A DNA stretch of 64,000 nucleotides from Clostridia bacterium (GTDB lineage: Bacteria; Bacillota; Clostridia; Oscillospirales; CAG-272), in NCBI GenBank assembly GCA_017462035.1, contig JAFTRY010000025.1, forward strand, positions 1-64,000. Reading direction: 5' to 3'. The notes under the pieces were generated by a model. It was not told where the DNA came from and did no database searches. It saw only the letters and a list, made by a program, of their open reading frames with translations. Positions 1-64,000 of this stretch are shown here, in pieces; the stretch's first letter is position 1; each line of letters starts with the position of its first letter. A program made the position numbers and the translations under genes.

Positions 1-300
1 CTGTGTAAGGGGAGCTGTCCTACGAAGCGAAGCGGAGTAATGAAGCTTGACTGAGGGGTTGTATGAGAGCATTTTTTACAATCCCTCCGTCAGCCTTCGG
101 CTGCCACCTCAGAGTTGCTTGCAACTCGTGCCGCTTGCGGCGTCCCTTTTGCACAAGGGAGGCGAAATAGTAACCACATCTGTGGCGGTAGGGCGAGCTT
201 GCAAGTGTCAAATGCTTCAGTGGGCTTTCAGCCCCGCCAGTAACATGCCCTTATAGGGCTGAGCAAGCCGCCGGCTTAGCCGGTGGTTATAACTGCGCTG
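1..300. repeat. hairpin-rich intergenic repeat
   Basis: No gene is supported in positions 1-344. The segment is a run of short perfect hairpins with 2-6 nt loops: CAGCC/GGCTG (91-103), GAGTTGC/GCAACTC (112-127), GCCGC/GCGGC (130-141), TCCCTT/AAGGGA (143-160), CCACA/TGTGG (174-185), GGGCT/AGCCC (222-234), GCCC/GGGC (247-259) and CCGGC/GCCGG (271-283). The stems differ from one another, so this is not a tandem repeat. It resembles the interspersed non-coding repeats common between genes in gut Clostridia (from general knowledge). The left edge is cut by the window. Confidence 0.7.
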
Positions 301-344
301 TACGTATCGTTTCAGCACTTGCCACATGTATCATCATGTCGACT

Positions 345-1208
345 CTACCGTTCTTTGCTTTTCAGGCGCTCCGCACGCAGGGCAAGGCGATGACGTTGAG
401 GGGTCGTTCCTTTGTATTTCTTGAACACCTTCGTAAAATAACCGCTCTCCCAAAAGCCGCAGTCCGTCGCGATTTGAGTGATGGAGAGATCTGTGAATTC
501 AAGCAAAAAGGTCGCTTGCTCAATGCGATAGGAATTCACGTAATTCATAGGCGTCGTGTGTGTAAGCGAATAGAATATCTTGCAAAAATATCGTGCATTC
601 ATTCCGATCACACCGGCAAGTATATCAAGCGAGAGCTCCTCGTTATAGTGCGCCTCGATGTACTCCAGCACGGGTTTTATGCGGGAGGACCATCGACTTT
701 CGTCGGATGCTTTTTGATAACGCCCCTCTTTGATCAGCCATGAGAAAAGATTTGCGATCGCAGACAGCGTCTCAAGGGAGAGGCAGGGGGATCCACTTGC
801 ATTTGAAAAAATATCCAAAACATCTGCCGGCGCCTTATCCTCCTCGGTAAAAAAGCGGGTGGGCACAAAATCCATGCAAAAAAACGGGCGCAGATGCGTT
901 TTGGCGGCTTCGGTCTTGCCAAACAGGCCGTAAAGATCAAAAACAAGACACTCGTATACGCAATCCATCGGCTCGCCGCCGTGCAGCGTTTCTCCCGGGA
1001 TCAGTACGATATCGCCCTTTTTGATCAGATGCTGCTCTTCGTCAAGGGTCAGCGACAGCTCACCTTCCATCACGCGCAGCAGCTCCCACTCGTTGTGCCA
1101 ATGGAATGCCATTCGGTAACGCGGATGTGTGCTGTTCACATAGTAATACTCAACGGGGAATTCAGCAGAACCGTGCTGTTTTTTATCAAGATAATCGATT
1201 TTTTGCAA
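345..1208 (-). CDS. AraC-family transcriptional regulator
   Basis: A cytoplasmic sugar- or metabolite-responsive regulator of about 287 residues. The N-terminal half is a cupin-type sensor with the pattern AFHWHNEWELLRVMEG. The C-terminal ~100 residues hold the two helix-turn-helix motifs of the AraC family, ending in the signature region around GFWESGYFTKVFKKYKG. I prefer a TTG start at 1208: GGGAGG lies 7 nt upstream of it, whereas the in-frame ATG at 1241 falls almost at the predicted transcription start. It is divergent from the ASRT-like/M24/creatininase genes and their promoters overlap, so it probably controls that trio. The ligand is unknown. Confidence 0.88.
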   Translation of the reverse strand: MQKIDYLDKKQHGSAEFPVEYYYVNSTHPRYRMAFHWHNEWELLRVMEGELSLTLDEEQHLIKKGDIVLIPGETLHGGEPMDCVYECLVFDLYGLFGKTEAAKTHLRPFFCMDFVPTRFFTEEDKAPADVLDIFSNASGSPCLSLETLSAIANLFSWLIKEGRYQKASDESRWSSRIKPVLEYIEAHYNEELSLDILAGVIGMNARYFCKIFYSLTHTTPMNYVNSYRIEQATFLLEFTDLSITQIATDCGFWESGYFTKVFKKYKGTTPQRHRLALRAERLKSKER

Positions 1209-1249
1209 GTATATCCCTCCCAAAAGTGACGATTTTACCATTTGTGCTG

Positions 1250-1279
1250 ATTATACCACAAGAAATGCTTGCTTGTCAA
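1250..1279 (-). promoter_or_regulatory. promoter of the AraC gene
   Basis: On the minus strand, TTGACA (1279-1274), an 18-nt spacer and TATAAT (1255-1250). The -35 box lies only 3 nt from the -10 box of the divergent promoter at 1280-1288, so the two are unlikely to be occupied at once. Confidence 0.75.
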
Positions 1280-1288
1280 TGCTATAAT
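1280..1288 (+). promoter_or_regulatory. extended -10 promoter of the ASRT-like gene
   Basis: The sequence TGCTATAAT (1280-1288) is an extended -10 element with no good -35 box, typical of an activator-dependent promoter. It sits just upstream of the AAAGGAGGTG ribosome binding site of the gene at 1312 and overlaps the AraC promoter region. Confidence 0.6.
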
Positions 1289-1311
1289 TGTGATAAAGGA
1301 GGTGTTATCCT

Positions 1312-1668
1312 ATGAGCTACGGAAAAAAAGTATGGGTTTTTCCCGATGCCGAGCTTCCGCCCGTGGGCGAAAACGAAATACCGGGACACGAATCCGTCAT
1401 CATCACAAACGTGACCGATCAATGCGCACACGTCAGATTTACGCTGATATATACTGACCGTGAGCCCGTTTGCTTTGACGCCAAGGTAGAGGCTAAGCGC
1501 GTTCGCTGCCTGCGTTCAAACAACACCGACGATTTTTGCGGTCACACGGCGACGGAGGGTGAGCAGTATGCGATTATGCTTGAGAGCGACGTCCCGATCG
1601 TTGCGCAGTACGGACGGGCAGAACCGAGAAAGGTCAATTTCTACACGACTCCCGGCTATTGTGAGTAA
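1312..1668 (+). CDS. sensory rhodopsin transducer (ASRT)-like protein
   Basis: 118 residues, cytoplasmic. The pattern (tryptophan near the start, PPVGEN, HESVIITNV, CAHVRFTLIYTDREPV, a run of basic residues, SDVPIVAQYGR) matches what I know of the Anabaena sensory rhodopsin transducer family (PF07100-type). That family comprises small all-beta oligomeric proteins proposed to bind small molecules, usually encoded beside metabolic genes and not beside rhodopsins. Its strong RBS and 25-nt spacing to the M24-like gene indicate an operon. No rhodopsin gene is present, so a light-sensing role is unlikely; a ligand-binding or sensor role in the linked amidohydrolase pathway is my inference. Confidence 0.75.
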   Translation: MSYGKKVWVFPDAELPPVGENEIPGHESVIITNVTDQCAHVRFTLIYTDREPVCFDAKVEAKRVRCLRSNNTDDFCGHTATEGEQYAIMLESDVPIVAQYGRAEPRKVNFYTTPGYCE

Positions 1669-1693
1669 TAAAATTAAAGAAGGAGAAAAAACA

Positions 1694-2866
1694 ATGTCAA
1701 GAATTTGTATTCCGGATCACGAGTATAAAGAAAGAGTGAAGAAGGCTGCTGCCATTCTTCAGCGCGAGGGTCTTGATGCCCTTATCGTGAACGGTAACGA
1801 GGCTGATTACGCCAATCCCAGGTATTTTTCCGGCTTCTGGCCGCTTTTTGAGCGTGCAGGTGTAGCGATCTCGGCCACCGGTGAGGCAGCCCTTATGGTG
1901 GGACCCGAGTCCGCCATCTTTGGCGCGGACAGAAACAAGCTTGAAAAAACCTTTGTTCTGACCGCTTATCGTGAGGGTGCAGACCCCGCGTATCCCGAGC
2001 TCAAGCCCGATACCTTTGCGGATGTGTTCAAGTATCTCAAGGTCACCGGCAAAAAGATCCGCATCGGAATTGCATCCTTCCTCGACACCTCGGTTGTCAT
2101 TTTCAATGCTATCCGCGATGCATTTCCCGAGGCCGAAATCGTGGATGCGGGTAAAATCATGGTGGAGCTTCGCTCTATCAAGAGCGAAAATGAGCTCAAC
2201 TGTCTGCGAGAGGGCTACCGCATTGCAAGCATTGCCACAGAAGAGGTCATCAAGGCCATCCGTCCCGGCATGACTGAGCTTCAGATGGTAGGCGTTGCGC
2301 AGCGTGCAGTTTATGAAAACGGCGCGGAATACGAGGGACTTCCCATGTACGTATTCTCCGAGGCTTCTACGCGCCATGCGATCTCCCGTTCCTCCTACCG
2401 TGAATTTAAGAAGGGGGATATCGTTCAGCTGAACCTGTCTGCCAAGATAGACGGCTATTCTGCCGCTATCGGTTATCCCATTTGCCTCGGCAAGCTGGAG
2501 GGACAGCGCAAGGAGATCGTTCAGTTCTGCCGTGACGCTCACAAGTGGAGCGAGGAGCAGATCAAGGCGGGCGTTTTTGCCGCAGATATCGCAAAGGGCT
2601 CCTATCAGTATTACGTTGACCACGGCTATGAGAAGAATTACGTTTACGGTCCTCTTCACGGCACGGGTATTATCGAGGTGGAGGCTCCTTGGTGCGAAAC
2701 CAGCTCCGATTATTATCTGAAGCCCAATATGTGCTATCAGGTTGACACCTTCATATCCGCAGATACCTTCGGCGTACGCTGGGAAAAGGGCATTGTGGTA
2801 AAAGAAAACGGCTTTGAAAAGCTGAGCCCCGAAATTCCCGCATTCTGCCCCGAAAAACTCTTCTGA
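1694..2866 (+). CDS. M24 family creatinase-like protein, metal site lost
   Basis: 390 residues in the pita-bread (M24) fold: an N-terminal creatinase-type domain (about 1-160) and a C-terminal catalytic-type domain. In metallopeptidases of this family the ligands are Asp, Asp, His, Glu, Glu. Here the first Asp is Asn247, the second is Ala258, His322 is kept, the first Glu is Asp351 and the last is Glu364. Such loss is known in creatinase, which hydrolyses C-N bonds without metal. The start at 1694 has AGAAGGAG upstream. The next gene is creatininase-like, so a creatine-type amidino or amide substrate is plausible; Xaa-Pro peptidase activity is unlikely. A pseudoenzyme cannot be excluded. Confidence 0.8.
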   Translation: MSRICIPDHEYKERVKKAAAILQREGLDALIVNGNEADYANPRYFSGFWPLFERAGVAISATGEAALMVGPESAIFGADRNKLEKTFVLTAYREGADPAYPELKPDTFADVFKYLKVTGKKIRIGIASFLDTSVVIFNAIRDAFPEAEIVDAGKIMVELRSIKSENELNCLREGYRIASIATEEVIKAIRPGMTELQMVGVAQRAVYENGAEYEGLPMYVFSEASTRHAISRSSYREFKKGDIVQLNLSAKIDGYSAAIGYPICLGKLEGQRKEIVQFCRDAHKWSEEQIKAGVFAADIAKGSYQYYVDHGYEKNYVYGPLHGTGIIEVEAPWCETSSDYYLKPNMCYQVDTFISADTFGVRWEKGIVVKENGFEKLSPEIPAFCPEKLF

Positions 2867-2884
2867 TAACAAGGAGGCAATTCT

Positions 2885-3622
2885 ATGCAATTGCTGGAAA
2901 TGCTGTATGACGAAATCCAGGACGCAGTAGACAGAAACGTTCCGTTTATCATCCCGATCGGGACGATGGAATATCATGCGCGGCACGCTTCCTGCGGAAC
3001 CGACACCTTGGTGGTAACGGGTTGCCTTCGCGAGCTTGAAAAGGAAAAGGAGATCGTCGTCTGCCCTCCCATTTGGTACGGAGTGGCTTCTTATGCCGTA
3101 TGTGATGCAAAGCCTTCGCATTTTCACGTCGATGAGGATGTGTATGCCGATTACATTTACTGTGTGTTGAAGTCCATGATTCATGCAGGGCACAAGAACG
3201 TGTATCTGATCCCTCACCATCAGACCGAGGGCGCAGGCTTGATGCCCATGACGATCGCATGTCATAAGGCGGCGAAAAAGGTCACCATGGAATATATGGA
3301 GGAAAAGCTGGGCAGAGGCTGGTGGGGCAGCGATGCTTACGCCACCTACTATGAGGATCTGGGCGGAGGAGAGGATCCCTTTTCCTATATCAAGGTGATC
3401 CCCTTGATCGGAGCGGAGGCTCAGAAGAAGTGCGGCGGCTTTGACCACGCGGGCAAATGGGAGACCTCCTTGCTGATGGGAACGTATCCCGATCTGGTGG
3501 ATCTTTCGCGCTGTGAACGCAATACCGAGTGGTTTGCGCAAAGCGCAAAAGAAGCAAGCGAAGCGCTCGGCAAGCATATGGTTGCTTGCACGCTGGAATG
3601 GCTTCGTGAGGCAATCGTATGA
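2885..3622 (+). CDS. creatininase family amidohydrolase
   Basis: 245 residues, close to the family's usual length. The motif PIGTMEYHARH...GTDT supplies candidate metal ligands Glu29, His31 and Asp40. A His-His pair (111-112) with Glu115 replaces the common NGHGGN stretch, and the late motif DHAGKWETSLLM matches the AGxxET segment of the family. Members hydrolyse cyclic amides (creatininase) or formamides in cofactor biosynthesis. An AAGGAGG RBS and 18-nt spacing place it as the last gene of the trio, followed by a hairpin terminator. The exact substrate is unknown. Confidence 0.82.
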   Translation: MQLLEMLYDEIQDAVDRNVPFIIPIGTMEYHARHASCGTDTLVVTGCLRELEKEKEIVVCPPIWYGVASYAVCDAKPSHFHVDEDVYADYIYCVLKSMIHAGHKNVYLIPHHQTEGAGLMPMTIACHKAAKKVTMEYMEEKLGRGWWGSDAYATYYEDLGGGEDPFSYIKVIPLIGAEAQKKCGGFDHAGKWETSLLMGTYPDLVDLSRCERNTEWFAQSAKEASEALGKHMVACTLEWLREAIV

Positions 3623-3686
3623 GCAAAAGTATTCAAGCATTTTAAGCTTTTTCATCGCAAAAATCATCCCTTTATGTAAAAAAACA

Positions 3687-3735
3687 TTGGACACATCACT
3701 AAGGAAAACCCTTAAAATGATGTGTCCAACTTTTT
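3687..3735 (+). terminator. bidirectional hairpin terminator, copy 1 of a 43-nt repeat
   Basis: A 12-bp stem, TTGGACACATCA (3687-3698) with TGATGTGTCCAA (3718-3729), contains an inner AAGG/CCTT hairpin and is followed by a T-run; an A-run precedes it, so it can work on both strands. It separates convergent genes. The same element recurs at 8295-8337 with two differences in 43 positions. Confidence 0.85.
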
Positions 3736-3740
3736 TATTG

Positions 3741-6098
3741 TTAATTTTCGCGTTGCTTTTTGTTCAGTATCTTGACGCCCGTCAGGATAACCGTGGCGCA
3801 GTCGTCCTCGTTTGCGGTGTACGAAAGCAAGGTGATGCGCTTTTCAGGGTGAGGATTTTCCCATATATAGGCGGTCAGCAGTACGTCCTCGCCGTGGAAT
3901 TTTTCCTCCAACGTGGGGTCGGAAAACCAAGTGCCGACGTAACCGTTATGGCGGTGGTAAGCACCCTGAAGCGGATCGCCGTATTTGCGGTTATAATGCT
4001 GCACGTTTCCAAAATGCTCTGCGGGAACGGTTACCTTTTCGCCGTCCTCATAGGTCGCGGTGTAGGTGCCGCACACATAGTTGGGAGCCCATTCAATGTG
4101 AGGGGGGGCCTGCAACGTGGTGTGCTCGATAGCAAGGCGATCGGCCTTGGCCTGTATCTGCACCTCGCACCCATCTGCTACGATGGCCTGCGGACGGTAA
4201 GCAAGCAGTGCCTCCGGCAAGGAACTGTTGCCTCGGGGCAAGGGGATCTCTGTGCTTGCATATCCCGCGGGGCAGTATTTGCCGCGCATCTCGTCGCGCT
4301 GTACGGGCTGAAGACGTTTGGAGATCAGATGTGCGTAAATTTCGCGCAGAGAGGGATCGTATTGCTCGGTGTTCCAAAGCATTTGGGCGGTGTAGGTCAG
4401 ATCAAATATTTTGCCCCGGCGACCGAAGTTGGCTTCCTTGGTCAGTGCCCACATAGAAACTTGACCGCCCACCATACCGTCCTGCATCATGCGTTGACGG
4501 TATCTGGGGTAGTGAGAGGAATAAAGATTGCCCACAGCCACGCGGAAGCCTAACGGCAGCAGATTATTTTCAAGATCCTTATCGAAATGGAAATACCAAA
4601 TGAAATCCAGGCAAAGGATATCCTTGGGGATCAGATTGGCGGCATTGGCGGTCTGGTATTTCGTGCATGGCTGCAGCATATCCGACCACATAATCGTGCC
4701 GAGTCCCTTTTGCTTGAGGTAATCGTAAAGGCGGTTGATATGGCGTGCCAACAGCACGTCGTGGGGCGTGTTTTTGCATTTTGGGCAAAGACCCAGATGA
4801 TATACCTCATCGTGGCCTATATGCACGTAGCGTTGGGGCTTGGTGACCTCCACAATTTCGTCGATAATATCAAAAATGATCTCGTAGCTCTTTTCGTTGG
4901 AGGGGCAATAGCAGTGGGTATAGAAATTTTCCGGTCTCGCGTCCTCGTTGCGCGTGTCGGTCACATCCTTGTCTGCCTCAGCACGCTCTGCGATTTCGGG
5001 ATGTGCGTAGGTGATATACTGCACATGTCCAAGGCTTTGAATTTCGGGAATGGGTTCGATGCCGAACTCCTTGATATAGTCAAACAGCTCAGCTACCTGC
5101 CATTTTTCAAGCAGCTCGCCCTCAGCCACTTCGCTGTGGGGAAAATAGGGCTGCAATCCCGCCTTGGCGCGTGCCACGCCGCAAAGCCATCCCTCCGAGA
5201 TCTCGGGGTGTCGGTCAAAGCGCATGGCACCCGCAAATTCAATAAACATGGTATTATAGCCGAGGGGCAATAGAACATAGCGCACCAAACGCTTGAAAAA
5301 CTCGATTTCCCGCACGGCGGGAAGGTACAAATGAATGCCGCGCAGAGGCTTGGTGGGCCAATCCTCTACGTGCACGATGGGACAGGCACCGTTCCGACAA
5401 ATATCAAGAAGCTTGCAGACGGCATACATCAGCATAAAGCGAGAGCCCGCCGTCAATACGATGCCGTTTTTGGTGCAATCAACGGTATAGCGCTCTCCGT
5501 CGTAGCCGTCGGAGGCAAGCACCAGCGTGGCACAAACACCGCCCTCGTTAAGCTGTCCAAAGCGCTCCGTCAGGCGCTCGCGCAGAAAGTTTGCGGCGGC
5601 TTTTTCGTCCTCGTGCGCGGTTGCAGTTTTGATATCGGAAATACGAACAAGCTCTTCTCCCGCCGTCAGCGTTTTTGCCATCGGCCAGGTAAAGGGACTG
5701 TCCTCGCGGCGGCAAACGGCAATTTCGGGTGCTGTGAAGGAGAGGTCGTGCAGGACGGTGTGGATACGCAAGATCAAGGCGCTTGCGTATGCACCCACAC
5801 CGACCGTCAGCGTTCCACAGGCAGTTTTGCCCGTTTCGGCCGTGTATTTCGCTACCGTGCGCCCGTCTGCCAATACCTCAAAGCCACGGATTTGAGAACC
5901 CTCTTCAAGCGGGAGCGTAACAGAGCCGACAAACATATGCTCCTGCAGGTCGATTTGAATATCAACACCCGTGTAGTAAAGCTGCTTCCAGCTGAACGTA
6001 GTAACGCCGTTTTCAACGCTCGTCGGCGCGCAGGGGAGGCTCGTGCCGATTTTGGTATAGGTGAACGGCGTGTTGCTCTCAAAATAACCAATATACAT
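3741..6098 (-). CDS. GH20-type beta-N-acetylhexosaminidase-like protein
   Basis: 785 residues with no signal peptide, so it probably acts on imported oligosaccharides. Residues 1-130 form a beta-rich domain, followed by a GH20b-like alpha/beta domain and a TIM barrel from about residue 250. The HIGHDEV motif gives Asp430-Glu431, matching the Asp-Glu catalytic pair of GH20, where Asp orients the substrate acetamido group and Glu is the acid. A CxxC pair (438, 441) follows directly. The C-terminal ~200 residues look like an extra beta domain. AAGGAG precedes the ATG. It lies 41 nt downstream of the WbsX-like gene, so the two are co-transcribed. Confidence 0.8.
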   Translation of the reverse strand: MYIGYFESNTPFTYTKIGTSLPCAPTSVENGVTTFSWKQLYYTGVDIQIDLQEHMFVGSVTLPLEEGSQIRGFEVLADGRTVAKYTAETGKTACGTLTVGVGAYASALILRIHTVLHDLSFTAPEIAVCRREDSPFTWPMAKTLTAGEELVRISDIKTATAHEDEKAAANFLRERLTERFGQLNEGGVCATLVLASDGYDGERYTVDCTKNGIVLTAGSRFMLMYAVCKLLDICRNGACPIVHVEDWPTKPLRGIHLYLPAVREIEFFKRLVRYVLLPLGYNTMFIEFAGAMRFDRHPEISEGWLCGVARAKAGLQPYFPHSEVAEGELLEKWQVAELFDYIKEFGIEPIPEIQSLGHVQYITYAHPEIAERAEADKDVTDTRNEDARPENFYTHCYCPSNEKSYEIIFDIIDEIVEVTKPQRYVHIGHDEVYHLGLCPKCKNTPHDVLLARHINRLYDYLKQKGLGTIMWSDMLQPCTKYQTANAANLIPKDILCLDFIWYFHFDKDLENNLLPLGFRVAVGNLYSSHYPRYRQRMMQDGMVGGQVSMWALTKEANFGRRGKIFDLTYTAQMLWNTEQYDPSLREIYAHLISKRLQPVQRDEMRGKYCPAGYASTEIPLPRGNSSLPEALLAYRPQAIVADGCEVQIQAKADRLAIEHTTLQAPPHIEWAPNYVCGTYTATYEDGEKVTVPAEHFGNVQHYNRKYGDPLQGAYHRHNGYVGTWFSDPTLEEKFHGEDVLLTAYIWENPHPEKRITLLSYTANEDDCATVILTGVKILNKKQREN

Positions 6099-6139
6099 TT
6101 TTGTTCTCCTTGTTCGATCATATTCAATTTCGGTTAATT

Positions 6140-7255
6140 TTACTGATCCTTAAATACTTTCTTCACTGCTTCAAGATAGCCGTAACCGTAAAGATTGTCC
6201 GGCTGAAGATAGCTCGTCTCCGTCCACTCATTCCAGCTGTTTATCGTAATCAGCGGTGCCGGCAGATTATGGGTATCAACGTATTCCTTTGCTTGAATGA
6301 ATGCTTTTTGGATATTTTCGGGTGTGTTATTCGTTATTATGCAGGGCTGAAACTTGCGGAATCTGGGATTGGCATCCCAACCGAGAGATACTTGCGGAAA
6401 ATACCTAATACCCCTTTCGTCCATTTCATCATAATTCTTCTTGTGGATCTTGATCATTTCGCCATAATCGTTATCGCGTTCTTGTCGCGTTCCCATATTG
6501 TAATGCGTAACACTGTCAAAATCAAGCATCCCGTAGACATCTAATACACTTGCGCCAAATTTCCCGTCGAAATCAAACATCTCAAAGGCGTTATAAATTA
6601 ACTGCAGGTGAAGCCCCGGGAACCCGGCGCGCTTTACCTCTTCTCTGAAATAGGCAATAGCCTCCTTTGCGCCGTCAAATCCGCCAAAGCTTTTTAGAAA
6701 GTTTTTAATGCTATATATGGAAAGCACCGGCTTGCCGTCTATCCTATAGTAAGATGGGTGGGAGAAATACTTTTCTATCCAGCGCTTGACTATAGTTTTG
6801 AAGGTATCAAAGGAAACATCGCCGCGCCAGATAATCTCGTTGCCGCATTCATCGGAATGATCAATACTCCAAACGTGATTTGCATTATGATTCGCCCACA
6901 TTATGTAAAACTTTACAAGATTATTATTTGTTGCCCTGAGATATCCATCGGTAAGACAATTTTCAAGAAACGGCCTGCCGTCATACCAATACCAGTCATA
7001 AATGAATACGTTGACACCATGCTTGTAAGCACAGTTGATTTGCATCTCCATAATGTCGGGATTCGCCTCGTTTACATAACCCCAAAGGGGGCGTCTGTCC
7101 CAAACGTAATTCTTTGGCTTGCCCACGCTGTTCTTTTTTACGTTGTGAACCGTTTGCCACTCTCCGTAACCCTCACTCCAAAACAGTCGGGCTCTCATAT
7201 CATCGCCTGTATAAGACGGCCATACATATGCCGCAATATCATATTTCTGCATCAT
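6140..7255 (-). CDS. GH99-like / WbsX domain protein
   Basis: 371 residues with features of the glycosyltransferase WbsX / GH99-like family (PF14307-type): the opening YDIAAYVWPSY, GVNVFIYDWYWYDGRP, GKPVLSIYS and the end motif INSWNEWTETSYLQPD. The fold is a TIM barrel related to endo-alpha-mannosidases. Biochemical roles of most members are unproven, so hydrolase or transferase is open. GGAGAG precedes two adjacent ATGs (7255 and 7252). It is the first gene of the island read toward 3741, divergent from an AraC regulator, and probably acts with the GH20-like enzyme on a glycan. Confidence 0.78.
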   Translation of the reverse strand: MMQKYDIAAYVWPSYTGDDMRARLFWSEGYGEWQTVHNVKKNSVGKPKNYVWDRRPLWGYVNEANPDIMEMQINCAYKHGVNVFIYDWYWYDGRPFLENCLTDGYLRATNNNLVKFYIMWANHNANHVWSIDHSDECGNEIIWRGDVSFDTFKTIVKRWIEKYFSHPSYYRIDGKPVLSIYSIKNFLKSFGGFDGAKEAIAYFREEVKRAGFPGLHLQLIYNAFEMFDFDGKFGASVLDVYGMLDFDSVTHYNMGTRQERDNDYGEMIKIHKKNYDEMDERGIRYFPQVSLGWDANPRFRKFQPCIITNNTPENIQKAFIQAKEYVDTHNLPAPLITINSWNEWTETSYLQPDNLYGYGYLEAVKKVFKDQ

Positions 7256-7303
7256 TCTCTCTCCGAATTATTCTAATATTTTGATTTGCATGTCAAAAGT
7301 CTA

Positions 7304-7332
7304 TTGCATTGTTTACGTGTACATGTTATAAT
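7304..7332 (+). promoter_or_regulatory. promoter of the second AraC gene
   Basis: TTGCAT (7304-7309), a 17-nt spacer and TATAAT (7327-7332), with TG one base before the -10 box (extended -10). Confidence 0.7.
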
Positions 7333-7380
7333 TATAGCACACTTTTTTCATACATACTATAAGAAAGGTACGCATATATC

Positions 7381-8277
7381 ATGCAAAAACGAGCATATCA
7401 GCAACTTTCATACTATAATACGTACTTTTCGCCGCTCCCTGCTGAACAAAACGAGCCCGTATACTTCAGCGGCATTTATACCAAGCTTCCGTACGCAGAC
7501 GATTTCACGTTTCTTCATTATCATGACCGTTACGAAATAGGGATCTGTGAAAGTGGAGAGGGTCTGTTTTTGTCCGAAGGTGTTTTTTCATCGGTATCCA
7601 AAGGCGATCTCATATTCATTGCCCCGTCACGACGTCACTACTCAAGATCATTAAGCCGTGAGAGCCCATGTGTTTGCCGTTTTGCCTATTTACATGCATC
7701 AACCGTGGAGCAGCTGATTTCTTTATCCGCATCGGAAGGCAAAAAGGAACTCATCACCTCCTGCGCACAAAGCATTCCATCTGTTATTCATCCCACGGAA
7801 GATCCCAAGTCGGCAGAGCTGCTTGCGCGCATTATGGAAGCATGTGCAAAGAAGACGCATGAAGGCGATATGGTGGCGGCACTTCTCATATCCGCGTTTA
7901 TGATCGAGTCCTGCGAGGTATATCCCCCCTTTTCTCCGCCTCATATCATGAGTAACACCAATGACGCAATTTCACAAATCTCGGAGTACCTTTATCTTCA
8001 TTACTCCGATTCGGATACTTCAAAATTTTTAGCGCAAAAGTGTCATTTGAGCGAAAGTCAGCTTCGCAGACGTTTTGTGTCGGTATACGGAATGCCACCT
8101 ATCGCCTACCGTAACCTTTTGCGATGTCGGATCGCCGCCGAGCTGCTGACGAGAACAGATATGCCTGTTTCCGAAATCTCGGGCAGGATAGGATTTCATA
8201 CCACCTCGGACTTTTATCGATCCTTTACAAAAATATACGACACCTCTCCCTCTCATTACAGAACCTCGCATAGATAG
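7381..8277 (+). CDS. AraC-family transcriptional regulator
   Basis: 298 residues. The N-terminal cupin sensor (FLHYHDRYEIGICESGEG) is followed by a linker and a C-terminal double helix-turn-helix domain (LAQKCHLSESQLRRRF; ISGRIGFHTTSDFYRSFTKIY). It is divergent from the WbsX-like/GH20-like operon and is its likely activator. The ribosome binding site (GAAAGG) is further from the ATG than usual, so a slightly different start is possible. It differs clearly from the AraC protein at 345-1208, so it is not a recent duplicate. The inducer is probably a glycan breakdown product (inference). Confidence 0.88.
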   Translation: MQKRAYQQLSYYNTYFSPLPAEQNEPVYFSGIYTKLPYADDFTFLHYHDRYEIGICESGEGLFLSEGVFSSVSKGDLIFIAPSRRHYSRSLSRESPCVCRFAYLHASTVEQLISLSASEGKKELITSCAQSIPSVIHPTEDPKSAELLARIMEACAKKTHEGDMVAALLISAFMIESCEVYPPFSPPHIMSNTNDAISQISEYLYLHYSDSDTSKFLAQKCHLSESQLRRRFVSVYGMPPIAYRNLLRCRIAAELLTRTDMPVSEISGRIGFHTTSDFYRSFTKIYDTSPSHYRTSHR

Positions 8278-8294
8278 CCGGCACTATAAAAATA

Positions 8295-8344
8295 TTGGAC
8301 ACATCACCAAGGAAAATCCTTAAAATGATGTGTCCAACTTTTTT
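8295..8344 (+). terminator. bidirectional hairpin terminator, copy 2 of a 43-nt repeat
   Basis: Same element as at 3687-3729: 12-bp stem TTGGACACATCA (8295-8306) with TGATGTGTCCAA (8326-8337), an inner AAGGA/TCCTT hairpin, an A-run before and a T-run after. It again separates convergent genes. Confidence 0.85.
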
Positions 8345-8349
8345 ATTTG

Positions 8350-8568
8350 ATTTTGATGAATTGCAATCTGCGATTGCATGAATTGAAGCCTGCGGCTTCA
8401 TGATTTCTCGTCGGCGCGCCGACTCCATAAATTGAATTGCCCATGCGCGCACTGCGCATGATGCGCCGGCAGGCGCAATTCATGGCGAAGCCAATTCATG
8501 ATTGCAAAGCAATCAATTCATGCCCGCAAGGGCAATTCATTGTCATTCGCTTTGCGAATTACTTGTAG
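8350..8568. repeat. array of unlike palindromes with AATTCATG spacers
   Basis: About nine consecutive hairpins of different sequence: TGCAATC/GATTGCA, GAAGCC/GGCTTC, GTCGGC/GCCGAC, CATGCGC/GCGCATG, TGCGCC/GGCGCA, TGGC/GCCA, GATTGC/GCAATC, TGCCC/GGGCA and ATTCGC/GCGAAT. Each has a 2-5 nt loop, and most are joined by AATTCATG or close variants. The joiner is constant and the stems vary. The array abuts the stop codon of the GGGtGRT gene and no protein is encoded. Confidence 0.85.
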
Positions 8569-9557
8569 CTCTCCTCAATAGCTACTGCTACTGCAACCGT
8601 CATACCAACCATGGGGTTGTTACCTGCGCCGATGAGGCCCATCATCTCAACGTGTGCGGGCACGGAGGAGGAGCCTGCGAACTGGGCGTCGGAGTGCATA
8701 CGGCCCATGGTGTCGGTCATACCGTAAGAGGAGGGACCTGCGGCCATGTTATCGGGGTGCAGGGTACGACCCGTGCCACCGCCGGAGGCAACGGAGAAGT
8801 ACTGCTTGCCGTTCTCCTGGCACCACTTCTTGTAGGTGCCGGCAACGGGATGCTGGAAGCGGGTGGGGTTGGTGGAGTTACCGGTGATGGAAACGCCAAC
8901 GTTCTCCAGCTTCATGATCGCAACACCCTCGGGCACGTTGTCAGCGCCGTAGCAGTTGACCTTTGCGCGGGGACCGTTGGAGAAGGATTTCTTCTCAACC
9001 ACCTTTACTGTCTCGGTGTAGGGGTCAAACTCGGTGCGGCAGTAGGTAAAGCCGTTGATACGGGAAATGATGTAAGCTGCGTCCTTGCCCAAACCGTTCA
9101 GAATGACGCGCAGGGGATTGGTGCGAACCTTGTTTGCGTTCAACGCGATCTTAATCGCGCCCTCTGCAGCTGCAAAGGACTCGTGTCCTGCCAGGAAGCA
9201 GAAGCACTCGGTCTCCTCGGAGAGGAGCATTGCGCCCAGGTTTCCGTGACCAAGACCTACCTTACGGTTCTCGGCAACAGAACCGGGAATGCAGAATGCC
9301 TGCAAACCGATACCGATTGCGGCAGCAGCATCAGCCGCCTTGGTGCAACCCTTCTTGATCGCGATTGCGGCGCCAACGGTATACGCCCACTTTGCGTTTT
9401 CAAAGCAAATAGGCTGAGTTTCTTCGGTAATCTTATAGGGATCGATTCCCTTTGCGGCGCAAATCTCCTTGCACTCATCGATGGAGGAGATGCCGTATTC
9501 CTTCAGGACGCCCAGGATCTTCGCCTCGCGTCTCTCGTAACCTTCAAAATGTGCCAT
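8559..9557 (-). CDS. GGGtGRT family protein
   Basis: 332 residues carrying the name-giving motif ASGGGTGRTLHPDNMAAG in the C-terminal half. The family (PF14057-type) is widespread in anaerobic Clostridia and its function is not established as far as I know. The segment SAKWAYTVGAAIAIKKG-like helix-rich N-terminus and ETECFCFLAGHESFAAAEGA in the middle are soluble, and no membrane segment is seen. It starts 17 nt after a NifU-like scaffold gene with a good RBS, the usual partnership for this family, so a role linked to iron-sulfur or sulfur chemistry is an inference from context only. Confidence 0.88.
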   Translation of the reverse strand: MAHFEGYERREAKILGVLKEYGISSIDECKEICAAKGIDPYKITEETQPICFENAKWAYTVGAAIAIKKGCTKAADAAAAIGIGLQAFCIPGSVAENRKVGLGHGNLGAMLLSEETECFCFLAGHESFAAAEGAIKIALNANKVRTNPLRVILNGLGKDAAYIISRINGFTYCRTEFDPYTETVKVVEKKSFSNGPRAKVNCYGADNVPEGVAIMKLENVGVSITGNSTNPTRFQHPVAGTYKKWCQENGKQYFSVASGGGTGRTLHPDNMAAGPSSYGMTDTMGRMHSDAQFAGSSSVPAHVEMMGLIGAGNNPMVGMTVAVAVAIEESYK

Positions 9558-9574
9558 TTATGTGTACCTCCTGA

Positions 9575-10291
9575 TTATTCCTTACGGGGATCGATGTACT
9601 TCACAGCATCAGCAAATCTGCCGTATGTACCCTTGGATTTCTCGTATGCTTCGTTAGGCTCCATACCCTTCTTGATGAAGTCGGTCATCTTGCCCAGAGA
9701 AACAAACTCGTATCCAATCACCTGGTCATCTGCGTCCAGAGCCATTCTGGTGCAGTAACCCTCGGTCATTTCCAGGTAACGAACGCCCTTTGCCTTAGTT
9801 CCATACATGGTACCAACCATGGATCTTTCGCCCTTACCCAGGTCCTCCATACCGGCACCGATCACCAAACCGCCCTCAGAGAACGCGGACTGGGAACGAC
9901 CGTAAACGATCTGGAGGAAAAGCTCTCTCATAGCGGTGTTGATGGCATCACATACCAAGTCGGTATTGAGCGCCTCCAAGAGAGTCTTGCCGGGCAGGAT
10001 CTCAGCAGCCATTGCCGCAGAGTGGGTCATACCCGAGCATCCGATGGTCTCAACGAGAGCTTCCTCAATGATGCCGTTCTTTACGTTCAGGGACAGCTTG
10101 CAGGCGCCCTGCTGAGGTGCGCACCAGCCCACTCCGTGAGTGTACGCAGAGATGTCGGTGATCTCCTTTACCTGTACCCACTTGCCCTCTTCCGGAATGG
10201 GGGCGGGACCGTGGTTGGGTCCTTTTGCTACCGTACACATCTTCTGAACTTCAGTGCTCATTGCGTACTCGCAAGAAAATTCTTTGCTCAT
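9575..10291 (-). CDS. NifU-like iron-sulfur cluster scaffold protein
   Basis: 238 residues with an IscU/NifU N-terminal-type fold: VKNGIIEEALVETIGCSGMTHSAAMAAEILPGKTL is the typical core. It has extra segments relative to IscU (usually about 130 residues): an N-terminal ~55-residue region and a C-terminal ~80-residue region. Cys residues at GWCAPQQGAC and IGCSG are candidate cluster ligands. It lies between an SGNH hydrolase gene (23 nt) and the GGGtGRT gene (17 nt) in one operon. Whether it assembles clusters for GGGtGRT or for general use cannot be told from sequence. Confidence 0.8.
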   Translation of the reverse strand: MSKEFSCEYAMSTEVQKMCTVAKGPNHGPAPIPEEGKWVQVKEITDISAYTHGVGWCAPQQGACKLSLNVKNGIIEEALVETIGCSGMTHSAAMAAEILPGKTLLEALNTDLVCDAINTAMRELFLQIVYGRSQSAFSEGGLVIGAGMEDLGKGERSMVGTMYGTKAKGVRYLEMTEGYCTRMALDADDQVIGYEFVSLGKMTDFIKKGMEPNEAYEKSKGTYGRFADAVKYIDPRKE

Positions 10292-10314
10292 TGTTTTATC
10301 TCCTTTGATAAAAA

Positions 10315-10935
10315 TTATAAACTTTCAATCAGAGGCTTGACCGCCTCGATATAGAGCTCCCCGATAAAGGCGGCTCCGTTGGCATTGGGGTGAATCCCAT
10401 CTGCTGAATAATACTTAGGCTCCGGTTGAGTCTTCAAAGCCTCGGCAAAACGCTCGTCCAAAGGAATATACACATCGGCAAATTCCTTCGCGAGGTCTCG
10501 AATGATTGGAAGAATCGTTTTCATATCCTCCCGAATCTCCTCTTTGTCTTCCGCGTCCAGCAAATACGGAGCAATCATCACGATCTTAGCCCCGGTCTCG
10601 TGCTTCAAGCGGTTCAAAATGGACCGATAATTCAATGCGAATTGCTCGTCGGAGGTCAAAATCTTATGGGTGTGGCGATGCCACATATCATTGATCCCAA
10701 CCATCACCGAAACCACGTCAGGTTGAAACTTAATCGCGTCCGCGTAAAGGCGGTCAAACAGTTGACTCGTGCGGTTCCCGGCAATTCCCAAATTAATAAA
10801 TTCCAGCTCCGCATCGGGATACGCTACCCGCAGCTTTTCCGCGGCATAATTGGCATATCCGTGCCCAAGCTCATGATAATTTCTTTTATCACGACCCGCG
10901 TCCGTTATGCTGTCTCCCTGAAACAGTATTCTCAT
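10315..10935 (-). CDS. SGNH/GDSL-family hydrolase
   Basis: 206 residues with the full SGNH signature: block I GDSITD (nucleophile Ser9), a Gly in LGIAGNRTS, Asn in VGINDMWHR and the Asp/His pair in DGIHPNANG. There is no signal peptide, so it is probably a cytoplasmic esterase or deacetylase. It begins 10 nt after pduL and ends 23 nt before the NifU-like gene, so it belongs to the same operon. The substrate is unknown; acetyl esters of sugars are common for this family. Confidence 0.87.
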   Translation of the reverse strand: MRILFQGDSITDAGRDKRNYHELGHGYANYAAEKLRVAYPDAELEFINLGIAGNRTSQLFDRLYADAIKFQPDVVSVMVGINDMWHRHTHKILTSDEQFALNYRSILNRLKHETGAKIVMIAPYLLDAEDKEEIREDMKTILPIIRDLAKEFADVYIPLDERFAEALKTQPEPKYYSADGIHPNANGAAFIGELYIEAVKPLIESL

Positions 10936-10945
10936 GGAAGCCTCC

Positions 10946-11518
10946 TTATTTTACGATCTCGCCGTACACCGTACCAAATGCGCAAGCGGCGTTGGACTCG
11001 TCGGTATCAATATGCATTGCCAAGGCAAAATTCTTATTGACTCTGACCACCACGTCGTCAAAAATCAGAGGACGGGCTGTATCCAGCTTGACCTTTACGA
11101 TTTCCTTATCGGAAACACCCAGCTCCTCTGCGTCAGCGGGAGTCATGTGGATGTGTCGCTTGGCGGCAATGACACCCTCAGCAATATCGATTGAGCCGCA
11201 GGGACCTTCGATCTTACAACCGACGCTTCCTGCCACGTCACCCGACTCACGAACTGGAACACCCGCGACACCAATGGTACGCGCGTCAGTCAGAGAAAGC
11301 TCCACTTGATTTGCGGGGCGGGTCGGTCCCAAAATACTCGCCTTCAAGGATCCCTTCGGTCCGATTACCGTAACCTTTTCCTCACAAGCGAACTGACCGG
11401 GCTGACTCAGATTCTTTTTGTTTGTCAGCTCATGTCCCTTACCGAACAGAATCTCCACCGCCTCGGCGGTCAGATGAACATGTCTGGCAGAAGTTTCAAC
11501 CAAAATTTTGTTTGCCAT
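10946..11518 (-). CDS. pduL: phosphate propanoyltransferase (PduL-type phosphotransacylase)
   Basis: 190 residues from the ATG at 11518, preceded by GAGAGGG. PduL interconverts acyl-CoA and acyl phosphate. Zinc-binding patterns are visible: ARHVHLT near the N-terminus, KRHIHMT in the middle and ALAMHIDTDE near the end, consistent with the duplicated beta-barrel fold. No microcompartment shell genes and no encapsulation extension are seen, so it is likely the housekeeping acetyl-CoA/acetyl-phosphate enzyme. It is the first gene of the operon that continues into the SGNH, NifU-like and GGGtGRT genes. Confidence 0.88.
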   Translation of the reverse strand: MANKILVETSARHVHLTAEAVEILFGKGHELTNKKNLSQPGQFACEEKVTVIGPKGSLKASILGPTRPANQVELSLTDARTIGVAGVPVRESGDVAGSVGCKIEGPCGSIDIAEGVIAAKRHIHMTPADAEELGVSDKEIVKVKLDTARPLIFDDVVVRVNKNFALAMHIDTDESNAACAFGTVYGEIVK

Positions 11519-11575
11519 CTTTTTTCCCTCTCTCATAGATCTGCTTACTTGCGGGCACATGCACCCACAATACTC

Positions 11576-11604
11576 ATTATATCATATGGAAAATTATTTG
11601 TCAA
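11576..11604 (-). promoter_or_regulatory. promoter of the pduL operon
   Basis: On the minus strand, TTGACA (11604-11599), 17-nt spacer, TATAAT (11581-11576), about 58 nt upstream of the pduL start. Confidence 0.8.
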
Positions 11605-11783
11605 TCCGAAAATGAAAAACCGGAAGGGTCTTTTGGCAAAAAACGCCTTTTTTGACCAAATTTCCGCCTTTTCTTTCTTCTTACGTCTTCTGAGGAAAAA
11701 AGAGCTTTTTCCTTTTTTCGGAGTGAACTTCCCATATTTGGAGCATACTACCCAACAAGAGAGTTTTTTTCAAGGAGGATTTC

Positions 11784-12455
11784 ATGGAGGAAGAACGCAA
11801 GGAAGAACACCCCTCGGACAAGGAACCGGATGGTGGTGTAAGGATATCGGGCAGAACGGGAACCATTCACTGTCTGTCCATTATCGGGCAGATCGAGGGA
11901 CATTACATGCTCCCAGACGGACAGAAGGCAACCAAATACGAGCATATCATTCCCCTGCTGGTCTCCCTGGAGGAGGACCCCGAGGTAGAGGGGGTTTTGG
12001 TGGTACTAAACACCATGGGCGGCGACGTAGAGGCAGGGCTCGCCATCGGCGAGATGATCGCTTCCCTAAGAAAGCCCACCGTATCCCTGGTATTGGGGGG
12101 AGGACATTCCATCGGTGTCCCTCTCGCCACGGCTGCGCGCCGCTCCTTTATCGTCCCCTCAGCGACCATGACCATTCATCCCGTACGGATCAACGGTCTG
12201 GTAGTAGGAGTACCTCAGACCTTTCATTACTTCAACGAGATGCAGAAGCGGATCATTCGGTTTATCTGCCAACACTCGGGAGCCGATCCCGATCAGATCC
12301 GAGATCTCATGATGCGTCCCGACGAATTGGCAACCGATATCGGCTCCATTATCGACGGCGACGAGGCGGTAAAGTACGGAATCATCGACCAGGTGGGAGG
12401 ACTTTCCGACGCTTTGGATGCCCTTCGGGCTATGATCCGCGAAGAACGGGGGTAA
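11784..12455 (+). CDS. tepA: TepA-like ClpP-fold serine protease
   Basis: 223 residues with a ClpP/crotonase-type fold. Residues 71-85 (VLVVLNTMGGDVEAG) form the oxyanion-type strand, Ser109 in GGGHSIG is the likely nucleophile and His132 in TIHPVR the likely base. This matches the TepA/YmfB branch of ClpP-like proteins, which in Bacillus is linked to protein export and spore germination. It stands alone, has an AAGGAGG RBS and ends at a strong terminator. No clear promoter was found in front of it. No ClpX/ClpC partner is encoded nearby. Confidence 0.82.
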   Translation: MEEERKEEHPSDKEPDGGVRISGRTGTIHCLSIIGQIEGHYMLPDGQKATKYEHIIPLLVSLEEDPEVEGVLVVLNTMGGDVEAGLAIGEMIASLRKPTVSLVLGGGHSIGVPLATAARRSFIVPSATMTIHPVRINGLVVGVPQTFHYFNEMQKRIIRFICQHSGADPDQIRDLMMRPDELATDIGSIIDGDEAVKYGIIDQVGGLSDALDALRAMIREERG

Positions 12456-12456
12456 A

Positions 12457-12501
12457 AGAAACATGCCGAAGGCGGTTTTCCCGCCCTCGGCATGTTTCTT
12501 T
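12457..12501. terminator. intrinsic terminator after tepA-like gene
   Basis: A long stem pairs AAACATGCCGA with TCGGCATGTTT around a GGCGG/CCGCC inner part and a TTTT loop. It lies between convergent genes and probably serves both. Confidence 0.85.
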
Positions 12502-12533
12502 ATAGGCAATATTTGTATCATTCGCTTCCGCTG

Positions 12534-12731
12534 TTATTTCATTTTTGCGTGAGCACGTTTTTCTCTCACCGTACGGGCAATTTCCCGAAGCTGCTTACGG
12601 GTAGCGGGAGGACGCTTGACAAAGCTCCACTCTCCCAACGGAGATTGGATGCTAAATTGAACCGAGCGCACGTTGCGCAGGATCATCCAAACCGCCAGCA
12701 ATACGCTGAGAAATCGAAGTAACAGCTTCAT
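12534..12731 (-). CDS. small basic membrane-anchored protein, unknown
   Basis: 65 residues preceded by a strong AAGGAGG at the right distance, so it is probably translated. Residues 1-20 are hydrophobic (LLLRFLSVLLAVWMIL) and suggest one membrane anchor or uncleaved signal. The rest is polar and strongly basic (RKQLREIARTVREKRAHAKMK). I do not recognise a family. It lies 70 nt downstream of the VWA lipoprotein gene on the same strand and may be the last gene of the sigma factor module. Confidence 0.6.
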   Translation of the reverse strand: MKLLLRFLSVLLAVWMILRNVRSVQFSIQSPLGEWSFVKRPPATRKQLREIARTVREKRAHAKMK

Positions 12732-12801
12732 GGAAATTCCTCCTTCTTGGTGGGATCTTTACTTGTATTGTAACACGTTTCGGAGAAAATGTCAATCCCG
12801 A

Positions 12802-14331
12802 TTATCCAAGCTTTCGCAGCAGAGCGACGAATTCCTGCTTTTCGGAATCATTTGTCAGATCCAGCTCAGCAAGCTCGGCGAGGATCCCCTGCACCGTCAC
12901 GTCCTTCTGTAAATACTCACTTCTATGAAGGAGCATAGCAACCCGGATCACCGCCGACACGAAGCAAGTATCCTTCGTGGGAGTATCGGTGAGGATCGAT
13001 CCCGAAAGAGGAATCTCCCTAAGAGTACTGTCTCCGCCGGCTGGGGGCTGATATCGCATAGCAAGTGTAGCAAGAACCGCCGTTTTTCCTTCGTCGGTTG
13101 CCGCCGCCTGAGTCAGCTTCAGCTCATAACAAACGGTCAAGCTATGCCCTGCTCCCACCTCGCCTCCATCCTTGGCATCATCGTCAAAATCTTCAGTATT
13201 CAGCATTCGGTTTTCGTACCCGATCAAACGGTATTCAGTGACGTACTCAGGAACGAAGGTCACTTGAAGCTTTACGTCCTTTGCCACGGTATACAGGGTT
13301 GACAGCAAATCGGTTCCCATGACCCTTTCCGCCTCAGCAGCGCAGTCGATATAGTAATACACGCCGTTGCCGTTTTGTGCCAGAGCACTCATGGTATCAT
13401 CCCGATAATTTCCCGTTCCGAAGCCCATGACGGAGAGGTAGATCCCCTCATTCCGCTTGGTGGAAATATAGCTCTTCAGCTCTTCGGGAGAAGAAATACC
13501 CACGTTCAGATCTCCGTCGGACGCTAGGATGATGCGATTGTTTCCCTCGGCAAGGTAATGCTTGGCTGCAAGCTCATATGCCTTTTGCAGACCCGACTGT
13601 CCGTTGGTAGCACCGCTTGCCTGTAAGCGATTCACCGCGGAAAGGATCTCCTCATCCCGATTTCCCGATACGCCATCCAGAATAACCTCCTCCTTACCCG
13701 AATAGGTAACGATGGACACGGTATCCCGTTCGTCCAGGGAAGAAATCAGACAGGAAAAAGCATTTTTCAACAGAGGAAGTTTATCGGCAGATGCCATAGA
13801 ACCGGAAACGTCGATGAGGAAAACCAAGTTATTCTGTCCCTTTTCCCGGATCGCCTCGGTGGTCAGTCCCAATACCATGAGATAGGTATCATCATTCCAG
13901 GGAGATCGGATCATACTTGCCGTCTGCCCGAACACCTCACCCTCCTCGGGCAGGGGATAGTCATATTTAAAGTAATTCACCATCTCCTCCGTGCGGAAGG
14001 ACTTCCCTTGCTCCTGGAGCTGGGTCAGAGTATAATCGTTGTTGACCAGCTTGCGGAACAAGCCGTAGGACGCGGTATCCACATCGGCGGAGAAGGTAGA
14101 GATCGGTTGCTCCGCGGTGGACATAAAGGGGTTTTCAAAGAACTGGCTCTGATCCGCCAGTGCTCCTGCGGAGGAGGTGGATTCCATAATGATATCTCCC
14201 AACATGTTTTCTCCGTCCTCCGCTCCCATGTCCTCGCTTTTGCTGCATCCCATCAAGGGACTCAGCGTCAGACAGATAAGCAGCAGGGTAGAAATCCCCT
14301 TGTATAACCATTTGTTTTTCATCGTTTTCAT
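12802..14331 (-). CDS. VWA-domain lipoprotein (YfbK-like)
   Basis: 509 residues. A lipoprotein signal ends in LSPLMGC with Cys29 as the lipidated residue, so the protein faces outward on the membrane. Residues 70-140 match the region preceding VWA in YfbK-like proteins (ADVDTASYGLFRKLVN...EEMVNYF). A VWA domain follows with an intact MIDAS motif DVSGSM (Asp174, Ser176, Ser178), then a C-terminal domain of the YfbK type. The ATG at 14331 is preceded by AAAGGATGG. It follows an ECF sigma factor and a membrane protein, so it is probably a target or a partner of that signalling pair. Its ligand is unknown. Confidence 0.85.
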   Translation of the reverse strand: MKTMKNKWLYKGISTLLLICLTLSPLMGCSKSEDMGAEDGENMLGDIIMESTSSAGALADQSQFFENPFMSTAEQPISTFSADVDTASYGLFRKLVNNDYTLTQLQEQGKSFRTEEMVNYFKYDYPLPEEGEVFGQTASMIRSPWNDDTYLMVLGLTTEAIREKGQNNLVFLIDVSGSMASADKLPLLKNAFSCLISSLDERDTVSIVTYSGKEEVILDGVSGNRDEEILSAVNRLQASGATNGQSGLQKAYELAAKHYLAEGNNRIILASDGDLNVGISSPEELKSYISTKRNEGIYLSVMGFGTGNYRDDTMSALAQNGNGVYYYIDCAAEAERVMGTDLLSTLYTVAKDVKLQVTFVPEYVTEYRLIGYENRMLNTEDFDDDAKDGGEVGAGHSLTVCYELKLTQAAATDEGKTAVLATLAMRYQPPAGGDSTLREIPLSGSILTDTPTKDTCFVSAVIRVAMLLHRSEYLQKDVTVQGILAELAELDLTNDSEKQEFVALLRKLG

Positions 14332-14363
14332 ATTGCTCCATCCTTTCTTTCCATTCAGAACCG

Positions 14364-15029
14364 TCAAGAAATGATACCGCAAAGAGTGTCGGCGAAGGCA
14401 ACAGAGGGTTCCAGCTCGGGCTCATAGGAGAAAAGCGTACCGTACGCCGTATTACCCGGTGCCTGCCTCAGACAGGGAGATATTACGGTGCCGTCTCCAA
14501 GGGCAATCCAGATTCCCTCCAACTCACCCGGATCGGCACTTTCCGTGGTTGAAAGGGAGCGCCCGGGATCCCGAGTCATCATTCGGGTCAGCTCAGTTTG
14601 TTCCGAGCGGCTGACCTGCTTGACACGGTAGCCCGACTCGTCACTGAACTTCCAGATCACCTGCGCTTTGCCACTAAATAGATCCAGCTCCTCACGAGGA
14701 ACGCGCAGGGATGCCGTCTCGGCTCTGAGAGCACTCAGCCTGTCGGACAGAGAGCCAACGGTACCGGTGGCTTCGTCATTTAGTATGTCTCCCGTTTCCA
14801 TTTCAACGGCATGATCCTCCTTGTCCGTAACCTGCTGAGCAATAAGCAATCCCAAGGAGGACACCAGAACCAGTGACAGGGTCAGGGCAAGGATCAGACT
14901 GCGGCGGAGACGCAAACCTTTGCCTGCGCGGACGTAGGGCGTTGCCGCCTCGGCAACAAAGCGGTCCTCGATCTGACCAATGGCATCAAAGAGAAGGTCT
15001 GTTGCCCGTTGTTGATCTTTCGCTCTCAT
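14364..15029 (-). CDS. single-pass membrane protein, probable anti-sigma factor
   Basis: 221 residues with a cytoplasmic N-terminus (about 1-42), one strong membrane helix (about 43-65, SLILALTLSLVLVSSLGLLIA) and a ~155-residue extracytoplasmic part. The start codon overlaps the stop of the ECF sigma gene (ATGA), so translation is coupled. This position and topology are those of an anti-sigma factor, but no zinc-binding anti-sigma motif is visible, so the assignment rests on context. The outer domain contains KAQVIWKFSDESGYRVKQVSR and is not recognised. Confidence 0.65.
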   Translation of the reverse strand: MRAKDQQRATDLLFDAIGQIEDRFVAEAATPYVRAGKGLRLRRSLILALTLSLVLVSSLGLLIAQQVTDKEDHAVEMETGDILNDEATGTVGSLSDRLSALRAETASLRVPREELDLFSGKAQVIWKFSDESGYRVKQVSRSEQTELTRMMTRDPGRSLSTTESADPGELEGIWIALGDGTVISPCLRQAPGNTAYGTLFSYEPELEPSVAFADTLCGIIS

Positions 15030-15580
15030 AGACAAATCCTCTCCTCTTCCAACCGTCGCTTCAAATCCCCTCGGATGCGGTACAGAGTGGTTTTCACCTT
15101 TGCCTGACTCACCTTCATTCGTTCCGCCACGTCGGCAATGCTGTCCGAGTAAAAATACCGACGGACAAACATTCTCCTCTTTTCCTCCTCCAATCCTTCA
15201 AGGAAGTCGTTGATGACCCTGGAAAGCTCCCGATTTTCATATGCCTCTCCGGGGCTCTCCCCTCCGGGTATACATTCGGTCAGCTCCTCCAACACCTGTC
15301 CCATACCCCCTCTTTTCTGGCGGTGTGATGCCCGAAAGCGATCCACCGACAGGCAACGAATGATCTTAGACAGATACGCGCCGAGAAAGGCGGGGCGATC
15401 CTCAGGCATTCGTTGCCACGCCGTAAGGTAGGTGTCATTGACACATTCCTCCGCGTCCTCTCGGGAGGCAAGTAAGGAATAAGAGATACCGTTCAGCATC
15501 CGTCCGTATTTCTGATCCGTCTCCCGAATCGCGTACTCGGAACGTGCCCAGTACAGATCGACAATTTGATAATCCTCCAT
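15026..15580 (-). CDS. ECF-type RNA polymerase sigma factor
   Basis: 184 residues. Region sigma2 covers about residues 5-90 (DAEECVNDTYLTAWQRMP and LSKIIRCLSVDRFRASHRQK). Region sigma4 covers about 125-180 with the helix-turn-helix SIADVAERMKVSQAKVKTTLYRIR. A conserved promoter lies upstream. The gene heads an operon with a coupled membrane partner and a VWA lipoprotein, so it probably responds to an envelope signal. The target promoters are unknown. Confidence 0.9.
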   Translation of the reverse strand: MEDYQIVDLYWARSEYAIRETDQKYGRMLNGISYSLLASREDAEECVNDTYLTAWQRMPEDRPAFLGAYLSKIIRCLSVDRFRASHRQKRGGMGQVLEELTECIPGGESPGEAYENRELSRVINDFLEGLEEEKRRMFVRRYFYSDSIADVAERMKVSQAKVKTTLYRIRGDLKRRLEEERICL

Positions 15581-15671
15581 CGTATTCTCCGTTTCTTTTG
15601 CGGTCCTTCACCCTAAAAGTCGTTCCTTTTATGGAAAGGTTACAGATTTCGCAAAGATTTTTCTTATTTCC

Positions 15672-15700
15672 ATTATAATCTACCGCTTCTTATTTGTCAA
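15672..15700 (-). promoter_or_regulatory. promoter of the ECF sigma operon
   Basis: Minus-strand TTGACA (15700-15695), 17-nt spacer and TATAAT (15677-15672), a consensus housekeeping promoter about 92 nt upstream of the start codon. Confidence 0.8.
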
Positions 15701-15757
15701 GGGGAAGGTCCTCTGGGAAGTTTTTTGGGAAAATAAAGAAAAAAGTGAAAAAAGGTA

Positions 15758-15786
15758 TTGATTTTTTATTTTGTTTGTGATACAAT
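15758..15786 (+). promoter_or_regulatory. promoter of secG
   Basis: TTGATT (15758-15763), 17-nt spacer and TACAAT (15781-15786), followed by a ~60-nt leader to the secG start. Confidence 0.7.
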
Positions 15787-15851
15787 AGTAGCGTTAATGA
15801 CTATTTCTGCCCAAATGGGCGTTGATTTTGAAGTTATGGAGGAATTCTACG

Positions 15852-16085
15852 ATGGAAATTGCATTGGGAATCATTATTTGCGTCATGGCTGCCGTTTTGG
15901 TAGCATGCGTGCTGTTACAGTCCGGCAAGGATAAGCGCTTGTCCGGTACCATTGCCGGCGCGGCTGAAACCTTCTTTGGCAAGGGCAAGAGCAAGGATAG
16001 AGACCGAAAGCTCAGCATGGCAACCACGATTCTCTCTTTCGTGTTCGTAATACTGGTTGTTGTCATGTACATTATGGTTGCGTAA
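15852..16085 (+). CDS. secG: preprotein translocase subunit SecG
   Basis: 77 residues, the normal SecG size. Two membrane helices (about 2-21 and 54-76) flank a short cytoplasmic loop with the family pattern VLLQSGKDKRLSGTIAGAAETFFGK. SecG is the small accessory subunit of the SecYEG export channel. The start at 15852 has TGGAGGAATT upstream; a longer in-frame start at 15822 would add ten unconserved residues. It is a single-gene unit with its own promoter and terminator. Confidence 0.92.
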   Translation: MEIALGIIICVMAAVLVACVLLQSGKDKRLSGTIAGAAETFFGKGKSKDRDRKLSMATTILSFVFVILVVVMYIMVA

Positions 16086-16090
16086 GCACG

Positions 16091-16120
16091 AAAAAGGACT
16101 TCTCGGAAGTCCTTTTTTTC
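16091..16120 (+). terminator. intrinsic terminator of secG
   Basis: AAGGACTTC/GAAGTCCTT stem with a TCG loop followed by a run of Ts. Confidence 0.9.
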
Positions 16121-16126
16121 ATTTGT

Positions 16127-16188
16127 TAAAACCGACAGGGCATAGCGTAATACTCCGTTCAAAGTATCCGCTATGACCTGTCGGTTTT
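16127..16188 (-). terminator. terminator of the histidine operon
   Basis: A ~20-bp imperfect stem (AACCGACAGG...CATAGCG pairing with CGCTATG...CCTGTCGGTT) with a ~21-nt loop directly after the hisIE stop codon; a T-rich stretch follows on the minus strand. Confidence 0.75.
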
Positions 16189-16193
16189 GTCTT

Positions 16194-16844
16194 TTACTTC
16201 GTCATCTTTTCCTGTTTGACCTTATGATCGATAATATGGCGGGAAGCCAGCTCCCGATGAACGTCCTCCAGACTGATTCCCATGTGCACCATCAGAACCA
16301 TGGCATGGTAAGCAAGATCGGCAAGCTCGTATACCGTTTCCTTTTTGTCCTCCGCCTTACCGGCAATAATCACCTCGGTACATTCCTCTCCCACCTTTTT
16401 CAGGATCTTGTCCATGCCCTTTTCAAAGAGGTATGTGGTATAGGATCCCTCCGGACGCTCCTCATTTCTCGCTTTCAACAGTCCATACAGTCCCTCCAGG
16501 CTAAATTCCTCCCGCTCCTCGCTCTGCCAGAGGGGCTTCGTAAAGCAGGAATCCGAGCCCGTATGACAAGCGGGACCGTCCTTTTCCACCATCACCACGA
16601 GAGCATCGTTGTCGCAATCGGCGGTAATGCTGACGATATGCTGATAATTTCCACTGGTCTCTCCCTTCAGCCAAAGCTTCTGGCGGGAGCGGCTGAAAAA
16701 GCAAGTCAGACCCTTTTCCATGGAAATTTCCAAGCTTTCCCTGTTCATATAGGCAACCGTCAAAACCTTCTTAGAAACGGCATCTACCACCACAGCGGGC
16801 ACCAAACCCCTGTCATCAAATTTGATTTCGTCAATATTGATCAT
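16194..16844 (-). CDS. hisI: bifunctional phosphoribosyl-AMP cyclohydrolase / phosphoribosyl-ATP pyrophosphatase
   Basis: 216 residues, a HisIE fusion. The N-terminal half (about 1-110) is HisI, with TVAYMNRESL and the metal-binding region ADCDNDALVVMVEKDGPACHTGSDSCF. The C-terminal half (about 115-216) is HisE, with KILKKVGEECTEVIIAGKAEDKKETVYELADLAYH. It performs the second and third steps of histidine synthesis. It is the last gene of the his operon, 5 nt after hisF. Confidence 0.95.
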   Translation of the reverse strand: MINIDEIKFDDRGLVPAVVVDAVSKKVLTVAYMNRESLEISMEKGLTCFFSRSRQKLWLKGETSGNYQHIVSITADCDNDALVVMVEKDGPACHTGSDSCFTKPLWQSEEREEFSLEGLYGLLKARNEERPEGSYTTYLFEKGMDKILKKVGEECTEVIIAGKAEDKKETVYELADLAYHAMVLMVHMGISLEDVHRELASRHIIDHKVKQEKMTK

Positions 16845-16849
16845 CTCTA

Positions 16850-17605
16850 CTACCTCACGAGAATATGATTGTTTTTCAGTTCTTGCTTCAGATCGGGAAT
16901 CTTGATTTGTCCGAAGTGAAATACAGATGCTGCAAGTCCGGCATCAATGTCGGGAATTGCCCGGAACAAGTCGGTAAAATCCTGCATGCTTCCCGCACCG
17001 CCCGAAGCAATAACGGGGACCGATACGGCATCGCAAACAGCCCTGAGCATCTCGATGTCAAAGCCCTTTTTCACTCCGTCGGTGTCAATGGAGTTCACCA
17101 CCACCTCCCCGGCACCCAGGGAAACGCCCCTTCGAATCCAGGAAATGGCTTCCATACCCGTGTCCTCTCTGCCGCCCTTGGCAAAAACGCGGAACTCTCC
17201 GTTCACTCGCTTGATATCTGCAGAAAGCACCACACACTGATTTCCGTACTTTTGAGCCGCTTCCCGGATCAGCTCCGGGCGTTTGATCGCTCCGGAATTC
17301 ACGCTGACCTTATCGGCTCCGCATTTCAGCACACGGTCAAAATCCTCCACCGTGTTAATGCCTCCCCCTACGGTCAGGGGAATGAATATTTCACTGGCAA
17401 CCTTGCAGAGCACGTCGGTAAACAGGGCTCTTCCCTCAGCGGAGGCGGTGATATCGTAAAACACCAACTCATCTGCCATAGAGTCAGAATAATATTTTGC
17501 CAGGCTCACAGGATCGGACACGTCGGAAAGCCCCTGAAAATTGGTTCCCTTTACCACCCTGCCGTTTTTGATATCCAGGCAGGGGATAATACGCTTAGTG
17601 ATCAC
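16850..17605 (-). CDS. hisF: imidazole glycerol phosphate synthase cyclase subunit
   Basis: 251 residues, a TIM barrel with the catalytic Asp11 in IIPCLDIKNGRVVKG and the second catalytic Asp in VLSADIKRVNG. HisF uses ammonia delivered by HisH to close the imidazole ring, giving IGP and AICAR. It overlaps hisA by 4 nt and sits in the conserved H-A-F-IE order. Confidence 0.96.
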   Translation of the reverse strand: MITKRIIPCLDIKNGRVVKGTNFQGLSDVSDPVSLAKYYSDSMADELVFYDITASAEGRALFTDVLCKVASEIFIPLTVGGGINTVEDFDRVLKCGADKVSVNSGAIKRPELIREAAQKYGNQCVVLSADIKRVNGEFRVFAKGGREDTGMEAISWIRRGVSLGAGEVVVNSIDTDGVKKGFDIEMLRAVCDAVSVPVIASGGAGSMQDFTDLFRAIPDIDAGLAASVFHFGQIKIPDLKQELKNNHILVR

Positions 17606-18315
17606 TTTGCCACCTCCAGTGCCTCTTTCAGATCAATGGCTCCGGTGTAATACGCCTTGCCGATAATGGCACCGTATAGATTCATGTCCCGAAGGGCCTG
17701 TATGTCCTCCAGATCCGAAACACCGCCTGATGCCACCAGGTCGATGGAATACCGCTCCGACAAGCTCTGATAAAGCTCGCGGTTGGTTCCCCTCATAGCA
17801 CCGTCCTTGGAAATATCCGTACAGATTACTGTTTTCACCCCAAGAGTCTCCATATCGGAGAGGAAGGCATCCAGGGTAACCTGAGATTTCTCAAGCCAGC
17901 CTTTAATCGCAATGTAGCCGTCCTTCACGTCGGCACCCACAGCGATCTTTTCACCATAAGCCTCCACTGCCTTGGCAAGAAACGCGCGGTCATTCACGGC
18001 GGCGGTACCCAAAATCACACGGGACACACCGGCGGCAAAGTACTTCTCCACCGTTTCCATATCCCGAATCCCTCCACCAATCTCCACAAAGAGGGAGGTG
18101 GTTCTCGCCACCTGCTCGACCACCCCTAAGTTGGGGGTCGTTCCGTCACGGGCACCTTCCAGATCCACCATGTGGATATGGGTAGCACCCTTTTTCTCAA
18201 AGCTCTTGGCAACCGAAAGAGGGTCATTACTGTAAACGGTCATCTCCCGATAATCGCCTCGGTAAAGACGGACCGCTTTTTTATCATACAAATCAATAGC
18301 CGGAAAAATAATCAC
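17602..18315 (-). CDS. hisA: ProFAR isomerase
   Basis: 237 residues, a TIM barrel that converts ProFAR to PRFAR. The catalytic Asp8 is in FPAIDLYDKKAVRL and the second Asp in VICTDISKDGAM. I place the start at a GTG (18315) that overlaps the hisH stop codon (GTGA), with GGAGG upstream; the in-frame ATG further upstream at 18390 lies inside hisH and would add 25 unconserved residues. Confidence 0.95.
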   Translation of the reverse strand: MIIFPAIDLYDKKAVRLYRGDYREMTVYSNDPLSVAKSFEKKGATHIHMVDLEGARDGTTPNLGVVEQVARTTSLFVEIGGGIRDMETVEKYFAAGVSRVILGTAAVNDRAFLAKAVEAYGEKIAVGADVKDGYIAIKGWLEKSQVTLDAFLSDMETLGVKTVICTDISKDGAMRGTNRELYQSLSERYSIDLVASGGVSDLEDIQALRDMNLYGAIIGKAYYTGAIDLKEALEVAK

Positions 18316-18929
18316 TGGGGATCCTCCTCGCAAAAGCCACGCAAAATGTTCAGTCCCACGGCTCCGCTCTTTTCGGGGTGGAACTGGCACCCGAACACGT
18401 TATCCTTTTCCACAGCGGCGGTCAATTCTCTTCCGTACTCCGCCGTCGCAATCAAGCTATCCTCGCAATCCGTAGCATAATAGGAGTGGACAAAATATAC
18501 ACAGTCCCCTTCCCCAATATGGCAAAAGCGGCGGCTTTCCCTCGTCAGATGCAGGGCGTTCCACCCGATATGGGGTATTTTCAGCTCTGCGGGAATCTTC
18601 CCTTCCATAGGAATCACACTGCCGCGAAGCAATCCGAGCCCCTCGTGCTCACCGTATTCGTAGCTCTTCTCAAATAAAAGCTGCATACCAAGGCAAATCC
18701 CCATAACGGGTTTCCCCTTCGCCGCCTCTGTTCGTATCACGCGATCCAGACCGCTGTCCCTCAGCTTTTTCATGGCATCGCCAAAGGCACCCACGCCGGG
18801 CAGAATCAAACGGTCCGCCCGCTCCATGACCGACGGGTCGGAGGTAACCACCGAATCCGCTCCGATCATGTAAAGGGAGGAACGCAGAGAAAAGAGATTG
18901 CCTACTCCGTAATCAATAACCGCGATCAT
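18312..18929 (-). CDS. hisH: imidazole glycerol phosphate synthase glutaminase subunit
   Basis: 205 residues, a class I glutamine amidotransferase. The nucleophile Cys is in MGICLGMQLLFE and the His-x-Glu pair in GCQFHPEKSG. It supplies ammonia to HisF. It overlaps hisB at one end (ATGA) and hisA at the other (GTGA), so translation is coupled. Confidence 0.96.
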   Translation of the reverse strand: MIAVIDYGVGNLFSLRSSLYMIGADSVVTSDPSVMERADRLILPGVGAFGDAMKKLRDSGLDRVIRTEAAKGKPVMGICLGMQLLFEKSYEYGEHEGLGLLRGSVIPMEGKIPAELKIPHIGWNALHLTRESRRFCHIGEGDCVYFVHSYYATDCEDSLIATAEYGRELTAAVEKDNVFGCQFHPEKSGAVGLNILRGFCEEDPQ

Positions 18930-19516
18930 CCCAGCATCCCCTTCGTAGACGGAACGTCCTCCGCGAACGCCGGATCAATGGCAACCGCCTGTCTGAGACT
19001 TCGGGCAACCGATTTAAACGCACCTTCGATGATATGGTGAGAGTTACTTCCCGCCAGCTTCCGTATATGGAGAGTAATCCCTGCCTCTCTGGCAAAGGCA
19101 ATCCAAAATTCAGCGCAGAGCTCGGTATCAAAGCTGCCCACCTTCGACGTGGGAATTTCCAAGGAGCCGTAATACCCGCCCCGCCCCGAAATATCCACAG
19201 CGGACAGGACTAATGTCTCGTCCATGGGAAGAACGGTATCTCCATAGCGACGGATCCCCTTTTTTTCTCCCAATGCCTCGGTAAAGGCTCTGCCCAGGCA
19301 GATCCCGATATCCTCTACGGTGTGGTGATCATCCACCTGGGTATCTCCCGTACAGGAAAGAGCAAGGTCGAATCGTCCGTGCTTCGCGAACAGCGTCAGC
19401 ATATGATCTAAGAATCCGCATCCGCTCTGGATCTTTCCCTTACCCGTACCGTTCAGCTCCAGGGTAAGAGCAATGTCGGTCTCCGCCGTTTTTCGTTTGA
19501 TTTCCGCATGTCTCAT
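18926..19516 (-). CDS. hisB: imidazoleglycerol-phosphate dehydratase
   Basis: 196 residues, the monofunctional dehydratase with its duplicated metal-binding motifs (GFLDHMLTLFAKHG, DDHHTVEDIGI and the later SNSHHIIEGAFKS). The N-terminal histidinol-phosphatase domain found in enterobacterial HisB is absent, and no separate phosphatase gene is in the operon. The start overlaps the hisC stop. Confidence 0.95.
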   Translation of the reverse strand: MRHAEIKRKTAETDIALTLELNGTGKGKIQSGCGFLDHMLTLFAKHGRFDLALSCTGDTQVDDHHTVEDIGICLGRAFTEALGEKKGIRRYGDTVLPMDETLVLSAVDISGRGGYYGSLEIPTSKVGSFDTELCAEFWIAFAREAGITLHIRKLAGSNSHHIIEGAFKSVARSLRQAVAIDPAFAEDVPSTKGMLG

Positions 19517-20580
19517 AGGGATCTCTCCTTTAAGATTTCTTCAATATTTCGTATCAAGACCTCCATCTGCTCCCTCGTCCCCACGGTGATCCGATTGTAT
19601 TCCCGGATCCTGTCCTTATCGAAGTGACGAACCAGAACCCCCCTCTCCTTGAGAGAAAGGTAAAGCTCCTTCCCGCCGATGCGGGGGCAGGCGGCAAACA
19701 CAAAATTGGCGCGAGAGGACAGAACCGAAAAGCCAAGCTCTTGCAGCCGCTTGGTAGTCCACTCTCGATTTTCCACAATGGTTCGGCAATTGGACATGTA
19801 GTATTCGTCCTCCTCCAGTGCTGCCACCCCTGCCATTTCGGTCATTCGATTCACATTATAGGGATTGGTGGAATACCGGAGGGTATTCAGATCGGCGATC
19901 AACGCCTTGTTTCCTATGCCAAAACCAAGGCGGGCACCTGCCATAGAACGGGATTTGGAAAAGGTTCCCGTCACCAGCAGATTCTTATATTTTTTAGTCA
20001 ACGGGATGGCACTCTCGGCACCGAAATCCACATATGCTTCGTCCACGATCACCACATTTTCCGGATTGCTCGCAACGATCCTCTCAATCTCAACAAGGCT
20101 GAGAGAAAGTCCCGTGGGTGCGTTAGGATTGGCAATTACCACCGTTTCACGGACTCCCGTATAATCCTCCGGTGCAATAGAGAAATCCTCCCGCAGAGGA
20201 ACCTCGGTATAGGGAATGCCGTGTAGATTGGCGAACACGGGATAAAAACCGTAGGTAATATCGGGAAAGCGCAGGGGACGGCTTTCGTCAGCAAATGCCA
20301 TAAAGGCAAAGTTCAGTACCTCATCCGAGCCGTTCGTAACTACGACCTCCTCGGGACTCACGGAAAATCTCCGTGCCAACCTCTCTCGCAACGTCCGATT
20401 TTCAGGGTCAGAGTAAAGCTGAAGCCGTCCGCTCTCGGCAGCCACCGCCCGTTCTACCGCGGGAGAGGGGGGAAAGGGGGATTCATTGGTATTCAGTTTT
20501 ATGTATTTCATATCCTTCGGCTGCTCCCCCGGCGTATAGGGAATCAGCCCGGCGTAGCGCGCCGAAAAAAACTCGCTCAT
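19513..20580 (-). CDS. hisC: histidinol-phosphate aminotransferase
   Basis: 355 residues, a fold-type I PLP enzyme. The N-terminal KLNTNESPFPPSP, the ANPNAPTG segment, VDEAYVDF and the PLP-lysine segment GTFSKSRSMAGARLGF are all present. It transaminates imidazole acetol phosphate. A 96-nt gap separates it from hisD, the only sizeable gap in the operon; the gap holds a GTCCGC/GCGGAC hairpin and no gene. Confidence 0.95.
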   Translation of the reverse strand: MSEFFSARYAGLIPYTPGEQPKDMKYIKLNTNESPFPPSPAVERAVAAESGRLQLYSDPENRTLRERLARRFSVSPEEVVVTNGSDEVLNFAFMAFADESRPLRFPDITYGFYPVFANLHGIPYTEVPLREDFSIAPEDYTGVRETVVIANPNAPTGLSLSLVEIERIVASNPENVVIVDEAYVDFGAESAIPLTKKYKNLLVTGTFSKSRSMAGARLGFGIGNKALIADLNTLRYSTNPYNVNRMTEMAGVAALEEDEYYMSNCRTIVENREWTTKRLQELGFSVLSSRANFVFAACPRIGGKELYLSLKERGVLVRHFDKDRIREYNRITVGTREQMEVLIRNIEEILKERSL

Positions 20581-20676
20581 TTTGACTCCGCGGTGCCTCG
20601 AAAGATCAGAAGCCTCCGCATCCTTTCCATATATTCTTTCCGTCCGCTTTTCGTTTTGGCTGCGGACGTTGTCCGT

Positions 20677-21954
20677 TTATTTCTCAAACCGTACCGTAGC
20701 GCTCTTGGCATGGGCATCCAATCCCTCTTGCTTCGCAAAGTAGGACACCTTCTGAGCAACAGCGGACAATGCCTCGGGAGTAAAGTACGTAAACTGGGAT
20801 TTTTTGACGAAATCATCCACCGACAGGGGAGAGGAAAACCGTGCCGTTCCGCTGGTAGGCAGAGTGTGATTGGGACCCGCAAAATAGTCGCCCAGTGCCT
20901 CCGGGCAGTACTTGCCCATGAAGATGGAACCCGCATGGCGGATCTGATCCAGGTAATCAAAGGGGTTATCCACACAAAGCTCCAAATGCTCGGGAGCGAT
21001 CTCATTGGCAATATCGATAGCAAGCATCAGGTTGTCCTTTGCCACGATGATCTTTCCGTTGTTATCGATGGACGCACGGGCAATCTCAGAACGGGAGAGG
21101 AGCGGAATTTGACGCTCCAGCTCATCTCTCACCGCCTCTGCCAACTCCACAGTATCAGTGACCAGCACGGCGCTTGCCATTTTGTCATGCTCTGCCTGGG
21201 AAAGCAGGTCCGCCGCAACGAAAACAGGATTACAGGTAGCGTCCGCTACCACTAAAATCTCGCTGGGTCCCGCGATCATATCAATGGAGACCTTGCCAAA
21301 TACTTGCTTCTTGGCTTCCGCCACGAAGGCGTTACCGGGTCCCACGATCTTGTCTACCTTGGGAATACTTTCGGTGCCGTATGCCAACGCCGCTACCGCC
21401 TGGGCACCTCCCACCTTAAAGATCCGATCCACGCCGGCGATCTTCGCCGCCGCCAGGATTACGGGATTCACCTTACCGTCCTTCCCGGGAGGAGTCACAA
21501 TCACGATCTCCCGACAGCCCGCGATCTTAGCGGGAATGCTATCCATCAGAACCGTAGAAGGGTAAGCCGCTGTTCCGCCCGGAACGTAAAGCCCCACCTT
21601 TTCAATAGGCATGACCTTCTGTCCCATCACCACGCCCTGCTTATCGTTCATGACAAAGCTGTTTCTCACCTGTTTTTCGTGGAAGCTTCGGATATTTGCC
21701 GCCGCCTCCCGAAGAATATCCAGAAATTCCGGCTCCACGCGCGCAAACGCCTCGTCGATCTCCGCTTCGGTCACCTCCAGGGAGGACAGCTCCGCCTTAT
21801 CGAACCGTCTGGCGTACTCATAGAGTGCCTCGTCTCCATTCTTTACCACATTGGCGATGATCTCCGCCACCACGCTCTCCACGTCGGGAGCAATATTATC
21901 CCGGGCGAAGATCTCGTCCTTTGAAACCTCGCCGTACTGATAAATCTTAATCAT
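20677..21954 (-). CDS. hisD: histidinol dehydrogenase
   Basis: 425 residues, the zinc- and NAD-dependent enzyme of the last two steps. Recognisable segments are VPGGTAAYPSTVLM, DMIAGPSEILVVAD, DLLSQAEHDKMASAVLVT and PNHTLPTSGTARFSSPLSVDDF, which carries conserved catalytic and metal ligands. Length is normal. It overlaps hisG by 4 nt. Confidence 0.96.
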   Translation of the reverse strand: MIKIYQYGEVSKDEIFARDNIAPDVESVVAEIIANVVKNGDEALYEYARRFDKAELSSLEVTEAEIDEAFARVEPEFLDILREAAANIRSFHEKQVRNSFVMNDKQGVVMGQKVMPIEKVGLYVPGGTAAYPSTVLMDSIPAKIAGCREIVIVTPPGKDGKVNPVILAAAKIAGVDRIFKVGGAQAVAALAYGTESIPKVDKIVGPGNAFVAEAKKQVFGKVSIDMIAGPSEILVVADATCNPVFVAADLLSQAEHDKMASAVLVTDTVELAEAVRDELERQIPLLSRSEIARASIDNNGKIIVAKDNLMLAIDIANEIAPEHLELCVDNPFDYLDQIRHAGSIFMGKYCPEALGDYFAGPNHTLPTSGTARFSSPLSVDDFVKKSQFTYFTPEALSAVAQKVSYFAKQEGLDAHAKSATVRFEK

Positions 21955-22577
21955 TTTCCTTCTACCTGTTTCCCAAGAGACCGCACGATCTCCTCAATTT
22001 GGGATCCCTTAAACTTAAACTCAGACTTATTGGCGATCAGTCGGGCGCTGATCGGCACGATGGTCTCAAAGACCGACAGATTATTCTCCTTTAGTGTGGT
22101 ACCCGTTTCCACAATATCCACGATCACGTCGGAAAGACCCAGGATCGGTGCCAGCTCGATGGATCCGTTGAGCTTAATTATATCGATCTCCCGACCAATA
22201 CCCGCATAGTAATCGGCGGCAATATTCGTAAATTTCGTTGCCACCCTCAGAGTTCTCTCCCCATCGTCGTGAAAGTCGGCAGGAGCGGCGACCGCCATCC
22301 GGCAGATGCCCAGTCTCAGATCCAACAGCTCATACACGTTGGGCTTATACTCCAGAAGAATATCCTTCCCTGCAATTCCGATATCAGCGGCACCCCGTTC
22401 CACGTAAATGGCAACGTCCGAAGGCTTGACCCAAAAGTAGCGAACCTGCTTTTCCACGTTCTCGAAAATCAGCTTTCGATTGTTTTCCTTGATGGAGGGA
22501 CATTCGTAACCTGCCGCCTCAAACATGGCGTATACCTTTTCCCCAAGTCTTCCCTTGGGCAGTGCGATATTCAGCAT
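21951..22577 (-). CDS. hisG: ATP phosphoribosyltransferase, short form
   Basis: 208 residues, the short HisG lacking the C-terminal regulatory domain, so it needs HisZ for activity and histidine feedback. Family features are ALPKGRLGEKV, GIAGKDILLEY, the PRPP-binding-type VDIVETGTTLKENNL. It catalyses the committed step of the pathway. It overlaps hisZ by 7 nt, matching stoichiometric expression. Confidence 0.95.
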   Translation of the reverse strand: MLNIALPKGRLGEKVYAMFEAAGYECPSIKENNRKLIFENVEKQVRYFWVKPSDVAIYVERGAADIGIAGKDILLEYKPNVYELLDLRLGICRMAVAAPADFHDDGERTLRVATKFTNIAADYYAGIGREIDIIKLNGSIELAPILGLSDVIVDIVETGTTLKENNLSVFETIVPISARLIANKSEFKFKGSQIEEIVRSLGKQVEGK

Positions 22578-23674
22578 TCCTCTCCCTCCTTCACCAGTGA
22601 GATGATCTCTTTGGCGCGAAGCTTCTCGGGAATCCGCTTCTGAGCACTCACCGTCTTACCCCCGGCGGTCAGCTCCTCTACTTTTTTCGCCACGACGGCA
22701 GGATCGGCATCTCCGGGATAGAGCAACAGCATGTCTACGTCGTATCCCGTCTTTTCGGCGGGAAGCTGCTCCAACAGATCGAGGTAAAGGGCAAAGCCAA
22801 CGGCACCTGAGCGACGCTCCAGCTTTCTCATCAGCTTATCGTACTGACCTCCTGCCAGGACACCCTCACAGATTCCACTGATAAAGCCCTTGAACACAAT
22901 ACCGTTATAATAGCTCATATCGTTGATTACCGAAAAATCAAAGACGATCCGGTCTCCAAAGGGAGAACAGTCCAGCATCCGGGACAGCCGCTCCAGCTCC
23001 CCAAAGGCTTCTTCCGCCCCGTCACAGATCTGACGAAGCTCCTCCAGCACCTTCTGTCTTTGTCCGTATATGGAAATGAATGCTGTGAGCCGATGGCATC
23101 CCTCGCCGGACACACCCCACTCCTCGCACAAGCGGCTGAGATCGTGGGCGTTCTTCTCCGCGATAAATCGAATGGCTTCCTTCTGAAAGGCTACGTCCCC
23201 GCAAATACGGTCCAGTACGCCGGACAGGATTCCCAAATGGGAGATCTCCAGGATAAAATCCTCCGAGATCCAAGCCAGGCTTTCTGCCGCCAATGTTGCC
23301 GTCTCGTATATATCGTAAAGATCAATGTCTCCGATACACTCAAGACCCGTCTGCCGAATCTCCTTGAATTGTCCCGTACTCTCCGAAACACGGTAAACGT
23401 TTTCATCATAGTACACCTTCTGCTTACAGCCGACGGCATCTTCTCCGTGCTTGATAATGGAAAGGGTCACGTCGGGCTTCAATGCCAAAAGCTTCCCGTT
23501 GGTATCGTTAAAGGTAATAATGCGGTCACTGACGAGAAAATCCTTGTTCCTCATATAGAACTCGAATTCCTCGAATTTGCTCATTTTGAAAGGGAGATAT
23601 CCCCGCTTCCGATAAAGCGAGCGAAGAGCGAATACCGCCTTCTCCTCCCGCTTTAAGATTCTTTCGTCAACCAT
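22571..23674 (-). CDS. hisZ: ATP phosphoribosyltransferase regulatory subunit
   Basis: 367 residues, a histidyl-tRNA-synthetase-like protein without an anticodon-binding domain of a true synthetase. Class II features include LALKPDVTLSIIKH, YDENVYRVSE and GVLAGGQYDKLMRKLERRSGAVGFALYL. Pairing with short HisG supports HisZ over HisS. The C-terminal ~75 residues carry a small extra domain with VDMLLLYPGDADPAVVAKKVEEL. The start overlaps the yerC-like stop by 8 nt. Confidence 0.93.
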   Translation of the reverse strand: MVDERILKREEKAVFALRSLYRKRGYLPFKMSKFEEFEFYMRNKDFLVSDRIITFNDTNGKLLALKPDVTLSIIKHGEDAVGCKQKVYYDENVYRVSESTGQFKEIRQTGLECIGDIDLYDIYETATLAAESLAWISEDFILEISHLGILSGVLDRICGDVAFQKEAIRFIAEKNAHDLSRLCEEWGVSGEGCHRLTAFISIYGQRQKVLEELRQICDGAEEAFGELERLSRMLDCSPFGDRIVFDFSVINDMSYYNGIVFKGFISGICEGVLAGGQYDKLMRKLERRSGAVGFALYLDLLEQLPAEKTGYDVDMLLLYPGDADPAVVAKKVEELTAGGKTVSAQKRIPEKLRAKEIISLVKEGEEC

Positions 23675-23966
23675 GTTTCGTTTCCTCGTTCAATCGCTCA
23701 ATAACGGTCTTATAGCCGCCGGCACCGTATTCCAAACACTTGCTCACCCGGCTGATCGTCGCCGCGCTGGCTCCCGTCTCTTTCGTAATGGCGGTATAGC
23801 TGGTTCCATCCTTCAGCATTTTGGCAACTGCCAATCGCTGAGAGATATCCAGAACCTCCTTGATCGTACAAATATCCTCTAAAAAAGCATAGCATTCTTC
23901 TTTTGTTTTCAGCGTCAGAAAAGCCTCGCACAGCTCATCCGTGCTCTTGTTGTGCCAGTGGTTCAT
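23667..23966 (-). CDS. yerC: YerC/YecD family TrpR-related regulator
   Basis: 99 residues with a TrpR-like helix-turn-helix: EVLDISQRLAVAKMLKDGTSYTAITKETGASAATISRVSKCLEYG. I chose the ATG at 23966 because AAAGGGG precedes it; a longer frame from 23987 adds seven residues. Members are predicted from comparative genomics to repress histidine genes (sometimes called HisR). As first gene of the his operon it probably autoregulates all ten genes with histidine or a derivative as corepressor; that ligand is an inference. Confidence 0.88.
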   Translation of the reverse strand: MNHWHNKSTDELCEAFLTLKTKEECYAFLEDICTIKEVLDISQRLAVAKMLKDGTSYTAITKETGASAATISRVSKCLEYGAGGYKTVIERLNEETKHG

Positions 23967-24016
23967 TCCGTTCCCCTTTCCGATCACTTTCGCCCAGTGA
24001 TGCGATGATGTGATAA

Positions 24017-24045
24017 ATTATACCGCATTCGTTTTCATTTGTCAA
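24017..24045 (-). promoter_or_regulatory. promoter of the histidine operon
   Basis: Minus-strand TTGACA (24045-24040), 17-nt spacer, TATAAT (24022-24017). Between it and the first start codon the sequence ATCACATCATCGCATCACT (24013-23995) is a candidate operator for the TrpR-like protein, though not a perfect palindrome. No leader peptide rich in His codons and no T-box was found. Confidence 0.8.
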
Positions 24046-24188
24046 GGGCTATTGAAAAACTTTTTTGACAAAATGTACGATAATTCCTTGGCTTTTTTGT
24101 GGAAAACAATTAAAAGCCAAAACGAGGCAAGGGCGAAGAGTCTTCAAAAATGTTTTTGAAAAAATCACAAATATTGCCGAATTTGTAT

Positions 24189-24217
24189 TTGACAAGCGTT
24201 TGGGTTTGTGCTATAAT
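24189..24217 (+). promoter_or_regulatory. promoter of the 24291 cluster
   Basis: TTGACA (24189-24194), 17-nt spacer, TATAAT (24212-24217), about 75 nt before the first gene of the cluster. Confidence 0.8.
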
Positions 24218-24290
24218 AAAATTAGGTATATCATGATGGGGAAGTGGCGCTTTCATAGATTCGCCTACATCTCCAAGAAGGAGTCTTGCC

Positions 24291-24677
24291 ATGGCAAATG
24301 AAGAATTTCGGGAGTTGGTTCGGCAGTTCGTTTTGCCCGTGATCCTGGATCACCGTATGGCGGGACATCGCCTTGCCGCCACCCTGCATCATCGCTACGG
24401 AGTTTCGTCCATGGTGTGCGGCCCCCGCAAAAACCTCTTGGACCTTGTTGATCCCAACACGGCTTTTCTTCTTCTTTTTCGGGAGCGAAGTGCTTCCCTT
24501 GCCATGGAACAGCTGTTGGATTTTGCTCGGGAATACGGGGAGCTGATCCTTTTGCTGATTCCCATGAACCGGGAGCAACGCCTTTTCCTGGATGCCCATC
24601 GGGACCTATTGGAAAGCCATTATATTATATCTGATCCCGAGGCGGTGTTTTCCCAGGCGCCTTTGGCAAATTTCTGA
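24291..24677 (+). CDS. small protein resembling a pre-ATP-grasp domain
   Basis: 128 residues, cytoplasmic, with an AAGGAG RBS. The opening FVLPVILDHRMAGHRLAATLHHRYGVSSMV resembles, from memory, the N-terminal pre-ATP-grasp domain of D-aspartate ligase and related carboxylate-amine ligases. The ATP-grasp domains that should follow are absent: the frame stops after about one domain and the next gene begins 11 nt later. It could be a remnant or a stand-alone regulatory or partner subunit. The neighbours, an aspartate-racemase-type enzyme and a MurE-type ligase, fit a D-Asp/peptidoglycan context. Similarity was judged by eye only. Confidence 0.5.
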   Translation: MANEEFRELVRQFVLPVILDHRMAGHRLAATLHHRYGVSSMVCGPRKNLLDLVDPNTAFLLLFRERSASLAMEQLLDFAREYGELILLLIPMNREQRLFLDAHRDLLESHYIISDPEAVFSQAPLANF

Positions 24678-24688
24678 AGAAAGGTGCG

Positions 24689-25453
24689 ATGGAACCAATG
24701 CATACAAAAACCTTAGGGGTCTTGGGCGGATTGGGTCCCATGTCCGGTGTGTCCTTCTGCGAAATGCTCATCCGTCACACACAGGCAGCTCGAGATCAAG
24801 AACATCTGAATTTTCTTCTCTCCTCTTTTGCCCAGACACCTGACCGAACCGATTTCATTTTGGGACGCTCCTCAGAAAATCCCGTCCACGCTATGGTGGA
24901 ACAGGTGCGCAAGCTGATTGCCGTGGGAGCGGATGCCATTGCCATTCCCTGCAATACCGCCCACTATTTTTACGACACCATTTCCGGTGCCTCATCGGTT
25001 CCGGTGATCAATATTATTGACGAAACCGTTTCCTTCTGCAAACAGGAAAACGTCGAAACAGTAGGCGTGCTCGCCACTGAAGGAACGGTAGCATCGGGTG
25101 CCTACGAATCGGTCTGCCGTCGGGAAGGACTGAAGTATCTCACCTGTACCGCAGAGGAGCAAACGGTCATTTCCCATATGATCTACGGACAGATCAAGCG
25201 AGGACAAGTCCCTCGGCGAGAGGAGCTTGAATCCGTGGTAAGCGCCCTGTGGAAACGAGGCTGTCAAAGGATCATTCTCGGGTGCACCGAGCTTTCCCTC
25301 CTAAAACAACAATTTGACCTGGGAGACGAATGGATCGACTCCCTGGAGGTCCTTGCCTGTGCCGCCATACGAATGTGCGGCAAGGAACCGGTGGGATTTT
25401 CCCCCGCGCTTTTGAAATTCCAACCCACGAAAGGAAAAAACCTATGTTGCTGA
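24689..25453 (+). CDS. aspartate racemase-type Asp/Glu racemase
   Basis: 254 residues. Both catalytic cysteines of PLP-independent racemases are present, in IPCNTAHYFYD and LGCTELSLL. The N-terminal LGVLGGLGPMSG and the TPDRTDFILG segment are typical of the aspartate racemase subfamily, less so of MurI. It would interconvert L- and D-aspartate in the cytoplasm. It lies 11 nt after the pre-ATP-grasp-like gene and overlaps the MurE-type gene by 10 nt, so all three are co-translated. D-glutamate supply is the alternative role. Confidence 0.82.
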   Translation: MEPMHTKTLGVLGGLGPMSGVSFCEMLIRHTQAARDQEHLNFLLSSFAQTPDRTDFILGRSSENPVHAMVEQVRKLIAVGADAIAIPCNTAHYFYDTISGASSVPVINIIDETVSFCKQENVETVGVLATEGTVASGAYESVCRREGLKYLTCTAEEQTVISHMIYGQIKRGQVPRREELESVVSALWKRGCQRIILGCTELSLLKQQFDLGDEWIDSLEVLACAAIRMCGKEPVGFSPALLKFQPTKGKNLCC

Positions 25454-26925
25454 GCGAACTAATGCAAGGGATCCATTACACTGAAATTATCAACCGTTCG
25501 GGCATAGACGCGTCAAACACCAATGTTGTCGCTCTTTGCTGTGATTCCCGAAAGGTTTTTTCCGATTCTCTGTTTGTCTGTATCTCCGGTACCCTCACCA
25601 ACGGTCACGACTACGCCCAGGCTGCCTATGAGCGAGGGGGACGTATATTCGTAGCGGAGCGCGCTCTGGAGCTGCCCGAGGATGCGTACATCATCATTTC
25701 CCCTGATACTCGCGTGGCACTGGCTCAGCTTTCTGCCATCTTCTTCGGCAATCCCGCCGACCAGATGACCATCATCGGTGTAACGGGAACAAAGGGAAAA
25801 ACGACCACCTCTCTGATGATCTACCACGTGCTGAACGATAGCGGTGTACCCACCGGCTACATAGGCTCCAACGGAATCTGCTTTGGGGACTACACCTTCG
25901 GTACGGTGAATACCACTCCCGAGAGCTATGATCTGCACTACTACATGCATCAGATGTTAAGCGTGGGAGTGCGGACTCTGGTCATGGAGGTTTCCTCCCA
26001 GGCACTGAAAATGGCTCGAGTTTTTGGTATTCGCTTTGATACCTGTGTCTTTACCAACCTGGCACCCGATCACATCGGAGAGCATGAGCACCCCGATTTT
26101 AACGACTATAAGCACTGCAAGCACACCCTCTTTACCGACTATGGTGCCGAATACATCGTATATAACGCCGACGATGAATATGCCGAGGAAATGATCAGCG
26201 GCAACCGCTGTGAAAAAACGAGCTTTGCCATGAATCACGGAGCGGATTTTCGAGGTGAGGATCTGGAATATTACCGAACTCCCGGCAAAATCGGCGTAAA
26301 CTTCACCTGCCATTACCGCAACGAGAGCTATCCTGTTTCGGTCTCCTTCCCCGGTGAGTTCAGTGCTTATAATGCCATGACTGCCATTGCCGTTTGCTCT
26401 CATCTGGGTCTTCGGATCGCCGACATTGTACGAACCCTCAAGGATATTCGGATCAAGGGGCGTTTTGAGACCTATGAGCTCCCCAACGGTGCTACCGCTG
26501 TCATTGACTACGCCCACAACGGAGTCAGCTTGAAGGCGGCGTTGCAGGCACTGAGAATGTACAAACCCAACCGTCTCATCTGCCTGTTTGGCTCGGTAGG
26601 CGGACGAACCAAGAACCGCCGAGCGGAGCTCGGGCTGGTGGCATCCCGAGACGCGGACTTCTGTATTCTCACCTCGGACAACCCCGACAATGAGCCCCCC
26701 ACCGCCATTATCAGCGAGATTGCTACCTACTTTACCGCCGGCACCTGTCCCTACGTGGCAATTGCCGACAGAAAGAAAGCAATCGAATATGCTCTGTCCC
26801 ACTCTCAGCAGGGTGATATTCTCCTCCTTGCCGGCAAGGGGCACGAGTCTTACCAAATTATTTGCGGTGTTCGAGAGGACTTCAACGAGGCGGAGATCAT
26901 TCGCCGCTTCTGTCTAATCAATTAA
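25444..26925 (+). CDS. murE: MurE-type UDP-N-acetylmuramyl-tripeptide synthetase
   Basis: 493 residues from the ATG at 25444. The three Mur ligase domains are visible: N-terminal UDP-binding domain with CDSRKVFSDSLFVCISG, central ATPase with the P-loop GVTGTKGKTTTSL and a HEHPDF...K segment, and the C-terminal domain with GRFETYELP and LTSDNPDNEPP. It adds the third stem-peptide residue. DAP-adding MurE enzymes carry DNPR at the last motif; here it reads DNPD, so the amino acid added is uncertain. It lies outside a dcw cluster and beside a racemase, so a second, specialised MurE is possible. Confidence 0.85.
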   Translation: MLLSELMQGIHYTEIINRSGIDASNTNVVALCCDSRKVFSDSLFVCISGTLTNGHDYAQAAYERGGRIFVAERALELPEDAYIIISPDTRVALAQLSAIFFGNPADQMTIIGVTGTKGKTTTSLMIYHVLNDSGVPTGYIGSNGICFGDYTFGTVNTTPESYDLHYYMHQMLSVGVRTLVMEVSSQALKMARVFGIRFDTCVFTNLAPDHIGEHEHPDFNDYKHCKHTLFTDYGAEYIVYNADDEYAEEMISGNRCEKTSFAMNHGADFRGEDLEYYRTPGKIGVNFTCHYRNESYPVSVSFPGEFSAYNAMTAIAVCSHLGLRIADIVRTLKDIRIKGRFETYELPNGATAVIDYAHNGVSLKAALQALRMYKPNRLICLFGSVGGRTKNRRAELGLVASRDADFCILTSDNPDNEPPTAIISEIATYFTAGTCPYVAIADRKKAIEYALSHSQQGDILLLAGKGHESYQIICGVREDFNEAEIIRRFCLIN

Positions 26926-26970
26926 CATGCTGAGGGAAGACCTCCCTCTCATAACAAATTTCCATGAACT

Positions 26971-27005
26971 GAGCACGAGAACCACAAATTCTCGTGCTTT
27001 TTTAT
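26971..27005 (+). terminator. intrinsic terminator after murE-type gene
   Basis: GCACGAGAA (26973-26981) pairs with TTCTCGTGC (26989-26997) and is followed by six Ts. Confidence 0.92.
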
Positions 27006-27016
27006 GGGAATTTTAT

Positions 27017-27073
27017 TTCTTAAGAAAAGTTAAAAAAATTCAACGTGAAATCTTAAGAAATCGGTTGTATAAT
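27017..27073 (+). promoter_or_regulatory. two-component operon promoter with paired TCTTAAGA sites
   Basis: Two copies of the palindrome TCTTAAGA (27018-27025 and 27051-27058) are spaced 33 bp apart, about three helical turns. A TATAAT box follows at 27068-27073 with no good -35 box. The arrangement suggests an operator for the response regulator encoded just downstream (autoregulation, inferred). The leader would be very short. Confidence 0.55.
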
Positions 27074-27093
27074 ATCATTCGGAGGTGAAAATC

Positions 27094-27774
27094 ATGACAA
27101 TTCTTGTGGTAGACGATGACAAAGAGATCGTCGAGAGCATCGGGATCTTCCTGTCGGGAGAGGGCTATACGGTGCTCAAAGCATATAGTGGACTTGAGGC
27201 ACTGGAGATCGCTTTTGAGCAAGAGGTCCATCTGATGATTCTTGACGTGATGATGCCAAAGCTGGACGGGATCAAAACACTCATGAGGCTGAGGGAAAAG
27301 AAAAATATCCCCGTCATCATTCTGTCCGCCAAATCCGAGGACACAGACAAGATCTTGGGTCTTACAGCCGGAGCGGACGACTACGTGACAAAGCCCTTTA
27401 ATCCGTCCGAGCTGATGGCACGCGTAAAATCTCAATTGAGAAGGTATACGACGCTGGGTTCCATGGCACATCGCCCCGACAAAATCAGCATCTCGGGACT
27501 TACCGTCAATACGGACAGCAGAACGGTAACGGTAGACGGTGAGGACGTTCGGTTGACCCCCATCGAATATAAGATCCTTGAGCTCCTGGCGCGAAACCGA
27601 GGCAGGGTGTTTTCAGCGGAGGAGATCTATCAAAGGGTATGGAACGAAGAGACCGTCGTTGGGGACAACACCATTGCCGTACATATCAGGCACATCAGAG
27701 AAAAGACGGAAATCAATCCAAAAGACCCAAAATACATTAAGGTAGTATGGGGAATCGGATATAAAATCGATTGA
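27094..27774 (+). CDS. OmpR-family response regulator
   Basis: 226 residues. The receiver domain (1-120) has the acidic pocket Asp7-Asp8-Asp9, the phosphoacceptor Asp51 in LMILDVMMPKLDG and a late Lys in YVTKPFNPSEL. The C-terminal winged helix (about 130-226) ends in VWGIGYKID, typical of OmpR/PhoB. The ATG at 27094 is 8 nt after GGAGG; the in-frame GTG at 27085 overlaps that RBS and is less likely. It is coupled to the kinase gene 10 nt downstream. Confidence 0.94.
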   Translation: MTILVVDDDKEIVESIGIFLSGEGYTVLKAYSGLEALEIAFEQEVHLMILDVMMPKLDGIKTLMRLREKKNIPVIILSAKSEDTDKILGLTAGADDYVTKPFNPSELMARVKSQLRRYTTLGSMAHRPDKISISGLTVNTDSRTVTVDGEDVRLTPIEYKILELLARNRGRVFSAEEIYQRVWNEETVVGDNTIAVHIRHIREKTEINPKDPKYIKVVWGIGYKID

Positions 27775-27784
27775 GGAGAGCAAA

Positions 27785-29794
27785 ATGAGAAAAATCATCT
27801 ATTCCAGAACGCTGAAATGCTTTGCCGTATTGCTGGTCATATTCTATGTCTCCGTAGGGGCTTACACCGCAACCGATGCCATGATGCGATATAATAAAGA
27901 AACTGAGCGGGTCTACGGATTTGAGGGATCCTTTCAGGATTCACGATACTTATCAGCCCTGTTGTCGGCTCCCGAGGCAACGGTAGAAAGCATCTACCGT
28001 CAATACTACGATGACCTCCATGAAGCAGACACCCCCGATCTGACCTTCGAGGAATCTCTGAGAGAGGCATTGAAAAATCTTTGGTGCAGCGACAAGGTAA
28101 ATTATTATGTATCGGTGAACGAGACCGTATTTACGAATTGTGGATCCGAGAACGGTGACGACCTCACCGACATGGAATTTTACTTCAAAAGCACGGTAGA
28201 CAAAAAGGGGCTCCTTTCCTGGGTAAGCAGTGCGCGGAACGATTTCAGCTGTCTGGACAGCGAGATCATTGGCAAGGCGGGTGATGAGGTAACGGTCATT
28301 GCCGCCATCAATCCCGTATACGTGGAGGGTGCCAGAATCGCGTGGGAAAGACAGGAAAACCTATTTTTTGAGGCATTATACCAAACGGCTTTGGTAACGA
28401 TTCTATCGGTTGCCTTATTCATTTACCTCATATGCGTAGCAGGTAAGAACTCACGGGGAGAAACAACTGGCTGTTGGATCGATCTCATGTGGACAGAGGT
28501 ACATTTGATCGTCTTGATCTCCGCGATCATCGTGGGTGCCGCTCTCTGGATCGTTCTGATCGAGGACGGATATTATTTCTCCCATCGGCTGTGGAGCATT
28601 TCCGCCCTGTCTATTGCCGCGGTAACTGGTGCCATTGTGCTGACCTCCTCGCTGTCGCTGGTGCGAAAGATCAAAACACGTAACTTCTTAAACACAAGTG
28701 GGATCGTAATCCTTTGTAAATGGTTGGGGAAATGGGCAAGGAGGCTCGTCAAAGCCATGATTCACAGCGGCAAAAGCTTAAAAAAATCCCTGTCCAGGAC
28801 ACTGTTCAAAAAAACCGGTGCCATATTCTGTACCCTGCTCCTGTTTTATACGGCGGCGGTGGGATTTTGCGGGATACTTAGCGCACTATCCCCCCTCGGT
28901 ATCCTTCTTGGTTTGGTTGCCTTTCTCGCCGGTTGCTTTTTTCTCGCCTACCGAGGCGCGGATTTAGATGCCATTAAGGATGGGGCAAAGCGCATCAGAG
29001 AAGGAGAACTTGGCTACAAGATCGAAGCACTCAAGTGCGATGACCTAAAATCCACGGCTCGGGACATTAATGAGATTGCGGAGGGACTGGAGAGATCGGT
29101 AGCGGAGAGAACCAAAGCCGAGAGAATGAAGACCGAGCTGATCACCAATGTTTCACACGATCTCAAGACTCCTCTCACCTCCATCATCACCTATACCGAG
29201 CTACTTTCGAAGCTGGAAGGGCTCCCCGAGGAGGCAAAGGATTACATCGGAGTGATCGCCAAAAAAAGTGACCGCTTGGAAAAGCTGACCCGAGATCTTT
29301 TTGATATTTCGAAAGCGCAAAGCGGAAACGAAGAAGTGATCCTTGAACGGCTTGATACGGCATTGCTGATCCAACAAGCACTGGGGGAATACGATAAGGA
29401 GCTCAAAGAGTCCGGACTTACCCTTTGCGTGGATCTGGAAAAGGATCTGTACATCTTCGCTGACGGCAGAAAGCTCTCTCGCGTGCTGGGCAATCTTCTG
29501 GAAAACATTCTGAAATACACCCTGCCACAGACCAGAGTATTCATTCGTGCCTATTCCCTGGATGACGAGATTCAGATCGAGCTGAAGAACGTCTCCTCTT
29601 ACCCCTTGGATTTCAACGAGGAAGAAATTCTGGGACGGTTTGTAAGAGGGGACGAGGCAAGAAGCACCGAGGGAAACGGGTTAGGTCTTGCCATCGCAAA
29701 AAGCTATACCGAGCTTTGCGGCGGTCAATTCCGAGTTCTTTTGGACGGAGATCTGTTCAAGACCGTGCTGATCTTCAAAAAAATTTCATTTTAA
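27785..29794 (+). CDS. membrane sensor histidine kinase
   Basis: 669 residues. A first membrane helix lies near residues 13-30, an outer sensor region to about 190, then several helices (about 193-217, 232-256, 269-290 and 345-392), more than in a standard two-helix kinase. A HAMP-like linker precedes the dimerisation domain, where His458 in NVSHDLKTPLTS is the phosphorylated residue. The ATPase domain has the N box GNLLENILKYT and the G box GNGLGLAIAKS. It works with the preceding response regulator. The outer domain and signal are not recognised. Confidence 0.92.
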   Translation: MRKIIYSRTLKCFAVLLVIFYVSVGAYTATDAMMRYNKETERVYGFEGSFQDSRYLSALLSAPEATVESIYRQYYDDLHEADTPDLTFEESLREALKNLWCSDKVNYYVSVNETVFTNCGSENGDDLTDMEFYFKSTVDKKGLLSWVSSARNDFSCLDSEIIGKAGDEVTVIAAINPVYVEGARIAWERQENLFFEALYQTALVTILSVALFIYLICVAGKNSRGETTGCWIDLMWTEVHLIVLISAIIVGAALWIVLIEDGYYFSHRLWSISALSIAAVTGAIVLTSSLSLVRKIKTRNFLNTSGIVILCKWLGKWARRLVKAMIHSGKSLKKSLSRTLFKKTGAIFCTLLLFYTAAVGFCGILSALSPLGILLGLVAFLAGCFFLAYRGADLDAIKDGAKRIREGELGYKIEALKCDDLKSTARDINEIAEGLERSVAERTKAERMKTELITNVSHDLKTPLTSIITYTELLSKLEGLPEEAKDYIGVIAKKSDRLEKLTRDLFDISKAQSGNEEVILERLDTALLIQQALGEYDKELKESGLTLCVDLEKDLYIFADGRKLSRVLGNLLENILKYTLPQTRVFIRAYSLDDEIQIELKNVSSYPLDFNEEEILGRFVRGDEARSTEGNGLGLAIAKSYTELCGGQFRVLLDGDLFKTVLIFKKISF

Positions 29795-29807
29795 AAACTC
29801 CATCCAA

Positions 29808-29841
29808 GCCCATGCGATAGAAAACGTCGCATGGGCTTTTC
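29808..29841 (+). terminator. intrinsic terminator after the histidine kinase
   Basis: GCCCATGCGA (29808-29817) pairs with TCGCATGGGC (29827-29836), followed by TTTT. Confidence 0.88.
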
Positions 29842-29893
29842 GGTATAGCGGCAGGTTTTCTCTTCAACACGCTCCCACTTTTTCATCTCCCTA

Positions 29894-29923
29894 TTGACAA
29901 AGGTGGGGAGAATATGATAAAAT
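29894..29923 (+). promoter_or_regulatory. promoter of prfB
   Basis: TTGACA (29894-29899), 18-nt spacer and TAAAAT (29918-29923) with an extended TG element. Confidence 0.75.
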
Positions 29924-29956
29924 AAATAGGAATGTAAACTTAATGAATTCAGAAAA

Positions 29957-29975
29957 GCACCCGACTGACGGGTGC
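29957..29975 (+). promoter_or_regulatory. leader hairpin in front of prfB
   Basis: GCACCCG pairs with CGGGTGC around an ACTGA loop. It ends directly at the GGGAGG ribosome binding site (29976-29981), so it may influence initiation at the TTG start. Confidence 0.6.
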
Positions 29976-29987
29976 GGGAGGTTTTGT

Positions 29988-31094
29988 TTGATTATCGCAT
30001 TAGAGGACGCAAAATACAAGCTGATCGGCATGCGCGCCGATCTTTCCGACCTTGGCTCGGCATTGCGCATTGAGGAGTTGAAGGCACTGGCATCCGATCT
30101 GGACACACAAACTCTGGATCCGAACTTCTGGTCCAACCAGGAGAATTCCTCCAAGGTACTGCAAAAACTAAAGCAGACCAAGGACACCATCGAGAGCTAC
30201 GAGGCTCTGTGTAGCCGTCTGGAGGATGCCATTACCCTGGCAGAAATGGCAATTGAGGAAAACGAAGAGGGCTACGTGGAGGAGGTAGAGAATGAGCTCA
30301 CCGCCATCTCCAAGGAAGCCGAGAGCAAACGGATCGAAATCCTTCTCTCTGGTGAATACGACAAAAACAATGCCATCGTTTCCTTCCATCCCGGTGCCGG
30401 CGGCACCGAGGCTCAGGACTGGGCACAGATGCTTTACCGCATGATCACCCGTTGGGCAGAGCGCCACAACTATAAGTATAAGCTTTTGGACTGGCTGGAC
30501 GGAGATGCCGCCGGGATCAAGAGCGCCACGATCATGGTTGAGGGACTGAACGCTTACGGATACCTAAAAGCGGAAAACGGCGTACACCGTTTGGTACGCG
30601 TGTCTCCCTTCGATGCCGCGGGCAGGCGGCAGACCTCCTTTGCCTCCATTGAGGTCATGCCCGAGTTTGACAACATTGATAAGATCGAGATTCGGGAAGA
30701 GGATATTGAAGTAACCGCTCACCGCTCCAGCGGCGCAGGCGGTCAGCACATCAACAAAACGGACTCTGCTATCCGGATCCTCCACAAGCCCACGGGTATT
30801 GTGGTAGGATGCCAAACCGAGCGCTCTCAGCTGCAAAACAAAGAAACTGCTATGAAGATGCTGAAGGCAAAGCTGATGGAGATCAAGCTCCGTGAACGGC
30901 TGGATACCATCGAGGACATCCAGGGTAACAAGACCAACATCGAGTGGGGTGCCCAGATCTGCTCCTATGTCTTCATGCCCTACACCTTGGCAAAGGACAC
31001 CCGTACCGGCTACGAGGACGGAAATATTTCCGCCGTTATGGATGGGGAAATCGACGGATTCATCAATGAATATTTGAAAATGAACGCGAAATGA
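29988..31094 (+). CDS. prfB: peptide chain release factor 2
   Basis: 368 residues; it releases peptides at UGA and UAA. The GGQ motif is Gly251-Gly252-Gln253 (SSGAGGQHINKTDSA), the anticodon-like region contains the segment SPFDAAGRRQTSFAS and the Walker-like PGAGGTEAQDWA. I place the start at TTG 29988 because GGGAGG lies 6 nt upstream; the in-frame ATG at 29943 has no RBS and lies too near the transcription start. The usual programmed +1 frameshift (CUU UGA near codon 25) is absent and the frame is continuous, so that autoregulation is missing. Confidence 0.93.
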   Translation: MIIALEDAKYKLIGMRADLSDLGSALRIEELKALASDLDTQTLDPNFWSNQENSSKVLQKLKQTKDTIESYEALCSRLEDAITLAEMAIEENEEGYVEEVENELTAISKEAESKRIEILLSGEYDKNNAIVSFHPGAGGTEAQDWAQMLYRMITRWAERHNYKYKLLDWLDGDAAGIKSATIMVEGLNAYGYLKAENGVHRLVRVSPFDAAGRRQTSFASIEVMPEFDNIDKIEIREEDIEVTAHRSSGAGGQHINKTDSAIRILHKPTGIVVGCQTERSQLQNKETAMKMLKAKLMEIKLRERLDTIEDIQGNKTNIEWGAQICSYVFMPYTLAKDTRTGYEDGNISAVMDGEIDGFINEYLKMNAK

Positions 31095-31182
31095 CAGTCG
31101 ATGGGCTATCGGATTTAGCGCAGAAACTGTGATTGGGTTCTCGTCGGCGTTCAAATGTACGCCAGAGGACCAAACCGTAGCT

Positions 31183-31292
31183 AAAAATACACGTAAAATT
31201 GAAATTCCTAAGGAATGCTACAAAAACCGCTTCTAACGTCGTATTTTGACGGTGGAAACGGTTTTTTATTGATTATTTATCCGTGTATTTTT
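31183..31292 (+). repeat. nested inverted repeat / terminator downstream of prfB
   Basis: Positions 31095-31443 hold no gene. Three nested pairings are seen: AAAAATACACG (31183-31193) with CGTGTATTTTT (31282-31292), AAAAACCG (31222-31229) with CGGTTTTT (31259-31266), and CGTC with GACG (31237-31251). A separate palindrome ATTCCTAAGGAAT lies at 31204-31216. The inner pairing followed by a T-run can terminate prfB. The outer arms could be a larger structured RNA or remnant of a small element. Confidence 0.55.
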
Positions 31293-31443
31293 GTTCTGAA
31301 CCAAACGCAACTGCCTCTTCTCGCATCATTGATTTATGAGGCAAACACAGCAAACAGCTTTTTTCAGCGACTCATGTCCGTTGGGCGGGATGGAAAAAGA
31401 CGCAAAATGAGCAATATTTGTCTCAATGCAAATGAGAATTGAC

Positions 31444-31472
31444 TTGAAATCCCCAAGGAATTGTCTTATAAT
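31444..31472 (+). promoter_or_regulatory. promoter of the Gfo/Idh/MocA gene
   Basis: TTGAAA (31444-31449), 17-nt spacer, TATAAT (31467-31472), about 64 nt upstream of the start codon. Confidence 0.72.
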
Positions 31473-31535
31473 ACAGGTACAATCGGAAAATGAGGGAGGT
31501 GCCGCCCATATTCGGCACGAAAGGAAGGATCCATT

Positions 31536-32615
31536 ATGGAAAAGATCGATCAGATTCAAAAGAAAAGGGTTGCCGTGATTGGTTACGGCGGCATGGGTGG
31601 CTGGCACACCAAATATTTGCTGAAAAGCGATGTGGCGGAGCTTGCCGGTATCTGGGATATTAAAGAGGACCGCAGGGCACTGGCAGCTGAGAGAGGTATT
31701 TTTGTATACGATTCCTTTGATGCCGTTCTCGCCGACCCAACCGTGGATATTTTGACTCTTGCCGTACCTAATGAGCTTCATATGCCCATGGCGGTCACCG
31801 CAATGGAGGCGGGAAAGAATGTCATCTCCGAAAAGCCCGTTACCATGAGCTCCGATGATCTTTCCAAGATGATCGATGCCTCTGTCCGTACCGGCAAGCT
31901 TTTCACCACTCACCAAAACCGCAGATGGGACTGCGATTATCTGATGATGAAGCAGGTTTACGCCTCCGGGATGCTGGGTGAGGTATTCGGAATTGAATCC
32001 CGGGTTCAGGGCTCCAGAGGAATCCCCGGTGATTGGCGTGGCAAAAAGGAGCACGGCGGCGGTATGATCCTGGACTGGGGTGTTCATCTGATCGACCAAA
32101 TGCTGGGAATCGTATATGACCGGAAGGTGGAAAAGGTTTATTGCCGTTGCGATCATATTACCAACTATGAAGTGGATGACGGATTCAAGCTGGATCTGTA
32201 CTTCGAGAAAGACCTGACCGCTCGCATTGAGGTGGGGACCTCCCATTTCATTTCCCTGCCCCGCTATTATATGACCGGAGAGAACGGTTCCGCATTGATT
32301 CGTGATTGGACCGACGATTGCCGTATCGTCGCTTGTAAGAACTGGGACGAAAAGAACGTGGTTCCCGTAGTCACCGCGGCGGGTCTGACCAAGACCATGG
32401 CACCAAGAGACCAAGAAACCATTGCCGAGAGCAGCATTTCCCGCCCTGAATCCGACGTACATGACTTCTACCGCAACGTATGCCTGGCAATTGACGGCAA
32501 AGCGGAACAGATCGTGACTCATGCTCAGCTCATGCGTGTCATGAAGATCATGGAAGCCGCCTTCCGATCCGACGAGCTGGGAATGCCCGTTGTCATCGAC
32601 GACGAAATTTGCTGA
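31536..32615 (+). CDS. Gfo/Idh/MocA family oxidoreductase
   Basis: 359 residues. The N-terminal Rossmann domain opens with VAVIGYGGMGGWHTKYLL (dinucleotide binding). The EKPVTMS motif with its catalytic-type lysine follows around residue 100, then the alpha/beta C-terminal domain with WDCDYLMMK and GGGMILDWGVHLIDQML, where the Asp/His pair of the family sits. It should be an NAD(P)-dependent sugar or inositol dehydrogenase. It forms a single-gene unit, so the substrate cannot be inferred from neighbours. Confidence 0.88.
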   Translation: MEKIDQIQKKRVAVIGYGGMGGWHTKYLLKSDVAELAGIWDIKEDRRALAAERGIFVYDSFDAVLADPTVDILTLAVPNELHMPMAVTAMEAGKNVISEKPVTMSSDDLSKMIDASVRTGKLFTTHQNRRWDCDYLMMKQVYASGMLGEVFGIESRVQGSRGIPGDWRGKKEHGGGMILDWGVHLIDQMLGIVYDRKVEKVYCRCDHITNYEVDDGFKLDLYFEKDLTARIEVGTSHFISLPRYYMTGENGSALIRDWTDDCRIVACKNWDEKNVVPVVTAAGLTKTMAPRDQETIAESSISRPESDVHDFYRNVCLAIDGKAEQIVTHAQLMRVMKIMEAAFRSDELGMPVVIDDEIC

Positions 32616-32699
32616 GTTCTCCTCACCAAATTCCCGGCACCTTCATACTATACTAACGAAGGGTGAAACGCCCTCGATTATGGAATGGAGGATTCATTT

Positions 32700-32792
32700 A
32701 TGAATAACTGTCTGTGCAATCTCTTCGACGACAACTGGATCTGGCTGATCATCATTGCTCTGCTGATCATCTTCTGCTGCTGCGGCGGCTAA
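32700..32792 (+). CDS. 30-residue Cys-rich membrane peptide
   Basis: A frame of 30 residues with the RBS GGAGG 7 nt upstream and a terminator directly after it, so it is a complete small transcription unit. It starts MNNCLCNLFDDN, continues with a hydrophobic helix (residues 13-25) and ends in CCCGG. Cysteines are at 4, 6, 26, 27 and 28. It is predicted to be a single-pass membrane microprotein. Small hydrophobic Cys-rich peptides of this kind occur in spore-forming Clostridia, but I do not recognise a named family. CATACTA at 32645-32651 resembles a sporulation sigma -10 box without a supporting -35 box. Confidence 0.65.
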   Translation: MNNCLCNLFDDNWIWLIIIALLIIFCCCGG

Positions 32793-32801
32793 AAAACTTA
32801 T

Positions 32802-32834
32802 GCCCGTGTGTCCAAAGACACACGGGCTGTTTTC
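32802..32834. terminator. bidirectional terminator
   Basis: GCCCGTGTGTC (32802-32812) pairs with GACACACGGGC (32817-32827) around a CAAA loop, followed by TGTTTTC. It separates the small peptide gene from the convergent asnA. Confidence 0.9.
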
Positions 32835-32838
32835 TTAC

Positions 32839-33846
32839 TTATAGTAGGGTAATACCGTTTTCGGCACATTCCGAAATCATCTCCTCGGGCCAAATGGAGG
32901 TCTGCACCTCTCCGATATGCGCCTTCTCCAGGAGTAGCATACACAAACGAGACTGACCGATACCGCCGCCGATGGTCAACGGCAGCGTTCCGTCCAGGAT
33001 CATTCTGTGGTAAGGGTAAACACGTCGGTCATCGGTGCCTGCTATGGTCAGCTGGCGGTCCATGGCCTCACTGTCCACCCGAATCCCCATAGAGGAGATC
33101 TCCAGGGCGTGCCCAAGAATGGGATCCCAAACGAGAATATCCCCATTCAACGACCAATCGTCGTAGTCAGGGGCTCGGCTGTCGTGGGGCATCCCACTCT
33201 TCAACACGCCTCCGATCTGCATCAAAAATACGATGCCATGCTCACGGGTAACAGCATCCTCCCGCTCCTTGCCGCTCAAATCGGGATACCGATCCTCCAG
33301 CTCCTGAGAGGTGACGAAGGTCACCTCGTCTCCCATGGTTGTTTCCAGCTTAGGATACGCCTTGTTAATATATCCCTTGGTACGGGACAGCGCGCCCACG
33401 ATGGCGCGGACGGTATGTTTCAGGTAGTCCAAGGTACGATCCTCGGCACGGATCACCTTCTCCCAGTCCCACTGATCCACGAAGATTGAATGGGTATTGT
33501 CAACCTTGTCATCACGGCGAATGGCGTTCATATCGGTATAAATTCCCTCTCCCACACGGTAACCGTACCGATGGAGAGCGGTTCTCTTCCATTTTGCCAA
33601 GGACTGCACGACCTCGGCGGTTCCTTCCACCTGGGACATGGTAAAGGAAACCTTTCTCTCCACGCCACTCAGGTCATCGTTCAAACCCTTTCCTTGCTTC
33701 ACCAAGATGGGTGCCGTTACGCGGTCCAAATTCAGTGCCAGTGCCAATTCCTTCTGGAAGGTATCCTTGATCAGCTTGATGGCGCGTTGGGTCTCCCGAA
33801 GGGTAAGCTTCGGATCATAGCTCTTTGGAAAAATCAACTCAGACAT
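32839..33846 (-). CDS. asnA: aspartate--ammonia ligase
   Basis: 335 residues, the ammonia-dependent asparagine synthetase related to class II tRNA synthetases. Typical segments are LNLDRVTAPILV, DDLSGVERKVSF, YTDMNAIRRDD, IFVDQWDWEKVI and GGIGQSRLCMLLLEK near the end. The ATG at 33846 has AAAGGATG upstream; an in-frame ATG at 33861 would add five residues. It follows asnS by 23 nt and shares its Asn T-box, so asparagine supply and charging are adjusted together. Confidence 0.95.
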   Translation of the reverse strand: MSELIFPKSYDPKLTLRETQRAIKLIKDTFQKELALALNLDRVTAPILVKQGKGLNDDLSGVERKVSFTMSQVEGTAEVVQSLAKWKRTALHRYGYRVGEGIYTDMNAIRRDDKVDNTHSIFVDQWDWEKVIRAEDRTLDYLKHTVRAIVGALSRTKGYINKAYPKLETTMGDEVTFVTSQELEDRYPDLSGKEREDAVTREHGIVFLMQIGGVLKSGMPHDSRAPDYDDWSLNGDILVWDPILGHALEISSMGIRVDSEAMDRQLTIAGTDDRRVYPYHRMILDGTLPLTIGGGIGQSRLCMLLLEKAHIGEVQTSIWPEEMISECAENGITLL

Positions 33847-33869
33847 AATACATCCTTTCATGAAGGGGA

Positions 33870-35243
33870 TCAGCGAATGTTCCCCACGGTTCTGGGATAG
33901 AGGATCACGTCGCGGATATTGGACATACCGGTCACATACATAATAATCCGTTCAAATCCAAGACCAAAGCCCGAGTGAGGAACGGAACCGAACTTGCGAA
34001 GATCCAGATAGTCACTGTAATCGGCAAGATTCATACCTCTTGCCTCCATGGCAGCTACCAGCTTGTCATAATCCGCCTCACGCTCGGAGCATCCGATGAT
34101 CTCGCCTACACCGGGAACCAGCAAATCGGTAGCGGCAACGGTCTTGCCATCGGGGTTTTGCTTCATATAGAACGCCTTGATGTCCTTGGGGTAATTGGTC
34201 AAAAATACAGGCTTCTTATAGATCTCCTCGGTAATATACCGCTCGTGCTCGGTCTGGAGATCCAATCCCCATTCCACAGGATATTCAAAGGAAACACCCG
34301 ATGCCTTCAACTGCTCAATGGCAGTGGTATAGTCCACAATGGCGAACTCGTTATCCACCACGCTCTGTAGCTTCTCGCGTAAGCCCCTCTCAAATCTTTG
34401 CTCAAAGAAGGCAAGCTCCTCAGGGCACTTCTCCATCACGTCACGGATCACGTACTTGATCATCTCCTCGGCGATCTCGATGATGTCGGGAAGCTCCGCG
34501 AAGGCAACCTCAGGCTCAATGTGCCAGAACTCGGCAACGTGGCGGGGGGTATTGCTGTTCTCCGCACGGAAAGAGGGACCGAAGGTATAGATCTTGCCCA
34601 GCCCCATGGCGGCAACCTCACCCTCCAGCTGACCCGACACCGAAAGTCCGGCACGGCGACCGAAGAAGTCGTTGGCGTAGTACTCCTCCGCCGTCTTGTA
34701 ATCGGTATTGTAGCCCAGGGTGGTTACCTGGAATACCTCACCCGCTCCCTCGCAATCCGAGCCGGTGAGCAGGGGAGTGTTGATATAGGTATAGTGATTT
34801 TCTTGGAAGTAGCGGTGCAGTGCAGCCGCCATTACCGAACGAACCCGGAGCACCGCGTTAAAGGTGTTGGTACGGACACGGATATGAGGAATTTCACGGA
34901 GGGTCTCCAGCTTCTGGAACTTCTTCTGGAGAGGATAATCTGCGGGGCAGTCACCCAGTACCTCAATGGAGGATGCGTTAATTTCCACGCCCTCTCCCTT
35001 CAACCCCTCTACCACGTTTCCTACCACGCGCAAAGACGCGCCCAGATGTGTGGCGGCGGCAGGGACAGTCAGGGTCGCCTTGTCCACCACGATCTGCAAA
35101 TGATTGAGAGTCGTGCCATCGTTCAGTGCCAAGAACGCCATGTTCTTGGAGTCTCTCGCGGTTCTTACCCAACCGCAAACGGTTACTGCTTTTCCAACAT
35201 AGTCGCGGTTTTCCATCACGTCTCGCAAATCTACGTGCTTCAT
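33870..35243 (-). CDS. asnS: asparaginyl-tRNA synthetase
   Basis: 457 residues, class IIb. The N-terminal OB-fold anticodon domain (VTVCGWVRTARDSKNMAFLALNDG) is followed by the catalytic core with motif 2 (FRAENSNTPRHVAEFWHIEPE) and motif 3 (GFGLGFERIIMYVTG). Motif features and the partner asnA favour AsnS over AspS. It is the first gene behind the T-box leader. Confidence 0.96.
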   Translation of the reverse strand: MKHVDLRDVMENRDYVGKAVTVCGWVRTARDSKNMAFLALNDGTTLNHLQIVVDKATLTVPAAATHLGASLRVVGNVVEGLKGEGVEINASSIEVLGDCPADYPLQKKFQKLETLREIPHIRVRTNTFNAVLRVRSVMAAALHRYFQENHYTYINTPLLTGSDCEGAGEVFQVTTLGYNTDYKTAEEYYANDFFGRRAGLSVSGQLEGEVAAMGLGKIYTFGPSFRAENSNTPRHVAEFWHIEPEVAFAELPDIIEIAEEMIKYVIRDVMEKCPEELAFFEQRFERGLREKLQSVVDNEFAIVDYTTAIEQLKASGVSFEYPVEWGLDLQTEHERYITEEIYKKPVFLTNYPKDIKAFYMKQNPDGKTVAATDLLVPGVGEIIGCSEREADYDKLVAAMEARGMNLADYSDYLDLRKFGSVPHSGFGLGFERIIMYVTGMSNIRDVILYPRTVGNIR

Positions 35244-35289
35244 AACATACCTCTTTCTTCTTTCACTTTATTTCAGTGAGTTTTATTTT

Positions 35290-35572
35290 CTGATAACAAA
35301 AAACACAGTCCGCTCATCCCACATAGGACGAACGACTGTGTTCGCGGTACCACCTATCTTATTGCCCTTAAGCAATCTCTCTGCGTACTTCCCAAGCTTG
35401 GAAAGACCGTCACGGTAACGTGTGACACACGGCGCGCCTACTGTCTCTTCCGAGCGTTCAGCTTGCGGCTCCGAAGTGTTCTTCGCGGACCCTCTGCTAC
35501 GCGGCTCGCACCTTCCCGCGCTCTCTTGGAGTGACCCTGTCCGTTACTTTTCTTCCTCAACGCCTTTATACT
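35290..35572 (-). ncRNA. T-box leader (tRNA-Asn sensing)
   Basis: On the minus strand the T-box sequence AGGTGGTACCGCG lies at 35356-35344, followed by a terminator (AACACAGTC/GACTGTGTT with a T-run, 35342-35298). The T-box can pair instead with the acceptor end of uncharged tRNA to form the antiterminator. Stem I contains AGAGAGC and GGTGCGAG-type conserved blocks. AAC at 35480-35478, followed by A, is the likely specifier codon for Asn, matching the asnS-asnA operon downstream. The specifier assignment is from the sequence context and was not folded computationally. Confidence 0.92.
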
Positions 35573-35577
35573 TTAAT

Positions 35578-35606
35578 AGTATAATCCATTTTATCCCGCT
35601 TGTCAA
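35578..35606 (-). promoter_or_regulatory. promoter of the T-box/asnS-asnA operon
   Basis: Minus-strand TTGACA (35606-35601), 17-nt spacer and TATACT (35583-35578). Confidence 0.85.
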
Positions 35607-35619
35607 GAGAAATTTCAAA

Positions 35620-35657
35620 AAAGAAGCCGCCGCGGAAAAAGTTTTTTCGCGGCGGCA
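35620..35657 (-). terminator. terminator of purC
   Basis: GCCGCCGCG/CGCGGCGGC stem (35626-35634 with 35648-35656) right after the purC stop; a T-run follows on the minus strand. Confidence 0.9.
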
Positions 35658-35662
35658 AAAAC

Positions 35663-36361
35663 TCAGCGGTTCAGAATCAGCTTGGTCAGCTCAACAGGAT
35701 CCACGATCTTGCCGTCCTTGTAGACGCGCATGTTACCCGACGCGATCTCGTCAATGAGGATCACCTCGCCGTTGTTGTAGCCAAACTCGAACTTAATGTC
35801 CCACAGGTCCAGTCCGATGGACTTCAGGTCATCCGCTACGATCTTGGTGATCTTCAGCGTCTGCTCCTTCATGCTATCGAACATGGCGGGAGTCATAACG
35901 CCCAGGGCAGCCAATCCCTCGCCGGTAACCAGCGGGTCGCCCTTCTCGTCATTCTTGAAGGTGCACTCCACATATCCTCCCTCCAAAACCGTTCCGTCCT
36001 TAATGTACTCGCCATAGCGGCGGATAAAGCTGCCGGTAGCTACCAAACGGCAGATCACCTCCAGTCCATTTCCGCCCTGTGCCTTACCGAAGCACTCCGC
36101 AGGAAGGACCTCCATGGTTGCCTCCTCGAGATTTGCGCTTACGTAGTGCGTCTTGATGCCCGCCTGCTTCAACAGCTCGAAATAGTGGATCGAAGTTTCC
36201 AGGTTTGCACGCCCGATTCCCTCAATAGTAAGACCGACCGCATTCTCGCCGGGATCAAATACGCCATCCTTACCGGTACAATCGTCCTTGAATTTCAGCA
36301 GAACATTGCCGTTATCCAACGCATATACGTCTTTGGTTTTGCCTTCATAAAGCTTTTTCAT
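35663..36361 (-). CDS. purC: SAICAR synthetase
   Basis: 232 residues, normal length for PurC, which condenses CAIR with aspartate in purine synthesis. Conserved segments include [42 protein letters not shown] and [13 protein letters not shown]. It is a single gene with its own promoter and terminator, not in a pur operon. No purine riboswitch was found in front of it. Confidence 0.95.
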
Positions 36362-36406
36362 TTTGAAATGCTCCTTTGCTTTTTGGAAATAAAAAGATCA
36401 GGTATT

Positions 36407-36435
36407 ATTGTACCACTAAATCGCGAATTTGTACA
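36407..36435 (-). promoter_or_regulatory. probable promoter of purC
   Basis: Minus-strand TGTACA (36435-36430), 17-nt spacer, TACAAT (36412-36407). The rest of the 36362-36549 gap is A/T-rich and holds a TGTCGAA heptamer (36491-36497); nothing else was recognised. Confidence 0.6.
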
Positions 36436-36549
36436 GTACTTTTTTGGAAAAAATTGATTTTTTTTGAGAAAAAGAGCAGAAAGCACTCCTTGTCGAAATG
36501 GAATCTTTCGAGAAATCAGAGTTTTTGACTCAGAAATATAGAAAGAAAG

Positions 36550-36578
36550 TTGACAAAAGGCGCAAATTATGGTATGAT
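36550..36578 (+). promoter_or_regulatory. promoter of the rfbH-like gene
   Basis: TTGACA (36550-36555), 17-nt spacer, TATGAT (36573-36578). The ~100-nt leader that follows contains a hairpin GCGCAAAAT/ATTTTGCGC with a CGGG loop (36592-36613). Confidence 0.78.
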
Positions 36579-36683
36579 AAATTGTAAATGTGCGCAAAAT
36601 CGGGATTTTGCGCCATGATTTCGCAAATACTAAGATTGATCGCTTACATTTGGATCAACGAAACAAAGGAGAGAAACATTCTT

Positions 36684-38024
36684 ATGCCGATTCAAGCCTG
36701 TAACGAACGTGAAGAAAGAGAACAGATCCTCCAGCAGGTAAAGGAATACTGCAAAAAATATCACACCAAGGAACCTTATCGGGAGGGAGATCGGATCCCC
36801 TACGCCTCCCGTGTATACGACAGTGAGGAAATGTGCAATCTGGTAGACAGTGCCCTGGAATTCTGGCTGACCTCGGGGCGCTACACGGACCGGTTTGAGA
36901 AGGAGTTTGCCGAGTACCTCGGCGTTCGCTTCTGTAGCCTGGTCAACTCCGGCTCCTCCGCGAACCTTCTCGCCTTTATGACCCTCACCTCTCCCCTCTT
37001 GGGCGACAGAGCAGTAAAACGGGGCGATGAGGTGATTACCGTTGCCGCCGGCTTCCCCACCACCGTAACTCCCTATATTCAGTACGGTGCCATTCCTGTG
37101 TTCGTGGATGTGACCATTCCTCAATACAATATTGACGTATCCAAGCTGGAAGCGGCTTACTCCCCCAAGACCAAGGCGGTCATGATCGCCCACACCTTGG
37201 GAAATCCCTTTGATTTGAAGGCAGTGAAGGAATTTTGTGACCGCCACAGTCTGTGGCTCATTGAGGACAACTGCGATGCCCTTGGCTCGGAGTACACCAT
37301 TGATGGTGTCACTCACAAGACCGGTACCGTGGGCGACATCGGAACCAGCAGCTTTTATCCTCCCCACCATATGACCATGGGTGAGGGCGGTGCCGTGTAT
37401 ACCGACAATCCCCTTCTTTCCAAGATCGCCCGCTCCATCCGAGACTGGGGACGGGATTGCGTCTGCCCCTCGGGTATGGACAATCTGTGCCAGCATCGGT
37501 TTGACCGTCAGTACGGAGAACTGCCCTTGGGCTACGACCACAAGTATGTATACTCCCATTTCGGATACAATCTGAAAGCCACGGATATGCAAGCTGCCAT
37601 CGGTTGCGCCCAGTTAAAGAAATTCCCCTCCTTCGTGGAGCGACGTCGCCACAACTTCGATTATCTGAAGAAAGCACTTGCTCCCGCGGAGGATAAGCTG
37701 ATTCTCCCCGTTGCCGCAGAAAACTCTAACCCCTCCTGGTTTGGCTTCCTGCTGACCTGCCGCGAGGGTGTGAGCCGGGAAAAGGTAGTCGGCTATATCG
37801 AAGAAAAAGGCATACAAACCCGTATGCTCTTTGCCGGCAATCTGACCAAGCATCCCTGCTTTGACGAAATGCGCAGATCCGGTGAAGGCTACCGTGTGGT
37901 AGGTACGTTGGAGCAGACCGACCGGATCATGTCCGATACCTTCTGGATCGGTGTGTATCCCGGCATGACCGATGAAATGCTGGACTATATGGCAAAGACC
38001 GTCATCGAAGCGGTAAACCTGTAA
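36684..38024 (+). CDS. rfbH: RfbH-type CDP-4-keto-6-deoxyglucose 3-dehydratase (E1-like)
   Basis: 446 residues from the ATG at 36684 (AAAGGAG upstream). It has the DegT/DnrJ aminotransferase fold, but the PLP-binding lysine is replaced by His (His228 in SSFYPPHHMTMGEGG), the hallmark of E1 dehydratases. These use PMP and a [2Fe-2S] cluster to remove the C3 hydroxyl of CDP-4-keto-6-deoxyglucose. Cluster ligands are visible as Cys197, Cys259, Cys261 and Cys269 (EDNCDALGSEY; DCVCPSGMDNLC). It is followed by a ThDP enzyme gene. The E3 reductase and CDP-glucose genes are not in the window. Confidence 0.88.
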   Translation: MPIQACNEREEREQILQQVKEYCKKYHTKEPYREGDRIPYASRVYDSEEMCNLVDSALEFWLTSGRYTDRFEKEFAEYLGVRFCSLVNSGSSANLLAFMTLTSPLLGDRAVKRGDEVITVAAGFPTTVTPYIQYGAIPVFVDVTIPQYNIDVSKLEAAYSPKTKAVMIAHTLGNPFDLKAVKEFCDRHSLWLIEDNCDALGSEYTIDGVTHKTGTVGDIGTSSFYPPHHMTMGEGGAVYTDNPLLSKIARSIRDWGRDCVCPSGMDNLCQHRFDRQYGELPLGYDHKYVYSHFGYNLKATDMQAAIGCAQLKKFPSFVERRRHNFDYLKKALAPAEDKLILPVAAENSNPSWFGFLLTCREGVSREKVVGYIEEKGIQTRMLFAGNLTKHPCFDEMRRSGEGYRVVGTLEQTDRIMSDTFWIGVYPGMTDEMLDYMAKTVIEAVNL

Positions 38025-38030
38025 CACGCA

Positions 38031-38066
38031 AAAAGCCCCTTTCCCCGCAAAGGGGCTTCTTCTTTG
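38031..38066 (+). terminator. hairpin between rfbH and the ThDP enzyme gene
   Basis: AAGCCCCTTT/AAAGGGGCTT stem followed by a T-rich stretch. It may partly terminate or stabilise the transcript; no new promoter is visible before the next gene, so read-through is likely. Confidence 0.75.
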
Positions 38067-38106
38067 ATCCTTTAAAAACAATTCTTTCAAGAGAAAGGAA
38101 GCTCTT

Positions 38107-39924
38107 ATGAAAATCAGACTTGCCGATTATGTAGCAGACTTTTTGGTCTCCCACGGCATTACCGACTGCTTTACCGTAACCGGAGGCGGCGCCATGCACC
38201 TCAACGACGCCTTAGGGCACAAGGAGGGTCTGCACTGTCTCTATAACCACCACGAGCAGGCATGCGCCATTGCCGCGGAGGCATACGCAAGGATTCACAA
38301 TAAAATTGCCGCCGTTTGCGTCACCACCGGTCCCGGCGGAACCAACGCCATTACCGGCGTGGTAGGCGGCTGGCTGGACTCCATCCCCATGCTGATTCTT
38401 TCAGGACAGGTACGGTACGACACCACCGCCCGCGGAATGGGGCTTGGCATCCGTGCCGGAGGAGACCAAGAATTTGACATTACCAAAGCCGTTGGCTGTA
38501 TGACCAAATATTCGGAGATGATCGAGGATCCACTCCGCATTCGTTACGCCCTGGAAAAGGCGTACCACTTGGCAACCACCGGACGTCCCGGTCCCTGCTG
38601 GCTGGATATTCCCTTGAATTTTCAAGGCATGACTATTGACACCGACGATCTGGTGGGCTACGACCCCGCGGAGGATGCCCCCGAGGCACCGATTCCCTCC
38701 GAGCAGATCATCGACACCGTCATAGAAAAGCTCAGGGCGGCAAAGCGCCCCGTCTTTTACGCCGGAAACGGTATTCGTTTGGCAGGTGCTTTTGAACTGT
38801 TCCGCGCCCTCCTTCCCAAGCTGAATATTCCCGTGGTTACCGGCTGGGATAATATTGACATGATGGCGGATGTCGATCCCCTGTATGTGGGACGAGGCGG
38901 CATGATGGGTGACAGACCCGGTAATTTTGCCGTCCAGAACGCCGACGTGATCCTGTCCGTGGGCAACCGACTGTCCATTCGCCAGGTCGGATACAACTGG
39001 AAGACCTGGGCAAGAGAGGCGTTTGTCATGATGGTTGACGTGGATGCTGAGGAGCTGAAAAAGCCAACCCTTCACGTGGAGCTTCCCATTCACGCCGACG
39101 CTAAGGAATTTCTCTCCGCCTTAGAGGCAAAACTCCCGCAAGAGGGAGTTCTTTGCGCCGAGAGCGGATGGCAGCAAACCTGTCGGGATTGGAAGCGGGA
39201 TTACCCCGTGGTATTGGAACGCCACAAAAGCGCGGAAGGACTCGCCAACCCCTATGCCTTTATTCACGCCCTGTCCTCCCGTTTGCCTGAGAACTACACC
39301 ACGGTAGTCGGCAACGGAACTGCCTGCGTGGTAGGGAGTCACGGCTATGTAATCAAAGAGGGACAGCGGTTTATTATCAACTCCGCCGTTGCCTCCATGG
39401 GCTATGATCTACCCGCCGCTATCGGTGTGTGCACCGCGTTGGGAAAGAAGGAGATCGTATGTATCTCGGGAGACGGAAGCATTCAAATGAATCTTCAAGA
39501 GCTCCAGACCATTCTGACCAATCGCCTCCCCATCAAGATCTTCGTCATCAACAACGAGGGCTACCACTCCATCCGCCAGACCCAAACCAATATTTTCGGA
39601 CATCACACCAAGGTGGGTATCGGTCCCGAAAGTGGAGACCTGTCCTTCCCCTCCCTGGAACGCCTGGCTTGGGCGTACGGATATCCCTATCGCGCTTGCC
39701 GCTCCAACCGAGAGATCGAGGACTTACTGGACACCGTATTTGATACCGAGGGTGCATTCCTCGCTGAGGTCTTTGTAGACCCCGGACAGCTTTTTGAGCC
39801 CAAGAGTGCCACCAAGCGGCTGGAGGACGGAAGCCTGTTTAGTCCCCCGCTGGAGGATCTGGCTCCCTTCCTGGATCGAGACGAGCTAAAAAAAATCATG
39901 AAGATCCCCATGCTCGAAGAATAA
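38107..39924 (+). CDS. ThDP-dependent enzyme, acetolactate-synthase/YerE-like
   Basis: 605 residues with the three-domain acetolactate synthase layout. Glu50 in LYNHHEQACA is the conserved cofactor-activating Glu. The diphosphate/Mg motif runs from Gly455-Asp456 (SGDGSIQMNLQELQT) to the NN pair of IFVINNEGYHS. Directly after an RfbH-type dehydratase, it resembles the arrangement of YerE, the ThDP enzyme that adds a two-carbon unit from pyruvate to C4 of a 3,6-dideoxy-4-keto-hexose in yersiniose synthesis. That role is an inference from pairing. Ordinary acetolactate synthase is unlikely because no small subunit or ilv genes are near. Confidence 0.75.
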   Translation: MKIRLADYVADFLVSHGITDCFTVTGGGAMHLNDALGHKEGLHCLYNHHEQACAIAAEAYARIHNKIAAVCVTTGPGGTNAITGVVGGWLDSIPMLILSGQVRYDTTARGMGLGIRAGGDQEFDITKAVGCMTKYSEMIEDPLRIRYALEKAYHLATTGRPGPCWLDIPLNFQGMTIDTDDLVGYDPAEDAPEAPIPSEQIIDTVIEKLRAAKRPVFYAGNGIRLAGAFELFRALLPKLNIPVVTGWDNIDMMADVDPLYVGRGGMMGDRPGNFAVQNADVILSVGNRLSIRQVGYNWKTWAREAFVMMVDVDAEELKKPTLHVELPIHADAKEFLSALEAKLPQEGVLCAESGWQQTCRDWKRDYPVVLERHKSAEGLANPYAFIHALSSRLPENYTTVVGNGTACVVGSHGYVIKEGQRFIINSAVASMGYDLPAAIGVCTALGKKEIVCISGDGSIQMNLQELQTILTNRLPIKIFVINNEGYHSIRQTQTNIFGHHTKVGIGPESGDLSFPSLERLAWAYGYPYRACRSNREIEDLLDTVFDTEGAFLAEVFVDPGQLFEPKSATKRLEDGSLFSPPLEDLAPFLDRDELKKIMKIPMLEE

Positions 39925-39942
39925 CTCAGAAAACATCCCCTT

Positions 39943-39980
39943 GCCCGATGGAATGTACCCATTCCATCGGGCTACATTTA
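39943..39980 (+). terminator. probable terminator after the ThDP enzyme gene
   Basis: GCCCGATGGAAT (39943-39954) pairs perfectly with ATTCCATCGGGC (39961-39972); the T-tract after it is weak. Confidence 0.75.
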
Positions 39981-40040
39981 TACCCTCAACCGGCCTCCCC
40001 CAAGTTTTTTTCAAATTTTTCAATTTTTTTTGGTTTTTAC

Positions 40041-40069
40041 TTGCCATGCCTATCATTTTGTGCTATAAT
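40041..40069 (+). promoter_or_regulatory. promoter of the isomerase/epimerase gene
   Basis: TTGCCA (40041-40046), 17-nt spacer, TATAAT (40064-40069). A second, weaker TTGACA follows at 40073. Confidence 0.72.
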
Positions 40070-40114
40070 TCACTTGACAAATTTCATAATTCAGTATATT
40101 AGAGGAGGTTCTCC

Positions 40115-40876
40115 ATGAATTACGGATTACAGTTGTACAGTGTGCGGGATATTACCGAAAAGGACTTTGAGAAAGCCTTAAAGCAGGTTGCCGAAATGGG
40201 CTATACCTTGGTGGAATCGGCTGGTTTTTTGGGGCACAAGGCAGAAGACGTAAAGGCAATGCTGGAGCATTACGGCTTGACTCTTTGCAGTACTCACACC
40301 GACTTTCAACAGACCTTTGAACGCTTTGACAAGATTCTGGACTACCATAAAAAAGTAGGATGCTCAAACCTGATTCTGCCCAGTACTCTTCTTGCTACCA
40401 AGGAAGGCTTGGATTATTCGATCGCCTGCATCAATCGCTTCCAGCCCATACTGGAGTCCGAGGGAATCCGCCTCCATTATCACAATCACCACCGTGAGTT
40501 TCTTCCCAACCGGGATGGGCTGATCCCCATCGAGGAGATGGCAAAGAGAACCAACGTCAACTTTGAACTGGACACCTTCTGGGTCTTTGAGGCAGGTCTT
40601 AGTCCCACAGAGGTGATGGATCGATACCGTGACCGTGTATCCTTTATCCACTTGAAGGATGGGATCCCCTCCCGGATCCTTGGAAACCTCCCCGGCTATG
40701 CTAAGGGCACCTCGCTGGGACAGGGCATGGCTCCCATTGAGGAGGTCCGCCGCCTGGCAATTGAAAGAGGGCTGACCGTCGTTGTGGAAAGCGAGGGGCT
40801 GGATCCTACCGGTCCGGAAGAAGCCAAGCGTTGCATTGATTACTTAAAGGCACTGGACGCAAGGGACGGTATTTGA
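40115..40876 (+). CDS. sugar phosphate isomerase/epimerase (xylose isomerase-like TIM barrel)
   Basis: 253 residues. The opening NYGLQLYSVRD, HYHNHHREF and FELDTFWVFEAG segments and the C-terminal VVESEGLDP carry the metal-binding Glu/Asp/His pattern of AP-endonuclease-2-type TIM barrels (PF01261). Such enzymes isomerise or epimerise sugars or act as inosose dehydratases. AGGAGG precedes the ATG. It is possibly followed by the AI-2E permease gene in one transcript (82 nt gap). The substrate is unknown. Confidence 0.85.
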   Translation: MNYGLQLYSVRDITEKDFEKALKQVAEMGYTLVESAGFLGHKAEDVKAMLEHYGLTLCSTHTDFQQTFERFDKILDYHKKVGCSNLILPSTLLATKEGLDYSIACINRFQPILESEGIRLHYHNHHREFLPNRDGLIPIEEMAKRTNVNFELDTFWVFEAGLSPTEVMDRYRDRVSFIHLKDGIPSRILGNLPGYAKGTSLGQGMAPIEEVRRLAIERGLTVVVESEGLDPTGPEEAKRCIDYLKALDARDGI

Positions 40877-40958
40877 TCCGCAGATACTCAACGGTACGGA
40901 TAAATCCGGTCCGTCTTCTTCATCCTCCCAATTCAACCACCGAAATGAAAGGCAATTT

Positions 40959-42071
40959 ATGAACCAAAAAAAATTTCTTCCCGTCTTTCTGGCATTGGCG
41001 ATCCTTTTCGTCGTACTGTTTTTACTTTGCAATATCACGTCTATTTTTGACGTGTTTCAGGTGATCCTGTCCGCCCTGTTACCCGTGATCGTGGGGCTTT
41101 GCATAGCCTTTGTTCTCAATTTACTGCTCCGCCCCTTGGAGCATCTGTGGAATCGGATCTTTCGCATGAAGTTTCGCCGTGCCCGAAGACCGATCTGTCT
41201 GATCCTGACGCTTTTGATCGTCTTTCTCTGTATCTATGCGCTGTTGGTCGCAATCATCCCTCAGCTGGTTCGTACAGTCATGGAGCTGATCAAAGAGATT
41301 CCGAGTTATGTAACAACGATCCAGGGCTGGTACGCCTCCCTCTCCGAGAATATGGCTCAAAAGGGTGTATCTCTTCCCGCGCTGGAGGTAGACACCGCCC
41401 AAGTCACCGCATTCGTCGCTCAATTCTTAGAGCAAAACGGAGGGGACATTCTGAATCTGACCATTAGCCTGGCAGGTTCTCTGTTCTCCTTTGTGTTTGA
41501 CACGGTGCTCGCCGTGGTTTTGGCAATTTACATTCTGGCACAAAAGCGTTCTCTTGGTGCCAGGGTCAAGAAGCTGATGCACGCAATCTTTTCCGACCGG
41601 CATGCCGACCAGATTACCCGCCTTGCCTATACCAGCGAGCGGATCTTTGCCAAATTCATTTCCGGTCAGCTTACGGAAGCATTGATCATTGGCTCTCTCT
41701 GCTTTTTGGGGATGCTGATTTTCAGAATGCCTTACCCTCTTCTGATCTCCGTGCTGGTGGGTGTCACCGCTCTGATCCCAATTTTTGGCGCGTTCATCGG
41801 AACCGGCATAGGTGCCTTCCTGATTCTTTTGAAGGATCCCATGCAAGCGGTTTGGTTTGTAATCTTCATTCTCATCCTGCAACAAATCGAGGGGAATCTC
41901 ATCTATCCCAAGGTAGTAGGAAAATCAGTGGGGCTTCCCGGTGTTTGGGTTTTGATCGCGGTGACGGTGGGCAGCTCCTTCGGAATTGTGGGCATGCTGA
42001 TCAGCGTTCCCGTCTGCTCCTTGGTCTACTCTCTTTTGCGGGAATTCGTCAACCGCCGTCATGAGGAATAA
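40959..42071 (+). CDS. AI-2E family transporter
   Basis: 370 residues with about seven or eight membrane helices and the family segments YPLLISVLVGVTALIPIFGAFIGTGIGAFLILL and QQIEGNLIYPKVVGKSVGLPGVWVL (PF01594). Members export autoinducer-2 or act as Na+/H+ antiporters; which applies here cannot be told. A long perfect palindrome ends the transcript. Confidence 0.9.
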   Translation: MNQKKFLPVFLALAILFVVLFLLCNITSIFDVFQVILSALLPVIVGLCIAFVLNLLLRPLEHLWNRIFRMKFRRARRPICLILTLLIVFLCIYALLVAIIPQLVRTVMELIKEIPSYVTTIQGWYASLSENMAQKGVSLPALEVDTAQVTAFVAQFLEQNGGDILNLTISLAGSLFSFVFDTVLAVVLAIYILAQKRSLGARVKKLMHAIFSDRHADQITRLAYTSERIFAKFISGQLTEALIIGSLCFLGMLIFRMPYPLLISVLVGVTALIPIFGAFIGTGIGAFLILLKDPMQAVWFVIFILILQQIEGNLIYPKVVGKSVGLPGVWVLIAVTVGSSFGIVGMLISVPVCSLVYSLLREFVNRRHEE

Positions 42072-42096
42072 CGCCTCTTTCATATTACGGAAAATT

Positions 42097-42137
42097 AGCC
42101 ACCCGAAGGTCAAGCTTGACCTTCGGGTGGCTTTCAT
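42097..42137. terminator. bidirectional terminator, 36-nt perfect palindrome
   Basis: AGCCACCCGAAGGTCAAG pairs with its exact reverse complement (42097-42132) and a T-rich stretch follows. It separates the permease gene from the convergent spoIIE. The CCACCCGAAG stem recurs in three other hairpins of the window. Confidence 0.92.
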
Positions 42138-44600
42138 TTATGCACTTTTTTCCCGATTATCCTCAATTTTTACCACAAGAACGGAGAGATCGTCGGTGCT
42201 TCCTTCCTCCTTGGCGTATTTTACGATGAGATCTGCCAGCCGTTCGGTACTCACTTCTCCCCGACCCCCTTCTCCGCCCTGGCTTCGAAGCAAATCAAAA
42301 AGCCAAGGGCACTCCTCCTTGAGTTGGGTCACTCCGTCGCTGACCATGACGATCACGTCTCCCGGACTTACGTCAAAATTGATCCGCCGGATGTCGGTAT
42401 CCCGCAGGATCCCCATGGGAACGGTACGAGATCTTAGCTTGAACAGGCTTCCCTCCCGAAATACGTAGGTAGGAGCCGCTCCGCTTTTATAAAAGTATGC
42501 CCGTCCCGCCATTAGATCCAGCTCCATCAGATCAACGGTTGCTGAACACTCGTGGAGACTGCCGCTGCCACGGTTCCGAAGAAATCCGTTCAACATCTTC
42601 AAAGCAATATCGCAGGAATTTCCCGCCGCCAGCATCTTACGCAAAAACAGTCCCGCGATCCCGGAGGTCAGTGCCGCCTCTTGCCCGGCACCCATGCCGT
42701 CGCTGATTAGCCCGTATAGGTGCCCTTCCTCATTGGTAAACAGCCCCACGGTATCGCCGCAGTATTCTGCCTCTCCCTCAGCACACACTGTACGCTGGGC
42801 ACTGCTCACCTTCAGCTTGAGCCGCTCGGTAAAGATCCACCTAGGCATCTCGTCATCTAAAACACCGCCATCGGTAGAGAAGGGACAGACCTCCCGCACG
42901 GCTTCTCGGATCCGATCCGCCTCGGCAGAGAGCCTCTCTCGTTCCTCTCCCATCAAGATCACCCGCCGCCGTCCGCTTCCCAGTACCGTAACTCCGGTAA
43001 CGCCAACATTCTCCCGTGTGAAACGTAAGCATAATCCACTCGTCAGTGCTTCGTCCCGCCGATAAGCCTCCTCTCCGGCACGAACGGTACCATCCAGCAT
43101 ACCGGATAAGGCTCCGTAATCCAAGGCAAAAACCTCGGTTCGGTCACAGAGCAGAGTCTGCCGCCGATGTTCCGCCGCGCGGTGATTGATTTCCTCCAAT
43201 ATGTCAGGCAACCGAGAACAACGAAGGGTCATGGACGATGCCGCATCGGCATGGGTTACCTTTCCGTGTGTATGAAGAGCGGCACTGAGAGTCCCGATCT
43301 CCCGAGAAGTTCTGGTAAATTCCTCCCCCCAACAGCTTTCCCGTTGAGAACAGCTGGTACAGGAGGATTCAAAGGAACTCTCGCAAATTTGCCTTAGGTC
43401 CGTGGCGGTAGGAGCCTGAGTCTGTCGGCTCATCTGCTCCATCACGTAAGACAGGGAGGAAAGGCTCTCACAAAGAGAATGGAGCCGTCGATTGGTATCC
43501 CTCAGTCTCAGACTTTCTTCTTCTCCCAACGACAAGGGAGAACAAAGAGGGACCTCCTTCCTATCTGTCTTCTCCGTCTCAATCTTCCCGACCTTGTCCT
43601 TCTCCTTTTCCCGTACCCTCGGAGAGAAAAATAAGCGATCCAAAACGGGAAATAAAAGACAAACAGCAATAAGAGCAGGTAAAACTCCGTCCAACACACC
43701 CATTCCGCGAACGTAACTGCTCCAGGCTGTTGCCGCGAGAAAAGCGGCACTGACACCCAAGGTCAGGGAAAATTCATGGAGCAATCCCATTGCCAAAGCC
43801 CCGAAGGCAAAACCGGGTGCCAAAAGAGGAGAAGTAACCAGACCGCAAAGAGTCCCCGCCAGTACTCCTGTCATGGTCCCCTGCTTTCGAACCAGATAAA
43901 GGGCGGAGAAAAGTCCGCCGAACACCGCCGCTGAGATTCCGTAGACCTTCCAGTCGCCCAGGGAAAAGCACAAAGCACAGCAAAGGCAAATCTGCGCCAA
44001 GCGTTGCCGCCACACTCGCGTTGGCTTACTTCCTCCGTATATACCGCTGAACAACAGCACCGCTGTGGGAGCTGACAGAGTTCCCAGAATGGTTCCGTAC
44101 AAATCGTAATAAAGGAAATCTCCCTCAATCAGACGGTAGAGCCCGATTCCAAAGGCACCGATGGTTGCCGTCGCCGCCCGTAAGCTCAGATGCTCCGCAA
44201 AAAGAAAGGAATACGGAGATTCCAACGCTTGTCCGGTCTCAGTCCCGTCCATGGATTTTTCCTTGGAGCTGTCCAGCAAAAGACGAACCAAAAGCCGTAA
44301 CAAAAGGAGTGCCGAATAGGTCACTAACAAGGCGGTACGATATCGATTGTCCCACGCTCCAAGACAAAGTCCCGCGTAAATATAAAACACCTTCCTGTCC
44401 GAGGCGCAAAGAAGCGCAATCCCAAAAGGATGGGCACTAAAGGGCAGGGCAGCTCCCCCCAGCCAGTATCCGCACAGCGCATATAGGAGTCCTATACCCA
44501 TGGACCTCCAAAAGGAGCTCGTCCCCTCCGTCCCTTCCTCTCGAGCCGTATAAGAGGGGGCATGGGCGGGTTCTGTTGCCGTTCTGTTTTTTACATCCAT
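42138..44600 (-). CDS. spoIIE: stage II sporulation protein E
   Basis: 820 residues, the normal SpoIIE size. About ten membrane helices occupy residues 30-330, a central regulatory region follows with a CxxC-type cluster (CESSFESSCTSCSQRESCWGEE), and the C-terminal PP2C phosphatase domain (about 590-820) holds LISDGMGAGQEA and VIVMVSDGV, the metal-binding Asp motifs. SpoIIE sits at the sporulation septum and dephosphorylates SpoIIAA to release sigma F. A TACAAT -10 box lies at 44653-44648 with a Spo0A-box-like TTGTCGGA (44674-44681, plus strand) near the expected -35 position. Confidence 0.94.
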   Translation of the reverse strand: MDVKNRTATEPAHAPSYTAREEGTEGTSSFWRSMGIGLLYALCGYWLGGAALPFSAHPFGIALLCASDRKVFYIYAGLCLGAWDNRYRTALLVTYSALLLLRLLVRLLLDSSKEKSMDGTETGQALESPYSFLFAEHLSLRAATATIGAFGIGLYRLIEGDFLYYDLYGTILGTLSAPTAVLLFSGIYGGSKPTRVWRQRLAQICLCCALCFSLGDWKVYGISAAVFGGLFSALYLVRKQGTMTGVLAGTLCGLVTSPLLAPGFAFGALAMGLLHEFSLTLGVSAAFLAATAWSSYVRGMGVLDGVLPALIAVCLLFPVLDRLFFSPRVREKEKDKVGKIETEKTDRKEVPLCSPLSLGEEESLRLRDTNRRLHSLCESLSSLSYVMEQMSRQTQAPTATDLRQICESSFESSCTSCSQRESCWGEEFTRTSREIGTLSAALHTHGKVTHADAASSMTLRCSRLPDILEEINHRAAEHRRQTLLCDRTEVFALDYGALSGMLDGTVRAGEEAYRRDEALTSGLCLRFTRENVGVTGVTVLGSGRRRVILMGEERERLSAEADRIREAVREVCPFSTDGGVLDDEMPRWIFTERLKLKVSSAQRTVCAEGEAEYCGDTVGLFTNEEGHLYGLISDGMGAGQEAALTSGIAGLFLRKMLAAGNSCDIALKMLNGFLRNRGSGSLHECSATVDLMELDLMAGRAYFYKSGAAPTYVFREGSLFKLRSRTVPMGILRDTDIRRINFDVSPGDVIVMVSDGVTQLKEECPWLFDLLRSQGGEGGRGEVSTERLADLIVKYAKEEGSTDDLSVLVVKIEDNREKSA

Positions 44601-44952
44601 ATTTGTTTCCTTCCCGATCGTTTCTCGATCCGATTTGTTTCTTCCTCATTGTAGCAAATCAAAGAAAAGAAAGTTGTCGGATCCCGTCGCCCGATGGAAA
44701 ACAGGAAATTTTTTCATTTTCTTTTTTCGTACCCTTGCATCCCCGTGCGACACCGAACTACCCATACTCTGTCGGGAAAAGAGAGTTGTTTGGGACTTTT
44801 GTATTTTGTAAGGAGCTCCGCGTCCTCCTTCGCCAAATTCAAAATTTCTACGTTCCGAGGCGATACTATGTCAAACAGTAGGCAAAAGCCCCCTGGCGGC
44901 TTTGGATCTCTTTACCTCACCAGCAGACGAAGAGTTTCTTCCGAAAAAAGAT
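44601..44952. other. intergenic, nothing recognised apart from spoIIE promoter
   Basis: Apart from the spoIIE -10 box and the possible 0A box near 44648-44681, positions 44690-44952 show no credible gene, RNA or strong hairpin. Short open frames here lack ribosome binding sites. Confidence 0.6.
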
Positions 44953-45230
44953 TACCGAAAAATTCCGTCCATCGAAATCCACAGCAATCACATCAACCAC
45001 CCGAAGGTGTTCGTATGAACCTTCGGGTGAGACTTGCTCCATAGCAAAGCCTCCCCGACACATGGAGCGTCGGGGACGTAGGGGGATTTTCAAGGAGGAA
45101 CGCCTTGAAAACGCTTTCTTCGCCATTCTTTGTTGAACGACAAAGAATGGCATACATCTATACCGAAGTAATTTTACCATTCACCAAAGAATGACATAAA
45201 TCTACATCGAAGTGATCTTGTTCCGTTTTT
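44953..45230. repeat. multi-hairpin interspersed repeat, copy 1
   Basis: Same order of elements as the copy at 54325-54700 and same orientation. In order: hairpin ACCACCCGAAGGT/ACCTTCGGGTG (44996-45029), a CCATAGCAAAGCC segment, hairpin CCCCGAC/GTCGGGG (45053-45075), hairpin TTTTCAAGG/CCTTGAAAA (45087-45111), hairpin CCATTCTTTGT/ACAAAGAATGG (45123-45150) and about two ~44-nt tandem units beginning AAAGAATG. Minus-strand frames read through both copies but have no RBS. It lies at the upstream edge of the comM operon. Confidence 0.85.
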
Positions 45231-45370
45231 ACGGACCATTCGTAAATTGCTCCGACGGAGTTTTTGGAAAAACTCCCTGTTCTCATCGGCACATTGCCCC
45301 AAAAATTCGCACAGTACCCGTTTCAATTCCCCGGTAAGAGGGAAGTTTTTCTTCTTTTTTCACGCAACAC

Positions 45371-45399
45371 TTGTAAATAAAATAAAATTGTGGTAAAAT
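45371..45399 (+). promoter_or_regulatory. promoter of the comM operon
   Basis: TTGTAA (45371-45376), 17-nt spacer, TAAAAT (45394-45399), about 53 nt upstream of the start codon. Confidence 0.7.
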
Positions 45400-45451
45400 A
45401 AAGAAGATATAATTTGCCTAAGACAACGACGGAAAACAGAAGGAGAAGAAC

Positions 45452-47002
45452 ATGCTTTCAACGATATATAGCGCCGGACTCTACGGCATCGACGGCTATA
45501 TCGTCACGGTGGAGTGTAACGCCCAGTCCAGAATCCCCGGCTTCGAATTGGTGGGACTGCCCGACCTGGCGGTAAAGGAAGCCAAAGAACGAGTGCGGAC
45601 AGCATGTGAAAATAGCGGATTCCGCTTCCCTTCCCTGGAGCTAACGGTAAACTTGGCACCGGCAGACCGCCGAAAGGAAGGCTCCGCCTTTGACACCTCC
45701 ATTCTCTTGGGAATTCTCCGTTGCGGAGGAATCCTTGGCGAAGGTGTGGAGCTTTCGGATAAATGCTTCGTGGGAGAGCTTTCTCTGTCTGGAAAGCTTC
45801 GCCCGGTGCGAGGCACTCTCTGTATGTGCGTGGCGGCAAGAAACGCCGGCTTTCGGGAATTCTATGCCCCGGCGGAAAACGCGGGAGAAGCGGCAGCGGT
45901 AGAGGGAATCCAAGTCTTTGGCGTAGAACATATGGCACAGCTGATTGCCCATTTGAACGGAACCGCCCCTCTGACCCCTGTGGCGTGTGACCGACAGGCA
46001 TTTGAGACGGCAATGCTTTCCGGCAGCCTGGATTTTGCCGACGTGCGGGGACAGACAATGGCAAAGCGAGCCATGGAGATTGCCGCGGCAGGAGGGCATA
46101 ACGTGCTTCTCATTGGACCTCCCGGTACGGGTAAATCCATGCTTTCTAAACGCCTTCCGTCTATTCTGCCTCCCATGACCTTTGAGGAGGCAATTGAAAC
46201 TACCAAGGTCCATTCGGTGGCGGGAACCCTGCCCGAAGGAGTATCTCTGGTGGCGCACCGTCCCTTTCGATCTCCTCACCACACCATGAGCGCGGTAAGC
46301 CTTGTGGGAGGCGGAATCAACCCCTTGCCGGGAGAGGTCTCTCTTTCTCATAACGGAGTCCTGTTTCTCGACGAGCTACCCGAATTTCCCAAGCTGGTCA
46401 CCGATGCCCTCCGTCAGCCGCTGGAGGATCGTCGTGTCACGATCACCCGGGCAAACGGTCGGGTCACCTACCCTTGCTCGTTTATGCTGGTGGGAGCAAT
46501 GAATCCCTGCCGATGCGGATATTTCGGTCATCCAACCAGAAAGTGCACCTGCTCTCCCCAGGAGGTCAAGCGGTATATTTCCCGGATCAGCGGACCCATG
46601 CTGGATCGAATCGACATCCAGGTGGAGCTCCCCTCTCTGTCCTACGACGAGCTATCCGGTACCCATAAACCGGAGGAATCCTCCTCTGCCATCCGTGAGC
46701 GGATAAAGAACGCAAGAGAGTTTGCCGCCGCCAGAATGGCGGGAGATCCGGGTGTCTATTGCAACGCTCAGCTGGACGCGGGAGCGATCCGAAGGTATTG
46801 CGTCACCGACAGCGCGGCAGACGCTCTGCTGAAGACGGCGTACGAGCGAATGGGTATGTCGGCGAGGGGCTACGACAGGATCATGCGAGTAGCCAGAACC
46901 ATTGCCGATTTAGACCGTGCCGAGGTCATTGGTGCCAAACATATTGCGGAAGCCATCCAGTACCGAAGTCTGGATAAAAAATACTGGGGAATTGAAGCGT
47001 AA
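45452..47002 (+). CDS. comM: YifB/ComM family Mg-chelatase-like AAA ATPase
   Basis: 516 residues. The N-terminal Lon-protease-like domain (1-170) is followed by an AAA module with Walker [19 protein letters not shown] and Walker [12 protein letters not shown], then a zinc-type [15 protein letters not shown] segment and a C-terminal Mg-chelatase domain. ComM in transformable bacteria is a helicase that promotes branch migration in recombination. AAGGAG precedes the ATG. The gene probably opens an operon with the peptidase genes downstream (28-nt gap). A role in natural transformation is not shown here. Confidence 0.93.
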
Positions 47003-47029
47003 GCCCCGGGAGGAGAACGTAAAAACAGA

Positions 47030-48100
47030 ATGAATGAGGAACTAAAAAGAGACATTTTTGAGCTCTCGGGCATCATGTCGGTATCCGGCTTTGAAAGCCT
47101 TGCTACCGAGAAGATCCGTGAGCGGTATCAAACATATTTTGATGAGATTCAGGTAGACGCGGTAGGAAACCACCTTCTTCGCCGATCCTGCGGACGAACG
47201 GATGCGCCCTCCATTTTGGTGGATGCCCATTTTGACGAGATCGGTATGATGGTGACGAAGATCTGTGAGGGCGGATTCCTCCGTTTTACCTCGGTGGGAG
47301 GATTGTCTCAGTCGGTGCTCCAGGGTGCGGACGTGGTGATTTACGGAACTCGGACGCTCCGAGGAATTATTACCTCCACTCCACCCCATCTTCGCGGAGA
47401 CAGCGAAGATATTCTGCCCGAGGCAGAAGAGCTTCTCATTGACGTGGGTTATCCCGAAGAGGAGCTGGAGAAAATAGCACCCGTAGGTACGCCCATTGGC
47501 TTTGCTCCCCGATATCGGGAGCTCGCCGGCGGTGCCCTTGCCGGAAAGAGCTTTGATAATAAGGCGTGCGGTGCCATTGCCGCCTACGCCATCGCCCACA
47601 CTCCCAGAGAAAACCTGGCAGGAGACGTGACCTTGCTTCTCTCTGCTTTCGAGGAGACTTCCCGTATCGGCGGCGTGGCACCCGGCGCCTTCTCTGCCAA
47701 CCCGGACTACGCAATGGTCATCGACGTGAATTTGGCAAGAGTACCTCATACTCCCAAAAGCGAGACCGTTCCCCTTCGGGGCGGTGTGTCCCTTGCCTGG
47801 TCGGCGGCGACCCACCGCGAGCTCACCGCCATGACGAAGGCTCTTTGCCAGGAAAAGGAGATCCCCCACGTGATGGTAGCGGCACCCTCCTCCACAGGAA
47901 CCAACTCCCCTACCCTAAATCTGGTTGGCTCGGGGATTCCGGTGGTGGACGTCGGTCTTCCTCTGCGGAATATGCACACCTATTACGAAGTTATTGCGCC
48001 GGAGGACGCAGACGCTCTTTGCCGTCTGGTACAGGCGTTTATTGAAAGTCCCGCCCTGGCAGAACGCTTTGGCGGAAGGAAGGAGGAATTGCCCACATGA
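47030..48100 (+). CDS. M42 family metallo-aminopeptidase, paralog 1
   Basis: 356 residues. The first metal ligand is in VDAHFDEIGMMVTK, the bridging-Asp region reads KSFDNKACGA where the family usually has DDR, the catalytic Glu pair is in SAFEETSRIGG and the last His is in LPLRNMHTYYEV. M42 enzymes are large cytoplasmic complexes that trim peptides. The Asn-Lys substitution next to the bridging Asp sets it apart from the two neighbours. Its stop overlaps the next start (ATGA). Confidence 0.88.
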   Translation: MNEELKRDIFELSGIMSVSGFESLATEKIRERYQTYFDEIQVDAVGNHLLRRSCGRTDAPSILVDAHFDEIGMMVTKICEGGFLRFTSVGGLSQSVLQGADVVIYGTRTLRGIITSTPPHLRGDSEDILPEAEELLIDVGYPEEELEKIAPVGTPIGFAPRYRELAGGALAGKSFDNKACGAIAAYAIAHTPRENLAGDVTLLLSAFEETSRIGGVAPGAFSANPDYAMVIDVNLARVPHTPKSETVPLRGGVSLAWSAATHRELTAMTKALCQEKEIPHVMVAAPSSTGTNSPTLNLVGSGIPVVDVGLPLRNMHTYYEVIAPEDADALCRLVQAFIESPALAERFGGRKEELPT

Positions 48101-49191
48101 CCGTATGGAAGCCCGAACGGGAGGCGGCGATCGACCTCCTGCGAGACCTATCTCTTTCCTTTGGTCCCACAGGATGCGAGGGAGAGGTCGCAAGAAAAAT
48201 TATGGAACGGATCCAGCCCCTCTGCGATAGTCTTTGCTATGACCGCATGGGAAACGTGCTGGCACTGTGCCGCTTTGGCGAGGGTGAGAATGACCGGCGG
48301 AAGGTTATGATCTCTGCCCATATGGACGAGGTGGGGATCATGATCACCGAGATCTGTGACGACGGCTTGTGCCGTTTTGACACAGTTGGCGGTATCCACC
48401 GCTCTGTGTTGGAGGGAAGAACCGTTACCGTAGGAGACGAAATCCACCGCCTACAGGGGGTCATCGCCTCCAAAGCCATTCACCACAAAACGAAGAAAGA
48501 GAGAAATCAGTTGACTCCCTGGGATCAGCTTTACTTGGACATCGGCGTGTCTAACCGTGAGGAGGCAGAGACGCTTGTTTCCGTAGGAGACCTGGGTACC
48601 TTTGACTCGGACTTCTACCTCTTTGGCAAGGATGATTCTATGGTCAAGGGAAAGGCGCTGGATGACCGCATGGGCTGTGCCGCCATGATCTTAGTCATGG
48701 CGGAGCTACGGAAGCATCCTCTGTCTAAGAATCTGGATCTGTATTTCTGCTTTACCGTACGGGAGGAGCTCGGACTGTCGGGCGCTAAGGTAGCGGCGGC
48801 AAAGATCCGTCCCGATCTTGCTATCGTCCTGGAGACCACGGCAGTAGGCGATCTGGCGGAGGTGACACCCGGAAAGCAAGTAGCGAACGTGGGACAGGGG
48901 GGCGTGCTATCGGTGATGGATCGCTCCACCGTCTACGATCAGGCGTTTTTGCACTTTGCGTTGCAAACGGCGAAGGAGGACGGAATCCCCTGTCAGCTCA
49001 AGCGTTACGTATCGGGAGGCAACGATGCCGGTTCCATCCATAAAACCGGCGAGGGCGTGCGGTGCCTTGCCCTGTCGGCACCTACCCGTTACCTCCATTC
49101 CCCCTCCTGCGTAACCAGCGTAGAGGATTATCTGTCCATTGCCGCCCTGGTCAGAGCGATGCTGAGCCGAATGAGCGGCGACACACCGTAA
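48097..49191 (+). CDS. M42 family metallo-aminopeptidase, paralog 2
   Basis: 364 residues with all family metal and catalytic motifs: ISAHMDEVGIMITEI, KALDDRMGCAAM, FTVREELGLSGAK and a C-terminal APTRYLHSPSC. The upstream overlap with paralog 1 implies coupled translation, compatible with mixed oligomers. The family contains TET-type dodecamers; the preferred N-terminal residue cannot be predicted by eye. Confidence 0.9.
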   Translation: MTVWKPEREAAIDLLRDLSLSFGPTGCEGEVARKIMERIQPLCDSLCYDRMGNVLALCRFGEGENDRRKVMISAHMDEVGIMITEICDDGLCRFDTVGGIHRSVLEGRTVTVGDEIHRLQGVIASKAIHHKTKKERNQLTPWDQLYLDIGVSNREEAETLVSVGDLGTFDSDFYLFGKDDSMVKGKALDDRMGCAAMILVMAELRKHPLSKNLDLYFCFTVREELGLSGAKVAAAKIRPDLAIVLETTAVGDLAEVTPGKQVANVGQGGVLSVMDRSTVYDQAFLHFALQTAKEDGIPCQLKRYVSGGNDAGSIHKTGEGVRCLALSAPTRYLHSPSCVTSVEDYLSIAALVRAMLSRMSGDTP

Positions 49192-49231
49192 CATTGCGCG
49201 GAACCAATCGTCTTGGAAAGGAATCACTGAA

Positions 49232-50245
49232 ATGAATCTTTATACAACACTTCAAAAGCTTAGCGTCCTTCCCTCGGTATCGGGTCGGGAGGACGGAATC
49301 CGTGCCCTATTGTCTGAGCTGATCGCCCCTTACGCAGACGAGGTGCGGGTGGATAACCTGGGAAATCTCATCGCGAAAAAGCGGGGGACCGGCGAAGGAA
49401 AGACCGTCATGCTCTGTGCTCATATGGATGAGATCGGATTTCTTGTCAATTTTATTGAGGACAGCGGATTGCTCCGTGTGGCACCCATAGGCGGGATCAA
49501 CTTTGCCGCCTCCGCCTTTAGCGAGGTAGTGTCCGAGAGCGGCATCGCCGGTGTCCTCGTACCCGACGGAAAGACTAAACCGGCAGACTACGGTGCGAAC
49601 TGCTTTGCCATTGACATTGGCGTAAAAAGCCGAAAAGAAGCCGAGCGAAAGGTAAAGATCGGTGACTTTTTCGTGGTGCGAGGGGGCGTACGCCGTCTGG
49701 CAGGAAAACGAATCACCGGCAGCCCTCTGGATGACCGCATCGGTTGCGCGGCTCTGCTCGCTGTGGCGGAGAACCTGTGGCAGGAGATGCTGTCCGCCGA
49801 CGTGTATTACGTCTTTTCAGTTCAGGAAGAGGTGGGTTGCCGAGGAGCCATGACGGCTACCTTCGGAATTGCCCCCGACTATGCTCTTTGCTTTGATGTT
49901 ACGGGGACGGGAGACGTTCCCGGAGCCGATCCTATGGCATGTGCCCTGGGTAAGGGAGCCGCCGTTAAGATCAAGGACCGCTCGGTGATCTGCCATCCGG
50001 AGGTGGTGACTTCCCTGTGCACTCTCGCCGAGAAGCACAAGATCCCTTACCAGAGAGAGGTACTGCTCTACGGCGGTACCGATACCTCCTCCATGCAGAT
50101 GACGGGAAGCGGAAGCCGCGCCGGTGCCCTTTCCATTCCTTGCCGCTATATCCACTCTCGGGTGGAGACTTGCGACATGGGTGACGCAGAGGCATGCGCC
50201 CGCCTGGCAACCGAATTTGTAAAAGCCCTGCCCGAGGGCAAGTAA
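49232..50245 (+). CDS. M42 family metallo-aminopeptidase, paralog 3
   Basis: 337 residues, with CAHMDEIGFLVNF, SPLDDRIGCAAL, FSVQEEVGCRGAM and IPCRYIHSRVETCD, so an intact active site. It lies 40 nt after paralog 2 with an AAAGGA RBS. Divergence among the three is high (different loops and ends), so the tandem set is old and probably divided by specificity. Confidence 0.9.
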   Translation: MNLYTTLQKLSVLPSVSGREDGIRALLSELIAPYADEVRVDNLGNLIAKKRGTGEGKTVMLCAHMDEIGFLVNFIEDSGLLRVAPIGGINFAASAFSEVVSESGIAGVLVPDGKTKPADYGANCFAIDIGVKSRKEAERKVKIGDFFVVRGGVRRLAGKRITGSPLDDRIGCAALLAVAENLWQEMLSADVYYVFSVQEEVGCRGAMTATFGIAPDYALCFDVTGTGDVPGADPMACALGKGAAVKIKDRSVICHPEVVTSLCTLAEKHKIPYQREVLLYGGTDTSSMQMTGSGSRAGALSIPCRYIHSRVETCDMGDAEACARLATEFVKALPEGK

Positions 50246-50280
50246 TCTAAAAACGCAACACCCCCTCAGAAAGGAACGCT

Positions 50281-51546
50281 ATGATTTTTTCAGAAACCAT
50301 CCGCGACATCGCGGAAAAAGCGGAGGCGGCACTTGCCAGCCGCTTTGCCGAAATTGACCGCATCTCATATCTCAATACCCAAAAGGTAATGGATGCCTTT
50401 CGAGAGCACCGAGTCAGCGAGACCATGTTCAACCCCACCAGCGGCTACGGCTATAATGACCGCGGACGGGAGGTGCTGGACGAGATCTGGGCAGACGTGA
50501 TGAACGCCGAGGCGGCATTCGTGCGGCATAACATTGTCAATGGAACCCAAGCGCTGACCATCGGTTTGTTCGGCTTGCTTCGCCCCGGGGATATCCTCTT
50601 TTCTATCGCAGGAAAGCCCTACGACACCTTGGATGAGGTCATCGGAAACGTAGGCGAACCGGGAAATGGCTCTCTCCGTGATTTCGGGGTAGAATACCGC
50701 CAGGCGGATCTATCGGCGGAGGGTGCCTTCGATACTCAAAAAATTCGACAGGTACTCACCGAGGAAGGAAGCCGGGTCAAGGTGGTCTTCATTCAACGCT
50801 CCAAGGGATATTTGAACCGCAAGACCCTCAGCGTAGATCAGATTGGGGCGGTGATCCCCCTGGTGAAGGAGCTTTGCCCCCACGCCTTTGTGGTGGTGGA
50901 TAATTGCTATGGCGAGTTTACCGAGACCCGCGAGCCCACGGCAGTGGGAGCGGATATGATCATCGGCTCTCTCATTAAGAACCCCGGCGGCGGTATGGCG
51001 GAGACCGGCGGCTATATCGCGGGAACCAGACGGGCTGTGGAGCTTGCTTCCTATCGCCTCACCTCGGTGGGATGCGGTCTGGAGGTGGGAGCCACTTTGG
51101 GTCAAAATAAAAATATGTATAAGGGGCTCTTCTATGCCCCTCACACCACCGCCCAGGCACTGAAAACCGCCTGCTTCGCGGCATACGTCTTCGGAGAGGA
51201 GGGGCTTGGCTATCAAGTAGAGCCTCGGTGGAATGAGCCTCGGTACGACATCATCCAAACAGTAATCACAGGCACACCCGAGGGACTTTGTGCCTTTTGC
51301 CGAGGGATCCAGGCGGGCTCGCCTATTGATTCCTACGTGACCCCAGAGCCTTGGGAGATGCCGGGCTACTCCGATCCCGTAATCATGGCGGCAGGTGCCT
51401 TTACCCAAGGGGCTTCCATTGAGCTTTCCGCCGACGGACCTCTTCGTCCTCCCTATACCGCCTTCTTCCAGGGCGGTCTGACCTACGAAAGCGGAAAAAT
51501 CGGAATTCTCTCAGCCGCCGAGGAAATGCTTCGGACAAAGCAATAA
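50281..51546 (+). CDS. methionine gamma-lyase family / aluminum resistance protein-like PLP enzyme
   Basis: 421 residues, fold-type I PLP enzyme of the PF06838 type. The FNPTSGYGYNDRGRE segment, FVVVDNCYGEF (PLP Asp), and the PLP-lysine segment IIGSLIKNPGGGMAETGGYIAG are clear. Members are named after aluminum resistance but are thought to be C-S or related lyases; the true substrate is unknown. An AGAAAGGAACGC RBS precedes the ATG and a 35-nt gap links it to the peptidases, which would supply free amino acids. Confidence 0.88.
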   Translation: MIFSETIRDIAEKAEAALASRFAEIDRISYLNTQKVMDAFREHRVSETMFNPTSGYGYNDRGREVLDEIWADVMNAEAAFVRHNIVNGTQALTIGLFGLLRPGDILFSIAGKPYDTLDEVIGNVGEPGNGSLRDFGVEYRQADLSAEGAFDTQKIRQVLTEEGSRVKVVFIQRSKGYLNRKTLSVDQIGAVIPLVKELCPHAFVVVDNCYGEFTETREPTAVGADMIIGSLIKNPGGGMAETGGYIAGTRRAVELASYRLTSVGCGLEVGATLGQNKNMYKGLFYAPHTTAQALKTACFAAYVFGEEGLGYQVEPRWNEPRYDIIQTVITGTPEGLCAFCRGIQAGSPIDSYVTPEPWEMPGYSDPVIMAAGAFTQGASIELSADGPLRPPYTAFFQGGLTYESGKIGILSAAEEMLRTKQ

Positions 51547-51610
51547 CTCAACCGTCAATTGATAAAGAAAAAACAGCATACATATCAACTTCATTCAGAA
51601 AGGGATTGTT

Positions 51611-52999
51611 ATGCTGTTTTCCTCTCTCGAATTTCTATATCTGTTTCTTCCGGCGGCTCTGCTTGGCTATGTCCTCTGCCCCCGAAGGTGGAAAAACGGG
51701 CTGCTGCTTGCCGTCAGTCTTGTATTTTACGGCTTGGGTGGGTTGTCCTATCTGCCCCTGATGCTTCTTACCATTGCCGCCAATTACACCTTTGGTTTAT
51801 GGCTGGCGGCGGTTCGCCGAAAAGGGGGCTCCCCACGTATTCCGTTAGTGGCGGCGGTGGGAAGCAATCTTGCTCTTCTGGCATTTTTTAAATACTACGA
51901 CCTCTTTGCCTCGGCGGTGGGTCTGTCTACCCTGTCCCTGCCTCTTCCCATAGGGATCTCCTTCTACACCTTCCAAGCCATGTCTTACGTCATAGACGTA
52001 TATCGAGAGGATGCGCACGCACAGAAGAATTTCGTGACCTTCGGTACCTATGTGACGCTGTTCCCCCAGCTTATCGCAGGACCCATCGTTCGCTATGGCG
52101 AGGTGGAACAGGAGCTAAAGGAAAGACGGATCACCCGGGAACAGGTAACGGCGGGGATCTCTGCCTTTTGCGTAGGACTTTCTAAAAAGGTCCTGCTCGC
52201 CAATCCGGCGGGAGAACTGGCTGAATCGATCTTAGAGGGACTCGGAGGAAATACCGCTCTCCGTGCTTGGCTTTGGCTGATCCTCTACGCCTTTCAGATC
52301 TATTACGACTTTTCGGGTTATTCGGATATGGCAGTGGGATTGGGGCGCCTGTTTGGCTTTGAATTTCCTCAAAATTTTCGGTATCCGTACGTTTCCAAGA
52401 GCATCACGGAGTTTTGGCGACGCTGGCATATTACCCTGTCTACCTGGTTTCGGGAATACGTGTATATTCCGCTGGGCGGAAATCGAAGAGGAAGATGGCG
52501 CACCTACCGCAATCTGCTCATCACCTGGGCACTAACCGGGCTTTGGCACGGTGCCGCTTGGAATTTTCTTGGCTGGGGATTGTATTTCTTTCTGCTCCTT
52601 GCCATGGAAAAAGCCTTTCTCGGGAAGATTCTTAGCCGCCTTCCCCCGTTTTTATGTCACCTGTACGCTCTGCTTGGGATCCTCATCGGCTGGTGGATCT
52701 TTTCCGCGGACGGAGGCGGCAGTGAGCATTTGCGGCTTCTCGGTGCTCTCTTTGGCGTGGGAATCACGGGGGGATCGGATGGGTGGATCCGTTACGAGCT
52801 TCTCCGAAACGCCCCCATGCTTTTGCTAATGGCAGTGGGAGCGACTCCCCTTCCCGTTACCCTATGGCTCCGCCTGACACGGAGAAGACCAAACGTGGAG
52901 GGAGCATCAAGGCTCCTTCTCTGCCTCGGTTCCTTGATCCTATGCACGGCGTACCTGGTGGACTCGGGGTATAATCCCTTTCTTTATTTTCGTTTCTAA
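51611..52999 (+). CDS. MBOAT family O-acyltransferase (AlgI/DltB-like)
   Basis: 462 residues with about ten membrane helices. The family core FWRRWHITLSTWFREYVYIPLGGNR and the catalytic His in GLWHGAAWNF are present. AlgI/DltB-type enzymes move acyl groups across the membrane to an extracellular acceptor, normally with an SGNH-fold partner (AlgJ/AlgX/DltD). No such partner follows; the next gene is a cation transporter. The polymer that is acylated is unknown. Confidence 0.9.
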   Translation: MLFSSLEFLYLFLPAALLGYVLCPRRWKNGLLLAVSLVFYGLGGLSYLPLMLLTIAANYTFGLWLAAVRRKGGSPRIPLVAAVGSNLALLAFFKYYDLFASAVGLSTLSLPLPIGISFYTFQAMSYVIDVYREDAHAQKNFVTFGTYVTLFPQLIAGPIVRYGEVEQELKERRITREQVTAGISAFCVGLSKKVLLANPAGELAESILEGLGGNTALRAWLWLILYAFQIYYDFSGYSDMAVGLGRLFGFEFPQNFRYPYVSKSITEFWRRWHITLSTWFREYVYIPLGGNRRGRWRTYRNLLITWALTGLWHGAAWNFLGWGLYFFLLLAMEKAFLGKILSRLPPFLCHLYALLGILIGWWIFSADGGGSEHLRLLGALFGVGITGGSDGWIRYELLRNAPMLLLMAVGATPLPVTLWLRLTRRRPNVEGASRLLLCLGSLILCTAYLVDSGYNPFLYFRF

Positions 53000-53033
53000 T
53001 TAATTTTTCTTTCTGACTTTGAATGGAGGCTCT

Positions 53034-54194
53034 ATGACCACGCTTTTTTGTAAGCTTTTCGTAAAAAATTGGCAAGACACAAAAAATCCTGCCGTTCGCC
53101 GTGCCTGCGGTACCATGGCAAGCCTTGTGGGAATCGTTGCCAATCTGCTCCTCTCGCTCGTAAAATTGATTGCGGGAGCCATCTCGGGTTCCATTTCCAT
53201 TACGGCTGACGCGGTCAATAATCTGTCTGATGCCGGCTCGCAGGTAATCTCCTTAATCAGCTTTAAGATCTCGGCAAAGCCGGCGGATCGGGACCACCCC
53301 TTTGGACACGCCAGAATCGAATATGTCTCCTCCATGATCGTGTCCTTTCTGATTCTTACCGTGGGGGTGGAACTTCTAAAGGAATCGATTTCCCAGGTGC
53401 TCAACCCTACCGAGGTCACCTTCTCCCTGCCTGTCTTTATTGTCCTGTTTCTTTCGGTAGTCGTTAAGCTATGGCTTTCCCTCTTCAATCGCAAGCTGGC
53501 GAAACGGATCGACTCGGGGGTGATGCGCGCTACCTCGGCAGATAGCCTTTCCGATGCCATCGCCACCGTAGCGGTTCTTCTTTCCGGGCTGATTAGCTAC
53601 TTTACCGACATCCGCACCGACGGCTACATGGGTATCGTGGTGGCGGTGGTGATCTTGATCGCCGGGGTTCGGGTTCTGAACGATACCAAGAACTCCATTC
53701 TGGGGCGGGCACCCGACCCGGAAACGGTACAGGGAATTCTGACTCTGGCAAAGGAGTACCCAGAAATTCTTGGGGTCCACGATATGGTGGTGCATAGCTA
53801 CGGTCCGGGTAACGTGGTCGCCTCCTTCCACGCGGAGGTGGACGGATCGGCAAACGTGTTTGATACCCACGACGTGATCGATCTTCTGGAAAAAAGACTG
53901 TGGAACTGCCTGGGGATTCGCGCCACAGTGCATATGGATCCCATCGTCACCGACGACGAACGGGTCAACGCCCTGCGCAAACAGATTTCGGAAACGGTGG
54001 TCTCGGTAGATAACCGTCTGAGTATTCACGATTTTCGATTTGTAGAGGGCAGAACACACTCCAATCTGATTTTTGACGTATCCGCTCCCTTCGAGCTAAA
54101 GCTTTCCGATCAAGAGCTGAAGCGACAGATCAGTGACCGAATCTCCCAACTGAATTCTAATTACTTCGCCGTCATTACCGTGGATCGACAATAA
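53034..54194 (+). CDS. cation diffusion facilitator transporter, probable Mn-type
   Basis: 386 residues with six membrane helices and a C-terminal cytoplasmic domain. The transport site reads Asn62-x3-Asp66 in helix 2 (DAVNNLSDAG) and Asp170-x3-Asp174 in helix 5 (SADSLSDA). Zinc CDFs use His in these positions; the N-D-D-D pattern is the one described for manganese exporters such as pneumococcal MntE. The start at 53034 has TGGAGG upstream. It is the last gene of the presumed comM operon. Confidence 0.88.
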   Translation: MTTLFCKLFVKNWQDTKNPAVRRACGTMASLVGIVANLLLSLVKLIAGAISGSISITADAVNNLSDAGSQVISLISFKISAKPADRDHPFGHARIEYVSSMIVSFLILTVGVELLKESISQVLNPTEVTFSLPVFIVLFLSVVVKLWLSLFNRKLAKRIDSGVMRATSADSLSDAIATVAVLLSGLISYFTDIRTDGYMGIVVAVVILIAGVRVLNDTKNSILGRAPDPETVQGILTLAKEYPEILGVHDMVVHSYGPGNVVASFHAEVDGSANVFDTHDVIDLLEKRLWNCLGIRATVHMDPIVTDDERVNALRKQISETVVSVDNRLSIHDFRFVEGRTHSNLIFDVSAPFELKLSDQELKRQISDRISQLNSNYFAVITVDRQ

Positions 54195-54221
54195 ACCGTC
54201 TTCCGCCATGCTTCGTGAGCC

Positions 54222-54239
54222 AATGCCGTTTGCGGCATT
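54222..54239 (+). terminator. hairpin after the CDF gene
   Basis: AATGCCG/CGGCATT with a TTTG loop, followed by a short T stretch; probable end of the comM operon. Confidence 0.6.
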
Positions 54240-54324
54240 TCTCCCATTGGGAGGGCTAAAAGAAAGTTCGTCGGAATCCACGGCAATCCCGCCAACCCGG
54301 TACGACGCCCCTTGAAAACAAACG

Positions 54325-54700
54325 GTTACCGAAAGATCCCCTCCGTCGAAGGACAAGGAAATCCCCCACACACCAACCACCCGAAAGTGTTCGTATGAAC
54401 CTTCGGGTGGGACTTGCCCCATAGCAAAGCCTCCCCGACGCATGGAGCGGCGGGGACGCAGGGGGGATTTTCAAGGGGGAACGCCTTGAAAACGCTTTCT
54501 TCGCCATTCTTTGTCGTTCAACAAAGAATGGCATACATCTATACCGAAGTAACTTTACCGTTGAGCCAAGAATAGCATAAATCTACACCAAAGTAACTTT
54601 ATCATTGAGTAAACCATAGCATAAACTACACCAAAGTAAATGTTCCTTCCGGCAAAGAATACCATATATCCCCAAAAGATCCGCCTATAAAACGGTAGGT
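54325..54700. repeat. multi-hairpin interspersed repeat, copy 2
   Basis: Matches copy 1 (44953-45230) element by element in the same orientation: hairpin near 54376-54410, CCATAGCAAAGCC segment, CCCCG hairpin, TTTTCAAGG/CCTTGAAAA hairpin and the hairpin at 54504-54531. That last hairpin is the exact reverse complement of its counterpart at 45123-45150 (loop CGTTCA instead of TGAACG). Degenerate ~44-nt tandem units follow (about four, starting near 54521, 54568, 54610 and 54655). No gene is supported between 54195 and 54769. Confidence 0.85.
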
Positions 54701-54710
54701 TCCCGAATCC

Positions 54711-54755
54711 AAAAAGCCACCCGAAGATTCCGAAAATCTTCGGGTGGCTTTTTGA
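54711..54755. terminator. bidirectional terminator
   Basis: AAAAAGCCACCCGAAGATT pairs with AATCTTCGGGTGGCTTTTT. It stands 17 nt downstream of the spoVAE stop codon and uses the recurrent CCACCCGAAG stem. Confidence 0.92.
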
Positions 54756-54769
54756 CAGCCTTCGCCTGT

Positions 54770-55135
54770 TTATTTCAACCGTCCGCGGGAAATAAGGGAT
54801 GCCAGGAAGCCGAACAGCAAAGCGGCGGTAATGCCTCCCGAGGCAGCGGTAAGCCCTCCCGTGAGAACACCCAAAAGTCCCTTTTCATCCACAGCCTTTC
54901 GAATTCCCGTGGCAATCAGATTTCCAAATCCGGTCAGGGGAGTAGTAGCACCCGCCCCGGCAAATTCCACTAAGTCGGGATACCATCCGAAGGCTCCTAA
55001 AATCACACCCGCCACAACATAACCAACTAAAATCCGGGCAGGGGTAAGCATTGTTTTGTCCAGTAAGATCTGGGCTACCACGCAAAAGAGCCCACCTATG
55101 ACAAACGCCCATACATAATCCATGATCCAATCCAT
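54770..55135 (-). CDS. spoVAE: stage V sporulation protein AE
   Basis: 121 residues with about four membrane helices and the family pattern LVGYVVAGVILGAFGWYPDLVEFAGAGATTPLTGFGNLI. SpoVA proteins form the channel that loads dipicolinic acid into the forespore and releases it on germination. I use the ATG at 55135, which overlaps the spoVAD stop (TGATG) and has GGAG upstream; a longer in-frame extension lies inside spoVAD. Confidence 0.92.
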   Translation of the reverse strand: MDWIMDYVWAFVIGGLFCVVAQILLDKTMLTPARILVGYVVAGVILGAFGWYPDLVEFAGAGATTPLTGFGNLIATGIRKAVDEKGLLGVLTGGLTAASGGITAALLFGFLASLISRGRLK

Positions 55136-56139
55136 CAGCGCATCATCTCCTTTTCTCGTTCCAATCGCAACAAGTGAGCAATTCCGGGAATTGCCAACCC
55201 CTGTTGGATACTGGACGGACTCATCATAGCACCTGTCCCCACAAATAAAATCTGCCGAAGCTCCCCACGCTCCAGCCGAGGAAGCAAATGAGATGCCAGA
55301 ACCACCGCGGAACATCCGCACCCCGAGCCTCCCGCATGCATATCCTGCCGCTCCCTATCGTAGATCATCATACCGCAATCGTTATACCGACTGCGAATAT
55401 CCAATCCTTCCGCCAGAAGAAGCTCGCAGAGGATGGAGCCCCCCTCAAAGCCAAGATCCCCAGTTACGATCAAATCAAATTCTTCGGGAGAAGTATCCGA
55501 CTGCCGGAAGTACCGGAGCAGAGTGTCCGCCGCCGCAGGTGCCATGGCGGCTCCCATATTGGAGGCATCGTTGATTCCCTTCTCCACTACGATTCCCGGC
55601 AGAGCCTCGGTGAGACGAACACGCCCATCCCGCCCTACCAGAAAGGCACCCGCCCCCGTTACTGTCCACTGGGCAGTGGGAGAGCGCTGGGCACCGTACT
55701 CAATAGGTGTACGGTACTGCCGCTCCGCCGCGCAGTAATGGGAGGAGGTAACCGCCGCGCAGGAGGAAACATATCCCGCTCCGCAGGTCATGGCGGCAAG
55801 CATTAGACTCTCTGCCGCCGTGGAGCAAGCACCGTACAATCCAAAATAGGGAATGTCAAAATCCAAAAGACCGTAGGAAGAACCCACGCACTGATTCAAA
55901 AGATCCCCCGCGAATAGTGCCTCCACCTCCCTCTCGGATACCGATGCCTTGGCAAGCGCGGTATTGAAGGCAAGCCTCTGCATCTCACTTTCCGCTTTTT
56001 CCCAGGTCTTCATTCCAAACTTGTCGGTGGAATCGTGTAGATCAAAGGTATCCCCCAAAGGTCCCTCGTATTCATATTTTCCTACCGCCGATGCCGCCGC
56101 AACGATTGCGGCGGATAACTTGATGATCCTGTTTGCCAT
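55135..56139 (-). CDS. spoVAD: stage V sporulation protein AD
   Basis: 334 residues with a thiolase-like fold: LFAGDLLNQCVGSSYGLLDFDIPYFGLYGACSTAAESLM and HAGGSGCGCSAVVLASHLLPRLERG are typical. SpoVAD binds dipicolinic acid in Bacillus. The start at 56139 follows GGAAGGGAAGAG; further in-frame ATGs upstream are less likely. spoVAC, which normally precedes spoVAD, is absent: the next gene upstream is an unrelated, divergent epimerase. Confidence 0.93.
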   Translation of the reverse strand: MANRIIKLSAAIVAAASAVGKYEYEGPLGDTFDLHDSTDKFGMKTWEKAESEMQRLAFNTALAKASVSEREVEALFAGDLLNQCVGSSYGLLDFDIPYFGLYGACSTAAESLMLAAMTCGAGYVSSCAAVTSSHYCAAERQYRTPIEYGAQRSPTAQWTVTGAGAFLVGRDGRVRLTEALPGIVVEKGINDASNMGAAMAPAAADTLLRYFRQSDTSPEEFDLIVTGDLGFEGGSILCELLLAEGLDIRSRYNDCGMMIYDRERQDMHAGGSGCGCSAVVLASHLLPRLERGELRQILFVGTGAMMSPSSIQQGLAIPGIAHLLRLEREKEMMR

Positions 56140-56216
56140 GTTTCTCTTCCCTTCCGTTCTCTTCATTTCATCGTTTTCCGTCCCTCCTATTATTTGCAAA
56201 AACTTCCCGGATATAC

Positions 56217-56246
56217 TTGCATTTTTTTTGATGGGTATGTTATAAT
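56217..56246 (+). promoter_or_regulatory. promoter of the aldose epimerase gene
   Basis: TTGCAT (56217-56222), 18-nt spacer and TATAAT (56241-56246) with an extended TG element, 30 nt before the start codon. Confidence 0.75.
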
Positions 56247-56275
56247 ATAGATAAGATACACTTTGAGGAGGGGCT

Positions 56276-57154
56276 ATGGCACTTTATACCGTTCAAAACG
56301 AATTTCTTACTGTTACCGTCTCTGACCGTGGTGCGGAAATCCAGTCGATTCAGGACGCTACAGGATGCGAATACATCTGGCAGGCTCAGGCTCCCGGTCT
56401 GTGGGAGGATCACGCCCTGATCCTGTTCCCCATTTGCGGACGTCTCTGGGACGGGTACTGTACTCACGGAGAAGGGAAATATTTCATGGAATGCCACGGC
56501 TTTGCCCAGTTTATGACCTTCTCGGCAGAGAAGCGTTCGGAAAACGAGCTCTGTATGATCCTCCGCGGCACGGAGGAGACTCGCCGCATGTACCCCTTTG
56601 ACTTTGAACTGATAATCAACTACCGTCTGGATAAAAATCAGCTTAGCTGTACAGCGTCGGTAAAAAATACGGGAGAAGAAACCATGCCCTTTGCCTTTGG
56701 ACTTCATCCCGGCTTCAATCTGCCTCTGGACGACACTGATTTCTCGGACTGGTATTTGGAATTTTCTGAGGCATGCCAGCCCGAGGAGATTCTGGTCACC
56801 GAGGAAGGCTTCCTCACGGGAGAGACCGTAGTCCGTCCACTGGAACAGGATCGAATCCTGCCCCTTTCTCACAAGCTCTTCGACATTAACTCCCCTCTAT
56901 TTCGGCAGATTAGCCGAGAGGTGAGCATGAGGTCGCATAAAAGTGCACGCTCGGTGACGCTGACCTTCCCCGACTTCCCGTATTTGGGGATTTGGCATGA
57001 TGAACGAACCGAGGCACCTTACCTTTGCATTGAGCCCTGGTACGGTATGCCCTCCCAAGACGGACAGGTGGATTCCCTGGAAACAAAGTCGGATATGATC
57101 GCCCTCGCGCCAGGTGAAGAAAAGCACTTTTTATGTGTTTATACCGTGCGGTAA
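56276..57154 (+). CDS. aldose 1-epimerase family protein
   Basis: 292 residues of the galactose mutarotase-like beta-sandwich. [28 protein letters not shown] and [14 protein letters not shown] supply the paired His residues, and [15 protein letters not shown] near the end carries the catalytic-type Glu. It belongs to the LacX-like/YeaD-like branch rather than classical GalM. GAGGAGG precedes the ATG. The phosphorylase gene follows at 45 nt, probably in one transcript. Confidence 0.88.
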
Positions 57155-57198
57155 CCCCAAAACAGTCATGTTCCAATTCTGAAAACGAGGTATATAAT

Positions 57199-57975
57199 AT
57201 GCTGCGCACCGATGAAAAACAATATCACATCGCCCTTCGCCCCGGAGAGGTAGGCGAATATTGTCTGTTACCAGGTGATCCGGGGCGTTGTGAGAAGATC
57301 GCCGCCTATCTGGACCGACCCTGCCATCTGTCCTCCAATCGGGAGTACAATATCTGGTGCGGTGAGTTGCTGGGTGAAAAGGTGACCGTCTGCTCCACCG
57401 GGATCGGCGGTCCCTCCACTGCCATTGCCGTGGAGGAATTGGCTGCTTGCGGTGCCCATACCTTTATCCGTATCGGTACCTGTGGCGGGATTCATCTATC
57501 GGTAAAGCCTGGGGACGTGGTGATTGCCTCGGGTGCCGTTCGCCAAGACGGTACCTCCCGGGAATACGCTCCTCTCGAATTTCCAGCCGTGGCGGATACC
57601 CCTCTTCTGTTCGATCTGTACAACGCCGCCCAGGAGCTCAAGCTCCCCTTCCATACGGGGGTGGTACAGAGCAAGGACTCCTTCTACGGTCAGCATTCCC
57701 CTCAGCGTATGGCGACCGCCGAAGAACTCCTTTCAAAATGGGAAGCCTGGAAGCGCCTTGGAGTGTTGGCAAGCGAGATGGAGGCATCCACTCTGTTTAC
57801 CGTAGGTGCCGTTCTCGGCGTGTCCTGCGGTGCCGTTTTTCTCTCGGTTTGGAACCAAGAACGCTTTTTGGCAGGGCTTGACACCGATCAGGCGGAGAAA
57901 CACGATACCGAGCCGGCGATCCGCGTGGCAATCGAGGCACTCAAACGGCAGATCCGTCAAAAACGGAAACTCTGA
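57199..57975 (+). CDS. udp: nucleoside phosphorylase (uridine phosphorylase-like)
   Basis: 258 residues of the NP-I family. [16 protein letters not shown] and RIGTCGGI form the phosphate-binding part; [12 protein letters not shown] is the nucleoside-binding motif. The set is closest to uridine phosphorylase by pattern. I use the ATG at 57199; a longer frame from 57133 would overlap the epimerase gene and lacks an RBS. The GAGG upstream of 57199 is weak. Purine or methylthioadenosine substrates are not excluded. Confidence 0.85.
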
Positions 57976-58024
57976 GTGCTGTCGAATCCCTACGAAAATA
58001 ATTTAAAAAACTTTCGCCCGGCTC

Positions 58025-58053
58025 TTGACACTCCGTATTTTTTTTGGTATAAT
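58025..58053 (+). promoter_or_regulatory. promoter of the SH3 lipoprotein gene
   Basis: TTGACA (58025-58030), 17-nt spacer, TATAAT (58048-58053). The leader is about 115 nt. TGTCGAA heptamers (0A-box core) lie on both sides, at 57980-57986 and 58129-58135. Confidence 0.85.
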
Positions 58054-58174
58054 GAATTTATTGTGAGGGAATATGCGTTAAAGGTCGGGATCCTACCCGA
58101 AGCGCACCCTTGAATCTGCTTGTGAAACTGTCGAAATAAAAAATATAGAAGTATAAAAATGAAGGAGAATGATC

Positions 58175-58969
58175 ATGAAAAAACCACTGGCACTCTTACT
58201 CGCGCTGTTAATGACCACTACCGTCGCTTTGGCTGCTTGTTCCAAGGAAAAGGACACGGACAGTAACTTGGACGACGATTTTGACAATGAATATAATAAC
58301 GTCCAAACCACCGATGTCGAATCTGAGAACGAGAGCGAGTCGGGAACGGAAACAGATACCAAGAAGCCCGTATCCTCCGATTGGGTTGACAAGAACGACG
58401 TGGTTTATGCCGGTGTAGACCGTCTCAATCTCCGTACCTCTGCCAGCAGCTCGAACAACAACAATATCGCGAAGACGGTTGATAGCGGAACGAAACTCAA
58501 TCGCGCTTCTTCCAACGGCACTTGGAGCAAGGTAACCTTGGAAGGCAGTACACAGGTGTATTACGTATCCAACGCTTGGCTCTCCTCCAATGCGGCTGAT
58601 TTCTCATATACCGCTTGTACTCCGGTTGCTTTGACCATCAACGATACCACCAACAATATTATCTTCTTCGAGTCCCCCTTTGAGAGCGACGATAGCAATC
58701 TCTATTTCGAGAACGCTGTTTGCGCAAGCGGCTTCAAGAAGGAAAACGTAAAGGGTGAGTACACCTTGAAGAAGGTTGGAACCAGCGCCAGCGGCTCTTG
58801 GATCAAGGTAGAGTTTGTGGGGACCATTGAGATCAACGCAAACAACAAAAAGACCTTTACCTCCGATAATCCCGGTGAGCTTTACGTAAAAACGCGCGCC
58901 ATCGAAAGAGGAGACATCTCGGATCCTACATATTCGAGCGGAAGTTCCTCTGGCGGCGGACGCGGATAA
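58175..58969 (+). CDS. lipoprotein with bacterial SH3 domain
   Basis: 264 residues. The signal peptide ends in a lipobox VALAACS, so the mature protein is anchored outside the membrane. An acidic, Ser/Thr/Glu-rich linker (about 27-70) precedes an SH3_3-type domain (VYAGVDRLNLRTSASSSNNNNIAKTVDSGTKL...WSKVTLEG). The rest (about 140-264) is a beta-rich domain that is not recognised and ends in a Gly/Ser tail. The start at 58175 is 7 nt after AAGGAG. Binding to the cell wall is the usual role of such domains. Confidence 0.82.
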   Translation: MKKPLALLLALLMTTTVALAACSKEKDTDSNLDDDFDNEYNNVQTTDVESENESESGTETDTKKPVSSDWVDKNDVVYAGVDRLNLRTSASSSNNNNIAKTVDSGTKLNRASSNGTWSKVTLEGSTQVYYVSNAWLSSNAADFSYTACTPVALTINDTTNNIIFFESPFESDDSNLYFENAVCASGFKKENVKGEYTLKKVGTSASGSWIKVEFVGTIEINANNKKTFTSDNPGELYVKTRAIERGDISDPTYSSGSSSGGGRG

Positions 58970-59001
58970 TAGGAAACGCTATATAAACTATACAATATAG
59001 T

Positions 59002-59066
59002 AAAAAAAGGTGCGGAATAGGCGTATTCTCTGTGTAGAATAGCACGCTTATTTCGCACCTTTTTTG
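59002..59066. terminator. bidirectional terminator
   Basis: AAAAAAAGGTGCG pairs with CGCACCTTTTTT around an inner GGCGT...GCACGC structure, with a T-run after and an A-run before. Confidence 0.9.
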
Positions 59067-59120
59067 CTCAAAAAGCAAGAGAGATGGTAAAGAAACAAGG
59101 AAACATTCGTCCCAAAAGCA

Positions 59121-59154
59121 AAAACCCCGCGGATCCTTAGACCCAGCGGGGTTA
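59121..59154 (-). terminator. terminator of the AbrB-like gene
   Basis: AACCCCGC and GCGGGGTT pair (59123-59130 with 59146-59153), followed on the minus strand by a T-run; it lies just after the stop codon at 59179. Confidence 0.85.
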
Positions 59155-59178
59155 CGGTCATTGCCGTTCGCTGATAAC

Positions 59179-59424
59179 TCAGAACTGTTCCTTCATTTTT
59201 GCCAAGCAGGAAGCACACACACGCTTGCCATTGAAGTAAACGATGTTGTCGACCTGATTGCAAAAAATGCATGCGGGGTGGTACTTTTGCAGGATAATGC
59301 GATCCTCATCAATAAAAATTTCCAGGGCATCCTTTTGCTGAATGTCCAATGTTTTGCGGATCTCTATGGGCAAAACAATTCTTCCCAGTTCGTCTACCTT
59401 ACGAACCATACCGGTTGACTTCAT
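59179..59424 (-). CDS. abrB: AbrB/SpoVT family transcription factor with Cys4 tail
   Basis: 81 residues. The N-terminal swapped-hairpin DNA-binding domain (MVRKVDELGRIVLPIEIRKTLDIQQKDALEIF) is very close to AbrB. The C-terminal part holds Cys52-x2-Cys55 and Cys70-x2-Cys73, a possible zinc site that the Bacillus AbrB lacks but many clostridial homologues have. AbrB-type proteins repress post-exponential genes. A TGTCGAA Spo0A-box core lies just downstream of the promoter, as in Bacillus abrB, where Spo0A~P represses. Confidence 0.9.
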   Translation of the reverse strand: MKSTGMVRKVDELGRIVLPIEIRKTLDIQQKDALEIFIDEDRIILQKYHPACIFCNQVDNIVYFNGKRVCASCLAKMKEQF

Positions 59425-59480
59425 GCGATTCTCCTTTTCCTCTTTTGCGCTCGTGCATTTTGTTGGTTTTGTTCGTCTTC

Positions 59481-59525
59481 TGTCGAACTCTCAATTATTA
59501 TAGTACATTTATCTAAAATTGTCAA
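59481..59525 (-). promoter_or_regulatory. abrB-type promoter with Spo0A-box-like site
   Basis: Minus-strand TTGACA (59525-59520), 17-nt spacer, TATAAT (59502-59497). Right after the expected transcription start the leader reads GTTCGACAGAAGACGAAC, which holds TTCGACA (reverse of TGTCGAA, 59481-59487) inside an inverted repeat GTTCG/CGAAC. Confidence 0.75.
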
Positions 59526-59669
59526 GCATATTTTTAAAAATTTGTTGATAAAATGACACAGTGCCGAATTTTTCCAAAAAGCGTTTACTTTGTCTGTCTT
59601 CTGGATATACTATTCTCAGCACCCAGAGATTGGACTCGCACGAATAATTGCGAGTCGGAAAGGAAGTTT

Positions 59670-59960
59670 ATGCTCCGAGGAATTCATAAAAATATGATCT
59701 GTGTCCAACCTCCTCAAAGTCGGTATTTCGAGACGGTCTGGTTCGTGCTGCGACCCGAATACCGGAAGGATACTGTCCGGGATCGGGATATGATACGGGA
59801 AGCCGGTCGGATTCTTGCCGACAGTGAAAAAAACATTTCCTCCCCCCGAGGGAAGAGCCTTAATTGGGAAGGGCGTGCTCGGCTTCTGTTTTTCGCGGGA
59901 AGCGGCTGTGGGGTAGCCCTTACCTCCCTTTTGTGGCTTTTTATTGCTCTTCTGCGATAG
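59670..59960 (+). CDS. small C-terminally anchored membrane protein, unknown
   Basis: 96 residues from the ATG at 59670 (AAAGGAAG upstream); an ATG at 59694 is the alternative. The soluble part has PQSRYFETVWFVLRPEYR and a charged region RDRDMIREAGRILADSE; one membrane helix (about 70-95) ends the protein. I have no function for it. A hairpin GACTCGCA/TGCGAGTC in its leader (59631-59654) and TATACT near 59608 suggest it is transcribed on its own. Confidence 0.6.
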   Translation: MLRGIHKNMICVQPPQSRYFETVWFVLRPEYRKDTVRDRDMIREAGRILADSEKNISSPRGKSLNWEGRARLLFFAGSGCGVALTSLLWLFIALLR

Positions 59961-60021
59961 CCCTCCTTCGCCTTTTTGGAGGAAGTGTTACCCCCCGCGT
60001 ACCGTCCTTCTTGTAAAACAC

Positions 60022-60050
60022 TTGACAAGAAGGAAAGAATATGTTATAAT
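60022..60050 (+). promoter_or_regulatory. promoter of rnj
   Basis: TTGACA (60022-60027), 17-nt spacer, TATAAT (60045-60050). Confidence 0.88.
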
Positions 60051-60071
60051 ACTTTTAGGTGAAAAATGAAT

Positions 60072-60130
60072 AAAACCTCCCGGGGTCTTTGCAGGGAGCG
60101 GTGCTGCAAAGAATAGGGGAGGTGGTTTTG
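60072..60130 (+). promoter_or_regulatory. structured 5' leader of rnj
   Basis: Within the ~150-nt leader an inner 9-bp stem TCTTTGCAG (60086-60094) with CTGCAAAGA (60104-60112) is enclosed by AAAACC-CCC pairing with GGGG-GGTGGTTTT. The outer arm ends in a short T-run. It could be an attenuator or a site of control by RNase itself; this is an inference. Confidence 0.55.
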
Positions 60131-60208
60131 TGTTGCCCGTCCCACTCAAAACAAAGTCGGAGCAACGATTTACGGACATAATTAAGAAAAAATAAAATAG
60201 GAGAACGT

Positions 60209-61885
60209 ATGCCAAAAAAAGAAAAAAGCAAATTGCGCGTCATTCCTCTGGGCGGTCTGAATGAGATCGGAAAGAATCTGACCGTTCTGGAATACGCTGA
60301 TGACATCATCATCGTCGATTGCGGTCTGGGCTTTCCTGACGAGGATATGTTGGGAATTGACCTGGTCATTCCGGATATTTCCTACCTGGAAGCCAATCGG
60401 GACAAGATTCGGGGGATCGTGCTGACCCACGGACACGAGGACCACATCGGCGCCATTCCTTACTGCCTCCGGCAGATCAATCCCCCCATTTACGGTACAA
60501 AGCTGACCCTTGGGATCATTCAAAATAAGCTCCAGGAGCACGTACTGCCCGTGACACCCTCCTTGAACTGCGTCAGAGCGGGAGATACGGTTCGTCTGGG
60601 TTCCTTCTCCGTGGAATTCATCCACGTGAATCACTCCATTGCTGACGCTTGCTGCCTTGCGATCAATACTCCCGTGGGAACTGTGGTCCATTCAGGTGAC
60701 TTCAAGCTGGATATTACCCCCATCGACGGAGAGATGATGAACCTAACCCGCCTGGGTGAGATCGGAAAAAAGGGAGTTCTGCTTCTGATGTGCGAATCCA
60801 CCAATGCAGAGCGACCCGGCTATACCCCCTCTGAAAAGAAGGTGGGTAAGTCCTTGGAATACATTTTCACCACCAATACCCAGAAGCGAATCGTCATTGC
60901 CACCTTCTCTTCCAACGTTCATCGGGTTCAGCAGATCATCAACGTCAGTGCCCGTCACGGCAGAAAGGTAGCCATTACAGGACGGAGTATGCTGAATATC
61001 ATCGGTGCCGCCGTGGAGCTGGGATATATGACGCTCCCCGAGGGCGTTCTCATTGACATCAATGAGATCAAACGCTTCAAGCCTGAGGAAATCACCCTGA
61101 TCACCACGGGAAGCCAGGGCGAGCCTATGTCTGCCCTCTACCGCATGGCGTTTGGCGATCATTCCCAGATCACTCTGGGTACAAACGACCTGGTGGTTCT
61201 CTCCTCCAGTGCCATTCCCGGCAATGAAAAGCTGGTGGGACGAATCATCAACGAGTTGTCTAAGAATGGCGTGAGCGTGCTTCACGATGCCCTGGTAGAG
61301 GTTCACGTATCGGGACACGCTTGCCAGGAGGAGCTAAAACTGCTGCAAGCCCTGATCAAACCCCGGTATTTCATGCCGGTTCATGGCGAATACCGCCATC
61401 TGGAAGCAAACCGTCAGTTGGCACTGGAGTTGGGAATGGAGGATCGAAACATCTTCATTTCCGATATTGGAAAGGTTCTTGAGGTAGACCGAAAAAGCGC
61501 TAAGTTCGCGGGTACCGTTCCCGCGGGCAAGGTACTGGTAGACGGATACGGCGTGGGCGACGTAGGAAACATTGTGCTACGTGACCGTCGCCACTTAGCC
61601 CAGGACGGCTTAATCGTGGTCGTAGCTACGGTGGATACCGACGCAAGACTGCTTCTTTCTGAGCCGGACGTGGTATCTCGCGGATTTGTTTACGTTCGGG
61701 AATCCGAAGAACTGATGGATGAGATCCGACAGCTGGCGACCCAAGCAATCAGTGATTGCCTGGAACGATGCAAAAACGTAGATCGCATGGAGCTCAAGAC
61801 CTGCGTCAAGGATGCTCTTTCCAAATACCTTTACGCGAAAACCAAGCGGAAGCCCATGGTTTTGCCCGTTATTACAAACATCTGA
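60209..61885 (+). CDS. rnj: ribonuclease J
   Basis: 558 residues with a metallo-beta-lactamase / beta-CASP fold. HGHEDH (His74, His76, Asp78, His79) binds the two zinc ions, and SGDFKLD, the beta-CASP segments (GRSM, GSQGEPMSAL, SSSAIPGNEK) and VHVSGHACQEELK with HGEYRH follow. A C-terminal dimerisation domain completes the protein. It acts as 5' exonuclease and endonuclease in mRNA decay and rRNA maturation. TAGGAG precedes the ATG. Confidence 0.96.
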   Translation: MPKKEKSKLRVIPLGGLNEIGKNLTVLEYADDIIIVDCGLGFPDEDMLGIDLVIPDISYLEANRDKIRGIVLTHGHEDHIGAIPYCLRQINPPIYGTKLTLGIIQNKLQEHVLPVTPSLNCVRAGDTVRLGSFSVEFIHVNHSIADACCLAINTPVGTVVHSGDFKLDITPIDGEMMNLTRLGEIGKKGVLLLMCESTNAERPGYTPSEKKVGKSLEYIFTTNTQKRIVIATFSSNVHRVQQIINVSARHGRKVAITGRSMLNIIGAAVELGYMTLPEGVLIDINEIKRFKPEEITLITTGSQGEPMSALYRMAFGDHSQITLGTNDLVVLSSSAIPGNEKLVGRIINELSKNGVSVLHDALVEVHVSGHACQEELKLLQALIKPRYFMPVHGEYRHLEANRQLALELGMEDRNIFISDIGKVLEVDRKSAKFAGTVPAGKVLVDGYGVGDVGNIVLRDRRHLAQDGLIVVVATVDTDARLLLSEPDVVSRGFVYVRESEELMDEIRQLATQAISDCLERCKNVDRMELKTCVKDALSKYLYAKTKRKPMVLPVITNI

Positions 61886-62084
61886 CGGACACATCGTCGG
61901 ATTTTGATAAATTTTCTTGAAATACCATTAAAATTCATAAACTGTTCATACAATATTCAATCTTTTATCACGGGCAACCAGTATAATAAGAAGGTGATCG
62001 GCTTCGGTGCCGAGAGCCCAAGGAATTTTCAAGCATCAATCGGCGATCCAGCCGAAAATAAAAAAGCAAAGGTGGATTTCTCCC

Positions 62085-63944
62085 ATGGGAAAGTCAAACA
62101 GAATTCGTGCAAACCGAGCAACCGCGAAAGCGCAGTCCAAAGCACTGGGCGTTAAAAAGAAGAGACAGGGTATGCCCAGCTGGCTGATGACCTTGATTAC
62201 CCTTGTAATCACTGTCGCCATCCTACTGACCGTCGTGCTCAGCCTTCTCTCCGCCAACGGTATCTTTGGCAAGATGCGTACTCCTCTTGCTACGGAGAAC
62301 TATAAAATCAACAACAACATGCTGTCCTACTATTTCTATACACAGTATCAAGCCTTCCAGACCGATTATAGCAGCTATCTGAGTTACTTTAGTCTGGATA
62401 CCTCCAAGTCCTTGAAGGATCAGACCTTCGGCGGCGACGGAACCACCACCAACTATGACACCGCTTTTCTGGGAGACTTCTCCGGTACCTGGTTTGATTA
62501 TTTCATGGATCAGACCGTAGAGGGTGCCAAGAGCGTTCTTCTCTTCTGTGAAGAGGCTGACGCGAGAAGCATTACTCTGACAGATGAGGAAAAGCAGGAG
62601 ATCGAGACAGCCATCGACACCATGACCACCACCGCCACCACCTACGGCTATACCTTGAACGCTTACCTTAGTGCCACCTACGGCGCAGGAGTCAAGGTGA
62701 GCGACGTGCGGAAGGCAATGACCTACTCCGCTCTTGCCTCTAAGTGCATGAACACGGTGATGGAAGAATTAGACACCGCCATTACCGATGACCGCGTGGA
62801 AAGCAAGTATAGCGAAAACAAGTTGGATTTCAACGTGGTTGACTATACCTATTACACCTTCCGCGTGGATTATGACGATGTTCTTACCGAAACCTTGGGT
62901 GCCGATGTAAGCGCGGCGGATATGAGTGCTGAACAAAAGGCACAGGTTCTGGATGCTTATCAGAAAGCCGTCAAAAAAGCGAAGGACGATGCCGAACTCC
63001 TGAAGGCAAAGGCTACCGCTGAGGAATTCATGGCATCTATTCTGGATCATGTTTCCCAAGAGGCTTGGGACGATGCCTATGGGGAGCAGACGGTAGAGGA
63101 TGCTGACAAGCCCACTGACGAGGATCTCACCGCGATCAAAACCGCTTTGATCGCTGACGTACTGGCTGAGATCGCCGAGGGGAAGGAAGAGGCTGACGAA
63201 GCTGTAACCATTGAAGAGGGGGCAACCTCCGTTACTGTATACGAAAAGACGGTCACCGCAAACTTTGCCAAGGTGGTAAACACCGTGAAGGAAGAGGTAT
63301 TCTCTACCGTTTCCTCGGCGAAGGAGACCTCCGTCATGGATGCGATCAACTATGCCGAGGAGGACGATTTCTCCGAATGGGCATTTGCTGACGGACGGGT
63401 TGCCGGCGAGAAAACCGTCATCATTACCGGCGACGGCTCCGGAGAGGGCGACGTAACCAATGAAAACGGCTATTCCTACGTAAGTTCTTACTATCTGAGA
63501 GCTCCTCAGTATCGGAACACGGAAAAGACCAGAGACGTGGCGTACATGCTCTTCGGCTCTTCCGATGAGGCTAAGGCAGCTATTGAGAAGCTGTTGGCAA
63601 AGGAGTCCTTGGATCTTGCCGGCTTTGAGGCAATTGCCGCTGAGAGCTCCGCTACCGGAAACACCCACGTTGAAAACTACTATGCGGGACAGATCGGAAG
63701 CGATGCCTTTGACGAGTGGCTCTTCGCTGACGATACCACCGTGGGCAAGGTGTCCGCCGAGCCTATTGCACTGGACGAAAGTACATACGCTGTACTGTTC
63801 TATTACGGAGAGGGCGATGAAAAGTGGCACGTAGACGTGCAGAACACCATTCTTTCCGAGGACTATGACGCGTACTGTAACGCCATGGCTGAGAAGTACC
63901 CCATACAGACCAAGGAAAACACTTGGAAGAAGATCGAGGCATAA
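62085..63944 (+). CDS. membrane-anchored SurA/PrsA-like protein with degenerate parvulin domain
   Basis: 619 residues from the ATG at 62085. A basic N-terminus (MGKSNRIRANRATAKAQSKA) leads to one membrane helix (about 33-56), so the bulk is outside. The first outer part (ENYKINNNMLSYYFYTQYQAF) resembles the SurA N-terminal chaperone domain; a long acidic helical insert follows; residues about 495-600 (RDVAYMLFGSSDEAKAAIEKLLAKESLDLAGFEAIAAE) recall a parvulin fold without clear active-site residues. It is probably an extracytoplasmic folding factor or chaperone. A TATAAT near 61981 has no good -35 partner. Confidence 0.65.
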   Translation: MGKSNRIRANRATAKAQSKALGVKKKRQGMPSWLMTLITLVITVAILLTVVLSLLSANGIFGKMRTPLATENYKINNNMLSYYFYTQYQAFQTDYSSYLSYFSLDTSKSLKDQTFGGDGTTTNYDTAFLGDFSGTWFDYFMDQTVEGAKSVLLFCEEADARSITLTDEEKQEIETAIDTMTTTATTYGYTLNAYLSATYGAGVKVSDVRKAMTYSALASKCMNTVMEELDTAITDDRVESKYSENKLDFNVVDYTYYTFRVDYDDVLTETLGADVSAADMSAEQKAQVLDAYQKAVKKAKDDAELLKAKATAEEFMASILDHVSQEAWDDAYGEQTVEDADKPTDEDLTAIKTALIADVLAEIAEGKEEADEAVTIEEGATSVTVYEKTVTANFAKVVNTVKEEVFSTVSSAKETSVMDAINYAEEDDFSEWAFADGRVAGEKTVIITGDGSGEGDVTNENGYSYVSSYYLRAPQYRNTEKTRDVAYMLFGSSDEAKAAIEKLLAKESLDLAGFEAIAAESSATGNTHVENYYAGQIGSDAFDEWLFADDTTVGKVSAEPIALDESTYAVLFYYGEGDEKWHVDVQNTILSEDYDAYCNAMAEKYPIQTKENTWKKIEA

Positions 63945-63959
63945 CAATAAACTGAATCA

Positions 63960-63997
63960 GGGGGTGTCCGCTTTGGCGACACCCCCATTTTTTAAAA
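63960..63997 (+). terminator. intrinsic terminator
   Basis: GGGGGTGTC pairs with GACACCCCC (63960-63986) and is followed by a T-run; it ends the transcript of the 62085 gene. Confidence 0.92.
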
Positions 63998-64000
63998 TCG

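Follow-up and report, generated by a model that had tools for sequence, protein, structure and literature searches.

Organization of the locus

The window (the whole stretch of 64,000 nucleotides that was analyzed) carries a three-gene operon on the forward strand at positions 1312–3622, divergent from a gene for an AraC-family regulator. The operon encodes an ASRT-family protein of a derived type (1312–1668; 118 amino acids), an M24-fold protein with a degenerate metal site (1694–2866; 390 amino acids), and a creatininase-family protein, here CRN (2885–3622; 245 amino acids), with gaps of 25 and 18 bp between the genes. The initial annotation had assigned the ASRT, M24, creatininase, and AraC families by motif, and all four assignments were borne out by Pfam, with the matches of the three operon proteins above the curated cut-offs; its span of 1208–3622 begins at the AraC start codon, whereas the operon proper begins at 1312.

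The regulator (345–1208, reverse strand) has an N-terminal cupin and matched HTH_18, AraC_binding, and Cupin_2 in Pfam. Its gene starts with TTG at 1208 behind GGGAGG, and the same start point was found in AraC homologues of related loci; a longer alternative would start with ATG at 1241. A σ70 promoter for this gene lies at 1250–1279 on the reverse strand (TTGACA and TATAAT separated by 18 bp, with TG before the −10 element), matching the consensus at 12 of 12 positions. For the three-gene operon, a scan of the forward strand returned no promoter above threshold. A TATAAT seen directly in the sequence at 1283–1288 (forward strand), with no recognizable −35 element, is a candidate activator-dependent promoter and would suit activation by AraC. 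Downstream, a terminator hairpin of 12 pairs followed by TTTTTT (3687–3736, forward strand; −22.7 kcal/mol, fold z −6.9) sits between the operon and a convergent GH20-like gene. The latter, which includes the motif HIGHDE, and a WbsX/GH99-like gene occupy 3741–7255 on the reverse strand, and a second AraC gene lies beyond this pair (7381–8277, forward strand).

Conservation of the three-gene unit

When the M24 protein was used to scan a genome collection, 80 loci at 65–94% identity were recovered, hosted by Oscillospiraceae, other Clostridia, Lachnospiraceae, Christensenellaceae, Spirochaetes, Paenibacillus, Cohnella (Paenibacillaceae), and one Bacteroidales MAG. Neighbors were counted by tblastn at the 63 loci with at least 2.5 kb of flank on both sides. 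Within 3 kb of the M24 gene, ASRT was present at 46/63 loci, CRN at 45/63, and both at 32/63, so that the co-occurrence proposed by the initial annotation was found, and more widely than it had supposed. The commonest complete orders among the 80 loci were ASRT–M24–CRN (27 loci) and M24–ASRT–CRN (13 loci), with gaps mostly below 100 bp in both orders and across distant genomes, and divergent AraC genes of two types accompany many of the units. The trio is a real, recurring gene unit in gut bacteria. Within the taxonomic order to which the window belongs, a match of at least 60% identity was found in 24 of 394 genomes (one match being partial) and was absent from two genomes of the same genus; the unit is therefore patchy. 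Distance correlations between members of the trio (0.85–0.92) were set aside, since common descent alone gives such values. No paper joining ASRT, creatininase, M24, and mutarotase was found in the open-access literature, and the three-gene unit seems not to have been described previously.

Active-site residues of the M24-fold protein

The product of 1694–2866 matched M24 (PF00557, 5.6e-27) and Creatinase_N (PF01321, 1.2e-11) in Pfam, and a sequence search of the PDB returned prolidases and creatinase. Its AlphaFold model (pLDDT 93.9) has the M24 fold, matching creatinase with Z 40.5 and Xaa-Pro dipeptidase with Z 40.8. In a search of phage families with all three trio proteins, the sole match was an unnamed one to the M24 protein.

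Residue columns were taken from an alignment to 2ZSG and 1CHM (the 1CHM and 1J2T sequences used were confirmed to be identical to those in the PDB). The prolidase ligands Asp, Asp, His, Glu, and Glu correspond to Asn-247, Ala-258, His-322, Asp-351, and Glu-364, of which the Ala-258 position is variable, and the catalytic His of the vHE motif corresponds to Val-329. The window protein thus lacks the full set of five ligands and catalytic His of an M24 metallopeptidase; it shares with Xaa-Pro dipeptidases and aminopeptidases (2ZSG and 5CDE) the fold (Z 38–41) and the His and last Glu of the metal site, but neither Asp ligand. With creatinase (1CHM) it shares the whole-length pita-bread fold at 23% identity and an Asn at the first metal position, but the catalytic His-232 and Glu-262 of creatinase are replaced by Ile-230 and Ala-258, with Glu-358 corresponding to Asp-351, and the protein is not a creatinase by these residues. 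Nor did it approach the equivalog for the ectoine hydrolase DoeA (51.2 bits against a cut-off of 613).

Pocket residues are invariant, and very densely so, across 102 close M24 relatives. His-322, Glu-328, Glu-330, Asp-351, Arg-362, and Glu-364 are also invariant in paralogues of 24–38% identity, and likewise Asp-28, Tyr-44, Glu-53, Arg-160, and Glu-195 across close and distant paralogues. This pattern of invariance points to a working active site. The initial description of the protein as metal-less holds for the dinuclear site (Asn-247 and Ala-258), but a mononuclear site may be formed by His-322, Asp-351, and Glu-364. These relatives constitute a conserved non-peptidase branch, which the database name Xaa-Pro peptidase misdescribes.

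The creatininase-family protein and its exchange for other metallohydrolases

The CRN protein matched PF02633 (2.7e-28; 99.4 bits against a cut-off of 31.3), returned creatininase in a sequence search of the PDB, and gave an AlphaFold model (pLDDT 87.7) that matched the creatininase fold with Z 22.7 over 215 residues, placing it in the family. Creatininase (1J2T) residues Glu-34, His-36, Asp-45, His-120, His-178, and Glu-183 are kept as Glu-29, His-31, Asp-40, His-112, His-188, and Glu-193. Four of the five residues of the creatininase metal centre (Glu-34, His-36, Asp-45, His-120, and Glu-122) are among them; the Glu-122 column holds Thr-114, next to an invariant Glu-115. Hydrolysis of an amide, ester, or lactone by this protein is plausible. 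The protein scored far below the creatininase equivalog (TIGR04448; 55.7 bits against 235) and also below its best NCBIfam match, the 3-dehydro-scyllo-inosose hydrolase IolN (NF041098; E 1.3e-16, 60.5 bits against 245), and it differs from both in having HHQ.E and GWWGS motifs of its own.

Where CRN is missing from a locus, its position is often occupied by a NodB-type polysaccharide deacetylase (PF01522). Among the 63 loci of close M24 relatives, 46 had CRN only, seven the deacetylase only, one both, and nine neither within 9 kb, a distribution with a Fisher p of 1.4e-4 when loci are treated as independent despite possible kinship. In paralogues of 35–39% identity, a phosphotriesterase-family (PTE) gene adjoins the M24 gene at all six loci (L143–L148). 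In those of 24–29% identity, the neighbor is PTE at L154, L156, L157, and L160 and M81/MlrC at L149, L151, L152, and L155, with neither of the two seen at L150, L153, L158, L159, L161, and L162. The hydrolase types track M24 clades with some exchange, although the deep branches of the tree are long and unsure. ASRT and M24 form the constant part of a modular unit whose metallohydrolase is exchanged, a feature absent from the initial annotation, and the trio is one of the versions of this unit. That four unrelated metallohydrolase folds are swapped around M24 suggests that the reaction is shared and the leaving group varies.

A derived clade of ASRT proteins

The ASRT family is named for a protein that partners a rhodopsin in a single cyanobacterium. 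The protein encoded at 1312 belongs to the family, as first proposed, with a PF07100 match of E 1.1e-22 (80.7 bits against a cut-off of 25), and a sequence search of the PDB returned 2II7 (Anabaena ASRT) and TM1070 (Thermotoga; 1NC7). It shares with these the PF07100 fold, length, and the signature His and Asn, as well as carbohydrate genes in the neighborhood. It is not a classical ASRT, however: it reads GHESVIITN where the classical signature is SHEshChhN, and the pocket Cys is gone. The same Cys is absent, with a hydrophobic residue in its place, in 75 of 75 aligned trio-linked relatives.

A PF07100-centered sample was obtained by searching 295 genomes of the same order with PF07100 alone and reading the flanks of 62 ASRT genes. 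An M24 gene lay within 3 kb of 21 of the 29 derived ASRT genes, as against none of the 33 classical ones, 12 of which had a rhamnulokinase-like gene nearby. All M24-linked derived proteins lack the signature Cys, whereas the classical proteins retain it. In a tree of 116 sequences, M24-linked members fell into one clade of 82 (SH-aLRT 96), and the classical members and TM1070 into another, to which the window protein does not belong; M24-centered loci are over-represented on this tree, so the PF07100-centered count weighs more. With a clade tied to one enzyme-like partner, the function of the ASRT fold becomes directly testable.

The family was predicted to bind sugars and proposed as a sensor by De Souza et al. 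(2009; PMC2739507), who described neighborhoods of carbohydrate genes with an isomerase–aldolase–kinase set. The derived type adjoins M24 and metallohydrolase genes instead; the initial annotation's suggestion that it may be a sensor or carrier is a reasonable guess and agrees with that proposal.

Several further ASRT observations were made. Eight derived, Cys-less genes have no M24 gene nearby (L172, L180, L182, L212, L215, L217, L218, and L219). The proteins of about 490–540 amino acids at L223–L226 match PF07100 weakly over one segment and may extend the family; an ASRT–M24 fusion was sought in these four, and they were not recognizable as such. A classical ASRT gene comes first in a block of PduL-like, 230-amino acid, and 332-amino acid protein genes at L169, L189, L190, and partly L202. 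The window has a similar block at 8559–11518 (reverse strand; PduL-like, SGNH-type hydrolase, 238-amino acid, and GGGtGRT-type proteins, named by eye), there without an ASRT gene.

Genomic context of the unit

A CUT2 importer lies within 10 kb of the M24 gene at 16 of 50 loci, compared with three CUT2 sites in the whole genome from which the window comes. Other neighbors of the trio family are the sugar-type binding proteins of these importers, RhaM-type mutarotase (PF05336), GH20b/DUF4838, DUF4432, maltose-acetyltransferase-type proteins, FGGY kinases, SDR, a mannitol-dehydrogenase-family protein, and Gfo/Idh/MocA proteins. The shortest complete operons (L102, from Diplocloster agilis, and L112, from Muricomes intestini) encode LacI, a binding protein, a GH20-like protein, RbsA, RbsC, RhaM, ASRT, M24, and CRN, followed in L112 by an acetyltransferase. 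Such neighbors suggest that the substrate is a sugar or a conjugate of one. The accompanying sugar enzymes vary by locus, and a single pathway does not emerge. Near the window copy, whose neighbors are the GH20-like and WbsX/GH99-like genes, there is no importer, kinase, or mutarotase; in its genome, the one CUT2 system read looks nucleoside-type, and the single RhaM is unlinked to the trio. AllA-like genes (PF04115) neighbor the trio at some loci. MtaA/UroD-type methyltransferase and/or B12-binding genes are present in the trio operons of L081, L083, L084, L094, L109, and L110, some of them ruminant, which suggests a methylated substrate.

Proposed function and alternative explanations

We propose, with a probability of about one half, that the trio forms a catabolic module, cytosolic and AraC-linked, whose substrate is a sugar or a small molecule derived from one, with ASRT as ligand-binding partner; the sugar substrate, step order, complex formation, and AraC activation are the parts of this model that we infer. 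At the center would stand the M24 protein, a pita-bread enzyme lacking two of five metal ligands but retaining His-322, Asp-351, and Glu-364 together with the two invariant glutamates Glu-328 and Glu-330, and its chemistry would probably be acid–base (hydrolysis, elimination, or isomerization) rather than peptide cleavage. CRN, in a slot that other metallohydrolase folds could fill, would open or cleave a bond (amide, ester, or lactone) in the step immediately preceding or following that of M24. ASRT would be a dedicated partner of M24 and, as a sensor or accessory subunit, would bind either the sugar-like substrate or an intermediate. Against this model stand the variable sugar enzymes, the lack of an importer, kinase, or mutarotase near the window copy, and the 9/63 loci with neither metallohydrolase within 9 kb; the creatininase fold and AllA-like neighbors would also fit nitrogen compounds. 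More tentatively, ASRT, a metal-degenerate M24 protein, and an exchangeable metallohydrolase might constitute an unrecognized multi-component enzyme system, in which new sugar chemistry takes place on the pita-bread fold and the hydrolase is matched to the group removed; if so, the "rhodopsin transducer" fold would serve as an enzyme subunit or ligand carrier.

A regulatory unit, in which M24 is a non-catalytic pseudoenzyme that senses a sugar together with ASRT and controls neighboring sugar operons while the hydrolase only clears the signal, would accommodate the degenerate metal site, the persistence of ASRT and M24 while the surrounding pathway enzymes change, and the sensor role proposed for ASRT (PMC2739507). 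We consider it unlikely, as the dense invariance of the M24 pocket looks catalytic and AraC or LacI regulators with ligand domains of their own are already at the loci.

The initial annotation had assigned the trio to the catabolism or salvage of an amide or guanidino compound. A dedicated, co-transcribed, AraC-linked unit is upheld by its conservation; the amide or guanidino compound is not supported. Creatinine-like catabolism, with CRN opening a cyclic amide and M24 cleaving the product in the manner of creatinase, would explain why the two hydrolase-type proteins have creatininase and creatinase folds and would suit the AllA-like neighbors, and the NodB-type, PTE, and M81 folds can cut amides too. 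Arg-54, invariant in close relatives, may also correspond to creatinase Arg-64 if an alignment gap is shifted. With creatinase His-232 and Glu-262 missing, both the creatininase and DoeA cut-offs far off, and the informative neighbors, importers and enzymes alike, being sugar-type, this route is unlikely.

An inositol or methyl-inositol route, with CRN acting like IolN, is improbable: IolN is the top NCBIfam match, L086 has an IolG-like Gfo/Idh/MocA gene, and the MtaA/UroD and B12-binding genes of some ruminant operons would fit, but the IolN score is far from its cut-off, no further iol genes were seen, and the RhaM mutarotase in many operons argues for a reducing sugar rather than a cyclitol.
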